Assembly: GCA_028279045.1 (NCBI GenBank)
Contig: JANQSZ010000016.1
Location: 70,333 to 113,804 of the forward strand
Length of the DNA stretch: 43,472 nucleotides
Reading direction: 5' to 3'
Origin: Candidatus Nanoarchaeia archaeon
GTDB lineage: Archaea > Nanobdellota > Nanobdellia > Woesearchaeales > UBA10216
The translations under genes were made by a program, and so were the position numbers. The notes under the pieces are model-generated. The model did not search any database. It worked only from the letters and a program-made list of their open reading frames with translations, and was not told where the DNA came from. This document shows, in pieces, positions 1-43,472 of the stretch (positions within the stretch are counted from its first letter, which is position 1; every line of letters starts with the position of its first letter).

Positions 1-2
1 AT

Positions 3-1118
3 CCAGTAGCTGGGTACAACATTCAAGAGCAGGAAGGAATTCGAGCAACTATTCCAGCTGCAGCCACTACGCACGATGAAGACGTCATCTCAACGGAAAA
101 CTTCATTATTCATACGGATCAGGAAGAAATAAACGAGCGCCGTGTTGCTCTTTCTGGTAGCGTAACCGAGCAGATTAAAGAATCTGCAATTAGAGCACGC
201 GATCACAAACTAGTCATCACATTAATCAACGAGCAGTTCATCGAAACTGATTTCATGGATCATGCTGCAGATATTATTGCTGGCATTACCAATACTGATG
301 AAGACAACCCGCAAGCTGAAGGTTGGAACAAAAACGTTCGAGATGAGATTCCTGTAACAACTGCAGGAGTTTTCCGAAAGAACGATCGTGTTGTCGAAAT
401 TCTCATTCCACAGAATGCAGATTACGCAATCACCACGAATGAAGGTATTAGCGTAACTGTTCCAAGTGAAGTGCTCGAAAACTATGATAATGATTTAGTT
501 GCACAAGATATCATTACCGTTTTCGACGAGGATGAAGATCCGCCTGATGAGTGTGCCGGTAACACGATTCCGTGCGAGTGTGGTAACGATTGTCCAACAG
601 GCGAATGTACAGGTAACCAGGATTGCCCATCCGGTCAAGTATGTTTAGACTTGCAATGTGAAGTGCCGACTGGTTGCACAGATAATAGCGATTGTTCTGC
701 TGGTCAAGTGTGTACTGGAGGCCAATGTGTAGCTGGTCCAGAGTGTACTGATAACAGTGATTGCTCATCCGGTCAAATGTGTAGTGGCGGATCATGCGTA
801 GCAGCTCCGGAGTGTACAAACAACAACGAATGTTCATCTGGAGAAGTTTGTATAGATGGATCATGCGTTTCAAGTGGGCAATGTACGGATAACAGCGATT
901 GTGCATCTGGAGAAATTTGTTCAGGTGGTCAATGTATCGCCGATCAAGGATGTACAGATGATGACGATTGTCCAGGATCACAAGTTTGTACTGCAGGTCA
1001 GTGTGAAGCAGGTCCACAATGTACATCAAACAGCCAGTGTGGAACAGGAGAAACATGTATAGACGGTGTTTGTGTAGCAGATACAACCCCACCAACTGCA
1101 ACGATTGAAATTAATTAA
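3..1118 (+). CDS. Cysteine-repeat surface protein, 5'-truncated by window edge
   Basis: The frame is open from the first bases, so the start lies outside the window. The first ~180 visible residues resemble a beta-rich domain known from surface and phage structural proteins: a GWN..VR stretch, then a YAITTNEGISVTVP-type strand. Next comes an acidic linker, then seven consecutive 23-residue repeats of the form CT.N.DC.SG.VC..G.CV, each with four cysteines. The tail DTTPPTATIEIN looks like the beginning of another Ig-like domain cut short by the stop codon. The disulfide-rich repeats imply an extracellular location. Exact function is unknown; adhesion or ligand binding is inferred. The 3' end overlaps the convergent thiolase gene by 8 bases. 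Confidence 0.85.
   Translation, partial: PVAGYNIQEQEGIRATIPAAATTHDEDVISTENFIIHTDQEEINERRVALSGSVTEQIKESAIRARDHKLVITLINEQFIETDFMDHAADIIAGITNTDEDNPQAEGWNKNVRDEIPVTTAGVFRKNDRVVEILIPQNADYAITTNEGISVTVPSEVLENYDNDLVAQDIITVFDEDEDPPDECAGNTIPCECGNDCPTGECTGNQDCPSGQVCLDLQCEVPTGCTDNSDCSAGQVCTGGQCVAGPECTDNSDCSSGQMCSGGSCVAAPECTNNNECSSGEVCIDGSCVSSGQCTDNSDCASGEICSGGQCIADQGCTDDDDCPGSQVCTAGQCEAGPQCTSNSQCGTGETCIDGVCVADTTPPTATIEIN
606..1088 (+). repeat. Seven tandem 69-bp repeats encoding a 23-residue four-Cys motif
   Basis: Seven in-frame units of exactly 69 bases, each starting at a TGT codon. Cysteine spacing is constant (C-x5/6-C-x5-C-x4-C) while other residues drift. This is a protein-level repeat, not a CRISPR array: the units diverge at synonymous and non-synonymous sites and have no spacers. 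Confidence 0.9.
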
Positions 1119-1989
1119 GCGCTGTTAAGAATTCTTTTGATAACTTACAAGCTCGACATAAACTACCGCCAGAGGGCGATCCGCATTCTGTGCAATATTG
1201 CAGTTCCGGTGTTTCAATACCGCGCAGTTCAGGTATGTGTTCAACAAACGCTTCTACCAGTCGCAATTTAGCGCCTGGGTGTTCTTTCTCATACTCACTC
1301 ATTGCTTCCCTCGCCACATTCCGAATGCTTGTTCCTGCGTTCGGACATTCAGTAAACTGCACGCCAAACTTCAACAAGAATGCGTACGTTGCAACTTCTT
1401 TTTCCGTACAGAAATATAATGGTTTAATGCGAGGAATGAATTGTTCTTCCTTCAACTGTCCAGTAACAGGTCCAAGTCGTGCAAGTACTGCAGTGTTTCC
1501 TTTCAACATGTTCATCAGAATAGATTGTGATTCATCATCAAGATTATGTCCTGTCGCCACTTTGTCAAATCCCTTAGCATTTTTGTTCAACAAGTAACGC
1601 CGAAACACTCCGCATGCATAGCACGCGCTCATCTTCTTTGCTTCCAATCCTTCATCAAGTGTAAATCCAAATGCTCCTTTGTAAGAATCGATGTGTAACG
1701 GAATGTCATGCTCCTGACAAAACCTCTTCAAGTCTTCTAGCGTAGAATCCCTATACCCAGCGATCCCTTCATCGATCGCCAGCGCTTCAATATCATATCC
1801 AAATTTCTTCAGCAAGTACAGTACAGCAGTAGAATCCTTGCCACCAGATGCAGCTACAACGATCTTCTCTCCTTTCTTTACCATATCAAAGCGCTTGACC
1901 GTATCCTCTACCTTGCTCTCAAACCGCTCAATAAAGTGTTCTTGGCAGTAGGTTTCATACACTGCTTGCTCCCCACATGCACATTTCAT
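1111..1989 (-). CDS. tRNA 2-thiouridine synthetase, TtuA/NcsA family
   Basis: 292-residue ATP-pyrophosphatase of the TtuA/NcsA (TIGR00269-like) family, which adenylates tRNA uridine and replaces its C2 oxygen with sulfur. The PP-loop SGGKDS is at residues 48-53. An N-terminal zinc site is suggested by CxC...CxxH (3-18), and a C-terminal ribbon by CxxC...CxxC (266-281). The three cysteines expected for catalysis or an Fe-S cluster are C123, C126 (CYAC) and C215 (ECP). Whether the target is U54 (TtuA) or wobble U34 (NcsA) cannot be decided here. The start codon lies 25.5 nt from the centre of a TATA box shared with the divergent gatB, indicating a leaderless mRNA. Confidence 0.92.
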   Translation of the reverse strand: MKCACGEQAVYETYCQEHFIERFESKVEDTVKRFDMVKKGEKIVVAASGGKDSTAVLYLLKKFGYDIEALAIDEGIAGYRDSTLEDLKRFCQEHDIPLHIDSYKGAFGFTLDEGLEAKKMSACYACGVFRRYLLNKNAKGFDKVATGHNLDDESQSILMNMLKGNTAVLARLGPVTGQLKEEQFIPRIKPLYFCTEKEVATYAFLLKFGVQFTECPNAGTSIRNVAREAMSEYEKEHPGAKLRLVEAFVEHIPELRGIETPELQYCTECGSPSGGSLCRACKLSKEFLTALN

Positions 1990-2010
1990 ACCCTTCTGGG
2001 GTGAGAAGAT

Positions 2011-2018
2011 TTTTAAAA
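2011..2018. promoter_or_regulatory. Symmetric TATA box shared by thiolase gene (minus) and gatB (plus)
   Basis: TTTTAAAA is self-complementary. Its centre (2014.5) is exactly 25.5 nt from both start codons (1989 minus, 2040 plus), and no second TATA element is visible in the 50-bp gap. Confidence 0.75.
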
Positions 2019-2039
2019 AGCTTACCCGCTCTTACTAGT

Positions 2040-3416
2040 ATGAAGGTAAAATGTGGCTTGGAAGTGCATGGCTACCTAAATATGCACGAAACCAGATCCA
2101 AGCTGTTCTGCAATTGCGAAATAGATACAGAGGCAGCTCCCAATACCACTATTTGCCCGCGTTGCACTGGCATGCCAGGCTCTAAGGCCATGCTTCCCAA
2201 CCGAGAAGCAGTAGACAAGATCTTAGCGGTAGCCTTGATGCTAGACTGCACTCCTAATGAACGCTTAATTTTCCAAAGAAAACACTACAGTTGGCCTGAT
2301 CTGCCAAATGGGTATCAGAAAACAATGTCCGGCTCCTATGCTGTTCCAGTAGGTGAGAACGGTTCATTCCTAGGAATCGGCATTGAAGAAGTTCATCTGG
2401 AAGAAGACCCAGCAAGATGGGATCCAGAAACAGGGAACGTTGATTACAATCGATCCGGTTACCCATTAGTAGAAATTGTAACCAAGCCAGATTTCACTAG
2501 TGCAGGGCAATTGCGAGACTGGCTCAAGAAGTTAGTTACTCTTCTTTCCTATGTAAACGCTGTCGATCCCAACATGGGTATCAAAGCAGATGTAAACGTT
2601 TCAATCGGGCCAAAATTCAAACGTGTAGAAGTAAAGAACGTGAATAGCTTCAAGAGTATTGTAAAAGCATTCGAGCATGAAATTCTACGCCAAGCTGCCG
2701 ACGAGAAGGAAGGAGTGAAATTCGAACAGCACACGAGAGCTTGGGATGAATCTACAAATTCAACAAAGTTCATGCGTTCCAAAGAGCAAGCAATGGACTA
2801 CATGTTTATTCCCGAGCCAGATTTGCCTGCAGTTCACGTTGACAAAAAGAAGATAACAAACATGGAGAAAGATCTTCCTGAAAAGCCTGCGCAGAAAGTT
2901 TCTCGCTACACAAAGAAGATGAAGCTCGACAAAATCGATGCAGAAGTATTGAGCGCTGAAATTCAACTCGCAGAGCTCTTCGAAAAGGTAGCAGAGGAGA
3001 TAGATCCTATTCTCGCTGCAAGATGGCTCCGCCGCGAGTTGCTTCGCGTCCTCAACTACAACAAGCAAGAACTCGCGGACTTGAAAGCTGATGAAAAACA
3101 CATCAAACAATTACTCAAGCTGGTTGAAAAGAAAGAAATTACTGATAAGACAGCGCAGAAACTCATAGAAAAGCTTGTTGAAGAGCCATTCGACGTTGCG
3201 AAGTACGTTAAAGAGCACAAACTCGGTGCAGTTTCCGACGAGAATGTCATCGAGCAGTACGTAAAAGAAGCAATCGATGAAAATCCAAAAGCGGTAGAAG
3301 ATTTCAAAGCCGGCAAACAGGAAGCGTTGAATTTCATTGTCGGTCAAGTTATGCGTAAGTCAAAGGGCAAAGCAACGCCTGACGCAGTTCAAAAATTGGT
3401 GAAGAAGAATATCTGA
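2040..3416 (+). CDS. gatB: Asp/Glu-tRNA amidotransferase subunit B
   Basis: 458-residue GatB, the kinase and tRNA-binding subunit of the GatCAB amidotransferase that converts mischarged Asp-tRNA(Asn) or Glu-tRNA(Gln) to the amide form. The N-terminal GLEVH signature, the cysteine motifs CNC and CPRC, and FQRKHYSWPDLPNGYQ are present. The C-terminal helical and YqeY-like tail (roughly residues 300-458, ending in MRKSKGKATP.AVQKLVKK) is complete. It lacks the AspRS-like insertion of GatE. An in-frame ATG at 1977 lies inside the divergent gene; 2040 is preferred because of the TATA box 25 nt upstream and because the family's N-terminus begins there. GatA and GatC are not in the window. Confidence 0.95.
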   Translation: MKVKCGLEVHGYLNMHETRSKLFCNCEIDTEAAPNTTICPRCTGMPGSKAMLPNREAVDKILAVALMLDCTPNERLIFQRKHYSWPDLPNGYQKTMSGSYAVPVGENGSFLGIGIEEVHLEEDPARWDPETGNVDYNRSGYPLVEIVTKPDFTSAGQLRDWLKKLVTLLSYVNAVDPNMGIKADVNVSIGPKFKRVEVKNVNSFKSIVKAFEHEILRQAADEKEGVKFEQHTRAWDESTNSTKFMRSKEQAMDYMFIPEPDLPAVHVDKKKITNMEKDLPEKPAQKVSRYTKKMKLDKIDAEVLSAEIQLAELFEKVAEEIDPILAARWLRRELLRVLNYNKQELADLKADEKHIKQLLKLVEKKEITDKTAQKLIEKLVEEPFDVAKYVKEHKLGAVSDENVIEQYVKEAIDENPKAVEDFKAGKQEALNFIVGQVMRKSKGKATPDAVQKLVKKNI

Positions 3417-3856
3417 TGGATGAAAAATTCAGAGAAACACAGGAATTTGTAAACAAATTGGAAAGCGTTGTCCAGCAAGACATCGTTATCGAAGCAATGG
3501 AGATGAAATTGCTTGATTGGGAGCGTGAGCAGATAGCTACTGAGCTCAGAAAAGACAAGCGTTTCCATCGGCTAGCACAGGACGTCCTTTCTCTTCTCAA
3601 AGAAATCCGAAGCCAACTCAACACACAGCCAGTCAAAGATGAAATCTGGAAGGAAATTGATGAATCCATTACCGAAATGAAATCAATCATCGACGACAAG
3701 ATAGCACACGAACGGCACGACCTCTCCCCAGCCCACAAAACAGTCCGCGGCGATATCACCATTGTGATGAATGATGCAAACACATTACTAGAAAAGATGC
3801 TAGAGATCCAAAAAGATTTAAAGGAGCTCGAACAAGAAAGGTATGGTGATAGCTAG
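3416..3856 (+). CDS. Unrecognised helical protein, 146 aa
   Basis: Starts in a TGATG overlap with the gatB stop and ends in an overlap with the next gene, so it is translationally coupled in the gatB operon. The sequence is almost wholly charged and helical (E, K, Q, L rich), with coiled-coil character throughout and a histidine-containing loop near residue 102 (HERHDLSPAHK). No cysteines, signal peptide or membrane helix are seen. I do not recognise a family. Similar length and helical layout in the downstream gene suggest the two could be partners or distant paralogues, but I see no clear sequence identity. Confidence 0.75.
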   Translation: MDEKFRETQEFVNKLESVVQQDIVIEAMEMKLLDWEREQIATELRKDKRFHRLAQDVLSLLKEIRSQLNTQPVKDEIWKEIDESITEMKSIIDDKIAHERHDLSPAHKTVRGDITIVMNDANTLLEKMLEIQKDLKELEQERYGDS

Positions 3857-4299
3857 TGAGTGAAACAGCAGAGGAACGTCAGGCAATTAACATCGCTAAC
3901 AAGGTTAGAGAAGTCTCCCATAGAGATATGGAGCTAGATGAAGATCAAGAAAGAATTCTCAAGGATAAATTACACCTTTTAGAGCGGGAACGAACGATTG
4001 ACAAGCACGTGCAAAGTAAGGCTCACGATATTATTAATTGGGAAAGGGACTTGATAGAGGATCCTGCTCCTAAGTATGATGCGCATAGAAGAGAAAATAT
4101 TTCTAAAGCAATAGCAGAGATCGAGAAACTTCTGAAAGAAAAACAGGAAATAGAAGCACAGCTCACTGAAGATGAAAAGAAAGCCAGGACCGCATTCGTA
4201 ACAGAGGCAGGAGACGTCGGCTGGTTACTTTCAACAATGAAAGACTTGCGCAGAACACATCCAGAACGCTTTAATGATCGGTGGCGAAAGGCTGCGTAG
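3856..4299 (+). CDS. Unrecognised helical protein, 147 aa, GTG start
   Basis: The GTG start at 3856 overlaps the last base of the preceding TAG stop, fitting translational coupling. The protein is charged and helical with probable coiled coil over residues 5-110, ending in a basic tail (RRTHPERFNDRWRKAA). There is no membrane segment and no cysteine. Family not recognised. It closes the gatB operon; the 134 bases that follow are AT-rich and contain the promoter of the protease gene. Confidence 0.7.
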   Translation: MSETAEERQAINIANKVREVSHRDMELDEDQERILKDKLHLLERERTIDKHVQSKAHDIINWERDLIEDPAPKYDAHRRENISKAIAEIEKLLKEKQEIEAQLTEDEKKARTAFVTEAGDVGWLLSTMKDLRRTHPERFNDRWRKAA

Positions 4300-4405
4300 T
4301 TAATAGAAATACGACGGTAGAAGAAAATAGGCGCGCAACATTTCTGATTTGTTCGTAAAATATTTGTTAGTTCCAAAATTCTTTCGATAATTTCTCCCTA
4401 ATTCA

Positions 4406-4413
4406 CTTTTAAC
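4406..4413 (+). promoter_or_regulatory. TATA box of the subtilisin gene
   Basis: CTTTTAAC centred about 25 nt upstream of the ATG at 4434, as at other leaderless genes in the window. Confidence 0.55.
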
Positions 4414-4433
4414 ATCAGTCTACTTTCTAGAGC

Positions 4434-5633
4434 ATGAAACTTCGTGCTCAGCAAGCATTGCAAAAAAGAAGACGTTCTGCTTTCAGTAGAGCGTTGCGCA
4501 ACAACAACACACTTGAGGTTATCCTCGAGACTGCACCAGATTCTCAGAAGAAAGTTGCTAAAAAACTGAAAAACTTTACTGAAGTAAAACACGTCTACGA
4601 GAATATTCCCTATGTTTCTATCCAAGTAAGTCCGCAGGAAGCGGCAATCATGCGTGAAAGCATTGAAAATCATGCTCAAAATGAGTTTCGTGAGCAATTT
4701 AGTGATCTCTCTCCATACTTACGTCGCATAGAAGTTGCAGCTCCAATCAAAGTTCCGACGCTAAAGAAAGCATCTACCCATATCTGGAATCTCGAACGCA
4801 TCGGTGCCTACGATGCTCAGATGCAAACCCATGGGAATGGCATCACAGTAGGAATAATTGACACAGGTATTGATACAGATCATCCAGAACTACAAGAGCG
4901 TTTTGGAAACGAAATAGGGTATGATTTTGTTGAGAAAAACAAGAATCCAAAAGACGAAGTTGGTCACGGTACACATGTTGCCGGAATAGTTGCCGGGCAA
5001 CGATACGGCGTCGCTCCTTCTTCTCAGTTGTACAGTCTGCGCGTCCTCGACAAAAATGGAGAAGGATTCGAGTCAGATACCATGGCTGCAATTGATTGGG
5101 CTATTAGCAAAGATCTCGACATTGTGAACTTGAGTTTAGGTGCTCCTTTTGCATCGCAAGCATTTGAAGACATGTGCTATGCTGCGGCTGCAGCAGGGTT
5201 AACGATTGTTGCCGCCGCTGGTAACAGCAAAGCAGGGCCTGCATATCCCGCTGCGTTCGGTGATCCAGTCATTGCCGTAGCCGCTACTGATCGGAACGAT
5301 AAGCATCCTGCATTCAGTAATATTTACGATACTAATGACATCAGTGCTCCTGGTGTTGATGTTGTCTCTTCAGTTCCGTGGGGATATGAAGCATTTACAG
5401 GAACATCGATGGCTTCTCCTCATGTGGCTGGTTCCTTAGCACTGGCAAAATCTGTTGGCGGTTCAAATCTTGAACAAATCATGAAAGAAAACGCAGATCC
5501 ACTCGGACCATCAGAAAAATTTGGTGCAGGCATGGTACAAGTGGATAGAATGGTTGAAGCGTCACAATCAAGATTGAATTTCGCGCAATATGGACGAACA
5601 GCAGTAGGAATGGTGAAGCAAATTGTTTGGTGA
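4434..5633 (+). CDS. Subtilisin-like serine protease (S8) with N-terminal propeptide
   Basis: 399 residues. Catalytic triad in S8 order: Asp143 (DTGID), His178 (GHGTHVAG) and Ser325 (GTSMASPH), with oxyanion Asn264 (AAGN). Residues ~26-105 form a beta-alpha-beta region typical of an I9 propeptide/inhibitor. Notably there is no signal peptide: the N-terminus is basic (QKRRRSAFSRALR). The enzyme may therefore be cytoplasmic or exported unconventionally. The catalytic domain is complete and ends shortly after the helix that follows the Ser motif. The following small gene overlaps it by 11 bases and may encode a second inhibitor-like module. Confidence 0.93.
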   Translation: MKLRAQQALQKRRRSAFSRALRNNNTLEVILETAPDSQKKVAKKLKNFTEVKHVYENIPYVSIQVSPQEAAIMRESIENHAQNEFREQFSDLSPYLRRIEVAAPIKVPTLKKASTHIWNLERIGAYDAQMQTHGNGITVGIIDTGIDTDHPELQERFGNEIGYDFVEKNKNPKDEVGHGTHVAGIVAGQRYGVAPSSQLYSLRVLDKNGEGFESDTMAAIDWAISKDLDIVNLSLGAPFASQAFEDMCYAAAAAGLTIVAAAGNSKAGPAYPAAFGDPVIAVAATDRNDKHPAFSNIYDTNDISAPGVDVVSSVPWGYEAFTGTSMASPHVAGSLALAKSVGGSNLEQIMKENADPLGPSEKFGAGMVQVDRMVEASQSRLNFAQYGRTAVGMVKQIVW

Positions 5634-5853
5634 ACAGCACATAATTGGATACGAATCAGAAGAGCAGCGAGAAAAATTGCAAGATTTACTTCCAAAAGAT
5701 CTCATTAGTTACCATTTTGAGCGCACGCAGACATATGTTGCCGAAATAGAACAAGATCTCGTCGAAAAACTCCAGGAAGAAGGTTACAGAGTAGAGAAAG
5801 ACAACATCATTCGGATGGCTCTTCCTTACTCATTTCCTCAACCACCTTCTTGA
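5623..5853 (+). CDS. Small protein resembling a stand-alone I9 inhibitor/propeptide
   Basis: 76 residues starting at TTG 5623, inside the end of the protease gene. An SD-like GGTGA lies at 5612-5616, six bases before the TTG, and the frame is closed by a stop at 5614, so this start is the only reasonable one. Predicted order is strand (HIIGY), helix (SEEQREKLQDLL), strand (TYVAEIE), helix (DLVEKLQEEG), strand (YRVEKDNIIRM). This matches the ferredoxin-like layout of I9 propeptides, including the terminal V-x-x-D-x-x-x-R pattern. Role as intermolecular chaperone or inhibitor of the upstream protease is inferred. Its last 47 bases overlap the convergent gene. Confidence 0.6.
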   Translation: MFGEQHIIGYESEEQREKLQDLLPKDLISYHFERTQTYVAEIEQDLVEKLQEEGYRVEKDNIIRMALPYSFPQPPS

Positions 5854-6109
5854 ACGCAGCAATCTGTTTTTCAGAAAGCATGTCGTTCACGAGGTATTGT
5901 TTCTTAATATCGCGCAGAAAGCTTGATTTTTTATACAGTTCAGGATCGATATCAAACATCTTTTTCATTTCAGGGTCTTTTATCTCTTGATTCATATCAA
6001 CTTGGTTTTGTCGTTTCCAACATTCTCCACAAATCGGTTTTTGTCGTCTATTCTGTACAAGAACCATGTTTTTTCTACACACTATACATTTTTGTTGATA
6101 TGCTGGCAT
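5807..6109 (-). CDS. Small zinc-ribbon protein, 100 aa
   Basis: Begins with two CxxC knuckles (C8-x2-C11 and C27-x2-C30), likely a zinc ribbon, followed by a charged helical tail of ~70 residues. The ATG overlaps the stop of the upstream Mre11-like gene (TAATG), so the two are co-translated. Family not recognised. Position downstream of herA and the Mre11-like gene suggests a role in DNA end processing, but this is contextual only. No Rad50 or NurA gene follows; the next gene converges. Confidence 0.75.
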   Translation of the reverse strand: MPAYQQKCIVCRKNMVLVQNRRQKPICGECWKRQNQVDMNQEIKDPEMKKMFDIDPELYKKSSFLRDIKKQYLVNDMLSEKQIAAFKKVVEEMSKEEPSE

Positions 6110-7326
6110 TAGCTTTCCCCTGTTATTCGTTTTATATCTTCTAGTAGTCTCTGCTCGAAATCAAAAGTAGTTTCTCCCTCTAGTTTCTCCGCGGATAAGA
6201 TCGTCATAAGTTGCTTTGTCATTTCTTTTTCATTTGCATACGGCGATGCGAGTTGTCCTGTGTGCTCGCTAATCAACGCCTCTTCAATGTCTTCTACACT
6301 TGCTCGTTCAATTTTAACTTCCTGAAACTCTCGTGTTTCCAGTTTCGCAGTGTTCTTCATAACAAACACCGCTCCTTGATTATAGAGTCGATCAAAAAGT
6401 TGTCTAATTGCGAGGTCACTTATCCGTCCTGCAGATAGTTGTCCGTAAAATCTCAGTGTAATAATCGTATTAACCAGATTTTCTCCGGCAAGCAGTTGCT
6501 CCAGTTCATTGTTGACTTGATCTGCTGTCTTCCCGCCGCAGTCATGCGTTACGCTCTTCACGTCGTGGATTTTCATTGGTTTCCATTCTGCGTCTGCTTT
6601 TCCATCCACAACATTCACTAAGTAATACCCGCCATGCCGCAATTTTTCAATTTCCCTGAAATTATTAGGAAACATCGGTCCTGGATGTGTAATTAAGCCA
6701 TATTCTGGAACAAGTTCCTTGAACACAAAGTGCGGGTGTCCGCCGGCATAATACAAAAATCCTTTTGGGAAGTACGAAAGCGGCGTGCTCTCCATCAGTT
6801 CCAAATCTTTCGGTTTGAATTCTGTAATTTGCGTGTGAAACATGAATATTTTCTCACCTGGCTCTGCTTCTAAGTTGCTAAGATCCAGTGCTTCATAGTA
6901 ATGCTTGTCCAGCATTCCCATTTTTCCAATGATGCCAGTAATTTTTGCTCCTGTTTTCTCATCAGTTGTAAACGCAAGCTGCAGTTTCCCATCCACAACA
7001 TTGCCGCGCATCACATTCGTGAACAATCCTGCGTTTTCCAGTACATCAAGCATTGTTTTTCCTGTTGGGGAGAAGTCATGACTTCCAGCAATAACATAAA
7101 TTCCAATATTCTTGTCACGCAGTTGCTTGAAGACCGCTGCAACTTCTTTCATTCGGTCAACAGCCGGTAAAGAAACATTAAACAGGTCTCCTGAGATAAG
7201 AACAAAGTCAACATTTTCTTGTTGGCATTCTTCTAAAGATTGCAAGAATGCTTTTGTGCTCACTTCTGCTAGCCGTGGATCTCTCCACGACCCAATATGT
7301 ACGTCTGAAAAGTGAGCAAATTTCAT
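6109..7326 (-). CDS. Mre11-like DNA repair nuclease
   Basis: 405-residue metallophosphoesterase of the Mre11/SbcD family, the nuclease that with Rad50 processes double-strand breaks. Metal-binding motifs: D8-x-H10, GD47, a GSHD loop (81-84), H164 and G-H197-P-H199. The loop is GNHD in most family members, and the Asn normally ligates metal; here position 82 is Ser. A C-terminal helical region (~300-405) fits the capping/Rad50-binding part. Its own TATA box (7349-7356) lies 26 nt before the ATG. herA is immediately upstream, as in many archaea, but Rad50 is absent from the window. Confidence 0.85.
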   Translation of the reverse strand: MKFAHFSDVHIGSWRDPRLAEVSTKAFLQSLEECQQENVDFVLISGDLFNVSLPAVDRMKEVAAVFKQLRDKNIGIYVIAGSHDFSPTGKTMLDVLENAGLFTNVMRGNVVDGKLQLAFTTDEKTGAKITGIIGKMGMLDKHYYEALDLSNLEAEPGEKIFMFHTQITEFKPKDLELMESTPLSYFPKGFLYYAGGHPHFVFKELVPEYGLITHPGPMFPNNFREIEKLRHGGYYLVNVVDGKADAEWKPMKIHDVKSVTHDCGGKTADQVNNELEQLLAGENLVNTIITLRFYGQLSAGRISDLAIRQLFDRLYNQGAVFVMKNTAKLETREFQEVKIERASVEDIEEALISEHTGQLASPYANEKEMTKQLMTILSAEKLEGETTFDFEQRLLEDIKRITGES

Positions 7327-7348
7327 AAAAAAGCTAATTCAACAGCGG

Positions 7349-7356
7349 TATTTAAA
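7349..7356 (-). promoter_or_regulatory. TATA box of the Mre11-like gene
   Basis: TTTAAATA on the minus strand, centred 26.5 nt before the start codon at 7326. It lies in the 41-bp gap after herA, so the nuclease can be transcribed separately. Confidence 0.7.
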
Positions 7357-7367
7357 CCTTATTACAT

Positions 7368-8888
7368 TCATTTTAATTCAGGAAACGCTTGCGCTGCCCT
7401 TGCAGATGGAGCCGTTTTCTTAACAATATCAGGAAAGAACGGTATTTGTACAGGTATCGCAAATCCCGAAAAACTACTGGTGATAATTGCTTCTCCTTTA
7501 TCTAAGGAAGCAATCGCACCGTCATCTTGCGATAGATCTTGAGCAGATGATTCAATAATTGCTTTTCTCTCCGGTGCCATTTCTATACCCAGAATTATTT
7601 TAGTATTCATGTTAGCAAGAATGTCCCTCGGTATTAATGAAGGGAGCTGCGTTATCGCCAACAAACCCACCTGGAATTTTCTTCCTTCCCGTGCAATGGT
7701 AGAAAAAACGTTTCCTCCTCGTTCGAGTGCTTCTTTTCCAATAACACGTGGCGCTTCCTCTAACAATACGCTAATAACTGGTTTATCTTCCAGTGTTCCA
7801 TCCATTTTTGCTTGTTGATATGTCCGGAATATTTCTCCAGCAACTAAGCTCCCAATCAACAGTTCAATATTTCCTGAAAATGATGATGTGTTAATAATGA
7901 CAACTTTGCCTGCTTGCAGATCCCCCATCATATCTGCGATCGTTGACTGTCCTGTTGCAGGTCCGAAGATTCCTTTGCCACGTAGTTCAATGTCATCCGC
8001 TTCCAAACTCAGTAACCATGCCAATCGTCTACGCAATACCGCTACTGTACCTTCATGTATTCCCGGCGGTGCTTCTTCGAAAAACACTGCTTCAATCCAT
8101 CTCCCACGATATCGGTTAGCGTAGCTATACAATGCTTCTCGTTGTGCATCGCTCCAATTAACAACCCCGTTAAAATGATGTGGCCGCAGCTGTCGAACAT
8201 CAAATTGTAGTGTTCTTCCGCCTGGTGGTGGTTTGTGCGGCGTATAATACACAATTTTGTCCTTGTCAGGGTGGTCTTTCAATCCCACTCCGTTATTTCC
8301 GTAATATTCATCGTGTGGATCTAGAACAAGTACTCCGCATTTGTTGCTTGATACGAGGTTCCATAATAAGTATGATGCAAGGTTTGATTTTCCTTTTCCT
8401 GTCTGCGCAGGGATTAAAACATGATGCGACAGCACGGTTGGTGCTTCCAATGCAATTGTTGTCGATAGTGTTCTCGAGCCAGATCGCAAAGATCCAATAA
8501 CGAGTGGATCTGCTGGTTGTTGAATAAACGACAAATCTCTTTCCTCAACATTCCTGATTGTAGAAAAAAACTGCGGCAGGACTTTTACACTTCTCGCATT
8601 TGTTTCATGTAATGTAAACAGCGGTTTTAACCTCGCCAAGGTATACGATCGCAATCCAGAATCCATCAATTCAAGATCATTTTCTTCTTCAAGTTTCATT
8701 CCTGCTACTAGTTCCAAACTTTGAGCAGAGAGCTGAGATCCAAATTCTAAATTAACGACTTGCAACAACACTTTATTGGTGCCTTCTGCAACCACAAGTT
8801 GTCCAATCTCAAGTTGTTGCCCTGTTTTTTGACGGATAAGGACATTATGAAAGTCCCCCGAGATAACCTGTCCAAGCACTTGATCCAT
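7368..8888 (-). CDS. herA: HerA-type DNA translocase/helicase
   Basis: 506 residues. An N-terminal HAS-barrel (~1-60) is followed by a FtsK/HerA ATPase core: Walker A AQTGKGKS (161-168), LVLDPHDEY (187-195), Walker B LLEEAP (375-380), and the REGRKF...ITQLPS segment (~400-417) carrying the probable arginine finger and sensor Gln. HerA is a hexameric DNA pump that works with NurA and Mre11-Rad50 in end resection. Length matches the family. The start is supported by a TATA box 26 nt upstream and the HAS-barrel beginning directly at residue 1. Confidence 0.93.
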
Positions 8889-8910
8889 GAAAATTCGGGT
8901 AGTTTGGCGT

Positions 8911-8918
8911 TATTTAAA
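8911..8918 (-). promoter_or_regulatory. TATA box of herA
   Basis: TTTAAATA on the minus strand, 26.5 nt before the herA ATG at 8888. Here the divergent gene has its own separate TATA. Confidence 0.7.
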
Positions 8919-8935
8919 CTTTCTGGCATAAAGGA

Positions 8936-8943
8936 TTTAAATA
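8936..8943 (+). promoter_or_regulatory. TATA box of the gene at 8964
   Basis: TTTAAATA centred about 25 nt upstream of the ATG at 8964. It decides in favour of this start over the upstream in-frame ATG at 8760, which lies inside herA. Confidence 0.7.
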
Positions 8944-8963
8944 AGAATTCCCACAAGGACTGT

Positions 8964-9356
8964 ATGACACAGGACTTAGTCGAGTGGACGGTGAACTACA
9001 TCAAGCACCGAGATCTTGTTCTTAAAAAGCTGAAGGATCTGCGTGTGGAAAAGGATTCGATTACAGCAGAGTACAAAACGAAAACTGAAGTCTATTTCAT
9101 CATGCCTCATCTTGCTAAAGAAGTAACCACAAGAAAAGAAATAATCATTTGCTATAACACCAGAAAGAATTTTGAAATGCTTCTTGATAGATGGGATGAA
9201 CTCGCAAAGAATAATTCGAAGATTATTTTCGTCAACCCGAAGTCAACACTTGATACCAAGTGGATCATCCGCCCGGCGATCCATAACAGAATCTGTGATG
9301 AAAAGAGTCTCAAACTTGGACTAAAAGCCATGTACGAAACGGTAGATGAAGTATAG
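8964..9356 (+). CDS. Unrecognised soluble alpha/beta protein, 130 aa
   Basis: Starts [18 protein letters not shown] helical N-terminus is followed by strands KTEVYFIMP and EIIICYNT, a helix, then KIIFVNP. The alternating strand-helix pattern with conserved-looking charged residues (D, E, K on strand edges) could fit a small nuclease-like or Rossmann-like fold, but I cannot assign a family. No cysteine cluster, signal or membrane segment. It is divergent from herA, which hints at DNA metabolism without proving it. Confidence 0.7.
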
Positions 9357-9362
9357 AAATCT

Positions 9363-9370
9363 TTTTAATA
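9363..9370 (+). promoter_or_regulatory. TATA box of the cyclophilin-PEBP operon
   Basis: TTTTAATA, 25.5 nt before the ATG at 9392; leaderless mRNA predicted. Confidence 0.65.
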
Positions 9371-9391
9371 AAGCGCGCTTGCTATTCATTT

Positions 9392-9922
9392 ATGAAACCA
9401 TACCTATTATTGTTGCTTGTATTCCTAGCAGCATGCACAACACAAGTTACAGAGGAAACAATGAACCGTCACGCAATTATTGAAACAAACCACGGAACAA
9501 TCAAAGTTGAATTGTTCGAAGACAAGGCTCCTATTACAACAGGCAATTTCATCAAGCTCGCAGAACAAGGATTCTACGACGGAATTATTTTCCACAGAGT
9601 CATTCCTGATTTCATGATTCAGGGCGGAGACCCCACAGGAACAGGCACCGGCGGTCCTGGCTACACTATTCAAGATGAGTTTCATCCTGAGCTGAAGCAC
9701 GATTCCCCAGGTATTTTATCAATGGCCAATGCAGGTCCAAACACTGGCGGATCACAGTTCTTCATCACAACTGTGCCAACGCCTTGGCTCGATAATAAAC
9801 ACGCGATATTCGGTAAGGTGGTGGAAGGGATGGACGTCATTAACACAATTGATGCCCTTCCTCGTAGCGCTGCCGATAAACCATTAGAAGATGTTGTAAT
9901 GACGAAAGTCACTATAGAATGA
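9392..9922 (+). CDS. Lipoprotein cyclophilin-type peptidyl-prolyl isomerase
   Basis: 176 residues. The first 15 form a lipoprotein signal ([15 protein letters not shown]), with Cys15 as the lipidation site in an LAAC lipobox. The rest is a compact bacterial-type cyclophilin: [17 protein letters not shown] (active-site Arg in FHR), GSQFFIT, and a W residue in the PTPWLD loop. The enzyme would isomerise proline bonds in proteins outside the membrane, probably assisting folding of exported proteins. The signal and domain are separated by only ~10 residues. Its stop overlaps the next start (ATGA). Confidence 0.93.
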
Positions 9923-10380
9923 AACTAACAAGTCCAGCATTTGCAGAGAGTGAACGCATCCCGTCTGAATATACGTGTGATGGCGACAATATTTCTCCTG
10001 AGTTGATTGTAGAAGACATTCCGGAAGATACAGTAACTCTAGCACTCATCATGGACGATCCTGATGTGCCAAAAACGCTACGTGCAGATGGCATGTATGT
10101 GCATTGGGTTGAATTTAATATTGCACCAGATGCACGTTTCATCAAGAACGCTGGTACGATAGGAACGCAGGGTAACAATACCGCAGGAAAGCCAGGCTAC
10201 ACAGGTCCGTGCCCTCCTGATCGCGAACATCGCTACTTCTTCAAGCTCTACGCTCTAGACACAGAGCTTGATCTGCCAGAGGGTGCTACCAAGGAACAAC
10301 TCCTAGAAGCAATGGACGGACACATTCTAGAACAAGCCGAGCTCATAGGCTTATATGAGCGCGTCACCGACGATAGGTGA
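9919..10380 (+). CDS. PEBP / YbhB-YbcL family protein
   Basis: 153 residues of the phosphatidylethanolamine-binding-protein family (Raf kinase inhibitor-like in annotation). Family motifs visible: [22 protein letters not shown], a TGPCPPD ligand-site loop, and [11 protein letters not shown]. No signal peptide, so cytoplasmic. Bacterial and archaeal members bind small anionic ligands, but the physiological role is generally unknown. It is coupled to the lipoprotein cyclophilin by an ATGA overlap. Confidence 0.92.
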
Positions 10381-10405
10381 AGTATATACTGTATAGAGCA
10401 TGGTG

Positions 10406-10413
10406 TTTAATAA
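10406..10413 (+). promoter_or_regulatory. TATA box of the predicted ncRNA
   Basis: TTTAATAA centred at 10409.5. Transcription should begin 26 nt downstream, at about 10435, which is the first base of the first predicted RNA stem. Confidence 0.6.
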
Positions 10414-10434
10414 TAGTTTTGCCACCTACATTAT

Positions 10435-10587
10435 GTCCTGAAGGGAACCAAAACGGCGAGGTGATGCCGATAATTAGAGGAAATAAAAACGGGACCTAAG
10501 CTTCGCAGCCGTGAAATGATCGAAAACGATATGGGCGTGCGTTGTAAACGACCGCAGCTAACCATACTTGGTCGGGGCGAAGCTTAG
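10435..10587 (+). ncRNA. Predicted structured RNA of unknown class
   Basis: The 207-bp gap between two convergent genes has no ORF but strong pairing. GUCC (10435-10438) pairs with GGAC (10492-10495), enclosing a CGGC/GCCG hairpin (10454-10469). A second domain is closed by a perfect 10-bp stem, CUAAGCUUCG (10496-10505) with CGAAGCUUAG (10578-10587), and contains three small hairpins: AUCG-AAAA-CGAU (10519-10530), CGUU-GUA-AACG (10540-10550) and ACCA-UACU-UGGU (10561-10572). A TATA box lies 26 nt before the first stem. It is not RNase P RNA (found elsewhere in this window) and lacks the SRP RNA GGAAG helix-8 motif. The class is not recognised. Confidence 0.65.
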
Positions 10588-11061
10588 TCATTCTCTTTCG
10601 TATTCTATATACTGTCCTTTAGCATTATGCAGGTTATCTAACCAGCCAGAAGTAGTTTTTCCTATACCAGAAAATATTCTGAACTCTTCCGCCAACGACG
10701 GATTCAACAAGGGATCTTTCTTGTGTGCTTTCTTCTTTGCATCAATCCATTTCAGTACTGTTCCGTTATCAACGCACAACTCCTTACAAATCCGCGCATT
10801 ATCAATAACCGTTGTTAGCTTTCTTCTGTTTCGAATAACACCAGAATTCTGCAGCAGTTTCTGAATATCTTTTTCATTCATTGCTGCAACTTTCTCTATA
10901 GAAAAATTATGAAACGCTTTCTTGATAGTAGGCCACTTGTTCCGTACAACATTAAAATTGAAACCGATCACAAACGTGATGAACGATACCTGCTCTAAAA
11001 ACTCGCTATCATTCTTCGGCTTGTAGATCTTGTGGACATTACCCGCGACTTCTTCACGCAT
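10588..11061 (-). CDS. Divergent Tag-like DNA-3-methyladenine glycosylase
   Basis: 157 residues resembling the central HhH domain of DNA-3-methyladenine glycosylase I (Tag), which excises alkylated adenine. The stretch KVAAMNEKDIQKLLQ..GVIRNRRKL..VI.NA is typical. The N-terminal block normally reading LEGFQAGLSW is here FITFVIGFNFN, losing the conserved Glu and Trp, and the zinc-binding Cys/His pairs of Tag are missing. It may bind a different lesion or have another role. The start at 11061 is preferred to the ATG at 11073 because a TATA box is centred 26.5 nt upstream of it. Confidence 0.75.
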   Translation of the reverse strand: MREEVAGNVHKIYKPKNDSEFLEQVSFITFVIGFNFNVVRNKWPTIKKAFHNFSIEKVAAMNEKDIQKLLQNSGVIRNRRKLTTVIDNARICKELCVDNGTVLKWIDAKKKAHKKDPLLNPSLAEEFRIFSGIGKTTSGWLDNLHNAKGQYIEYERE

Positions 11062-11083
11062 GGTAATTGTCATTCTTAAATGC

Positions 11084-11091
11084 TTTTAATA
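11084..11091 (-). promoter_or_regulatory. TATA box of the Tag-like gene
   Basis: TATTAAAA on the minus strand, 26.5 nt before 11061 but only 14 nt before the alternative ATG at 11073. Confidence 0.6.
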
Positions 11092-11101
11092 CTTACCGTG
11101 A

Positions 11102-11120
11102 ACTGGCCAGTGTGGCCAGT
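11102..11120. promoter_or_regulatory. Inverted repeat between Tag-like gene and 11161 gene
   Basis: Eight-base arms ACTGGCCA and TGGCCAGT with a 3-base spacer, placed 10 nt upstream of the plus-strand TATA and just upstream of the minus-strand TATA. The right half plus CTAGT resembles an element in front of the radA operon (34738-34762). Operator function is inferred. Confidence 0.5.
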
Positions 11121-11130
11121 GCTAGTAACG

Positions 11131-11138
11131 TTAATAAA
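11131..11138 (+). promoter_or_regulatory. TATA box of the gene at 11161
   Basis: TTAATAAA, 26.5 nt upstream of the ATG at 11161. Confidence 0.65.
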
Positions 11139-11160
11139 TCTGTGATCCTTTCTTCAATCC

Positions 11161-11802
11161 ATGATCGCTACCCAGGAGGAATTAGAGGATCAGATAGAGG
11201 ATGCTCTGGAGAATGTTATTGGTCAAGAGGATGAGTCTGCTGGCGGTCTTGAATATCTTAAAGATGCCGCTTTGAAAAGCGGATATGTTGCCCCGAAACG
11301 CTTGCACTATACAATTACAGGAGAAAATCAAGGATTGTATCGGCGAATGGTTCATGATACGCTGCGGGAACAGTTGAGAGAAAACAGAGTGGAAGACATA
11401 GATGTTCGAAATTTTATAGAGGAGACAGTAATGAGAAGGCAAACAGAAATTGGGGATTCATTTGCCTTGCACCTTCAAACTCAGCCTCGGATTGACGTTC
11501 CTTTCAAAGGTTTTGTTAGCGCTTCTTACACTTTATCTGCAACAATACTAAGCTTTTCATATTTTTATATTGAAAGCGAGCTTCTTACTATGTTCGGAGT
11601 TGTCCCAGGGGTTGCTGCAGTATCTGGAACGGCTTTTACCTGGGGCAGGAGAATTGTTGACAGATTCTCCAAGGACGAAAAAGAGGAAGTTGGGGAGGAT
11701 CCAAATGATGGGCTGCTCCATTTGCATCAAGATGTTCGGCTCGTTTACAATTCAGCTGAGTTCAACAGGTATCCTTCTGAGGTTTTCCTCGCTTCGCAAT
11801 AA
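11161..11802 (+). CDS. Unrecognised membrane protein with two helices, 213 aa
   Basis: An acidic soluble N-terminal half (~1-115) is followed by two hydrophobic segments (~118-140, FKGFVSASYTLSATILSFSY; ~143-165, LLTMFGVVPGVAAVSGTAF). A ~45-residue charged tail follows. The short turn between the helices suggests a hairpin with both termini on the same side, probably cytoplasmic. No catalytic motif is recognised. Its promoter carries the inverted repeat at 11102-11120, so expression may be tied to that of the divergent Tag-like gene. Confidence 0.75.
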   Translation: MIATQEELEDQIEDALENVIGQEDESAGGLEYLKDAALKSGYVAPKRLHYTITGENQGLYRRMVHDTLREQLRENRVEDIDVRNFIEETVMRRQTEIGDSFALHLQTQPRIDVPFKGFVSASYTLSATILSFSYFYIESELLTMFGVVPGVAAVSGTAFTWGRRIVDRFSKDEKEEVGEDPNDGLLHLHQDVRLVYNSAEFNRYPSEVFLASQ

Positions 11803-11817
11803 ATACCAGTGATAACG

Positions 11818-11825
11818 TTTTTAAG
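11818..11825 (+). promoter_or_regulatory. TATA box of the gene at 11848
   Basis: TTTTTAAG centred 26.5 nt upstream of the ATG at 11848, which decides the start over the in-frame ATG at 11809. Confidence 0.65.
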
Positions 11826-11847
11826 CCATCCCTGGTTCGCTTCAGTC

Positions 11848-14250
11848 ATGAATAATCCCTATGCAGCACTATCAGAAGCAGAAGTTCAGCAGGCAATAGA
11901 AGCTGCGCTCCAAGAGCCAAATGCAACCGGATATGACCGTATCAAGGACCTTCTTGAATTAGTGGAGGATCCAGATGATGCATTTGAGCTGCAGGAACAT
12001 CTTCTTGCATTGTCTTCTGAAGCAGATCATTCAAGTAACCTTTCTGCGGTTGTCCATGCTGCGGCTGATCAAGGAAGAGATGAGTTCGATAAGTATTTTG
12101 CAGAGTATGCTGCTGAAGTGTCTTTTGGAACTGCATTTCATGAATTTCCAACAGCGCTTGTTGAAAAAAGCGGTGTAAAATTGGTTCCTCATAATCCTGA
12201 AGATTTTGAAGCGTTTGTAGAATATGCAGCAGAACTGGATTCGCCAACATGGATCAATGCTGCAACGCAATTATTCAACAACGCACCTGCACTTCCAGAG
12301 TTAGCACCGCCGTTAGCAAGAACACACATGTTGTTAGTATCCAACACGGATCCGAATGTTGGTGCAAAAGCAGCGCTTGCAGCTGACAATGAGGATCTTG
12401 TTTTCCAATGGCTTGGTGAGGAAGGCAGTTCTCTTAGCCTCGATGTACATGCGGAAATAGCACACAAGCATGGCCTGGAACTAGTAAACAGAGGAATCGA
12501 GAACATGCTTGCGCATGAAGTTCAGCCTGCTGTAATTGAAACAGCGCTGAGTTCATACGAAGGTTTGTCCCCGAATGGCAAGAGAGTTGTGCTTGGGAAA
12601 TTCATTAACTGGAGCAGCGAGTACGCACCATTTACCTCGGAAATTTTCAAATTAGGTACTGATGTTATTGCGGAGAATCCTGATAAAGGTTGGTCAGAAA
12701 CTGTTTTTGACCTTTTAGTGAAGTTTGAGCCTGGTTCTGTGGGGAGATTTATTGTAGAACAAGGGCACACAGGAAACATTCCTGATTTAGTTGAGCGTGT
12801 AGGTCCGAATAGAAGCGCTTTGCGAGGAATACAAGCAACTCTTACCGATGGCGATCAACATTATCAGTTAGCGTCAAGTGTTTTCAATCTCGACGGTAAT
12901 TTTGACGATCTTGCTACTGAAGAATACATCCTTGCACTAAAATTAGGTGTGTCAAACCCAAAAAAATTACAAAGGGAAATTAAAGCAAATGCGAAAAAAG
13001 TAGGCGAGACAGGTCAACTTGCTATCGCTCATGCGTTTTATGATGCAGATTCCTTAGAAAGCGCATTCGGAGTTCTGTCAGCATCTGCTCGTGTTGGATT
13101 TGCAACGAGTTTAGCCGACTCCGGAGTGAGTAGCGTAGATGAGGAAATGTTGTTGTTCGAAGAAGTTATCGCTGAAAACGTATCAGGAGATCGCGAGGAC
13201 GAGCTTGTTCACGCGCTCGCGAATGTTGTTGTTCAAGATCCTGCAGCAACAACAGAACAAAAACAGCAAGTGGCTTTGGATCTTTTTGATTACGCTGGAG
13301 ATCGACGAGGGCATTCAGCCAGGGTTGGGAGCCCAGCAGAAGCAAGTTTACATCACAGTTATTTTATTCAAGGATTAGATATCGGAAGAACAGTTTTAGG
13401 AGAGGGAACTCCTGCATTCCAGGAAACAATGCTTGAGGTAAGCAGAGATCACGATCATTTTTCAAAGATTCGAGAAACAGTTAGTATGCTCGGGGTTGAT
13501 AGCATAGAAACCCTTCGTCGAGTATACAATATTTTCGATGGTCAGCCTTCAACCCAGCATTGGATGATTGATTCATTTATTGGCGATCGTGTTGAAGAGA
13601 TTGAACAAGCAGCAGCTACCAGGAATCATGCAGCTCGGCGAGATGCATATCGTGAGGCTGTTGATGCCCTGTGCTTTGAAGGCAATTTTGATTTAGCCAT
13701 CGAATTTGCCCAAGCCAATGCATTTTCGTTTAGTTCTGTTGAACTTCGCAGGGAATATGAGGAAGAAAAACAGACTTTTTATGCTGGAACTATCATAGTG
13801 GGTGGAAAGGTACGTCCTGCCTATCGTACTTTTAATACCTTAAAATCTGGAGATCCGGAAGTGCGTCGGAAGGAACACGACGTCGACTACACCGGGCGAG
13901 TAGGAACACAGGCAGTTCAACAAGGTAAGAGAACCGGCGATCTAGAACTACAAATTCAAGGATATCTTTGGCAAAATGATGCAGAAAAAGCACAACGAGT
14001 GTTTACTGGCCAAACAGTAAGCCGTATTCGTAATGCTGATGACACGTACGCTGCCGTCGAAGAAGCCCTGAAACACGCACAGGAATTTGGTTTCGACCCT
14101 GCAAACACACCAATTATTGCAAGCACCATTCAAGAACAGATGGAAGCTGCAGGGCAAGATCGTGATTATTCTACAGCACTTAGATGGGCAGAGCTCGGCG
14201 GGTTAAGAGAAAGAGTAGAAGCATACAACACGTTACTTACTCAGAAATAA
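11848..14250 (+). CDS. Large alpha-helical repeat protein, 800 aa
   Basis: Starts MNNPYAALSEAEVQQAIEAAL. The whole sequence consists of short amphipathic helices (A, E, L rich) of about 15 residues separated by Asp/Asn/Gly/Pro turns, as in HEAT/TPR-like solenoids. Repeat boundaries are too degenerate to define by eye. The C-terminal ~170 residues (from about FEGNFDLAIEFAQ) look TPR- or clathrin-repeat-like. There are no membrane segments, signal peptide or cysteine clusters, and no catalytic motif. Likely a protein-binding scaffold in the cytoplasm; partners are unknown. Its 3' end overlaps the convergent neighbour by 14 bases. Confidence 0.8.
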   Translation: MNNPYAALSEAEVQQAIEAALQEPNATGYDRIKDLLELVEDPDDAFELQEHLLALSSEADHSSNLSAVVHAAADQGRDEFDKYFAEYAAEVSFGTAFHEFPTALVEKSGVKLVPHNPEDFEAFVEYAAELDSPTWINAATQLFNNAPALPELAPPLARTHMLLVSNTDPNVGAKAALAADNEDLVFQWLGEEGSSLSLDVHAEIAHKHGLELVNRGIENMLAHEVQPAVIETALSSYEGLSPNGKRVVLGKFINWSSEYAPFTSEIFKLGTDVIAENPDKGWSETVFDLLVKFEPGSVGRFIVEQGHTGNIPDLVERVGPNRSALRGIQATLTDGDQHYQLASSVFNLDGNFDDLATEEYILALKLGVSNPKKLQREIKANAKKVGETGQLAIAHAFYDADSLESAFGVLSASARVGFATSLADSGVSSVDEEMLLFEEVIAENVSGDREDELVHALANVVVQDPAATTEQKQQVALDLFDYAGDRRGHSARVGSPAEASLHHSYFIQGLDIGRTVLGEGTPAFQETMLEVSRDHDHFSKIRETVSMLGVDSIETLRRVYNIFDGQPSTQHWMIDSFIGDRVEEIEQAAATRNHAARRDAYREAVDALCFEGNFDLAIEFAQANAFSFSSVELRREYEEEKQTFYAGTIIVGGKVRPAYRTFNTLKSGDPEVRRKEHDVDYTGRVGTQAVQQGKRTGDLELQIQGYLWQNDAEKAQRVFTGQTVSRIRNADDTYAAVEEALKHAQEFGFDPANTPIIASTIQEQMEAAGQDRDYSTALRWAELGGLRERVEAYNTLLTQK

Positions 14251-15106
14251 GTTCATATAATTTATCTTCAAGTTCTAACGGTCGAGGGCCAGCATAATCG
14301 TACAAAGAACCATTTGAATTAAATGTTTCAATACGGGTTATTTTTCCGAGCAATTCATCCGGTCCTCCGATTAAATCAAGCCACACAGAAAGTGCTTTGC
14401 CGCCTGATTCAGGATGAGCAAGAAGGCCAACTCTGCTACCTAAAGTACGTAGAGTCTGTACAGTCTCTTCTGGGCTAGCTGAGGGATCTTCCTGCAGTCG
14501 CATATATCCAGCAGAGGGCAGATCAAAACTCTGATCCCAGTATCCTGAGTCGATAAGTTGATCAACTGCCAAAGGAACCCACGCATCATTGTTTTCAATA
14601 CCATTCGCCACCGCAACAAGTGTTTGCGCTTCTGGCCGTCTAAAAAATCGTGCTTGATCTTCTGTTAAATGAGATTTAAGTTGCTCCCAATCAGAACTTG
14701 GAATGCCGTAGCGATTAACAACAGCGGAAGAAAGGTCCCAGCGGAATTCCATTCCTTCGTGCCAAACTTCGTACGAAGCTGGATGTTTCAAATCCTCATG
14801 CGCTTGCGGAAGAGAATCAGTGCGAACGTGAATTCCTGCATCTGTCATAAACGCCCCAACTGGTTTTCCGTCTCTAATTGGCCAGTCACCTTCGAATGGC
14901 ACTACATCTACGCCAATAGTAGCATACGTTAGTTCATTTCGATGCAAGTGTGTACGTAGCGCTTGTTGAAAATGGCGTTTATCTTTCAAAGATTCAGGGA
15001 CTGCAAGCTGTGTAAAATTAATAGCAGCAAAGTAATGAGGATCAATAAAAGGATTCATGTCGATAACTTGTCCACGTAAAAAATCCCTACTTTGTGAAGT
15101 AACCAT
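14237..15106 (-). CDS. Unrecognised soluble protein, 289 aa
   Basis: Mixed alpha/beta protein without signal peptide, membrane helix or cysteines. Aromatic-rich segments (FIDPHYFAAINFTQL, YEVWHEGMEFRWDL, WLDLIGG) and several His/Asp residues are present, but no motif I can name. Start at 15106 is supported by a TATA box 26.5 nt upstream; an internal Met at 15058 is a less likely alternative. Convergent with the 800-residue solenoid gene and adjacent to GAPDH, with no obvious functional link. Confidence 0.75.
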   Translation of the reverse strand: MVTSQSRDFLRGQVIDMNPFIDPHYFAAINFTQLAVPESLKDKRHFQQALRTHLHRNELTYATIGVDVVPFEGDWPIRDGKPVGAFMTDAGIHVRTDSLPQAHEDLKHPASYEVWHEGMEFRWDLSSAVVNRYGIPSSDWEQLKSHLTEDQARFFRRPEAQTLVAVANGIENNDAWVPLAVDQLIDSGYWDQSFDLPSAGYMRLQEDPSASPEETVQTLRTLGSRVGLLAHPESGGKALSVWLDLIGGPDELLGKITRIETFNSNGSLYDYAGPRPLELEDKLYELISE

Positions 15107-15128
15107 GAGATTCAGTAGCGTCTCTGAA

Positions 15129-15136
15129 TTAATAAA
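15129..15136 (-). promoter_or_regulatory. TATA box of the gene ending at 15106
   Basis: TTTATTAA on the minus strand, centred 26.5 nt before the start codon. Confidence 0.65.
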
Positions 15137-15143
15137 CGTTATG

Positions 15144-16172
15144 CTAATGCATCAGCGTCGCTTGCTTCAAGTGCTGCGGTTTGAGGCTCTCATCGGTCTT
15201 CCGCATGGATGTTTTCATGTCTGAAATTCCCATCATTGCTCGAATTGCGTCGATATTCTCCGGCACAACATCTGCTTCTTGATGTACAGCTTGTGGATAG
15301 AATAACTCTTCTCCGTGTATACCAACACCTTTCTCCCAGATGCAGATATCGTGCATGTCTCCACGTTTGAAGCCCATATCTCGCGCCATTTCCACGATAT
15401 TAGACGTTGACTTGATATTGTCACTTCCTGCTAGCACGCGAACACGAGGTGTTCTTCGAAAGAGATCAACAACTTCTTCTGTTGACGGTGATCCTTTCAA
15501 ATGTACACTGAGATTGTGAACGTGCATCAGGGTAGTTGGTACAATGAGTGCTGTTGTAAACACTTCCACTTCAGGAATAACCGTTCGAACATCAGGTCCG
15601 TGATGCGATGGCAATTCAAGAGAAGGAATAATGGAGTTAACAGGTCCGCCTTTGTCTGCTGCCGGGTCAGCAGCACGTCGAATCAACGTAGCACGTGCTC
15701 GTTTAACACCATACGCTTTCTGTAATGCATGAATTGTCCTCGACAATCCTGTCGTATTACAGCTCACGACACGAACATAGTTTTTGCCGACGGCATCCTC
15801 AAAGTTACACTGCGCAACGAAAGAAGCATCTGCAATGTCTGCTTTTTCTCCGCCTTGAAAGATTGCTTTAACGTTATGCTGTTGATACAGTGCTTTATTC
15901 TGTGCTCCGAATGGTTTCGGACTGCAATCAACAACAATGTCAGAATCCTCAAGTAAGTTGTGAATATCTCCTTCCAGTTCCAGATTACTTTCTGCAAATG
16001 ACTCTGGATTTCCAAGATGAAATATTTTTACACCTTGCTCTTGTGCAAGTCGCATGCGGTAATGATAACTGTGTGCAGTTACCCCGCTTAATTCCATATC
16101 ATCCTGTAGTTGAATGGCATCTGCCACTCGTTTTCCTATAGTACCGTAACCAACCACACCAACGCGTATCAT
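15144..16172 (-). CDS. gap: Type II (archaeal) glyceraldehyde-3-phosphate dehydrogenase
   Basis: 342 residues, the usual length for the archaeal phosphorylating GAPDH, which interconverts glyceraldehyde-3-phosphate and 1,3-bisphosphoglycerate with NAD(P). Rossmann motif VGVVGYGTIGKRV (4-16); catalytic Cys138 in VVSCNTTGLSR; substrate-site region RRAADPAADKGGPVN. The upstream in-frame ATG at 16208 lies inside the FBPase gene. The start at 16172 has an SD-like GAGGT eight bases before it and places the Rossmann strand at the N-terminus. It is the second gene of the FBPase operon, suggesting a gluconeogenic role. Confidence 0.95.
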   Translation of the reverse strand: MIRVGVVGYGTIGKRVADAIQLQDDMELSGVTAHSYHYRMRLAQEQGVKIFHLGNPESFAESNLELEGDIHNLLEDSDIVVDCSPKPFGAQNKALYQQHNVKAIFQGGEKADIADASFVAQCNFEDAVGKNYVRVVSCNTTGLSRTIHALQKAYGVKRARATLIRRAADPAADKGGPVNSIIPSLELPSHHGPDVRTVIPEVEVFTTALIVPTTLMHVHNLSVHLKGSPSTEEVVDLFRRTPRVRVLAGSDNIKSTSNIVEMARDMGFKRGDMHDICIWEKGVGIHGEELFYPQAVHQEADVVPENIDAIRAMMGISDMKTSMRKTDESLKPQHLKQATLMH

Positions 16173-16182
16173 TTTTTCAACC

Positions 16183-17133
16183 TCATTTATTGTGCTTCTT
16201 AAAAGCATGTCTTGTTGTTATGTATCGTATGTTTCCTGAGTCTGCACTCATTGTGATAGAGTGCGTTATCGGTCCGCGCTTGCTAAAGCGCACACCGTCG
16301 AGTAATGGCCCACTCGTTACGCCAGTGGCCGCAAAAAAGCAATGGTCTCCCTGAACTAAATCGTCTTGGAAGTATTTTCTTTCGAGATCACGAATTCCCA
16401 TTTTTTCTGTACGTTCGCGTTCTTGTTCATTTCTAAAGTGTAATCGTGCTTGTATTTCTCCGCCCATGCATTTCAAAGCAGCAGCAGCCAGTACTCCTTC
16501 GGGTGCTGCTCCAATTCCCATAAGCATGTCCACGCCAGAATTTGGTAGGCTTGGTGCGATTGCACCTGCAACATCGCCGTCAGTAATCAAGTATACTCTC
16601 GCGCCAGTTGCAATAACTTCTGCTTGTAGTTTCTCATGACGAGGTCTGTCCATCATCATGACAGTAATTTCAGAAACATCTTTGCCAAGTGCTTGTGCAA
16701 CAGCGCGAATATTGTCTGCTACCGGTGCATCCAAGTCAACTTTTCCTTTTGCAGCAGGTCCTACTGCAAGTTTATTCATGTAAATATCAGGAGCATGCAA
16801 AATTGAACCACGTGGTGCCGCTGCCAATACGCAAATACTGTTTGGAATGCCTTTTGCTACACTGTTTGTACATTCCAAAGGATCAACAGCAATGTCAACT
16901 TCAGCACCGCCTTTACCGAGTTCTTCTCCAATGTACAGCATAGGAGCTTCATCTCGTTCGCCTTCACCAATAACAACCTTGCCCGCGATTTCCATATCAC
17001 CCAGCCACTTCCGCATTTCTTCAGTAGCTTCGTGATCCGCAGCCTTCCCATCTCCTTTGCCCACCATTTTGGCGCTCGCGAGAGCTGCTGCTTCAGTAAC
17101 GCGTACAAAGTCCAGTGCCAGATTTCGATCCAT
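16183..17133 (-). CDS. glpX: Class II fructose-1,6-bisphosphatase (GlpX type)
   Basis: 316 residues of the GlpX family, which hydrolyses fructose-1,6-bisphosphate in gluconeogenesis. Metal-binding residues are visible: D33, E57 (GEGERDEAPML) and D84-E87. The motif DPLEGT is DPLECT here, with Cys88 replacing the usual Gly. Later motifs (ITDGDVAGA, GAAPEGVLAAAALKCMGGEIQARL, GVTSGPLLDGV) are intact. Most archaea use the unrelated FBP aldolase/phosphatase, so this bacterial-type enzyme may have been acquired. An SD-like AAGGAAA precedes the ATG, and GAPDH follows 10 bases downstream. Confidence 0.94.
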   Translation of the reverse strand: MDRNLALDFVRVTEAAALASAKMVGKGDGKAADHEATEEMRKWLGDMEIAGKVVIGEGERDEAPMLYIGEELGKGGAEVDIAVDPLECTNSVAKGIPNSICVLAAAPRGSILHAPDIYMNKLAVGPAAKGKVDLDAPVADNIRAVAQALGKDVSEITVMMMDRPRHEKLQAEVIATGARVYLITDGDVAGAIAPSLPNSGVDMLMGIGAAPEGVLAAAALKCMGGEIQARLHFRNEQERERTEKMGIRDLERKYFQDDLVQGDHCFFAATGVTSGPLLDGVRFSKRGPITHSITMSADSGNIRYITTRHAFKKHNK

Positions 17134-17150
17134 TTTCCTTCATGAAAAAG

Positions 17151-17167
17151 GTATGATGATATCATAC
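17151..17167. promoter_or_regulatory. Palindrome at the predicted start site of the FBPase-GAPDH operon
   Basis: GTATGAT-GAT-ATCATAC, perfect 7-base arms. Its centre (17159) coincides with the position where transcription should start given the TATA at 17182-17189. This is a classic repressor position for archaeal promoters; the regulator is unknown. Confidence 0.6.
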
Positions 17168-17181
17168 ATCCGGCCTTTTCC

Positions 17182-17189
17182 TATATAAA
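17182..17189 (-). promoter_or_regulatory. TATA box of the FBPase-GAPDH operon
   Basis: TTTATATA on the minus strand. The start codon is ~52 nt away, so this mRNA has a ~26-nt leader, matching the SD in front of the ATG. Confidence 0.65.
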
Positions 17190-17203
17190 TCTTGTGCAAT
17201 ATC

Positions 17204-17211
17204 TACTTAAG
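17204..17211 (+). promoter_or_regulatory. TATA-like element of folC
   Basis: TACTTAAG centred 26.5 nt before the ATG at 17234; weaker than neighbouring TATA boxes. Confidence 0.5.
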
Positions 17212-17233
17212 CTAGCCAGAATCCAGCATATCT

Positions 17234-18412
17234 ATGGAATATCAAGAAGCCCTGGATTACATCAACAGCCTAGAACTCTTTGGCATGAAGCTGGGGCTGG
17301 AGAACATCACTGCGCTAATGGAGGTTCTAGGCAATCCCCAGAACGACTATGATATCATCCATGTTGCAGGCACGAACGGCAAGGGATCTGTGGTTGCCTT
17401 TTGCTCATCAATCTTGAGAGGCGCCAGCATAAATCACGGATCTTACATCTCTCCTGCCTTGGTTGATTTTCGCGAACGCATGACTGTAAATGGCAATTGG
17501 GCTGAGGAAAAAGAAATTGTTCAGCTTGCAACAGAAGTGAAAGCAGCAGCCCAAAAAATACCAGAGTACCAAATTACTTTCTTTGAATTCATTACTGCAA
17601 TGGCATTCCTGCATTTCAAAAAGAAAAACGTGCAAGTTGTTTTGCTTGAAGTTGGACTTGGCGGCAGGTTAGATGCAACAAATGTCGCAAATGCAGGTAT
17701 CGCTGGAATTACAAACATTTCTCTCGAGCATACACAAGTTCTTGGCAATACTATTGCAGAAATTGCACGAGAAAAAGCAGGCATTATCAAACAACACGCT
17801 CACATATTCACAACAGAAACAAATCCAGAAGCGCTGAGTGTATTCAAAGAAGTGTGTCAGAAGCAGCATTCCATTTTGCATCCAGTTGGCGTCGAGAATT
17901 TAGAAGTTTCTCTCAACGGAAAACATCAAAAAATAAATGCATCGCTTGCAAAAGCATTGATGAGAGCGTACAGTGTCCGCGAAGAAGATATAGAAAATGG
18001 TTTACGCGTTGCGCGGTGGCCAGGGCGCCTAGAAATCGTTCAACATAACCCGACTATTTTGTTAGATTGCGCTCATAATCCTGCTGGCATGAAAACTGCA
18101 GTTGATTTCATTCACGAGCGAGAAAGAGAAAGAACAATTTGCGTACTCGCAATTTCCGATGACAAAAACCGAGATGAAATGATTCAGCTCCTCAATCCAG
18201 AAATCGATGTTTTCATCGCTACGCAATCAAAGTTCAAGCCCACGCCAGTAAGCGAATTGGCAGCCAGCCTGCAAGATACCAAAAAAGAGCTACACGAACA
18301 CCCAGAAGTCAAAGATGCTATTAATAAAGCAAAGGAGCTCGCCACCGACGCTGATTTAATAGTGATCATTGGTTCAATCTTCATGATTGGCGAAGCAAAA
18401 AGGTTCTTATAG
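17234..18412 (+). CDS. folC: Folylpolyglutamate synthase / dihydrofolate synthase
   Basis: 392 residues of the Mur-ligase-like FolC family, which adds glutamate to dihydropteroate or folates using ATP. P-loop AGTNGKGS (45-52); YISPALVDFRERM; LLEVGLGGRLDATN; NISLEHTQVLG with AREKAGI; the C-terminal domain has WPGRLEIV and LLDCAHNPAGM. The protein is slightly shorter than typical bacterial FolC (~420), mainly in the C-terminal domain, but all motifs are present. FolC is patchy in archaea and may be acquired. The start matches a TATA-like element and the family N-terminus. Confidence 0.94.
   Translation: MEYQEALDYINSLELFGMKLGLENITALMEVLGNPQNDYDIIHVAGTNGKGSVVAFCSSILRGASINHGSYISPALVDFRERMTVNGNWAEEKEIVQLATEVKAAAQKIPEYQITFFEFITAMAFLHFKKKNVQVVLLEVGLGGRLDATNVANAGIAGITNISLEHTQVLGNTIAEIAREKAGIIKQHAHIFTTETNPEALSVFKEVCQKQHSILHPVGVENLEVSLNGKHQKINASLAKALMRAYSVREEDIENGLRVARWPGRLEIVQHNPTILLDCAHNPAGMKTAVDFIHERERERTICVLAISDDKNRDEMIQLLNPEIDVFIATQSKFKPTPVSELAASLQDTKKELHEHPEVKDAINKAKELATDADLIVIIGSIFMIGEAKRFL
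18405..18412 (+). promoter_or_regulatory. Weak TATA-like element before the multi-HTH gene
   Basis: TCTTATAG overlaps the folC stop and lies ~25.5 nt upstream of the ATG at 18434. Readthrough from folC is equally possible. Confidence 0.35.
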
Positions 18413-18433
18413 CTGGATTCATTCACGTCTTGA

Positions 18434-21400
18434 ATGGTCACGGTGTTGGAGGAAGATGAACCAGATTCACATTCTATTTCTGATATAATACAAGAAGCCG
18501 CCGATGTGGAGACAGAGCTAAGTAGATTAGCCTGGAATCTCGAGCAGCGTGCGGAGGATATGCCTGAGACGCTAGAAAATATTCAATTTACCGAAAAAGA
18601 AACGGGTTTCCTGAAAGCGTGGATACGGGATTCGGCAAACACGGGTGGCTGGGGCTACAATGGGCAAACAGCTCAATTAACAAGAAGGTTCTCAGTAAGG
18701 AATCCGCTCGGAGCGATATCGACACTTCTTGAAAAAACGGGTCATAGTACCATTGGGTTATTGGTAAGAGATTTGGTTTTTGCGGGAAGAACAATTATTC
18801 CAGAGTGGGAACTTGAAGCACGATTTGCAGAAGGCAACGAGCGCATAGCAAAGATGGGTGAAGGGTTTAACGAAGTGCGGTTGAACAGACATCATCTGAA
18901 ATATTTGCGTGGTTTGCAGGAAGCCCTGCAGAAAGAAAGCGATTACTATCAAGGACAGCACCAGGATATTGCTAATGCCCTTAATGTTAATAGAGCCGTT
19001 CTATCAAAAAATTTGGCAGCGATATCAAGATCAATTGGAGCGGAAAACCCCACAGAGTTGTTATGTGCTTTTGAATACTTTATCCGGGAGCAAGGGTTCC
19101 ATTCTGTGAGAGAATTTGCAGAAGCATTCAACCAGAGGGAGCGCAAGTCAACTGGCGCATCGGTTTCCCCAGGAAACAATTCTGGTTTGGCTCCGAGGGA
19201 AATAGCATTTTTGGAAACAGCCAGGGATGCAATGGTAGCTGCGGGTGTGCAAAGATATCGTAATCTTAGTGGTGATGTTGCTGAAACAATGGGGTTTCAA
19301 AGAAACACCTCAACAGTTTATTCGTATTCCATTAGAAAAAAACTAGGTGTTGCAACACTTCCAGAAGCAATAGTGAAAGCGGGAAGAGCAGGAGTTATTG
19401 AGCTCAATCAAGAAGAGTTTGAGGGCATTCCAGAAAGTAGAAAAGTGAAAAAACACAGTGATGATTCTAAACATAGTCTGTTTGAGCGATTAAGTCCTGG
19501 TCAAAGAACATTTCTTAGCGAGTATATTTTAACAGCCGCGCAAAATGGCGGCTGGGGGTATATAGGACAGGGAGTAAACATCACAGCAAATACAGGTCTC
19601 TCTGATAGCGGCAATATTAGAGCAAGTATTGTCAGGAAAGCTGGAGGTATGACAGTTGGAAATGTTGCCAGGATGTTACTTGGTGAAGGACATTTCCAAG
19701 ATATTGCTCCAGATTTGGAGGAACTTACAGAGCAAAGTGATGCGCGGATTCAGGAAATAGCAGGACGCGTTGGCAGGTTAACGGATATGCAATTAGATGG
19801 AATATTTGCATACAGGTCGATGTTCCGTACGTTTGGTGAAACAATAAGAGGAGATCGCGGAGTGCAGAGTAAAAATCATCAGTTGTCCATTGCAGCCTTG
19901 CTAAAGAGAGAGGGCGTAAAAACTCCGGGTGAGTTGGTTCGTGCAATTGAGGTGTATGCGGAAAATCTTGGTTACAACTCACTAGAAGATTATGCCAAAG
20001 CGCGATCAGCAGGGCAAGAGAGGGATGCTGGCGAACGTACTGAAGAAATACAGAGGCTTCCGCAGCGACGCGTATCAGGTAACGGTGCATCCCCTTCCCA
20101 TGAAAGCTCCGCAAGTATCGATACCGTTGTTTCTCCTGTCGCCGTGGTTAGCAATAAATATGGATTATCACCAGGTAATATTAGTTTCTTGGAAGCAGCG
20201 CGTGATCAAATAACTGAGCGCGGTATTAGAAAGCACTATAAGGCACTAACTACTGATGTTGCTGAAAGATTAGGCATAACACGTAGTGCTTCATCGCAGC
20301 GATCAACGCACGCGAGAAGAAAGTTAGGCGAGGATTCACTGGTTGATGCTGTGCTTAAAGCAGGGCGAGAAGGGTTAATCGAACTTAATGAGGAAGAGTT
20401 CCTTGCCTTGCCCACGTCTGTCCCAAAAGTAAGTCGTCCTCGAGTTGTACCTGGACCTGATAATGGGTATGGCCTTAATGATGATCATATAGCATATCTT
20501 AACACGGCCGTAGTACTTATGACTGCTCAACACGAGCGTGATTTCCGAGGAGTGCATTCAAAAGTTGCAGATACCTTAGGCATAGAAAGAGGAAATGCGT
20601 CAAGCAAATGGGCAGCCATGAGAAAAAGATTAGGTGTTAGTTCTTTATCTGATGCAATCATAAAAGCAGCCAAAGCCAATGTTATCACGATTGATGACGG
20701 GTTTGAACATATTCCAATGTACAGTCCTGAACGAAAAAATTATCGGATAGGAACCGATGGACTGTCTACTGATCCTTTCGGAAGGGAAAGAACGTTTGCA
20801 TTACCTGCACCTCCTCGAGAAAGCATAGCTGTTTCGCGTCAGTTCGGCGAGCCAACAGAAAGACCACGACAGGTGTTACGGGAAGTGATAGATTTAGAAA
20901 GACAAAGGATTGCAAGCATGACTGTAGCTGATCGAGCAATTGATCCTAAAGATATTGAAGCGTTGCGAGATGTAGTAACTCCAATTTATAATGATGCCGG
21001 CGGACTCGCATCCGAGTACCAAAATCGACGGCATATGTCTGATTCAGTGGTTCGAAAAGCTGGTTTTCCGAATGCAGGATCTGTTGTATTATTCATGGAA
21101 AACAAGGGAAGGTTAAGTCGTGACTATATCGCTCAACATAAAAGAATTGGTTGGGGAGTGATCCAGGAAAGAGCACACGATGTCGATTGGGATGGTATGA
21201 GCAGGTTTGCATCCGAACTTGATATTGTTGTTGCAACAATACCTCTTGTTCTGCAACAAAACGGTTTTGCTCCGGACTCAGAAGGGTACGAGAATCTAGC
21301 TGCATATTCCGGTATGGATGTAAGCGCTTCAGATGTAAGACGAGCATACGACGCATTAGGGGAAGTTTTTGATACAGGGAGAAACCATGCGCGAACCGTT

Positions 21401-21472
21401 AATGTGCTTCGATTGCATGCAGTGGAAAAGCGCGTGCGTAGATTAGAAGAGTTATTGCCACAAGCAGTTTAA
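18434..21472 (+). CDS. Giant multi-HTH protein with about nine predicted DNA-binding modules
   Basis: 1012 residues without signal or membrane segments. Three module types recur. Type A (~51-125, 351-425, 835-900) has GGWGY and (V)RKAG-like segments. Type B (~148-235, 446-530, 918-985) has helix, IA..L, then a helix starting ELxxAxE. Type C (~250-332, 576-660, 678-760) reads GL.P..I.FLE.A, DVAE..G..R, RKKLG, EAIVKAGR.G.IEL. Type C closely follows the LuxR/GerE helix-turn-helix pattern, including the RKLGV turn and the AI..AGLI end. Apparent order is A-B-C-A-B-C-C-A-B with basic linkers. Likely a sequence-specific or architectural DNA-binding protein; the target is unknown. Confidence 0.8.
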   Translation: MVTVLEEDEPDSHSISDIIQEAADVETELSRLAWNLEQRAEDMPETLENIQFTEKETGFLKAWIRDSANTGGWGYNGQTAQLTRRFSVRNPLGAISTLLEKTGHSTIGLLVRDLVFAGRTIIPEWELEARFAEGNERIAKMGEGFNEVRLNRHHLKYLRGLQEALQKESDYYQGQHQDIANALNVNRAVLSKNLAAISRSIGAENPTELLCAFEYFIREQGFHSVREFAEAFNQRERKSTGASVSPGNNSGLAPREIAFLETARDAMVAAGVQRYRNLSGDVAETMGFQRNTSTVYSYSIRKKLGVATLPEAIVKAGRAGVIELNQEEFEGIPESRKVKKHSDDSKHSLFERLSPGQRTFLSEYILTAAQNGGWGYIGQGVNITANTGLSDSGNIRASIVRKAGGMTVGNVARMLLGEGHFQDIAPDLEELTEQSDARIQEIAGRVGRLTDMQLDGIFAYRSMFRTFGETIRGDRGVQSKNHQLSIAALLKREGVKTPGELVRAIEVYAENLGYNSLEDYAKARSAGQERDAGERTEEIQRLPQRRVSGNGASPSHESSASIDTVVSPVAVVSNKYGLSPGNISFLEAARDQITERGIRKHYKALTTDVAERLGITRSASSQRSTHARRKLGEDSLVDAVLKAGREGLIELNEEEFLALPTSVPKVSRPRVVPGPDNGYGLNDDHIAYLNTAVVLMTAQHERDFRGVHSKVADTLGIERGNASSKWAAMRKRLGVSSLSDAIIKAAKANVITIDDGFEHIPMYSPERKNYRIGTDGLSTDPFGRERTFALPAPPRESIAVSRQFGEPTERPRQVLREVIDLERQRIASMTVADRAIDPKDIEALRDVVTPIYNDAGGLASEYQNRRHMSDSVVRKAGFPNAGSVVLFMENKGRLSRDYIAQHKRIGWGVIQERAHDVDWDGMSRFASELDIVVATIPLVLQQNGFAPDSEGYENLAAYSGMDVSASDVRRAYDALGEVFDTGRNHARTVNVLRLHAVEKRVRRLEELLPQAV

Positions 21473-22158
21473 AGAATTCTAAATAATTTCAAAGAAAACA
21501 ATTGTCTCGATAACACATATTGTTTCTCGACAGCAATATCAACGTACTTGTCCAGTTTGTCAACAATCGTTGTCATAGCAATGTACGACACGCTAATCCC
21601 TGCCGCAAACAATAGTCGTTCAACAGCAACAATCGGAATTAGTGTCATGTAGATTTCTGGTGTCATCGGTACACTCCAAATCCAGATCGCCCCACCGACA
21701 GCGTGTGCAGTGAATGTACTACCTAAACTGCGTAGATACAATCGCTCTGGAAAGAGTGCAGCAACAAGAGGTATGGTCCAAAACAAGGAGAAGAACCATA
21801 CTTCTCTGCCGACTGGATGTGCTAAAAAGAGGCCAATTGCAACAAGAGGAGCAACTGCCCTAACCTTTTTTGATTTGCTGCCAAAATAGAATGCAGCAAA
21901 AACCATAGGAAGCACGCGCAAAAGGTTCAGCAACGACACTTCCTTCCCAACCACAAAATTCCCCAGCTGTGCTATTAAAACAGAAAGCCCACCAACCATT
22001 GCTCCCATAATTCCACCGGCAATTGGTCCGAAGAACTGGAACACGGTAAAGAACTGATTATCAGCTCCTAATAATGGTGAGAAGTTAATATGGGATGATA
22101 GTAAAACGAGTAGCGTAAAAACAAGAAAGAACAGTGCATGTTTCCTTTCCAACCCCAT
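21469..22158 (-). CDS. Polytopic membrane protein, possibly an ECF-type S component
   Basis: 229 residues with about six hydrophobic helices. The segment FFGPIAGGIMGAMVGG...LIAQLGNFVV resembles the small-ligand-binding S components of energy-coupling-factor transporters, but no ATPase or T component lies nearby and the assignment is tentative. It may alternatively be an uncharacterised archaeal membrane family. Start at 22158 (MGLERKHALFF) is chosen over the in-frame ATG at 22212 because it lies 26.5 nt from a TATA box and directly precedes the first membrane helix. The 3' end overlaps the convergent multi-HTH gene by 4 bases. Confidence 0.75.
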   Translation of the reverse strand: MGLERKHALFFLVFTLLVLLSSHINFSPLLGADNQFFTVFQFFGPIAGGIMGAMVGGLSVLIAQLGNFVVGKEVSLLNLLRVLPMVFAAFYFGSKSKKVRAVAPLVAIGLFLAHPVGREVWFFSLFWTIPLVAALFPERLYLRSLGSTFTAHAVGGAIWIWSVPMTPEIYMTLIPIVAVERLLFAAGISVSYIAMTTIVDKLDKYVDIAVEKQYVLSRQLFSLKLFRIL

Positions 22159-22180
22159 AGAATTGTGGTTAAGTAGAAGG

Positions 22181-22188
22181 TTTATATA
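22181..22188. promoter_or_regulatory. Bidirectional TATA box shared by membrane protein and SDR genes
   Basis: TTTATATA on the plus strand reads TATATAAA on the minus strand. Its centre (22184.5) is exactly 26.5 nt from both start codons (22158 minus, 22211 plus). Confidence 0.75.
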
Positions 22189-22210
22189 GATTTCGATGCT
22201 CCTTTTCCTC

Positions 22211-22927
22211 ATGGCAGGAGCGATTGTTATCGGCGGTGCAAAGGGGCTCGGAAGAGCATTTGCTGTATCTCTGGCAGAGCAAGGCTACGATGTTGCAGTT
22301 ACCTATCTTAATAGCCGGGATGAAGCTGGAGAAACAGGCCGGCTAGTACAGGAAAAGGGCAGAAAAACAATCGCAATCAAAGGCGATGTCCGCGATGAAG
22401 AAGTCTGCAAGAAAATTATCCAGTCTGCAATTGAAGAATTCGGAAAGATTGATGTTCTTGTCTGCAACGTTGGCGATTTTATCTACAAGCCAATAACCCA
22501 AGCATCAGGAGAAGAACTCCGCAACATCCTGGAGACAAATGCCTTGTCCGCATTCTATTGCATTCAAGCGATTCTCCCACATATGCGTGAAAATAAGTTC
22601 GGCAGGATCATTACAATGGGCAGTTCAAGTTCCAGTACGCCGTTGTCAAGAAAATTAACTTCACCATACTACGCTGCAAAGACAGGACTCTACATCATGA
22701 TGCGTGCATTCGCCGCCGAGGAAGCAAAGAATGGTATTACGGTCAACATGATTTCTCCCGGCATCGTAAAAACAAGTATTGTCAAAGCCGGCGTTGTTCC
22801 AATTGGCCGGTTTGCAGAATATGAAGATATCACAAACGCACTCAAGTTTCTTATCGCAGAAAAATCAGAATATATCACCGGAGCAAACATTGATGTGAAT
22901 GGCGGTTTTATTCCAGGGTACGAATGA
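22211..22927 (+). CDS. Short-chain dehydrogenase/reductase
   Basis: 238-residue classical SDR. NAD(P) motif GGAKGLGRAF (8-17); CNVG in place of the common NNAG; catalytic Ser in MGSSSSS, and Tyr-x-x-x-Lys in YYAAK. C-terminal ISPGIVKT and the ITGANIDVNGGF ending are typical of FabG-like enzymes. Substrate unknown: 3-oxoacyl-, sugar- or pteridine-reducing SDRs share these features, and the NVG variant occurs in some pteridine reductases. The start at 22211 is favoured over the upstream ATG at 22196 by TATA spacing. Coupled to the HAD gene by an ATGA overlap. Confidence 0.9.
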   Translation: MAGAIVIGGAKGLGRAFAVSLAEQGYDVAVTYLNSRDEAGETGRLVQEKGRKTIAIKGDVRDEEVCKKIIQSAIEEFGKIDVLVCNVGDFIYKPITQASGEELRNILETNALSAFYCIQAILPHMRENKFGRIITMGSSSSSTPLSRKLTSPYYAAKTGLYIMMRAFAAEEAKNGITVNMISPGIVKTSIVKAGVVPIGRFAEYEDITNALKFLIAEKSEYITGANIDVNGGFIPGYE

Positions 22928-23520
22928 AAGCAATAATTTTTGATTGGGGCGGCGTATTGATTGATGACCCGTTAGAAGGCATGGCAAATGCTATGGCTTC
23001 TGTTTTCAATCTCGATCCCAAAAAGTTCTGGGAAGTGTACGAGCCATATCATGATCAGTTTCAGCGAGGGGAAATTGCAGAAAACCAACTCTGGGAGGAT
23101 ATCTGTCTCAACAACAATTTATCCAAACCAGCAGTAAAATCATTATGGCATGATGCACTCGCACATTCATATGTTGTACACAATGATGTGTTTGCTCTCG
23201 CTAAGAATTTGAAAGAACTTGGCTACAAAATTGCATTACTCAGCAACACAGAGCCGCCAGGCAAGCTTTTTTTTGAAGAAAGAAATTATGGGTTTGACGA
23301 AATGATTTTCTCTTGTGCAGAACAGCTCCAAAAACCAGACCCAGCAATCTACCAAGCAGCACTTAGACAGCTCGATGTCCAACCAGAAGAAGCTGTGTTC
23401 ATCGATGACAAGCCGGAAAACGTTGAAGGAGCACAAAAAGTAGGCATCCACGGCATTCTCTTCAAGAATTTTGAGCAGTTGGTTGAAGATTTGCGAAAAT
23501 TGGGTGTAGATGTTTCTTAG
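22924..23520 (+). CDS. HAD-superfamily hydrolase (subfamily IA)
   Basis: 198 residues. Motif I DWGGVL (nucleophile Asp7), motif II LLSNT, motif III Lys in QKPDP, motif IV FIDDKPEN. The helical cap between motifs I and II (~15-85) is of the YihX type. Members of this group dephosphorylate sugar phosphates or nucleotides; the second Asp of the DxD motif is Gly here, as in several active YihX-like enzymes. It overlaps the SDR stop (ATGA) and ends just before a hairpin at 23523-23537. Confidence 0.9.
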   Translation: MKAIIFDWGGVLIDDPLEGMANAMASVFNLDPKKFWEVYEPYHDQFQRGEIAENQLWEDICLNNNLSKPAVKSLWHDALAHSYVVHNDVFALAKNLKELGYKIALLSNTEPPGKLFFEERNYGFDEMIFSCAEQLQKPDPAIYQAALRQLDVQPEEAVFIDDKPENVEGAQKVGIHGILFKNFEQLVEDLRKLGVDVS

Positions 23521-23522
23521 TG

Positions 23523-23537
23523 GGGTTTCCGAAACCC
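23523..23537. promoter_or_regulatory. Inverted repeat between HAD gene and surface-cluster promoter
   Basis: GGGTTTC-C-GAAACCC is followed at once by TTTTATAA. It may act as a terminator for the HAD operon. It also occupies the BRE position of the next promoter, so an operator role is possible. Confidence 0.5.
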
Positions 23538-23545
23538 TTTTATAA
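23538..23545 (+). promoter_or_regulatory. TATA box 1 of the surface cluster
   Basis: TTTTATAA, 25.5 nt before the ATG at 23567. Confidence 0.7.
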
Positions 23546-23566
23546 GCAAAATACGCGTTTTGCAGT

Positions 23567-23692
23567 ATGAAAAGAGGCGAATTGATCACTCAGCATGTCA
23601 TCATGATGATCATAATAGCGCTATTCCTGATAGCTATGCTTTTCATCGCGAACAATATGCGCTGTGCCATCACAGGAGGGTTCCTATGTTGA
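23567..23692 (+). CDS. 41-residue membrane peptide, first gene of surface cluster
   Basis: Reads MKRGELITQHVI then a continuous hydrophobic helix rich in Ile, Leu and Met, ending NNMRCAITGGFLC. The N-terminal KRG followed by a hydrophobic stretch resembles class III (prepilin-like) signals. It is leaderless (TATA 25.5 nt upstream) and its stop overlaps the next start (ATGTTGA), with the SD of the next gene (GGAGGG) inside its coding sequence. Function unknown; a small pilin-like or membrane adaptor subunit is plausible. Confidence 0.7.
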   Translation: MKRGELITQHVIMMIIIALFLIAMLFIANNMRCAITGGFLC

Positions 23693-24447
23693 AGCGCGGT
23701 CATTTGCTTGAAGGCACTTTGGGATTGATAATCGGTGTTATTGGTGCTTTTGTTCTGCTGGTAGTTTTTGGAATTATTTTTGGATTCATTGGTCAGGCAA
23801 CCAATATTGCAATTTGTCAAACAACCCTAACAGCATCAGAGTATCAGCATACGGTAACTGATTGTGTTGGAGGAGGATCGGTGTTGGACGTTCTGGACTG
23901 TAGAACCGTGCACATTACAGTTTTTGAAGATGAGTATCAAGTTAATGGTGATAGGCGAGGGGGTATCGAAAAAACTTTCGATAACTCAATCAGAGAAATT
24001 TTTGCTGATCAGTACCAAACATGTTGGAATACCTTTAGTGAAGGTCACGCAGATCCTTTTGGGAATAGGGAAGATGGAGAATCAATTTGCATTCCGTGCG
24101 CAGAAATTGAGTTCAATCTTGATCGAGATAGAAAAATAGATGGGCTCTATCAATACATGAATACACATGACACAAAAGAAATTGGCGGCACGTATGCAGA
24201 ATATCTCAACAAGGGTGCTCAATTTACTGACGAGGAAGATTTGAATTTTGAGATCGATACGAACAAAGATTATGCAATTATGTATATAGTGGCAGACGAC
24301 GGGTTCTGGAATGATGTCAACGACGCAATACCGTTCAAAACGTTCATCGGAGAAGCAGTACAGATTTGCGCAGAGAAACATCATCTATCTATGAGGTTGT
24401 TGGAAGCGAAAGATGTTGAAGAAGTGTGTGAAAAAGTAGAAATCTAA
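23686..24447 (+). CDS. Membrane-anchored Cys protein A of the surface cluster
   Basis: 253 residues starting MLKRGHLLEGTLGLIIG at an SD-preceded ATG (GGAGGG, 23674-23680). One N-terminal membrane helix (~10-38) precedes an external domain with scattered cysteines. The core motif CW-x2-F-x2-G-x2-D-x-FG, then C-x2-C-x2-IEF (~115-145), is shared with the next gene, as is a following GLYQYMN/GIYNHIH segment, so the two are paralogues. KRG before the hydrophobic stretch resembles a prepilin signal. The longer upstream ATG at 23560 is rejected because it precedes the predicted transcription start. Confidence 0.8.
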   Translation: MLKRGHLLEGTLGLIIGVIGAFVLLVVFGIIFGFIGQATNIAICQTTLTASEYQHTVTDCVGGGSVLDVLDCRTVHITVFEDEYQVNGDRRGGIEKTFDNSIREIFADQYQTCWNTFSEGHADPFGNREDGESICIPCAEIEFNLDRDRKIDGLYQYMNTHDTKEIGGTYAEYLNKGAQFTDEEDLNFEIDTNKDYAIMYIVADDGFWNDVNDAIPFKTFIGEAVQICAEKHHLSMRLLEAKDVEEVCEKVEI

Positions 24448-25616
24448 TGGTAACAACAAGTGGTGTGCTAATTTCTATCATTTTAGTAATTGTCACAGGG
24501 ATCATTGCGTTGGGAATACAGACTGGCTTCATTGATTTTGTCGATCAGCAACAAAGCGAGAGTTTGTGCAAAAATAGTGTGCGTGCACACCGCGCAACAA
24601 TGGTTGCAGGTGTGGTAAAAACAAACGATATCATTTGCCCGACAAATCATGTTGAAATAAAGAATAATGTGAAAGATGAGGACGCGCTTAACTTGATAGC
24701 CAACGAGATGTACACTTGTTGGGATAACTTTCTCCGAGGAGGAGAAGACTTGTTTGGCGCCGAAACAACATACTGTAGCATTTGTTCAATTATTGAGTTT
24801 CAAGATGAAGAGCGCGAACTTTCCGGTATTTACAATCACATACATTCCACTACGTTGGTTCAGGGCGGCGCCGTAGATGAATTCTATGGTTCTATTCTGG
24901 AACAGGACGAGCAAATCAGGACGTATGGAGATTTCTTGCACGTATTCAAATCTCCAAAATACTACGAGCATGGCGTAGAAGAAATCACAATTAGTAATTT
25001 TGAAGGCGGTCCAGGATGGGAAGGTGATGCTGAAGATCTTCTATTTACACTTGACAATGTAGAGTATGAACTAACGGGCGATAGACCATATGCAGTTATT
25101 TTCCGCTATGCGAAGGGTCAGGAAAGCGCACAAGGCGTAGCACGGTTTTATGAAGATGTAACTGGTTCTGTTGGAATGAAAGTACTTCTTGGTGGAGGAA
25201 CAAAAACATTTCTGACAGAGACGTCTGGCTCAGACGCTCCGGATAGAGACGGAGAAGGGTTGACAGATCGGGCAAGAGAAGTAGCAAGAACAGCAACAGA
25301 TAATGTTGGGACACTAGACATAATCTCTGTTCGTACCACTCCAGTGCTTCGGCAATTAAGTGGATGGGCTTCAACAGGAGGGATGAAAGTAATAACCTCT
25401 GTCAAGCCTCTTGCTCCAAGCGCTCGATTCCTAGGGCCGGTTGCTAGCAAGGCAGCTTGGCCTCTAACTGTTGCTGCAATGGGAGATGTGTTTAGAGTGG
25501 CAGAATCCAGCCAGGATCGTGATCCTGAATGGGTTGCTCAGACAATACTGATTGATTATACTGAAGAAGCCATTGAGGCAAGTGGCTGTCAGTATATCGC
25601 AACAAGGCAGGAATAA
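24447..25616 (+). CDS. Membrane-anchored Cys protein B, paralogue of A
   Basis: 389 residues, coupled to the previous gene by a TAATG overlap. N-terminal helix (~5-30) followed by an external domain with the shared CW..F..G..D.FG...C.IC..IEF motif at ~88-116, then ~200 residues without a paralogue in protein A. Residues ~290-345 are low in charge and rich in Gly, Ala, Ser and Pro (GWASTGGMKVITSVKPLAP...), which could insert into or lie on a membrane. No enzymatic motif is seen. Confidence 0.8.
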   Translation: MVTTSGVLISIILVIVTGIIALGIQTGFIDFVDQQQSESLCKNSVRAHRATMVAGVVKTNDIICPTNHVEIKNNVKDEDALNLIANEMYTCWDNFLRGGEDLFGAETTYCSICSIIEFQDEERELSGIYNHIHSTTLVQGGAVDEFYGSILEQDEQIRTYGDFLHVFKSPKYYEHGVEEITISNFEGGPGWEGDAEDLLFTLDNVEYELTGDRPYAVIFRYAKGQESAQGVARFYEDVTGSVGMKVLLGGGTKTFLTETSGSDAPDRDGEGLTDRAREVARTATDNVGTLDIISVRTTPVLRQLSGWASTGGMKVITSVKPLAPSARFLGPVASKAAWPLTVAAMGDVFRVAESSQDRDPEWVAQTILIDYTEEAIEASGCQYIATRQE

Positions 25617-25621
25617 TAATC

Positions 25622-25629
25622 ATTATATA
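25622..25629 (+). promoter_or_regulatory. TATA box 2 of the surface cluster
   Basis: ATTATATA, 26.5 nt before the ATG at 25652; starts a second transcription unit. Confidence 0.65.
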
Positions 25630-25651
25630 GAGAGTAAACAGGAAAGAAAGT

Positions 25652-25795
25652 ATGGGATTGACAATACATCAACTCGGATTATTGATTCTTGGAATCATTG
25701 CATTAGTCATTGCAGTACTAATTATAACTGACATTGGCGATGTCATTGTAGACGTATTCGAGAAGAGTATTGCAGTAATACTTTTTGGAACATGA
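25652..25795 (+). CDS. 47-residue membrane peptide of the surface cluster
   Basis: MGLTIHQLGLLILGII then an almost uninterrupted Ile/Leu/Val/Ala helix, with an acidic patch (DIGDVIVDVFEK) and a second hydrophobic end (SIAVILFG). The ATGA overlap with the next gene and the TATA 26.5 nt upstream support it as real. Function unknown; its pairing with the 464-residue Cys protein suggests a membrane partner. Confidence 0.7.
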   Translation: MGLTIHQLGLLILGIIALVIAVLIITDIGDVIVDVFEKSIAVILFGT

Positions 25796-27186
25796 AAAAG
25801 GGTATGGAATTCAGCGTGGGGAAATTGCTAGGTGTACTCATAGCAATTGGATTAATTGCGGTTTTGCTAGGTGCGTTTGGAGACACTGGATTCAAGTTGT
25901 GGGGAGGAATACGAGATACAATCGGTGAAGAAATTACCACCGTATTTTGTGAACCTGGCGAAGAAGTTTGCCCTGGTACGAATTTTTGTGTTCCTATTAC
26001 CCATCTTTCCGATATCAATCAAGATCCAAATGCTGATGGAAAGCGTTTTTGCATTCCCGGTGATTTTACCAACACCCGGCTGGAATATTGTGAAGCTGCC
26101 ACCTGCGAGATAAAGGGTCCGTGCACCGATGAAGAAGGCTTGCGTGGCGGTGAATGTGATGTCGGTGTAGAGCAGTTTGGTGGAAATTGTGACTCTGATT
26201 TTGATTGCGGAGATCACGGAAAGTGTTTTGTGTATGATGATATTGTTGTGGGGCAGATCATGAATGCTTATCGACAGTATTATGAAAATGATGGCGCGGC
26301 AAAAACAGGAAGGTATTGGGAGAGTCCTGATGGACGTTTAGGGAGTTTTGACGAAAAAGGTTTCTGCGGCTGTGCACCTGGGACTGTGACTCCGACATTA
26401 GAGGATAAAAGTTCCTGCAGCCAGATAGGCGGTGTCTGTGCGACAAATTTTTGGGACTGTGACTTCGCAACTCACCGTGCTTTAGAATTCGGTTGCGAGG
26501 AAGACAGATCTTTCTGTTGTGCACCAAAAGAAAATGTCGAGGGAGAGTGGTGCGAACCAGTAGCTGATTGTGACGATGGTGAAATAAGATGTTCAGGTAA
26601 TAACGCGTGCGTTTCTGAAGACCAATACTGTGATCCTGAAACATACAAGGATACTAGGAATAATCAATGCCTTGACAGAACATGTATGTTAACAAATCTA
26701 AAGTGTTCAGATGACGAAGATAATCCAGAAGGATTGCTTGATGGAAGATGTCGAGAGAACGTAATACCAACCGGGATCCGTTGTTCCGATACAGATGAAG
26801 AGAATGAAGAAAACAGAGATCGGTGCGGCGATGGCGCATTCTGTTACCATTACGATGAAGATCTAATTGATTTGTATAATAGCGGGGTTCCTCCTGAAGA
26901 TCTAACAGATCCGATTCAGAATTTTTGGAGTAGGACCATATCCGGTGGAAAAAATGTAGATCCTTACACAGGAACTGGTTTCTGCACTTGTGAAGAAGAA
27001 TATACGGCGCCTATCCTCAATAAAGAGTCGTGTAGAAGTGTAGGAGGTACATGCTCTCATAGTGCCACTCATTGTGATTTGAATACAATGTTCGGCGTAG
27101 AAGGAGGATGTTCAGGAGATCCAGACGGAACGATTTGTTGTTTACCTAAATCAAAAGCAGGTGATTATTGTGAACCAAGTAAATAG
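25792..27186 (+). CDS. Secreted 40-cysteine protein with internal duplication
   Basis: 464 residues. The N-terminus MKKGMEFSVGKLLGVLIAIG is prepilin-like (KKG before a hydrophobic helix, ~8-30). The rest is external and holds 40 cysteines in two tandem ~200-residue units (~52-250 and ~254-460). The C-terminal halves of both units share near-identical cysteine spacing (6-47-2-15-7-7-12-7-1-11 versus 6-47-2-14-7-7-12-9-1-10) and motifs GFCxC, SC..(I/V)GG.C and CC.PK. It must be heavily disulfide-bonded. Likely a rigid binding or stalk module; not a known family to me. Confidence 0.82.
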   Translation: MKKGMEFSVGKLLGVLIAIGLIAVLLGAFGDTGFKLWGGIRDTIGEEITTVFCEPGEEVCPGTNFCVPITHLSDINQDPNADGKRFCIPGDFTNTRLEYCEAATCEIKGPCTDEEGLRGGECDVGVEQFGGNCDSDFDCGDHGKCFVYDDIVVGQIMNAYRQYYENDGAAKTGRYWESPDGRLGSFDEKGFCGCAPGTVTPTLEDKSSCSQIGGVCATNFWDCDFATHRALEFGCEEDRSFCCAPKENVEGEWCEPVADCDDGEIRCSGNNACVSEDQYCDPETYKDTRNNQCLDRTCMLTNLKCSDDEDNPEGLLDGRCRENVIPTGIRCSDTDEENEENRDRCGDGAFCYHYDEDLIDLYNSGVPPEDLTDPIQNFWSRTISGGKNVDPYTGTGFCTCEEEYTAPILNKESCRSVGGTCSHSATHCDLNTMFGVEGGCSGDPDGTICCLPKSKAGDYCEPSK

Positions 27187-27445
27187 TGCGAAAAAAGCTC
27201 AAGGATTATCGATAAACGTTATTTTAATTGCAGTCATCGGATTAATTGTTGTTGTAGTTCTTATTGCTATTTTCTCCGGTGTGATAAAGGATGATTTTAT
27301 TCCGTTCAAAGAAGGCATCACAGAATGTAAGGAGCCAAGTTATTGTTCCAGTAATGCTGCATGCGAAGATGGCGGAACTCCAGTAAAGCTTGGCTGTGAT
27401 GAAGAAACAGATCCAGGAGAATGGTGTTGTGTCATTGATGAATAA
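27170..27445 (+). CDS. Small pilin-like Cys protein, 91 aa
   Basis: GTG start at 27170 (the GTG at 27161 is the alternative), overlapping the end of the previous gene. KKAQGLSINVILIAVIGLI is a typical DPANN pilin-like N-terminus: basic residues, Gly, then a hydrophobic helix (~15-38). A short external domain with seven cysteines follows, ending GEWCCVIDE, which resembles the CC ends of the 40-Cys protein. Probably a minor pilin or secreted subunit of the same assembly. Confidence 0.75.
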   Translation: MNQVNSAKKAQGLSINVILIAVIGLIVVVVLIAIFSGVIKDDFIPFKEGITECKEPSYCSSNAACEDGGTPVKLGCDEETDPGEWCCVIDE

Positions 27446-27992
27446 GAAGGGGATAAGTGTTCAGGTAGCAGTCTCTGTACTCATGATAGGCTTCCTTATC
27501 TTTGCAGGATTCGAACTGCTGACTGGCCTTCTGGGCACTGAAGACACTGCCCAGGCAGGCACGGTATTCGAGGAAGTCACTACCCATACAATTGATGAGC
27601 TAGAAGATGGAGATTCCGATACTCTGCCCTGGTTTTCTCTTCCAAAAAATTATTACCTATTCGCTTTCGATAAAGGAAAGCCAGGAATCGATTTTGGCGA
27701 TAGTGATGAAGATTTTGATGTGAGCCGGCCGCAAGGGCTTGCTCATTGTGGCAAAACAAAGGCATGCGTCTGTATTTGCGAGAAGGAGTGCAACCCAAAT
27801 GAAGAACTGGTTGAGTGCAAGCAATACAACCATATTGACGAGTTCCGTATGAGTGTTGGAGATGGCGAGAGTAACAATGAAGGCAACGAGATAGGAAGGA
27901 GATATAGCGTTGCGATCAAAGGTGATGGCAATTCCCATAGCCTGGAATTCTCTCTAATTGGAAAATCCTTGCTTATTGAGCCTTCTAACTGA
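27438..27992 (+). CDS. Pilin-like membrane-anchored protein, 184 aa
   Basis: Start ATG at 27438 (MNKKGISVQVAVSVLM) overlaps the previous stop by 8 bases. The KKG followed by a hydrophobic stretch (~6-28) fits a class III signal. The external domain has a CGKTKACVCICEKEC cysteine cluster at ~105-125 and ends in beta-like SLEFSLIGKSLLIEPSN. An upstream in-frame start at 27390 lies inside the preceding gene and is rejected. Function unknown. Confidence 0.8.
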   Translation: MNKKGISVQVAVSVLMIGFLIFAGFELLTGLLGTEDTAQAGTVFEEVTTHTIDELEDGDSDTLPWFSLPKNYYLFAFDKGKPGIDFGDSDEDFDVSRPQGLAHCGKTKACVCICEKECNPNEELVECKQYNHIDEFRMSVGDGESNNEGNEIGRRYSVAIKGDGNSHSLEFSLIGKSLLIEPSN

Positions 27993-27997
27993 AAACC

Positions 27998-28005
27998 TTT
28001 TTAAG
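27998..28005 (+). promoter_or_regulatory. TATA box 3 of the surface cluster
   Basis: TTTTTAAG, ~27 nt before the ATG at 28029; third transcription unit, containing the peptidoglycan hydrolase. Confidence 0.65.
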
Positions 28006-28028
28006 TACAGTATCCGATAAGTGACTAT

Positions 28029-28901
28029 ATGGTTGATCAGGGCGACCAGAGTATTCCGTGGCATGTTCTAATCTCAGCTCTTATGCTGTTTGTAGTCATA
28101 CTGTTCATTGGGTTGGTGTATGAGGAGCGAACCAGCGATACTACGCTTGAAAAAGTCATTATTGCAAGGGATATTGCTCTCTTGCTAGATACAGTGTATG
28201 CTGCTCCTGGCGATATTCAGTACATCTACAACCTTGGCAAATACCAATACGGCATCAAGGTACGTGCTGGTGTTGTAACGGTCTCAGATCCCTCAACTTC
28301 TGTTTCTTATGTTTATGCAGAGGACGGCAGTTTCGACAAAAATCCTGATTTTGAGTCTACTGATATTATCAAACAAGTTGTATTACGCAAACGCGGAAAC
28401 GAAGTTACTGTTTCTGGCGTTGCCGCGGACATAACGAGCAATGCTCGTAGTGAGTTCGAGCGTTTCATGGACTTTGTTGATTGGAATGCGTGGCAGGAAG
28501 AAGAGAACGGTTTGTCAGTCAAGTTTAATTTTGATCCGTTGTTGTTTGATGACTCTTACTTCATTCATTTCTATGAAGATGACGATGTAAAAAGGGTGAG
28601 GTTAGAACAAGAAACAGCTGAAGGAATTGTTGGAGAAACATCTGAAATTGACGAAGATCCAGATGGCTTGAGTGGTAGACTTGTGATAACTGGTGCAAGG
28701 AATGCGGGCGATTATCAAAAGTTTCTCGATAATCCTCAGTGGCAATCTGGTGTAATTTCTCCTAGTGGAGCAGAGCCGGAAGTTGCAGAGGATGTTATAA
28801 TCAAGAGGAGTTCGTTAATAATTACAAAATGTTGGGATCGGTTAGTGATTGCAGCAGATTCTGAATTTGTGGAGGGGGCTGAATGCGCAAGAAGGGGTTA
28901 G
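28029..28901 (+). CDS. Single-pass membrane protein of the surface cluster, 290 aa
   Basis: N-terminal helix (IPWHVLISALMLFVVILFIGLVY, ~9-31) followed by ARDIALLLDTVYAAPGDIQYIYNLG and strand-rich external sequence. A similar (A)RxxALLLDTxxx helix appears in the M23-M15 fusion just after its anchor, suggesting a shared stalk or packing element. It lacks the KKG motif. The C-terminus contains the only two cysteines, perhaps one disulfide. Overlaps the next gene by 19 bases. Confidence 0.78.
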   Translation: MVDQGDQSIPWHVLISALMLFVVILFIGLVYEERTSDTTLEKVIIARDIALLLDTVYAAPGDIQYIYNLGKYQYGIKVRAGVVTVSDPSTSVSYVYAEDGSFDKNPDFESTDIIKQVVLRKRGNEVTVSGVAADITSNARSEFERFMDFVDWNAWQEEENGLSVKFNFDPLLFDDSYFIHFYEDDDVKRVRLEQETAEGIVGETSEIDEDPDGLSGRLVITGARNAGDYQKFLDNPQWQSGVISPSGAEPEVAEDVIIKRSSLIITKCWDRLVIAADSEFVEGAECARRG

Positions 28902-29398
28902 TGTTTGAAGCGCTTGAATGGATCCCTCGGTGGGTGTTTGCAGTAATAGTCATTATTACTTTCATTGCCGTAACCGATGCATACATTATCCGAGATTTAG
29001 ATGTTGCAGATGTTGAGTCTGCATTAATTGCAGAGCGATTATTCATTGCAGAAAGCACTTTGGGTGCTGAGGAGGCCGGCATTACTCGGATTGGAAGAGT
29101 AGACCAGAGAAAGGAAAACAGGCTCAACAATCCTGAAAGTTTCGAGCCGGATTTAAACAGGGCAGTTCAGTTCAGAAGAGAGTCGCACGCCAGTGCAGAA
29201 GTTATTTTCAAAGAACAGAAAACATGGCTGCAAAAAGAGCAGCTTCTAAATTATTTGTTGTTTGCTCGACGAGGATTACGAGGCCCGGGAAGTGCTCAGG
29301 TTCTTGATTGGTCTGTTTTTGTAGTTGATTCTGAAAATAAAGCAACAGTGTTGAATGCATCAGTGGTAATACCAAATGATCAGAAAAGGACAATTTAG
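28883..29398 (+). CDS. Pilin-like membrane protein, 171 aa
   Basis: MRKKGLVFEALEWIPRWVFAV: KKG then a hydrophobic stretch with Glu at about position 5 of the putative mature protein, the classic type IV pilin residue, followed by a helix (~14-34). The external part (~40-171) is charged and helical. Translationally overlapped on both sides (19 and 23 bases). Probably an assembly subunit; identity unknown. Confidence 0.78.
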   Translation: MRKKGLVFEALEWIPRWVFAVIVIITFIAVTDAYIIRDLDVADVESALIAERLFIAESTLGAEEAGITRIGRVDQRKENRLNNPESFEPDLNRAVQFRRESHASAEVIFKEQKTWLQKEQLLNYLLFARRGLRGPGSAQVLDWSVFVVDSENKATVLNASVVIPNDQKRTI

Positions 29399-29879
29399 TT
29401 TGTGGGGAGATATCATAGGCGCGTTCTTGCCATTTTTCCTATTTACAACACTCCTTGCAATACTGCTTCCATTGTCAAGTTTTTTCGGTGCTGGGCTCGA
29501 TCAAGTTCAGCAAAATGTTGATTCTCAAATTGATGAGATACAAAAAATTCGTGTTGAGCATGATTTGATTGCATTAATGCAGCATAAATTCGAAATTGAT
29601 GATCCCGGTGTAAGCAATACATTGACAATTGCAGAATGGATGATCGAGTATCATAGAGAAGAAAAGGAAACTATCAAGTTTCGGTTGATCGAGGAATTGG
29701 AGAACATTGCCACTGACAAAATGTGCGGTGAACTTACCGTAAAGGTCGACGACGACAGATTGTTTGGAGAGGATTTTGAATTCGGAAAATGTAGTCAAGG
29801 AGATAGAGTAAGTGCTACATTGTATCTTCCATTGTCCGATGGAGAATTGTTGGAGGTAGAACTTGAGGAAATTTTCTAG
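29376..29879 (+). CDS. Pilin-like membrane protein, 167 aa
   Basis: MIRKGQFSLWGDIIGAFLPFF: RKG motif followed by a hydrophobic helix (~12-36), then an alpha-helical external region and a C-terminal beta-like domain with two cysteines (~113 and ~135). Start ATG is inside the upstream gene's 3' end. Directly precedes the M23-M15 fusion gene with one base between stop and start codon, so the two are likely co-expressed and may interact. Confidence 0.78.
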   Translation: MIRKGQFSLWGDIIGAFLPFFLFTTLLAILLPLSSFFGAGLDQVQQNVDSQIDEIQKIRVEHDLIALMQHKFEIDDPGVSNTLTIAEWMIEYHREEKETIKFRLIEELENIATDKMCGELTVKVDDDRLFGEDFEFGKCSQGDRVSATLYLPLSDGELLEVELEEIF

Positions 29880-29880
29880 G

Positions 29881-32109
29881 ATGGGAAAGAAAGGGTACAC
29901 ACTATTTTCTGTAGGAGTATTTCTCATGTTTGTCATATTTAGTATGCTTTTCTTAGCAGACATTATCGGCCGTGCCAATGAACTAAAAGGCAACGCTCCA
30001 CTTGGCGCACGTCAAGCATTGCTTCTTGATACGTACATCAGCGCAGAGAAATCAATCTTGTTTGCAGAGCACGCTGCTCTGTTTGCGACCGATGATGCAA
30101 TTGTACAACTCGCAAGCAATGCCGGCACATTTGTCCAACCAGTGTATGATGAAGGCGATACGGCGGTAGCATACGTTGGTGGGAGCTGCGGTTTCCACGA
30201 GGATAAAGTGCTGCTCAACGATGTTCTAGAAGGAACGTGTTTCCCTAGTCCAAAATCTGCGCAAGCACATCTTGCTGGATATTTCAATGAAGAGCTTGAC
30301 AGATACATAGTCAAAGAACCTGCTCGTAACTTGCCTTTAAACAATTATGACTTGGAAATTATTGGCAGTGTTGCAACAGCAAATGCCAGGAGAAAATTGG
30401 TAATTACAGAAGGTGAAGCAGTTCGTTCCCGTGTTTCTGGTTTGCCATGGCCTATGGAAGGGCCCCTTACTGATGGATTTGGTATAGTCCCTGATCCTTT
30501 CAATCCTTCACAAAATCGCTGGCATGGTGGCATTGATATCGCAGCGATTTCAGGAACAAAGGTTGTTGCCGTCGACGATGGTGTTGTTGTGTATGTGGGT
30601 GATGACGGAGGCTTCGGCGGCACAGTAAGAATAGATCACGGCAATGGATTGTTTACCAGCTATAGTCACTTAAGAGAGTTCAAAGTTGATGTTGGTGATC
30701 CTGTGAGTACTGGTGATTGGATTGGTAATTCTGGTGGATCTATAGATGATCCTGAACGGGGCACGGTTGCTGATCCAATGCATGGATCCAGTACTGGTGC
30801 TCATTTGCATTTTGATTTCAGAGATAATTTAGCATATCAGGCTCAGCCAGGTCAAATGGAGTTAGATCCTTTTTGTTTTTTATCGCCGATTAGTGAAGAT
30901 GGTCATCAGTTAAACTATGAACCGCAGTGTGACGGTGTTAAACCGCTTGAAGAAGGCACTCAATTACAAGTACAAGGCATCACAGATTTCATCCAATATA
31001 CTATTTATCCGTCCTTTGAATTTGATTTTGAACACGACTTATCTGTGTATGACGATGTAACGTTGCTCGCTCAAGATATCATTGACACGTGCCGCCTGCA
31101 TATCAGTATTGTGTCCTGTGCGTACCCTGAAAACGCACGAGGATTTAGCAGTATTAGTGTGCAGGTTGGCTCGGTCGATGATCGTATCGTTGTTGTCAGC
31201 GCAGAAAGAAACGGATTGAATTTTAACTTCGCACTCCAAATTCCTCGTCGGAGTTTCACCTTTCCTGGCGACGACAGATATTTTATTTACAGCGGCATAA
31301 CTCGTACAGACATTTCAACGTTTCCTGTTAACAATGCTCTATACATTGTGGACGAGTTCGAGCAGTACGCTGTTATTATTACCGAGGAAAACCGCCAGGA
31401 AGTTCAGGATCAAATTTGGTTGGGAGCAACTGCAGTTATTCTCAACGTCGGTAACCCGCCAAACATGGAACCTAAACCACCAGCACCTGTTGTTGGTAGA
31501 TTAATTCCATCAAGTCCCGGGGTTCAGCCGCAGTTGCCGCAAATTCAAGGGGAGTTAGATTGTACAGATATTCTAGCACCAGTCAACAGGCAATATGGTT
31601 TCAGTTCAGATTGCGAGCCTGATGATTTACGAAAAATAGATAGCAAGTATGCCCTAAGCAACAGAGGTCATTGGGTGCGAGAGGCAGTGTTGCCACATTT
31701 AGTAGATCTTCTGGACGCAGGCCGTGCAGCAGGCCATCCAATTGGGCTAGTGTCAACCAATCGTACGTACGAGTATCAGGCTAGATTGAGGACATATCAA
31801 TCAGGAGATAGCACTGCGGATGCAGGGCATAGTGAACATCAAATGGGAACAGCTGTGGACATTGCAACATTACAAACTGCGTCATTAGTTGTCACCGGAA
31901 AAGAGCCTGAATTTGTTTGGTTGGCAGAGAACGCAGTAGACCACGGTTTTGTTCTCAGCTATCCAAAAGGCAATGGCATTTACATTTATGAGCCGTGGCA
32001 TTTCCGGTGGGTAGGAATACCAGTGGCAGCAGAGATTAATCGCCAGATTGAAGACGACCAGAACAACATCAACAAGCCAGATGACTATTTCCGTGCCGAA
32101 TGGCAATAA
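29881..32109 (+). CDS. Membrane-anchored M23 endopeptidase - M15B (VanY-type) carboxypeptidase fusion
   Basis: 742 residues. N-terminal GKKG plus hydrophobic helix (~6-28) anchors the protein outside the cell. Residues ~185-335 are an M23 (LytM-type) metallopeptidase: HGGID (His215, Asp219), HGSSTGAHLHFDF (His308, His310). After a ~220-residue middle region of unknown fold comes an M15B D-Ala-D-Ala carboxypeptidase (~560-720): NRTYEYQ, SEHQMGTAVDI (His653, Asp660) and EPWHFRWVG (catalytic Glu704, His707). All zinc ligands are intact in both domains. Both families cut bacterial peptidoglycan peptides. ATG 29881 is preferred to the TTG at 29863 inside the upstream gene. Confidence 0.93.
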   Translation: MGKKGYTLFSVGVFLMFVIFSMLFLADIIGRANELKGNAPLGARQALLLDTYISAEKSILFAEHAALFATDDAIVQLASNAGTFVQPVYDEGDTAVAYVGGSCGFHEDKVLLNDVLEGTCFPSPKSAQAHLAGYFNEELDRYIVKEPARNLPLNNYDLEIIGSVATANARRKLVITEGEAVRSRVSGLPWPMEGPLTDGFGIVPDPFNPSQNRWHGGIDIAAISGTKVVAVDDGVVVYVGDDGGFGGTVRIDHGNGLFTSYSHLREFKVDVGDPVSTGDWIGNSGGSIDDPERGTVADPMHGSSTGAHLHFDFRDNLAYQAQPGQMELDPFCFLSPISEDGHQLNYEPQCDGVKPLEEGTQLQVQGITDFIQYTIYPSFEFDFEHDLSVYDDVTLLAQDIIDTCRLHISIVSCAYPENARGFSSISVQVGSVDDRIVVVSAERNGLNFNFALQIPRRSFTFPGDDRYFIYSGITRTDISTFPVNNALYIVDEFEQYAVIITEENRQEVQDQIWLGATAVILNVGNPPNMEPKPPAPVVGRLIPSSPGVQPQLPQIQGELDCTDILAPVNRQYGFSSDCEPDDLRKIDSKYALSNRGHWVREAVLPHLVDLLDAGRAAGHPIGLVSTNRTYEYQARLRTYQSGDSTADAGHSEHQMGTAVDIATLQTASLVVTGKEPEFVWLAENAVDHGFVLSYPKGNGIYIYEPWHFRWVGIPVAAEINRQIEDDQNNINKPDDYFRAEWQ

Positions 32110-32117
32110 TCAAAACC

Positions 32118-32125
32118 TATAAATA
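32118..32125 (+). promoter_or_regulatory. TATA box of the RPA-like gene
   Basis: TATAAATA followed by AAG, 27-30 nt before the ATG at 32151. Confidence 0.6.
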
Positions 32126-32150
32126 AAGTGAGCTTCCCTAAATTAGTAGA

Positions 32151-33122
32151 ATGATTAAAATTCCGTATGACGACATTGTTTCTAAAATTCAGGCCGGTAC
32201 CGGCTTATCTCAAGACGAAATCGAGTCAAAAGTCAAGCAGAAGATGGATCTCCTCGCTGGTTTAGTAAGTAAGGAAGGGGCAGCCCATATTATTGCGAAC
32301 GAGCACAACATCAAGCTCATCGAATCGGTTTCTGGCGCTTTTAAAGTGGACAAGCTGTTTGATGGCATGCGTGATGTCGAAGTCACTGGAAAAGTGCTCC
32401 GCTTGTACGAAACACGCTCTTTCAACACCAATGGCAGGTCAGGTATGGTCGCGTCAATGGTCGTTGGTGATGAAACAGGGTCAATTCGATTAGTGTTGTG
32501 GAACGAACACGCACTAAAGGCAGAGCAGATCAAAGAAGGTAAGATTCTCAAGGTTCATGGCGCGTATGTAAAAAACAGAGATACTGGAATCGAGCTCCAT
32601 CTGGGAAGTAAAGGAGACGTCCAAGTTGATCCACCAGGCGTTACGTTAGATAATGTGAAAGAGCTCGCTCCGAAACAACCAGTGGAACGAAAGAAGCTCA
32701 TTGACATCACAAGCAATGACGATCGCGTTGAAGTGATGGGAACAATTGTTCAAGTGTTTGATTTACGTTTCTTTGAAGTTGATCCAACAACAGGCAAGAG
32801 AGTAAAACCTGAAGATTTGGTTGGTCAACCAGGATATTCTTACGTACTAAACGCGTTTGTCGACGACGGTACAGAAAACATGCGGTTAGTGTGTTTTCGA
32901 GACCAGGTATGTCAATTGCTCGGCAAAACACACGAAGAAGTTCTCTCTTATAGAGAAAACGCAGGCAGCTTTGAACCAGTAAGCACAGAATTGCTCGGAA
33001 CAATCATCAAAGTTGCGGGTCGCGTAAAGAACAACGAAATGTTTAACCGGCTCGAGCTCGTCGCAAACAACGTCGAGCAAGCAAACCCTTCTGAAGAGAT
33101 AGAACGTCTCCAAAGTCAATGA
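32151..33122 (+). CDS. Archaeal RPA-like single-stranded DNA-binding protein
   Basis: 323 residues. A helical N-terminal region (~1-65; DDIVSKIQ..TGLSQDEIESKV) is followed by an OB fold (~70-165; DVEVTGKVLRLYETRSF...GSIRLVLWN) and a second OB-like domain (~185-305; DRVEVMGTIVQVFDLRFFEV...MRLVCFRDQ). This layout matches archaeal RPA41-type replication factor A subunits, which coat ssDNA during replication and repair. No zinc finger is present. Coupled to the downstream membrane protein by an ATGA overlap. Confidence 0.88.
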   Translation: MIKIPYDDIVSKIQAGTGLSQDEIESKVKQKMDLLAGLVSKEGAAHIIANEHNIKLIESVSGAFKVDKLFDGMRDVEVTGKVLRLYETRSFNTNGRSGMVASMVVGDETGSIRLVLWNEHALKAEQIKEGKILKVHGAYVKNRDTGIELHLGSKGDVQVDPPGVTLDNVKELAPKQPVERKKLIDITSNDDRVEVMGTIVQVFDLRFFEVDPTTGKRVKPEDLVGQPGYSYVLNAFVDDGTENMRLVCFRDQVCQLLGKTHEEVLSYRENAGSFEPVSTELLGTIIKVAGRVKNNEMFNRLELVANNVEQANPSEEIERLQSQ

Positions 33123-33562
33123 GGTTTCTTACCCATATTGTAGGCGGTGTTGCTGCTGGTCTTTTCATAACAAATTTTTATCCCGGCATTCTAATTATAG
33201 CAGTCGCAGCGATTGCTTCCGGCATTCCTGATATCGACACGCCAAAATCAAAATACGGCAGGCGCATCCAGCCGTTTTCTATAATCTTCGCTGCATTTCT
33301 CAAGCACCGCGGCGTGTTTCATTCCTTACTAGCAGCAATTCTCCTTTCCCTACCGCTCTATATTATAGAACAATCCTGGGGAATTGCATTCTTTGCCGGC
33401 TACATTTCGCATTTAGTTCTCGATTCTTTAAACAAGAAAGGAACCAAGCCACTCTGGCCACTCCCGCTAAAAACAAAAGGACCAATAAAAAATGGCAGCG
33501 TCGGTGAATTTCTCATTCTCACTCTGCTTGTTGCTGCAATAATTGTTCAGATCATTTTTTAA
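33119..33562 (+). CDS. YdjM-type membrane-bound metal-dependent hydrolase
   Basis: 147 residues with about four hydrophobic helices. Metal-ligand-like motifs of the YdjM/DUF457 family: TH-x-VGG (5-10), IPDIDTP (~36-42), KHRGVFHS (~62-69) and SHLVLDSLNKKG (~97-108), ending in a membrane helix. The substrate of this family is not established; phospholipid-related hydrolysis is often suggested. Co-translated with the RPA-like gene, though no functional link is obvious. Confidence 0.88.
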   Translation: MRFLTHIVGGVAAGLFITNFYPGILIIAVAAIASGIPDIDTPKSKYGRRIQPFSIIFAAFLKHRGVFHSLLAAILLSLPLYIIEQSWGIAFFAGYISHLVLDSLNKKGTKPLWPLPLKTKGPIKNGSVGEFLILTLLVAAIIVQIIF

Positions 33563-33563
33563 G
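33556..33563 (+). promoter_or_regulatory. TATA box of the secreted serine protease gene
   Basis: TTTTTAAG overlaps the end of the upstream gene and lies 26.5 nt before the ATG at 33586. Confidence 0.65.
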
Positions 33564-33585
33564 CAGTATTCCACTCCTTTTTTTC

Positions 33586-34707
33586 ATGCGTGTTTCGAGA
33601 AGAAAGTTTCTGCGAGATTCAGGAAGAGTAGCAGCAGGTATTGCCGGCGCAGTTTTGATTGGCTGCGGTGACGAATCAGAAGCAGCAGTACGCATTCGGC
33701 CAGCAACCGTGGATAGGTTTCGTGAGGAATGGTCTGCTCCTCGGTCTTCATCTTCACCTGTTGTTCCTGAAGTAGGATTCGATCCTGTACCTTTTCCATT
33801 CCCAATTTACACTGATGAAACTTCAACAAAAGTTGCGAATTTCTGGCCACAAACATGCCATGGAGATCCAGCACCTCGTGCGGATGCTCTCGAGGAAATT
33901 CTAGAAAACAGTAACGCTACAAACTCTAGCGATTCGATTTCTCCCTCGGTAAGGGAGCAAATTGAGCAAAGAACTGTGGGAATTTCAGGTTTGTTGAATA
34001 CCCGAATTTTTCGAAGTTACGGACACGGGTTCAAGATCTCAGATGAATATGTTGTAACAGCTGCTCATGTACTTGGTGGTTTGGCAAATCATATTGATGA
34101 TAGTTACTTTGGTCCGGCGATTAAAATGGGTAGAAAGGGTGCGAGTCGGGTTCATTTAGAGCGAGGTAACATATCCTTTATTTTCAAACCAACAAGTTAT
34201 GCAGTGATTGTTGAATCTGGTGACGGCATTCCACAGTACGCAGATTCAGTGCAACGTTCCTTGGATGCAGATGTTGCATTATTACACATAACGTCTTTTG
34301 AAAAAACAGATCCGGTTCCAATGAGGCCGTTGAGCGACGTGAAGGAAGGAGAATCATTGTATGCGTCTAGTGGAGGTCCAAGGATCAGTTTGGATTTGAA
34401 AAAATTGCGTGACGATGAAAGGTCATGGCTCCGGTATTCGGGCGAGTTGACAGGAAGGCGTACAGATATTCACGAACGAGAAAATGAGTGGTCTGCAGGA
34501 CTTCAGCACACACATGAAGTTGTGATTCCAGGAGTCGCAGGTTTCAGCGGAATGGGAATATTCGATTCTGATGGAAACTATGTTGGTATGCTGAATTCTG
34601 GAGCGAGAAAGATAGGCAATGAAGTATACAGCACAACAAGTATAACCTCCAGCGAAGAGATTCTTCCATTAATTAGAGCAGAACAGCACTATCTCCAAGA
34701 TTGTTAG
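33586..34707 (+). CDS. Tat-exported lipoprotein trypsin-like serine protease
   Basis: 373 residues. The N-terminus has a twin-arginine motif (SRRKFLRDSG, 4-13) and a lipobox LIGC with Cys27, so it should be exported folded and lipid-anchored. Catalytic triad in trypsin/HtrA order: His161 (VVTAAHVLGG), Asp229 (DADVALLHI) and Ser321 (VAGFSGMGIFDSDG). There is no PDZ domain. It sits 1.5 kb downstream of the surface cluster and could mature or degrade surface proteins, but it has its own promoter. Confidence 0.88.
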   Translation: MRVSRRKFLRDSGRVAAGIAGAVLIGCGDESEAAVRIRPATVDRFREEWSAPRSSSSPVVPEVGFDPVPFPFPIYTDETSTKVANFWPQTCHGDPAPRADALEEILENSNATNSSDSISPSVREQIEQRTVGISGLLNTRIFRSYGHGFKISDEYVVTAAHVLGGLANHIDDSYFGPAIKMGRKGASRVHLERGNISFIFKPTSYAVIVESGDGIPQYADSVQRSLDADVALLHITSFEKTDPVPMRPLSDVKEGESLYASSGGPRISLDLKKLRDDERSWLRYSGELTGRRTDIHERENEWSAGLQHTHEVVIPGVAGFSGMGIFDSDGNYVGMLNSGARKIGNEVYSTTSITSSEEILPLIRAEQHYLQDC

Positions 34708-34737
34708 CACTAGCCACCCATTTCCTTCTCAAATCAC

Positions 34738-34762
34738 GCACTGGACACACTGGACAGTGCTC
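34738..34762. promoter_or_regulatory. ACTGGACA element upstream of the radA operon promoter
   Basis: CACTGGACA-CACTGGACAGTG-CT: a direct repeat of CACTGGACA that also contains imperfect dyad symmetry (CACTG...CAGTG). It ends 8 bases before the TATA. TGGACAGTGCT here corresponds to TGGCCAGTGCT at 11113-11123, also 7-8 bases before a TATA. Operator role inferred. Confidence 0.45.
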
Positions 34763-34769
34763 GATAGCG

Positions 34770-34777
34770 TATATAAA
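34770..34777 (+). promoter_or_regulatory. TATA box of the ssDNA-binding-like/radA operon
   Basis: TATATAAA. Start site predicted near 34800, leaving a ~57-nt leader. Confidence 0.7.
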
Positions 34778-34801
34778 CGAATTTTGACATTCTTACAGTT
34801 A

Positions 34802-34848
34802 CTTCCGCCCCCGCGTGGGGTGAAATAAGAACCGAAAGGAAGCGGAGG
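34802..34848 (+). promoter_or_regulatory. Structured leader that can mask the SD of the radA operon
   Basis: A CCCC-GCGT-GGGG hairpin (34809-34820) is nested in a 7-bp helix between CUUCCGC (34802-34808) and GCGGAGG (34842-34848), the latter being the SD of the first gene. CUUCC can instead pair with GGAAG (34838-34842), freeing the SD. Competing helices suggest translational control. Confidence 0.5.
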
Positions 34849-34856
34849 ACGCAAAA

Positions 34857-35099
34857 ATGGATAAACCAGAAAGAAAGTTTAAAGCCGGAGCAATTACGGC
34901 GACAGTATGGAGAAATGAATCCGACAAAGGAACATTTCAGACCATCCAGATTTCTCGAAATTACAAAGACGCCCGAGGTGAATGGAAAAACTCCAGTTCT
35001 CTACGAGTTACAGACATTCCCAAGGCAACGCTCGTACTTCAGAAGGCATACGAACACATCGTAATGAATGACGAAGTACCAGTAGAAGTGGTCGTTTAG
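34857..35099 (+). CDS. Small conserved protein, probable ssDNA-binding-like, 80 aa
   Basis: MDKPERKFKAGAITATVWRN, then strands FQTIQISRNYKDARGEWKN, SSLRVTDIPKATLVLQKAYEHI. The short strand-strand-strand-helix architecture, basic and aromatic strand residues and the final helix resemble small ssDNA-binding families seen beside recombination genes, but I cannot name the family. The SD GGAGG lies 8 bases upstream of the ATG. Its position 31 bases before radA supports a recombination-linked role. Confidence 0.75.
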   Translation: MDKPERKFKAGAITATVWRNESDKGTFQTIQISRNYKDARGEWKNSSSLRVTDIPKATLVLQKAYEHIVMNDEVPVEVVV

Positions 35100-35130
35100 G
35101 CCACAACTATTATTAAGACAGGTGACAAAC

Positions 35131-36144
35131 ATGACTGAGACTATCGCGATTATGGAAGAAACAATGGAAGAAAGAGTTGAAGAGCAGGTTGAGGAAAAAA
35201 TAGAAGAGAAGCCGAATGTAGGAATCGAGGACATTCCTGGTGTTGGCGCAGCTACTGCCGAGAAGCTAATTGCAGGCGGCTATGATACAGTATTGAGTAT
35301 TGCTGTCTCCTCTCCAGGGGAAATGACAGAAGCTGCTGGCGTTACCGAAACTGTTGCACGTAAAATGATTCAGTTTGCTCGCGAATCCATGAACATGGGT
35401 TTTGAGAGCGGTCAAGACGTAATGAAACGTCGAGAGCAAGTAAAGAAACTAAGCACTGGAAGCGAAGCATTCAACACAATGCTTGGCGGCGGTGTTGAAA
35501 CTGGTTGCGTTACCGAGTGTTACGGAGAATTCGGTTCTGGAAAAACTCAAGTTGCGCATTTACTTGCAGTAAATATTCAAAAAGAAGATCCAAATGCCGT
35601 TGCTGTCTATATAGACACAGAAAACACGTTCCGTCCTGAAAGAATTCGGGAGTTAAGTGACGGCGCAGGATTAGATGCTGACCAAGTGTTAGGAAACATC
35701 AAGGTTGCACGTGCATATAATTCAGATCACCAAATGTTACTTTCTGAAAAAGTCGAAGACTTGATCAAAAAGCAAGGGTTAAACGTAAAAGTGGTGATTG
35801 TTGATTCGCTAACAGCGCATTTCCGTGCTGAGTTTATTGGAAGAGGTACATTAGCAGAGCGACAACAAAAACTAAATCGGCACATGCACACCTTGATGAA
35901 AGTAGCCAGCACGTACAACGTTGCAGTCTACGTTACTAATCAGGTGATGGCAAAGCCAGACACATTCTTTGGAGATCCAACCGCAAGCATTGGCGGACAT
36001 ATTGTTGGCCATAACAGTACGTTCCGTATCTACTTGCGTAAAGGTCGAAAAGGTTCACGTGTTGCCAAGCTAGTTGACTCCCCTAATTTGCCAGAGGGCG
36101 AAGTAAACTTCATGGTAACCGCTGCAGGTCTTCAAGACCTGTAG
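35131..36144 (+). CDS. radA: DNA recombinase RadA
   Basis: 337 residues. RadA forms filaments on ssDNA and catalyses strand exchange. An acidic helical N-terminal extension (~1-27, EETMEERVEEQVEEKIEEK) is followed by the HhH domain (IPGVGAATAEKLI), Walker A GEFGSGKT (132-139), a VIVDSLTAHFRAE Walker B region, and the NQVMAKPD...GGHIVGHNSTFRIYLRKG C-terminal part. No intein. ATG 35131 is preferred to GTG 35122 because an SD (AGGTGA, 35120-35125) lies 5 bases before it. The extension is more acidic than in typical RadA. Confidence 0.96.
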   Translation: MTETIAIMEETMEERVEEQVEEKIEEKPNVGIEDIPGVGAATAEKLIAGGYDTVLSIAVSSPGEMTEAAGVTETVARKMIQFARESMNMGFESGQDVMKRREQVKKLSTGSEAFNTMLGGGVETGCVTECYGEFGSGKTQVAHLLAVNIQKEDPNAVAVYIDTENTFRPERIRELSDGAGLDADQVLGNIKVARAYNSDHQMLLSEKVEDLIKKQGLNVKVVIVDSLTAHFRAEFIGRGTLAERQQKLNRHMHTLMKVASTYNVAVYVTNQVMAKPDTFFGDPTASIGGHIVGHNSTFRIYLRKGRKGSRVAKLVDSPNLPEGEVNFMVTAAGLQDL

Positions 36145-36162
36145 TTTTTCCTTTTTTCTTCG
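36125..36162 (+). terminator. Hairpin and T-tract at the end of radA
   Basis: CAGGTC-TTCAA-GACCTG overlaps the last radA codons and is followed by TAG and T-rich sequence (TTTTTCCTTTTTTCTT). Confidence 0.6.
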
Positions 36163-36170
36163 ACACAACC

Positions 36171-36178
36171 TTTATAAA
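36171..36178 (+). promoter_or_regulatory. TATA box of the TRAM-protein gene
   Basis: TTTATAAA; predicted start near 36201, giving a ~40-nt leader with an SD (AGGTGA, 36225-36230). Confidence 0.65.
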
Positions 36179-36239
36179 CGTAAATCGACCCCAGTGGTAA
36201 CGAGCTGTTTCGGCAGCATCAATATAGGTGAATACAGAA

Positions 36240-36689
36240 ATGAATAATGGATCCGGAGATGGTTTCGTTCCTGTTAGAGAGGGCGAAGAAATAGATGTTA
36301 AGATTGAGGCAGTCGGCGAAAAGGGCGACGGTCTTGCAAAGAGAGACGGCTTCGTGCTGTTCGTTCCAAACACAAATTTGGGCGATGAAGTGCGTGTTCG
36401 TATCACAAAAGTTCTGAAGAAAGTTGGATTTGCAGAAGTAGTTGGCAAAGCAGAATCACCTGTTCAAGCAAGTGAACCTGAAGCAGCCCCTGCACCAGAA
36501 CCTGAACCTGCTCCTGCAGACTCAGATGATTTTGGCGAAGAACCAGCTGAATATCAGGATGAAGAAGCTGCTGAAGAGGAACGTCGTGAAGAGGAAGAAG
36601 CCGAATCTGACGAACCAGAAGAGACAGCTGAAGAACCTGAAGCAGACGAACCTCAAGCTGAGGAGTCTGACGAAGAACGTAAAGAGTAA
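36240..36689 (+). CDS. TRAM-domain RNA-binding protein with acidic tail
   Basis: 149 residues. The TRAM domain spans ~12-72: PVREGEEIDVKIEAVGEKGDG and GFVLFVPNTNLGDEVRVRITKVLKKVGFAEVV. TRAM proteins bind RNA, including tRNA, and in some archaea act as cold-shock RNA chaperones. The second half is a low-complexity tail of Glu, Pro, Ala and Asp with no predicted fold, unusual for the single-TRAM proteins. ATG 36240 is preferred to GTG 36228, since the latter overlaps the SD AGGTGA. Confidence 0.88.
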   Translation: MNNGSGDGFVPVREGEEIDVKIEAVGEKGDGLAKRDGFVLFVPNTNLGDEVRVRITKVLKKVGFAEVVGKAESPVQASEPEAAPAPEPEPAPADSDDFGEEPAEYQDEEAAEEERREEEEAESDEPEETAEEPEADEPQAEESDEERKE

Positions 36690-36726
36690 TTTTTTCTCTT
36701 ACTTTTTGTTGCGTGGCAGCGATAGC

Positions 36727-36734
36727 CTTATAAA
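36727..36734 (+). promoter_or_regulatory. TATA box of the uS2 gene
   Basis: CTTATAAA; predicted start near 36757, giving an ~80-nt leader. Confidence 0.6.
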
Positions 36735-36764
36735 CGGACTATCAATACTCACTCATAGAGCCCA

Positions 36765-36826
36765 GACACACAAAATTGTGTGTCGCGCTGATCGGGCAAT
36801 AATAAGACGGCATACGTTCTGTATGC
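36765..36826 (+). promoter_or_regulatory. Two-hairpin leader of the uS2 gene
   Basis: GACACACAA/TTGTGTGTC (36765-36784) and GCATAC-GTTCT-GTATGC (36810-36826). The second hairpin ends directly before the SD AAGGTG (36827-36832). Autogenous control by uS2 is plausible. Confidence 0.5.
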
Positions 36827-36836
36827 AAGGTGAAAA

Positions 36837-37433
36837 ATGGCAGATGAATTTTTAGTACCGCAAGAAGAATATCTCAAATCAGGGATTCACATTGGAACAA
36901 AGTTCCGTACAAAGTACATGGAACAATTCATTTACAAGACACGACCAGATGGTCTTTCAGTATTGAATTTGCAAAAGATTGACGAACGTATCAAGTTAGT
37001 TGCTGGTTTTCTCGCGCAGTATGCACCAGAAGAAATTATGGTTGTTTCCCGTCGTGAAAACGGTTGGAAGCCTGCTGGAAAGTTTGCAGAAGCAACTGGC
37101 GTACGATCAAAGACAGGTCGTTATCTTCCTGGAACGTTAACAAATCCTGCACTAGAACATTACACTGAAGTCAAAGTTTTGATCATTACAGATTCTTGGC
37201 CAGACAGAAACGCAATCAAAGATGCGATGCGTATCGGTGTTCCAATTATTGGTTTATGCGATACCAATAACCAATCGAACAACATCGATCTTGTTTTGCC
37301 GTGTAATAACAAAGGTAAGAAGAGTCTTGCTCTTGTCTACTGGATTTTGGCCCGCGAATATCTAAAAGGGCGCAAAACTATCAGCAAGAATGAAGACTTC
37401 AAGCCTGTTTTGGATGACTTCATGGACCTTTAA
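36837..37433 (+). CDS. rps2: 30S ribosomal protein uS2
   Basis: 198 residues of archaeal-type uS2. Typical segments: LVPQEEYLKSGIHIGTKFRTKYM, FIYKTRPDGLSVLNLQKIDERI, RYLPGTLTNPAL, VLIITDSWPDRNAIKDAM..GVPIIGLCDTNN and NNKGKKSLALVYWILAREYLKGR. SD AAGGTG lies 5 bases before the ATG. Single gene with its own promoter and a structured leader, rather than in the enolase/RNA polymerase operon often seen in archaea. Confidence 0.96.
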   Translation: MADEFLVPQEEYLKSGIHIGTKFRTKYMEQFIYKTRPDGLSVLNLQKIDERIKLVAGFLAQYAPEEIMVVSRRENGWKPAGKFAEATGVRSKTGRYLPGTLTNPALEHYTEVKVLIITDSWPDRNAIKDAMRIGVPIIGLCDTNNQSNNIDLVLPCNNKGKKSLALVYWILAREYLKGRKTISKNEDFKPVLDDFMDL

Positions 37434-37579
37434 AGGTCTTCGGCATAGCCACGCATGAATGCATCCTCTTCAGGAGTCATAGCATCATCATCCACTAGCT
37501 CTTGCCTTCCGAAGTCACTATGGATATCCCCTTCTTCTGAGGTATCCTCAAAGTCGTATTCCCATACGGTTTCTTCCAT
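37430..37579 (-). CDS. 49-residue acidic protein
   Basis: MEETVWEYDFEDTSEEG...MTPEEDAFMRGY, ending AEDL. Highly acidic; the end TPEEDAFMRGY looks like a short conserved motif. Start codon lies ~25 nt from a TATA-like AATATATA, so it is leaderless, and its stop overlaps the uS2 stop codon on the other strand. Too small for a catalytic role; may bind a basic protein or the ribosome, which is speculation. Divergent from the AbrB-PhoU gene. Confidence 0.65.
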   Translation of the reverse strand: MEETVWEYDFEDTSEEGDIHSDFGRQELVDDDAMTPEEDAFMRGYAEDL

Positions 37580-37600
37580 ATCACATACCAGAAAAAGTTA

Positions 37601-37608
37601 AATATATA
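37601..37608 (-). promoter_or_regulatory. TATA-like box of the 49-residue protein gene
   Basis: TATATATT on the minus strand, about 25.5 nt before the start at 37579. Confidence 0.5.
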
Positions 37609-37625
37609 TGTTTACAGTATATACC

Positions 37626-37633
37626 CTATATAA
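37626..37633 (+). promoter_or_regulatory. TATA box of the AbrB-PhoU gene
   Basis: CTATATAA, 27.5 nt before the ATG at 37657. Confidence 0.65.
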
Positions 37634-37656
37634 CATATAATTTCAGGTTTGGGTAT

Positions 37657-38598
37657 ATGGAAGTTCGAAAATTAATGGCTTTTGGGAATTCTTCGTATGT
37701 GGTGTCGCTCCCAAAGGCATGGGTAAACAAGAACAAGCTCAAGAAAGGAGCAGCACTCGTAGTAGAGGAACGGCCTTCTGAGATCATCTTCTCAGCCCAA
37801 GAAGGGGCTGGTGATCAAGCCCTCCGGGAAGTTACAGTAAACTGTACAGGCAAGAACGAGCCAGAAATCAAGACAGAGATTACTGCGATGTATGTCATCA
37901 ACGCAAACGTCATCACAATAACACACATTGACAAGACCAAAGCAAGTTTCGTTAAAGGAATTATTCATGGCTTAGTTGGCATGGAAGTAATCGAAGAAAC
38001 ATCAACCAGAATTATTGCAAAAGATTTCCTTGATTTGAAAGCATTCACCATTCCCGGCACGTTTAGGCGCGCAGACATAATTGTGCGTTCAATGTTGGAA
38101 GATTCCTTGCAAGGAAACAAAGAAGATGTTGATTCAATTGATGAACGTGACAACGAAATCAACCGATTGATGTTGTTAAGTGCACGAACAGGCCGTGCTG
38201 CTATGGAAAATCCGTTACTTTTACGCCATTTTGACATGACCTATTGGGAAGTGTTAATCGCAAAGCAAATTATGCAACAAGTTGAAATGTTTGGCGATCA
38301 AGTAAAGCGTATTTCCCGCGCAATTCCAGAAATCAAGGATGAAAAGCAGAAAGAAGAAGTCATGAAGATCTATCGCAAGATCCGAAGCGACTATCTTGAT
38401 GTGATGAAAATCTATTACGCGAAGAGTGCTGTCGACGCAATCAAGAAAGAAACAGCGACGAGAAAACTCTTTAAAGAGTGTAGCGCATTGATGGAAAAGA
38501 ATCCAAACGTAACAACAGCACGATTGGTAGAGTATCTCAACTACATGATTGTGGCGTTAACAAGAATTCTTCGTAGTACAATGGAAATGAAAGCTTAA
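37657..38598 (+). CDS. AbrB-PhoU phosphate-signalling regulator
   Basis: 313 residues. An N-terminal SpoVT/AbrB-type DNA-binding domain (~1-45; RKLMAFGNSSYVVSLPKAWVNKNKLKKG) is fused to two PhoU-like helical bundles (~140-310; SMLEDSLQGNKEDVDSIDERDNEINRL). Archaeal proteins of this layout are regarded as phosphate-uptake regulators. No phosphate transporter is in the window, so the regulon lies elsewhere. The leaderless start is supported by the TATA box. The stop overlaps the convergent radB by 4 bases. Confidence 0.9.
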   Translation: MEVRKLMAFGNSSYVVSLPKAWVNKNKLKKGAALVVEERPSEIIFSAQEGAGDQALREVTVNCTGKNEPEIKTEITAMYVINANVITITHIDKTKASFVKGIIHGLVGMEVIEETSTRIIAKDFLDLKAFTIPGTFRRADIIVRSMLEDSLQGNKEDVDSIDERDNEINRLMLLSARTGRAAMENPLLLRHFDMTYWEVLIAKQIMQQVEMFGDQVKRISRAIPEIKDEKQKEEVMKIYRKIRSDYLDVMKIYYAKSAVDAIKKETATRKLFKECSALMEKNPNVTTARLVEYLNYMIVALTRILRSTMEMKA

Positions 38599-39257
38599 AC
38601 AGCTTCAAATCCTGTCCCTACAATTTTGAATGCAATTTCTTTTTCTGGTAGATGCCGATGTTTGCGTAAACGAGCAACGCGATTACCATGCGCACCTGCT
38701 TTGAATTCAATCAAGCATTTGCTATTATACTGCATGATGTCTCCGCCAACAACTTTTACTGCATCTTTATTATCAAAATCAGAATACACTTGATTGCTCA
38801 GCAATACAGGGATGTTATGCGTCCGTGCAATTTCCAATAATTGCCCGATTTGTTTCGCGAGCAATCGATTCAATCCAATGTTATCTTCTCCTCGCTCTGT
38901 TCGATACAATGCAGATATAGTATCGCAAACAATCAATCCGATTTGCGGTGTAATCATGCCCGAAAGCGTGTCAACAATTTGCTGCTGCTTCTCAAAATTA
39001 GTTGGTTGCATCAACATGATATTCTCAAGAATTTTATCGCTATCCAGGCAAAGTTGCTGCAATCGCTCTACAGAAAAGCCGCCTTCAGTATCGATAAAGA
39101 TGACTTTCTTCTCCCGCGCAGCGGCAATACTCGCCAGCAAGCACGTAGTTGTCTTCCCAGTTCCAGCAGGCCCGTACAGCATCGTGACGATGTCTGTCTC
39201 ATATCCACCTTCCAAAAGAAGATCCAGCACGCTAGATCCTGATGATTGCTTTGCCAT
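38595..39257 (-). CDS. radB: RadB recombinase paralogue
   Basis: 220 residues, the size of a RecA-fold core without an N-terminal HhH domain, as expected for RadB. Walker A GPAGTGKT (29-36), VIFIDTEGGFSVERL, Walker B region LIVCDTISALYRTE, and the LLSNQVYSD..KVVGGDIMQYNSKCLIEF C-terminal part. RadB assists RadA in homologous recombination. The start is supported by a TATA box 26.5 nt upstream. Confidence 0.95.
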   Translation of the reverse strand: MAKQSSGSSVLDLLLEGGYETDIVTMLYGPAGTGKTTTCLLASIAAAREKKVIFIDTEGGFSVERLQQLCLDSDKILENIMLMQPTNFEKQQQIVDTLSGMITPQIGLIVCDTISALYRTERGEDNIGLNRLLAKQIGQLLEIARTHNIPVLLSNQVYSDFDNKDAVKVVGGDIMQYNSKCLIEFKAGAHGNRVARLRKHRHLPEKEIAFKIVGTGFEAV

Positions 39258-39279
39258 GAAAAAAACGACTATCTGAGAA

Positions 39280-39287
39280 TTTATAAT
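39280..39287 (-). promoter_or_regulatory. TATA box of radB
   Basis: ATTATAAA on the minus strand, 26.5 nt before the start at 39257. Confidence 0.65.
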
Positions 39288-39293
39288 GGTTTG

Positions 39294-39716
39294 CTAGGAG
39301 AATTTACGAATGGCTTCTGCATGGTATTCTTGCCAGTTAGCGTCAGCTTCATCAAGTTGACGAACGACTTCCATCTGATATACACCCCAAGGAGCCGCAG
39401 CCGCGCTGATTTGCCTTCGCTTCTCCGGAGGCATATCATCATAGACCGTCATTCCTTGCCCCCCTATAACTTCATTAACTGCGCTGATAGTGTAAGAGAT
39501 CTTAGCTCGTATCGCATTTCGTTCATTGGGATAAAGCTGAGAGAAGTCTCTTCCTCCAGTGGTGCGCTCGATGTAGTTCATAGCAGTAGAGCGCAGAGAA
39601 AGCACTTCATCGTACCAAGGTAGTTCCTCAGATTCGGATACCACCTCTGTTACTCTTTCAAGTGTCTCAGTAGTCATACCCAAAGGTAAACCTCTCTTCC
39701 ATTTTAAGCTTTCCAC
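39294..39716 (-). CDS. Unrecognised helical protein, 140 aa, GTG start
   Basis: Mainly helical soluble protein with no cysteines or membrane helix; segments LPWYDEVLSLRSTAMNYIER, LYPNERNAIRAKISYTISAV and MPPEKRRQIS. The GTG start at 39716 is chosen because it lies 26 nt from a TATA box; an in-frame ATG at 39677 is an alternative. It shares its promoter region with the divergent RNase P RNA gene. Family not recognised. Confidence 0.65.
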   Translation of the reverse strand: MESLKWKRGLPLGMTTETLERVTEVVSESEELPWYDEVLSLRSTAMNYIERTTGGRDFSQLYPNERNAIRAKISYTISAVNEVIGGQGMTVYDDMPPEKRRQISAAAAPWGVYQMEVVRQLDEADANWQEYHAEAIRKFS

Positions 39717-39737
39717 ACCTATACTACCTGCAAAACC

Positions 39738-39745
39738 TTTTTAAA
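39738..39745. promoter_or_regulatory. Bidirectional TATA box shared by RNase P RNA and the 140-aa protein
   Basis: TTTTTAAA with a symmetric TTTAAA core. The predicted 5' end of RNase P RNA (39768) and the GTG at 39716 are each ~26 nt from its centre; no other TATA-like element fits either. Confidence 0.65.
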
Positions 39746-39767
39746 CGGCTCCCAGATTCTGAGAAGT

Positions 39768-40082
39768 GGATGTAGGCCAAGTACTTGACTACGGTATCTG
39801 GGTGCCAACGTTTCGTAATGGAGACTGAGGCTGCAAAGCCGGATGCTGAGGAAAGTCCGCCCACCATAAACGGCCGCCCTTAGGGGGTCCTTAAACGGAC
39901 GGGAACAGCACAGAAACGACACGGCCTTCAGGTTGGAATGATGCAGTGAATGCAGACGTCCCTGAAGGGAGCGATGAAACGGCAGTCCCGGCTGGTGCAA
40001 GTCCAAGACGCTTAGTTTAATGTCAAGACAAACCATCGCATTGCGGGTTTGACAGAAGGCGGCTTATTCTTGATCTACATCC
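39768..40082 (+). ncRNA. rnpB: RNase P RNA
   Basis: About 315 nt. The ends form a perfect 8-bp P1 helix: GGATGTAG (39768-39775) with CTACATCC (40075-40082). Conserved blocks: GAGGAAAGTCCGCCC (CR-I), CAGAAACG, GGTGCAAGTCC and the 3' GACAGAAGGCGGCTTA. Catalytic RNA of RNase P, which matures tRNA 5' ends. The 5' end coincides with the start site expected from the TATA box at 39738-39745. The first A-ATPase gene begins only 9 bases after its 3' end. Confidence 0.93.
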
Positions 40083-40091
40083 TTCATAATC

Positions 40092-40409
40092 ATGTTAGAA
40101 ACAACATTTAAGGAAATTAAGGAAGCGGAAACGCGCGCAGAGCGAATTCTAGAGAAAGCTGAACAGGATAAGCAGCAAGTATTGAGTGAAGCAAGACAAA
40201 AAGCTACTCAGGCTGCTTTAGAAGCAGAATCTAGTTTTGAGCAAGAGCGTAAAGAAGCTTACGACGACCTGCAAAAAGATAACGATCAACAAAGAAAGAA
40301 AATTCTGGATAAGGGGAGTAAAGACGCAGATAAGTTAGAAGACAAAGCATCTGCCAACAGAAAGAAAGCTGTTGATTTTGTTCTCAAGGAATTTCGGAAG
40401 TCAGTTTAA
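40092..40409 (+). CDS. ahaH: A-type ATPase subunit H-like (peripheral stalk)
   Basis: 105 residues, nearly all charged coiled coil (EIKEAETRAERILEKAEQDKQQVLSEARQKA...). It matches the short peripheral-stalk subunit H/G that pairs with subunit E and appears first in archaeal ATPase operons. Assignment rests on composition plus position before subunits I, K, E and C. No good TATA lies at the right distance (CTTATTCT, inside the RNase P RNA, is the only candidate), so transcription may read through from rnpB. Confidence 0.85.
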   Translation: MLETTFKEIKEAETRAERILEKAEQDKQQVLSEARQKATQAALEAESSFEQERKEAYDDLQKDNDQQRKKILDKGSKDADKLEDKASANRKKAVDFVLKEFRKSV

Positions 40410-40411
40410 AG

Positions 40412-42259
40412 ATGTACGCCGAACGTATGCAGAAGATTAGTATTGCAGGTACAAAAAAAGTACTTGAAAAAACCATCGAAGAAGTTCATAATCTCGAAGC
40501 ATTACACCTAATCAATCACGTCAAGAAAGAAGAAACAGATCTTGATATTGGCGAACCACTGGCAAAAGCTGAAAATCTCTCGAATGTTCTCATCACGTTG
40601 AGTTCTGTAAGCGCAACCCTCGGTATCGAAGGCGATATGCCATTAGAAAATGGATTCCGTGCTGTCGGCGTAAAAAACATGACAGAACTGACAAAGACAG
40701 TTTTTGATTTGGAAAAAGAAGTGAAAGAACTTCTTGAAAAAAAGAAGAAAATTGAAGATCGCCGCTCACTCTTGCAATCACGCGCGTCAGAGCTCGAACA
40801 ACTTGCTCCTCTTGACATTCCAATCGATGCGCTCTACAATTACAAAACGCTTGCTGTGAAACTTCTCCGTCTTACTGAAACAAAAAAACTAAAGGACGCA
40901 GGTGCAGAAGTACACACGAGCGAAACAGAACTCGCAGCAGTATTCATACCAAACGAACATCAAGAAGCAATAGAAGAAGTCATCACAAAAGAAGGATATC
41001 AAGAAGTAACGCTTCCTTCACTAGCTGAGTTAACCGGTACTGCGAAAGCAAATTTGCGTAAGTGCGAGTCCGACATCAGTAAACTCACAAAAGAATCTGA
41101 GCGAGTTGATTTTGAATTGAGCGTGCTCGGGTCAAAATGGAAAGATTTCCTCATTCTAAGTCAGAAATTTCTCAAACAAGAGCAGGAAAAAGCATCTGTT
41201 CCTCTCAAGTTCGCTTCAACAAAACACGCATTTGTTATCTCAGGATGGGTTCCTGAGGAAAACATGCAACAAGTTGAAGCATCACTAAACAAAGCAGCGG
41301 GAAATGAGGTTTTCATCGAGAGGCACGACATCCAACATGACGAAGATGTTCCAGTCAAGCTACAAAACGCAAAGCCAGTAAAACCATTTGAGTTTTTCTT
41401 ACGCTTATACTCTTTACCAAACTACAAGGAAATAGATCCGGCAAGTTGGATCTTCATCAGCTTTCCTATTTTCTTTGGTATGATTCTCGGGGATATGGGA
41501 TACGGGTTGGTAACAGCAATCCTTTTCTTTTACCTACGAACTAAATTACCTGCAATGAAAGACATCTTGGATGTCATGATCATTGCGTCATTCTCTTCGA
41601 TTGTTTTCGGAGCGATATTTGGTGAAGCGTTCGGTAGCGAGGAGTTATTCGGTTATCACTTCCCGCATTTGTTCCACCGTAGCGTGCACACGATCAACGA
41701 GTATCTACTGATTGCAGTTGCTGTTGGATTTGTGCATGTAAACATCGGTGTATTAATCGGCGCGGTCAACGTCTGGAAGCATCACGGATTAGTTCACGCT
41801 ATTACAGAAAAGTTCAGCTGGTTCATTGTGCAAGCTGGTGTGTACATGATGGCATTGTCCAATTTCGGTATGGATTGGTACACATATCCAATTTGGTACG
41901 GTGCAGCAGTGTTTGTAGTTGGTGTCCTGCTCCTCGTTAAAGGAGAAGGATTCAACGGAATTATTGAACTACCAGCTATCTTCAGTAACATGTTGTCTTA
42001 CTCGCGTATCATGGCTGTTGGCCTATCATCGGTGCTGATTGCAGTTCAGGTTAACGTGTTCGCAGATCAGTTCATGAGCCAAGGCGGCTTAATGATTATT
42101 GCAGCAATTATTTTGCTTGTGATAGGCCATGGCATTAACATTTTACTCGGTACGTTTGGCGGCTTTTTACATTCATTACGTTTACATTACGTTGAATTTT
42201 TTACAAAGTTCTACAAGGGTGGCGGTACGCCGTATGAGCCCTTTGGGACGAAAGAATAG
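40412..42259 (+). CDS. atpI: A-type ATPase subunit I (a subunit)
   Basis: 615 residues. A soluble, partly coiled-coil N-terminal half (~1-330) is followed by about seven to eight membrane helices starting at PASWIFISFPIFFGMILGDMGYG. The essential membrane Arg is Arg532 in LSYSRIMAVGLSSVLIA. The subunit forms the half-channels for ion flow against the c ring and contacts the stator. It lies two bases after ahaH. Confidence 0.95.
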   Translation: MYAERMQKISIAGTKKVLEKTIEEVHNLEALHLINHVKKEETDLDIGEPLAKAENLSNVLITLSSVSATLGIEGDMPLENGFRAVGVKNMTELTKTVFDLEKEVKELLEKKKKIEDRRSLLQSRASELEQLAPLDIPIDALYNYKTLAVKLLRLTETKKLKDAGAEVHTSETELAAVFIPNEHQEAIEEVITKEGYQEVTLPSLAELTGTAKANLRKCESDISKLTKESERVDFELSVLGSKWKDFLILSQKFLKQEQEKASVPLKFASTKHAFVISGWVPEENMQQVEASLNKAAGNEVFIERHDIQHDEDVPVKLQNAKPVKPFEFFLRLYSLPNYKEIDPASWIFISFPIFFGMILGDMGYGLVTAILFFYLRTKLPAMKDILDVMIIASFSSIVFGAIFGEAFGSEELFGYHFPHLFHRSVHTINEYLLIAVAVGFVHVNIGVLIGAVNVWKHHGLVHAITEKFSWFIVQAGVYMMALSNFGMDWYTYPIWYGAAVFVVGVLLLVKGEGFNGIIELPAIFSNMLSYSRIMAVGLSSVLIAVQVNVFADQFMSQGGLMIIAAIILLVIGHGINILLGTFGGFLHSLRLHYVEFFTKFYKGGGTPYEPFGTKE

Positions 42260-42272
42260 GAGGAAAAACAAA

Positions 42273-42503
42273 ATGGTAGATGTAGGAACAGGTATGGTGG
42301 CACTTGGTGCTGGCGTTGCACTTGGACTAAGTGCGTTAGCTGCAGCAATTGCTGAAAAGGAAATCGGTTCAGCTGCTATTGGAGCAATGGCAGAAAAGGA
42401 ATCAACATTCGGTAAAGGACTTATCCTTACTGTTATTCCAGAAACGATTGTTATCTTCGGCCTTGTGGTTGCTATCTTAATTATCGGACTAGCACAGGCA
42501 TAA
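42273..42503 (+). CDS. atpK: A-type ATPase subunit K (proteolipid c)
   Basis: 76-residue two-helix hairpin, the rotor-ring subunit. Helix 1 ~5-27 (GTGMVALGAGVALGLSALAA), polar loop AEKEIG, helix 2 ~50-74 with the ion-binding carboxylate Glu57 in VIPETIVIFGLV. SD AGGAGG (42258-42263) lies 9 bases before the ATG; longer in-frame starts run back into subunit I and are rejected. Single-hairpin type, not a fused double hairpin. Confidence 0.96.
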   Translation: MVDVGTGMVALGAGVALGLSALAAAIAEKEIGSAAIGAMAEKESTFGKGLILTVIPETIVIFGLVVAILIIGLAQA

Positions 42504-42505
42504 GA

Positions 42506-43051
42506 ATGGCTATTGAAGATTTGAAAGAGAGGATCGTGAAAAAAGCGCGGGACGACGCTGATAAGCAGCTTGATGACGCAAGAAATGAAGCTGCTGAGAT
42601 TATTAGTAAGTCAAAACTCACTGCCCAGGCAACAAAGAAAACTGCGTGGGAAGAGTTGAACAAGCAAATTGATCAACAGCGCGCACGTGCAAAAGCCGGT
42701 GCAGAACTGGAAGCAGAAAAAATGGTGCTCAACAAAAAGAAAGAGCTCATCGAATCTGTTTTCGAGGATGTAAAGGAGAAAGTATCCTCTCTTGATGCAA
42801 AAACGCGTAAAGCTGATTTGCAAAAACTCATGAAAAAGGCTGACAAAGAGTTAACAGTAGCAAAAGTCTACTGCAATAAGAAAGATACCGACAGTATCAA
42901 AGGAGCAAAAGCAGTTTCCGCTCCAATTCTCGGTGGACTTATTGCAGAGGAAAAATCTGGAAAGATTTCTCTAGATTTAAGTTACGATTCGATGTTAGAA
43001 GTTGTTCGTGAGCAGACGGCAAAAAATGTCGCAGAGATACTGTTAAAATGA
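42506..43051 (+). CDS. atpE: A-type ATPase subunit E (peripheral stalk)
   Basis: 181 residues. A long N-terminal coiled coil (~1-95; DLKERIVKKARDDADKQLDDARNEAAEIISKSK) precedes a globular C-terminal domain (~105-181; ELTVAKVYCNKKD...APILGGLIAEEKSGKISLDLSYDSMLEVVREQ). This is the usual subunit E layout, which pairs with H to link the catalytic head to subunit I. Two bases after subunit K; ATGA overlap with subunit C. Confidence 0.95.
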   Translation: MAIEDLKERIVKKARDDADKQLDDARNEAAEIISKSKLTAQATKKTAWEELNKQIDQQRARAKAGAELEAEKMVLNKKKELIESVFEDVKEKVSSLDAKTRKADLQKLMKKADKELTVAKVYCNKKDTDSIKGAKAVSAPILGGLIAEEKSGKISLDLSYDSMLEVVREQTAKNVAEILLK

Positions 43052-43472
43052 AACAAATAGCGATTGGAAAACACCCGTACACATTTGCACGTGTAAGTGC
43101 AATGAAAGCAAACCTCCTTGGAAAGGAGGAGTATGCTCGCCTTGTAAAGATGAGTCTAAATGAAGTGATTAGCTTCATTCAGGAAGGTCAATACAAGAAA
43201 GAAGTAGACGAACTTGCAGTACAATACAAAGGTGTGGATCTTCTTGAACAAGCGCTTAACAAGAACTTGAAGCAAACTGTCGAGAAGATTCTAAACATTT
43301 CCAAGCGCGAACTACAGTATGTCATCCAAGCATACTTGATGCGGAACGATATCAAGAATATCAAAACAATCGTCCGTAGCAAGTTCACTCAGCTTCCTGA
43401 TGAAGAAGTAGATCACTACTTACTTCCGTCTGGTGTTGTAAGTGAAGCACGTTTGAATGAGATGCGACAGGC
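43048..43472 (+). CDS. atpC: A-type ATPase subunit C, 3'-truncated by window edge
   Basis: The first ~141 residues are visible. Start MKQIAIGKHPYTFARVSAMKANLLGKEEYARLVKM is typical of AC39/subunit C, which sits as a socket between the central stalk and the rotor ring. Helical sequence with NDIKNIKTIVRSKF, characteristic of the family's three-domain helical fold. The rest, and presumably subunits F, A, B and D, lie beyond the window. Confidence 0.93.
   Translation, partial: MKQIAIGKHPYTFARVSAMKANLLGKEEYARLVKMSLNEVISFIQEGQYKKEVDELAVQYKGVDLLEQALNKNLKQTVEKILNISKRELQYVIQAYLMRNDIKNIKTIVRSKFTQLPDEEVDHYLLPSGVVSEARLNEMRQ

Follow-up and report, generated by a model that had tools for sequence, protein, structure and literature searches.

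Murein-free archaea, prominently Nanoarchaeota, encode peptidoglycan hydrolases (PGHs), and two such haloarchaeal enzymes kill bacteria (Strock et al. 2025, PMC12352652). The survey that established this, whose text contains neither the word pilin nor the term type IV, required a cell-wall-binding domain and placed PGHs in about 5% of archaeal genomes (PMC12352652). In Pacearchaeota and Woesearchaeota, large murein-like lytic transglycosylase proteins of up to 3,000 aa (fam00969; PMC8204110) and 'vampiristic' Woesearchaeota MAGs (PMC9723730) have been described. Modular (bimodular) type IV pilins, exemplified by PilB of Streptococcus sanguinis, comprise 264 architectures, a few of them with peptidase modules (S74, M26), according to a survey that was framed as bacterial and in which the word archaea does not occur (PMC8179133). 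Finally, DPANN archaea carry conserved type IV pilus loci with CpaF, TadC and coiled-coil proteins, for which a role in partner contact has been proposed (Hamm et al. 2024, PMC11291902). Murein hydrolases of archaea are already known and so are modular pilins, each separately. Here, we analysed a stretch of 43,472 nucleotides (the window) from a Candidatus Woesearchaeota genome of the order Woesearchaeales, and propose, with a probability of roughly two in three, that it encodes a modular pilin-like display apparatus presenting exchangeable murein hydrolases to bacteria. A literature search that covered only a minority of subscription journals and preprints found no prior description of the locus.

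The cluster spans positions 23567–32109 on a single (forward) strand, as the sequence-only reading of this DNA had it, although the open reading frames number 11 (g1–g11) rather than the ten it counted. Adjacent genes either overlap or directly adjoin one another, and only g4 and g8 are preceded by a gap, of about 35 bp each, in agreement with the three closely spaced candidate transcription units described earlier. Exactly one N-terminal membrane helix is predicted in every product, and a domain scan gave no Pfam or NCBIfam family above cut-off for g2–g10, which bears out the earlier impression of single-helix proteins with little recognisable besides the last. The two membrane peptides of 41–47 residues noted before correspond to g1 (23567–23692; 41 aa, with an MKRG signal whose KRG precedes the single helix) and g4 (25652–25795; 47 aa, with a 54-aa positional counterpart in locus L005). 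Between them lie g2 (23686–24447), a 253-aa single-helix surface protein with an LKRG signal, and g3 (24447–25616), a 389-aa single-helix protein without the KKG motif; the former is a diverged paralogue of the latter (blastp E 8.6e-10), and both have homologues in genome G003 (E 2e-21 for g3). The 464-aa product of g5 (25792–27186) is cysteine-rich (40 Cys) and starts with an MKKG signal, and an HMM search of other loci found no homologue of it outside the window. A pilin-like peptide of about 88–94 aa with a KKA signal, weakly similar to the pilin-like gene L007:762-1046, is encoded by g6 (about 27179–27445, the start being 27161 or 27179). Three further pilin-like proteins are the products of g7 (27438–27992; 184 aa, NKKG signal), whose family is order-wide, g9 (28883–29398; 171 aa, RKKG) and g10 (29376–29879; 167 aa, IRKG). 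The core of the locus is g8 (28029–28901), a 290-aa protein whose long N-terminal helix precedes an ARDIALLLDTxYAxPGD motif, and the run ends with g11 (29881–32109), a 742-aa carrier protein with a GKKG signal. Two conserved neighbours identified by Pfam follow g11 on the same strand, namely an RPA-like OB-fold protein (32151–33122), which is probably a syntenic marker and not a member of the apparatus, and a YdjM-like membrane protein (33119–33562).

At least seven products had been said to carry [KR][KR]G before the helix, and seven were found (g1, g2, g5, g7, g9, g10 and g11), plus the KKA of g6. The [KR][KR][G/A] signal is present in 8 of the 11 cluster genes versus 0 of the 36 other window genes of at least 100 aa, being absent from the window copies of g3, g4 and g8, and it recurs in 76–93% of g7–g11 family members across relatives (77/99 for g7, 102/110 for g8, 84/111 for g9 and 56/64 for g10). 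A prepilin peptidase is encoded in the source genome (PF01478; G000:C30, E 3.5e-14), along with two FlaI/TadA-type ATPases; the window cluster itself contains no assembly ATPase or TadC platform, the ATPases and TadC-like genes being located elsewhere. AF2 models of the g11 N-terminal core (N-core) and of g8, both of middling confidence (pLDDT 69.6 and 68.8), show a helix of about 50–75 residues followed by strands. Foldseek against the PDB returned no significant pilin match, the g8 model giving only meaningless matches, and it is the signal and the predicted architecture that suggest that the g11 N-core may be a pilin.

A rival possibility is that the products are separate membrane-anchored surface enzymes and structural proteins that form no filament; as an ectoenzyme tethered to the cell, g11 would then feed on murein debris by digesting it or weaken bacteria on touch. 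The lack of an ATPase or TadC in the locus, of a significant pilin match by fold and of KKG in g3, g4 and g8 would fit this alternative, as would the large number of further secreted hydrolases that these genomes encode. However, a co-assembled complex better explains why five adjacent families of helix-anchored proteins, most of whose members share the signal, have been kept together with the carrier across the class, and the genome does encode a prepilin peptidase and pilus ATPases. In our judgement, the ectoenzyme explanation is a real but minority possibility.

The earlier description of the terminal gene as carrying two intact murein-hydrolase domains is confirmed by Pfam matches and complete metal-binding motifs. 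The N-core (29881–30435; about residues 1–185), delimited by alignments, HMM and AF2, consists of a long helix (residues 5–36 and 41–79) and a beta head. It is followed by an M23 metallopeptidase domain (30523–30828; residues 215–316; Pfam E 1.7e-23, 83.1 bits against a cut-off of 28.7), in which the HxxxD (HGGID, 215) and HxH (GAHLHF, 306) motifs are intact and for which the best fold matches are M23/LytM structures. This domain occupies a slot between the N-core and the C-core (30940–31200), a YxxxPSF domain defined by HMM positions and alignment that is joined directly to the N-core in hydrolase-free relatives. The tail carries a VanY/M15 D,D-carboxypeptidase-type domain (31669–32016; residues 597–712; Pfam E 5.6e-20, 71.9 bits against a cut-off of 25) with intact SxHxxGxAxD (SEHQMGTAVD, 651) and ExWH (EPWH, 704) motifs and PDB matches of the LdcB/DacB/YodJ type. 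A Pfam/NCBIfam scan found no cell-wall-binding domain in the window g11, so that, despite its catalytic domains, this protein falls outside the modular PGH definition of Strock et al. (PMC12352652). A further difference, this time from modular type IV pilins (PMC8179133), is that the module of this single conserved family is enclosed by two core domains and has been swapped among about ten families of murein hydrolase.

The g11 core family was detected in 201 of 288 genomes of the order Woesearchaeales, across which the gene order g7-g8-g9-(g10)-g11-RPA-YdjM is conserved; the homologues are syntenic and not scattered, and the cluster is therefore not a chance arrangement. Among 163 loci, HMM matches were obtained for g7 in 118, g8 in 131, g9 in 137 and g10 in 79, while YdjM was present in 66/163 and RPA in 132/163, a count partly raised because loci L119–L198 were selected by RPA, the g8 alignment having no stretch conserved enough for the purpose. 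The g6 HMM matched any transmembrane stretch and was left out, and no counts are given for g2 and g3, whose HMM also matched short helix-only ORFs. The synteny extends to the other orders of the class, with YdjM again downstream, but there g11 usually consists of its core domains alone. A check of gene order in related genomes had been suggested earlier; the unit that proved to be conserved is g7–g11 plus RPA and YdjM, and the M23/M15 pair is one local variant. Similarly to the pilus loci of Hamm et al. (PMC11291902), the locus is pilus-like and conserved across the same lineages; unlike them, it lacks an ATPase or platform and adjoins RPA and YdjM. Since nearly all records are metagenome-assembled, and one (L150) is titled Aminicenantes bacterium, bacterial sequence might be thought to have been joined to archaeal contigs during binning or assembly. 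Nevertheless, independent contigs, which stem from many studies, place the gene between the same archaeal neighbours, and the hydrolase domains are read in one frame with the archaeal core protein that encloses them; the conserved synteny already refutes such an artefact, whose probability we consider negligible.

At least one murein-hydrolase domain is present on g11 in 77 of 123 non-redundant loci, and in 34 of the 62 loci chosen by RPA, that is, without reference to the enzyme. In the 123 loci, the groups represented are SLT (29), M23 (23), M15 (11), Amidase_2 (10) and NlpC/P60 (9), with 3D (5), M15_3 (2), M74 (2), M15_4 (1) and Amidase_3 (1) being rarer. These families were assigned by Pfam on single members; single-linkage clustering, which merged almost all inserts, was dropped. 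Most inserts start at about residue 175–240 of g11, directly after the N-core, and the M23 metal ligands are nearly invariant. Several g11 proteins also end in long C-terminal tails that received no domain assignment. Two or more groups occur on g11 in 14 loci, and Amidase_2, M23 and SLT are combined in one protein in L093 and L097. Mapped on the RPA tree, this distribution requires a minimum of 13 changes for SLT, 10 for M23, 8 for M15, 5 for Amidase_2 and 5 for NlpC. In the 80 genomes searched, 18 of 79 SLT genes and 21 of 75 M23 genes lie within 2.6 kb of a g11 core, proportions inflated because the choice of these genomes was guided in part by long g11 frames. Like fam00969 and the 'vampiristic' MAGs (PMC8204110, PMC9723730), these proteins come from the same organisms and suggest murein as the target; those reports, however, concern a single enzyme type and describe no pilin-like operon or exchangeable slot.

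Many loci, several of them in the same family as the source genome, encode a g11 without a recognisable hydrolase, so that the apparatus does not depend on the enzyme, and because murein hydrolases are also encoded elsewhere in these genomes, g11 display is one among several routes. The core-only g11 of other orders and of several same-family genomes would be in keeping with an apparatus used mainly for adhesion, DNA uptake or contact with a partner, possibly an archaeal one, in which the hydrolase is a means of getting through the murein of bacterial donors or of neighbours in a biofilm and serves neither attack nor host entry; indeed, every DPANN archaeon in culture has an archaeal host (PMC11291902). 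We regard this as a serious but minority possibility, given that up to three complementary murein-cleaving activities are found per protein (L093, L097) and that enzymes have been swapped repeatedly on the RPA tree. The combined activities and the repeated swaps point instead to selection for breaking diverse bacterial walls.

The wall in question is hardly the archaeon's own. A penicillin-binding transpeptidase (PF00905) was found neither in the source genome nor in 76 of the 80 genomes, while the same search matched in 10 known bacteria; full matches were confined to two genomes (G028 and G129), with partial or weak ones in two more. These four genomes, and the ability of M23 and M15 domains to cut other peptides, lend some substance to the notion that the g11 enzymes remodel the archaeal envelope. 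This is very improbable, considering the 76 genomes without the transpeptidase and the interchange, within one slot, of glycosidases, amidases and peptidases that have murein as their sole common substrate. A Mur-ligase-like gene in the window might have hinted at a murein-like wall, but it is the folate gene FolC, and this reading was rejected.

The earlier proposal of a pilin-like assembly presenting wall-cutting enzymes to bacteria gains support from the synteny, the prepilin peptidase and ATPases, the many unrelated hydrolases at one place and the near-absence of penicillin-binding transpeptidases. Two of the three outcomes named earlier as refuting it, scattered homologues and a genome devoid of prepilin peptidase, were checked, and both checks favoured the proposal. 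In the display apparatus that we favour, processing, filament assembly, the tip position of g11, enzymatic activity and ecological purpose are all parts that we infer. The g7–g11 products would insert into the membrane via the N-terminal helix and be cut after [KR][KR][G/A] by the prepilin peptidase of the genome, and a FlaI/TadA-type ATPase and a TadC platform, encoded elsewhere, would extrude or cluster them as a minor-pilin-type complex. Its carrier would be g11, consisting of a pilin-like N-core and a C-core with a murein hydrolase inserted in the slot between them (here M23, plus M15/VanY in the tail). On contact, the apparatus may bring these enzymes to bacterial peptidoglycan and open or loosen the wall, possibly to prey on the bacterium, to compete with it or to gain access as an episymbiont.

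In having a run of small pilin-like genes with a larger one last, the cluster resembles bacterial minor-pilin and pseudopilin tip complexes (FimU-PilVWXE; GspH-I-J-K), of which GspK has a domain inserted within the pilin fold. No sequence or fold match to these complexes was obtained for the cluster, and the likeness is a functional analogy only. Tail-associated lysins and the spikes of injection systems are likewise contact devices with interchangeable wall-cutting domains; the present locus, unlike them, has pilin-like parts instead of tail, sheath or spike proteins.

A conserved surface locus with a carrier that repeatedly acquires different hydrolases of murein points directly, at the genomic level, to bacteria as partners or prey of Woesearchaeales, and it supplies a named gene, a module that can be tested and a marker gene. 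The locus would also exemplify the use of pilin-like parts to deliver wall-cutting enzymes between domains of life. More tentatively, and at somewhat less than even odds, the locus may be a class-rooted, order-wide DPANN machine dedicated to breaching bacterial walls, that is, a pilus-like tip complex with an exchangeable hydrolase cartridge, in which case much of Woesearchaeales would prey or live on bacteria rather than archaea. The g11 family is, moreover, a source of natural hydrolase combinations. Two g11 proteins matched Phage_lysozyme2 and one a VgrG3-like family, and non-murein domains were also found on g11, namely a calcineurin-like phosphoesterase in two proteins and a TPM domain in one.

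The cluster comprises 11 ORFs, g1–g11, on one strand (window 23567-32109), so that the same-strand run of the sequence-only reading stood while its count of ten did not; neighbouring genes overlap or abut, except for gaps of ~35 bp 5′ of g4 and g8. For each product a single helix is predicted close to the N-terminus, and Pfam and NCBIfam recognized no other feature in g1–g10, in agreement with that reading. It had also proposed a class III signal in at least seven genes; we found [KR][KR][G/A] before the helix in 8 of the 11, compared with 0 of the 36 other window genes. RadA and an RPA-like protein mark the window as archaeal. Near the pilin-like genes, g5 (25792-27186) encodes 40 cysteines and the cysteine-rich product of 255-1118 matches the TIGR04201 Cys-rich repeat, while the gene at 33586-34707, next to the cluster and the two genes conserved beside it, encodes a trypsin-like protease whose N-terminus is twin-arginine and lipobox-like.

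The terminal protein, g11 (742 aa), bears a Peptidase_M23 domain (residues 215-316) and a VanY/M15 domain (residues 597-712), both far above the Pfam cut-offs and both with metal-ligand motifs, as expected of the two intact murein-hydrolase domains predicted earlier. By sequence, it matches M23 peptidoglycan peptidases as well as carboxypeptidases of the LdcB/DacB/YodJ type in the PDB, and a folded fragment matched M23/LytM structures. Two genomes of the same family share the cluster. In one, G008, the order g7-g8-g9-g10-g11-RPA-YdjM is identical and g11 is without a hydrolase; the alignment places the M23 domain of the window between two g11 core domains which directly adjoin each other in G008.

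A g11-core profile matched 201 of the 288 genomes of the order, Woesearchaeales. Across 163 loci (the window, L005, L006 and L039-L198, including some duplicates, with L119-L198 chosen via RPA), profiles matched g7 in 118, g8 in 131, g9 in 137, g10 in 79 and g11 in 150. Gene order was constant in the 83 loci fetched by g11, and homologues of g7–g11 are thus syntenic rather than scattered; nearly all genomes compared are metagenome-assembled, some g11 genes are cut off at contig ends, and loci were chosen partly by score or frame length. Most public records with the locus bear the name Candidatus Woesearchaeota or Nanoarchaeota/Nanoarchaeia. One record, L150, is probably mis-binned, because its archaeal g11 locus sits on a contig whose title reads Candidatus Aminicenantes bacterium.

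In other long g11 proteins Pfam recognized SLT transglycosylase, NlpC/P60, Amidase_2, Amidase_3, M15, M74, 3D, GH25, phage-lysozyme or VgrG3-like domains. With local HMMs seeded by Pfam-assigned g11 members, at least one hydrolase was assigned in 77 of 123 non-redundant loci and at least two in 14; among loci chosen by RPA, a criterion blind to hydrolase content, g11 bears one in 34 of 62. Regardless of the enzyme, the first insert mostly starts at residue 175-240, right behind the N-core, and some loci split g11 into a gene for N-core and enzyme and an adjacent one for C-core and tail. On an RPA tree of 91 loci, the minimum numbers of changes were 13 for SLT, 10 for M23 and 8 for M15, with Amidase_2 and NlpC at 5 apiece; the enzyme differs between sister lineages, as in a fully supported clade uniting L102 and L107 (M23+SLT) with L108 (Amidase_2+SLT). 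Within 2.6 kb of a g11 core lie 18 of 79 SLT and 21 of 75 M23 genes, an upper estimate, since long g11 frames were among the criteria by which the 80 genomes were selected. A TPM domain occurs in one g11 protein and a calcineurin-like phosphoesterase in two, where it replaces the hydrolase behind the core (L111:7002-8480, within the order; L218:6748-8142, outside it); teichoic acid is a conceivable target of the latter. A single g11 (L087:3-2489) combines NlpC/P60, L,D-transpeptidase (YkuD) and polysaccharide deacetylase.

Beyond the order, the g11 core was found in 27 further genomes of the class, Nanobdellia, mostly in frames of ~150-300 aa; one g11 from another order carries Amidase_2. The loci examined there keep the order of g9 and g11, with g8 in nearly all, g7 in most, and RPA and YdjM downstream in most. 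Considering that the core genes extend beyond the order and that g11 is mostly short there, the apparatus appears to predate its hydrolases.

The domains exchanged in this slot cleave glycan strands, amide bonds or stem peptides, murein being their common substrate. A search positive in ten bacterial controls detected penicillin-binding transpeptidase in 4 of 80 genomes and gave no match in that of the window. A Mur-ligase-like gene (window 17234-18412) was rejected as a cell-wall gene: FolC (TIGR01499, E 3.5e-104) ranks first among its NCBIfam matches, implying a folate role. Given the shared substrate, the rarity of the transpeptidase and the FolC identity, the g11 enzymes most likely target foreign bacterial murein, and breaching bacterial walls may serve killing, feeding, competition or host access. 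Full transpeptidase matches in two woesearchaeal genomes (G028:C1:1062871-1063686 and G129:C43:4430-5272) may be contamination or acquired genes.

Murein hydrolases in these archaea (PMC8204110, PMC9723730, PMC12352652), bacterial modular pilins (PMC8179133) and further DPANN pilus loci (PMC11291902) are already on record, and the pertinent passages of these papers describe neither the present locus nor its slot. Our literature search found no other account in the papers it covered, in keeping with the earlier view of an undescribed system. The locus would be akin in kind to the modular pilins, but both its cargo range and its biological setting are unusual.

The genome encodes a prepilin peptidase (G000:C30), whose presence the sequence-only reading had left to be checked, and two FlaI/TadA-type ATPases (C27 and C29) accompanied by TadC-like and more KKG pilin-like genes. 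The pre-helix signal is retained in 76-93% of g7–g11 family members. The AF2 models of g8 and of g11 (residues 1-480) each have a long N-terminal helix leading into beta structure. Because their confidence is middling and Foldseek found no significant pilin match for the g8 model, the pilin fold is supported by predicted signal and modelled architecture, not by structural match. The g7–g11 products would form a minor-pilin-type complex, assembled in trans, with g11 as the putative carrier of its enzymes. A second pilus locus on G000:C27 (L204:7577-8449 and 12429-13745; L205) comprises a FlaI/TadA-type ATPase gene, TadC-like genes and six pilin-like ones. Just past the pilins is an M23 gene on the same strand, and the opposite side holds a gene with a weak SLT domain. 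A third KKG run, of four pilin-like genes, lies just upstream of the window (G000:C29:65074-68072; L007:5075-8073), with a gene for a large, secreted, cysteine-rich protein behind it.

Follow-up and report, generated by a model that had tools for sequence, protein, structure and literature searches.

A membrane-anchored carrier with exchangeable murein-enzyme domains in the archaeal order Woesearchaeales, and its possible use on bacteria

The locus and the architecture of its fused peptidase

The window, i.e. the whole stretch of 43,472 nucleotides analysed here, belongs to a 1.02 Mb assembly of Candidatus Nanoarchaeia archaeon (90% complete, 1% contaminated) and harbors an archaeal RNase P RNA at 39815-40078. 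The gene under study (Table 1) is a single ORF with an ATG at 29881 and a possible alternative start six codons upstream (TTG at 29863). Pfam and the residue positions confirm that it joins an M23 and a VanY-type M15B peptidase on one membrane-anchored archaeal chain, as stated in the preliminary description made from the sequence alone. Peptidase_M23 matches residues 215-316 with 83.1 bits (cut-off 28.7) and VanY residues 597-712 with 71.9 bits (cut-off 25), which assigns the domains to the M23 and M15B/VanY families, and sequence matches in the PDB widen them to about 191-317 and 562-722, respectively. These PDB relatives are M23 enzymes and the carboxypeptidases YodJ, DacB and LdcB, the VanY domain being related equally to D,D-enzymes (YodJ, VanY) and to the L,D-carboxypeptidase LdcB/DacB. 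Both active sites are complete, with every residue where it had been placed: His215, Asp219, His308 and His310 in the M23 domain, which has an additional histidine in YSHL (His263), and His653, Asp660, Glu704 and His707 in the M15B domain. A single hydrophobic segment (residues 4-33) lies behind the KKG, with positive charges ahead of it according to hydropathy analysis. An AlphaFold model of the single window sequence has a mean pLDDT of 33 and is confident only at this N-terminal helix (pLDDT 55-90). No cell-wall-binding domain was recognised in the protein by Pfam and NCBIfam scans.

Alignment with relatives indicates that residues 1-181 and 367-453 together make up a single archaeal membrane protein, as its first and second half. 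This scaffold is broken by the M23 domain behind about residue 181 and continued beyond about residue 453 by the VanY domain. The roughly 220 residues between the two peptidases, previously taken for a separate domain of unknown fold, are therefore the second half of this carrier followed by a proline-rich linker. A search with the window protein retrieved relatives of 390-455 aa from the same GTDB family that match residues 3-163 and/or 361-454 and have neither peptidase. The scaffold has no relatives in Pfam, NCBIfam or the PDB, and its alignment holds two invariant cysteines, Cys103 and Cys120. A profile of the scaffold alignment with the M23 domain taken out (A1) matches the second half of the window protein with an E-value of 6.8e-26 over model positions 171-263.

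Table 1 Features of the carrier locus, with positions in the window and the basis or occurrence of each
Feature	Position	Strand	Basis or occurrence
g0, paralog-like to g1	23560..24447	+	homologs at no fewer than 52 loci, shared in part with g1
g1, Cys-containing one-helix protein	24447..25616	+	homologs in at least 38 loci (fetched loci often stop short of this gene)
g2, Cys-rich one-helix protein with internal repeat	25792..27186	+	sequence
g3, one-helix membrane protein	27390..27992	+	homolog in 102/140 carrier loci
g4, one-helix membrane protein	28029..28901	+	homolog in 115/140 carrier loci
g5, one-helix membrane protein	28883..29398	+	homolog in 128/140 carrier loci, at a median distance of 1.0 kb upstream
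g6, one-helix membrane protein immediately preceding the carrier	29376..29879	+	sequence
742-aa carrier with M23 and VanY as cargo	29881..32109	+	ORF, Pfam
N-terminal KKG and hydrophobic helix, residues 3-38, predicted N-in/C-out anchor	29887..29994	+	hydropathy, positive-inside rule
Carrier N-half, residues 1-181 (to 172 in the N-half profile)	29881..30423	+	profile A1
M23 metallopeptidase, cargo slot 1, residues 197-322	30469..30846	+	PF01551
Carrier C-half, residues about 365-453, 'Y.I.PSF ... FAL'	30973..31239	+	second match of profile A1
Linker with proline-rich stretch before VanY, residues 454-560	31240..31560	+	sequence
VanY-type M15B carboxypeptidase, C-terminal cargo, residues 562-722	31564..32046	+	PF02557, PDB matches
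RPA-like OB-fold protein, downstream neighbour	32151..33122	+	Pfam; in 89/140 loci

The carrier gene is the last of an operon coding for several one-helix membrane proteins (23560-29879), most of which start with KKG or KRG. Homologs of g3, g4 and g5 keep the same side of the carrier across loci. No homolog of g2 was detected at carrier loci, nor one of g6 in a one-sequence search. None of the operon proteins belongs to a known family in Pfam, NCBIfam or the PDB, g4 in particular having no match in the last two. The downstream RPA-like gene is probably functionally unrelated to the carrier despite its synteny.

The carrier and most of the operon proteins have a KKG followed by a helix, which may recall the class III signal peptide of archaeal type IV pilins (K/R-G ahead of a hydrophobic helix); none of them matches a pilin family in Pfam or NCBIfam. 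Two pilus-type ATPase/TadC sets are present in the host genome, on contigs C27 and C29, away from the operon. It is possible that the carrier and its operon partners form a pilin-like assembly.

Two further observations concern this region. The 464-aa g2 protein has an internal duplication, with two GFC.C...SC...GG.C...CC units, and may be a doubled form of a shorter Cys-rich operon gene found in relatives (for example L019, 13085-13603). In a relative genome (G008), an ORF of more than 2000 aa lies upstream of the carrier operon (L018, 13831-19899), and a murein enzyme was not detected in it.

Distribution of the carrier and exchange of its cargo

Of 193 genomes sampled in the host's order, 142 have a match to profile A1; they represent 117 of 150 genera, and their carrier ORFs span about 180-1480 aa. 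The matches listed for a phylum-wide sample all fall within the host's class, and those listed from beyond the order are mostly ORFs of 241-298 aa, which is the size of the bare scaffold and leaves no room for cargo. The N-half profile was found in 138 of 148 collected carriers, and this half ends near residue 140-200 in nearly all of them; the C-half begins either within a few residues of it or after some 200-650 inserted residues. Such order-wide homologs, together with the archaeal RNase P RNA on the contig, bear out the earlier proposal that the gene is integrated in an archaeal genome.

The same 148 carrier ORFs, all from the host's order, were scored for murein enzymes in 11 classes. At least one class is present in 77 of them, with up to three per chain, and the enzymes include SLT, M23, amidases, NlpC/P60, M74, 3D and M15/VanY types. 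Among carriers of at least 350 aa, 71 of 113 hold a murein enzyme and 37% have no recognised one. Since no enzyme is recognised in about half of all carriers, some of them must have a job other than murein cutting or hold cargo that escapes recognition. Of 900 neighbouring ORFs no shorter than 150 aa, scored as a control, 15 had a murein enzyme, several of these being downstream halves of split carriers; the difference gives a Fisher p of 3e-59, which is merely indicative because the sequences are related. An independent Pfam scan of 134 carriers agrees with the class counts (M23 in 25, SLT in 28, Amidase_2 in 9) and adds NlpC/P60, M74, 3D, VanY, M15, CHAP, Amidase_3, glucosaminidase, phage lysozyme, VgrG3-like and other domains. 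The names obtained are nearly all those of murein enzymes, the few exceptions including fn3, PGA_cap, TPM and phosphoesterase.

Most cargo of all classes lies in a common slot, and most of the 27 carriers with an M23 domain have it where the window protein does. An SLT domain was identified in 33 of the 148 carriers with a profile of tight borders. Catalytic residues are largely retained, the full set being present in 20 of the 27 M23 domains and the catalytic Glu in 31 of the 33 SLT domains. Twelve different multi-enzyme combinations occur on the carrier, so that the pairing of M23 with a second wall enzyme in one chain, considered unusual at first, is this genome's version of a recurrent arrangement.

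Replacement of cargo can be followed between relatives. The close relative L005 has an M23 domain at the same place as the window protein and no VanY domain; L007 and L010 end in a lysozyme-like/SLT domain, and L008 has a 3D-like domain. Carriers L128 and L122 come from one genus. Most of their flanking 50-aa blocks show 36-80% identity, which drops to 12-20% over positions 451-650, where a VgrG3-like lysozyme in L128 stands opposite an SLT domain in L122. Similarly, L111 and L137, from one family, are mostly 30-52% identical, except over positions 201-400 (16-24%), where an amidase stands opposite an M23 domain. These contrasts are best read, at the level of sequence, as cassette replacement on a fixed carrier. 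Cargo occupies a fixed insertion point behind the N-half and a second position at the C-terminus, and the window protein is the form that one species has of a membrane carrier shared across the order, with murein-enzyme cargo that is exchanged. That this carrier exposes its enzymes at the outer surface and is used on bacteria we regard as likely.

Several variants of the carrier were also noted. In some loci (L103, L109, L099, L065, L058, L094, L080 and others) it is split into two adjacent genes, often with a 4-base overlap and with cargo on either half, which we read as natural gene fission with coupled translation. In carriers L164 and L167 the M23 domain keeps its slot position and has lost most catalytic residues (HEN-Q, HENIA), possibly representing binding-only derivatives. 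A second anchored, carrier-like family starting with MGKRGQ... (L015/L270, L271, L272, L273-L281) has, in several family members, between five and seven matches per genome, with ORFs of up to about 1670 aa, some of which hold M23 and Amidase_2 domains; it is absent from the host genome.

Origin of the domains and the probable substrate

The relatives of the VanY domain are bacterial, with 39-41% identity to Dehalococcoidia and others in Bacillota and CPR, and in a tree the domain is nested among bacterial sequences, next to CPR-like ones (support 96/81), on a very long branch. The best matches of the M23 domain are equally close in carrier L005 (41%) and in bacterial plasmids (about 39-41%). 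No bacterial ORF with both M23 and VanY was present among the fetched loci; a Leucobacter locus (L255) that seemed to match both domains was discarded, as they are not in one ORF. A viral or phage origin was also dismissed, as the carrier N-half has no match in 50,697 phage records and the window protein none in viral contigs. The plainly bacterial kind of the VanY domain, in data from a metagenome-assembled genome, might suggest bacterial contamination or a chimeric assembly. However, archaeal scaffold and enzyme share one open frame, the operon is syntenic, and carrier-enzyme fusions recur in scores of independent genomes across the host's order; we therefore reject this explanation, whose probability is negligible.

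In bacteria, M23 and M15 enzymes ordinarily act on the cell's own wall, and the same could be imagined here, on a wall of the host or on the pseudomurein of a partner archaeon. However, the host genome has one Mur ligase match, which is FolC-like, and no PBP transpeptidase was found in it, which indicates that murein is not made by the host and, judged from these genes, neither is pseudomurein. The view that the enzymes have no endogenous substrate in this archaeon thus holds, a complete wall-synthesis pathway not having been found. Moreover, the cargo across the order belongs to murein families, some of them with lysozyme/SLT folds that target muramic acid, a sugar not present in pseudomurein. 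A self-wall enzyme was accordingly rejected for lack of a murein-synthesis core, and action on the host's own wall or on a partner's pseudomurein is, taken together, very improbable. With this core absent, the probable substrate is bacterial murein.

The Mur ligase gene of the window (17234-18412) was discarded as a wall gene, as it resembles FolC (HVAGTNGKGS; Mur_ligase_M and _C only). Next to it, 18434-21472 codes for a protein of 1012 aa in which helix-turn-helix-like blocks recur several times, with a weak match to GerE. The host genome also codes for a second M23 protein of 294 aa (L002, G000:C27:51619-51927), in which a lipobox-like LAAACS precedes a Thr/Pro-rich stalk; a relative genome has an M23 protein with a comparable stalk (L012 in G005).

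Possible use of the carrier on bacteria

The scaffold would face outward, perhaps as part of a pilin-like surface complex, and display its enzymes on the cell surface, an orientation suggested by the positive-inside rule and the invariant Cys103 and Cys120. Upon contact, the M23 domain may cleave cross-links or stems in the wall of a bacterial partner or prey, and the M15B enzyme may trim the ends of its stem peptides. The opened wall could then allow attachment, invasion, or lysis with uptake. In other carriers, peptidases or amidases together with glycosidases would make an efficient opening of murein, and shifts of cargo would follow shifting bacterial targets. Because the same slot has been refilled species by species with cutters of the bacterial wall, these tiny archaea probably use the carrier to attack or breach bacteria; whether as contact weapon or in invasion or feeding, such a role is one that we infer from the sequences. 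Several points speak against such a use: the many carriers with no recognised enzyme, the few M23 copies that have lost active-site residues, the lack of a known wall-binding domain in the window protein, and operon proteins with no recognised pilin domain in a genome whose pilus ATPase/TadC genes lie apart from the operon. On balance, we give a probability of about 0.55 to the interpretation that the operon of membrane proteins and the cassette-exchanged, murein-cutting carrier form a so far undescribed order-wide surface machine, with which ultrasmall DPANN archaea breach bacterial walls on contact.

The carrier could instead be mainly an adhesin that docks on bacterial hosts, its enzymes chiefly binding murein or opening it locally for the hold of an episymbiont. 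Castelle et al. 2021 (PMC8204110) propose that large proteins with transglycosylase domains in Pace- and Woesearchaeota serve in attachment to bacterial walls. The enzyme-free bare carrier is common, suggesting that the basic job of the carrier is not cutting, and a few carriers have fn3 domains. Pure binding, however, does not demand the catalytic residues that most M23 and SLT domains have kept, and we consider this explanation the less likely one. Still less likely, anchored enzymes might serve scavenging, digesting released wall fragments as food (amino sugars, D-amino acids) and not acting as a contact weapon. Reduced genomes and surface display would fit the uptake of such products, and combinations of peptidase and glycosidase would degrade murein completely, but tethering to the membrane and exchange of cargo suit cell-cell contact better than soluble nutrition.

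If the surface machine proposed here is real, a large archaeal group would have bacteria as its hosts or prey. An order in which most sampled genomes have an anchored protein that was refitted again and again with cutters of the bacterial wall points to bacteria as partners or prey, and the carrier with its operon offers a concrete gene set for testing such a partnership. According to PMC11291902, all DPANN archaea cultivated to date require archaeal hosts.

Antibacterial archaeal hydrolases are known. Strock et al. 2025 (PMC12352652) describe bacterial wall enzymes, including M23, in murein-free archaea, with an antibacterial use, for example the modular peptidoglycan hydrolase Woldo of Halogranum salarium, and already list Nanoarchaeia as holding M23 members. 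Their set was selected for a catalytic together with a known cell-wall-binding domain, whereas the window protein has no such wall-binding domain, and the enzymes described here occupy one fixed position within an archaeal membrane scaffold that is conserved along with its operon. The carriers point to a natural stock of probable multi-enzyme murein hydrolases, which would escape surveys that demand a known wall-binding domain. Proteins with transglycosylase domains, probably from the same broad group of archaea and proposed to act on bacterial walls, appear in the accessible parts of Castelle et al. 2021 and of Vigneron et al. 2022 (PMC9723730), the latter reporting GH23 in 'vampiristic' Woesearchaeota. 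Some of them may be members of the carrier family; the window protein itself lacks a lytic transglycosylase domain such as that of Castelle fam00969, which 33 other carriers have. Those parts of both papers note the transglycosylase only, and not a common carrier, its slot, other enzyme classes or the operon. We found no description of the exchangeable carrier, that is of its shared scaffold, slot, cargo range and operon, in the open-licence literature searched.

Compared with bacterial M23 and M15B enzymes (YodJ, LdcB/DacB, VanY), the window protein has the same domains and active sites, but in it the two are fused together inside an archaeal scaffold. A broader likeness exists to polymorphic toxins and to T6SS spikes with murein-degrading tips, which also combine a constant delivery part with an exchangeable antibacterial domain. 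Unlike these, the carrier has its main cargo inserted mid-chain, not only at the C-terminus, and there are no secretion-spike parts, no secretion-system marker domain being recognised in the window protein or the operon proteins by Pfam and NCBIfam. No candidate immunity gene was found among the neighbours examined, and none would be needed, as the producer has no murein. The carrier family would stand as an evident example, in archaea, of effector domains being swapped as cassettes on an unchanging delivery part, and one of its members, L128, even has a VgrG3-like C-terminal domain.
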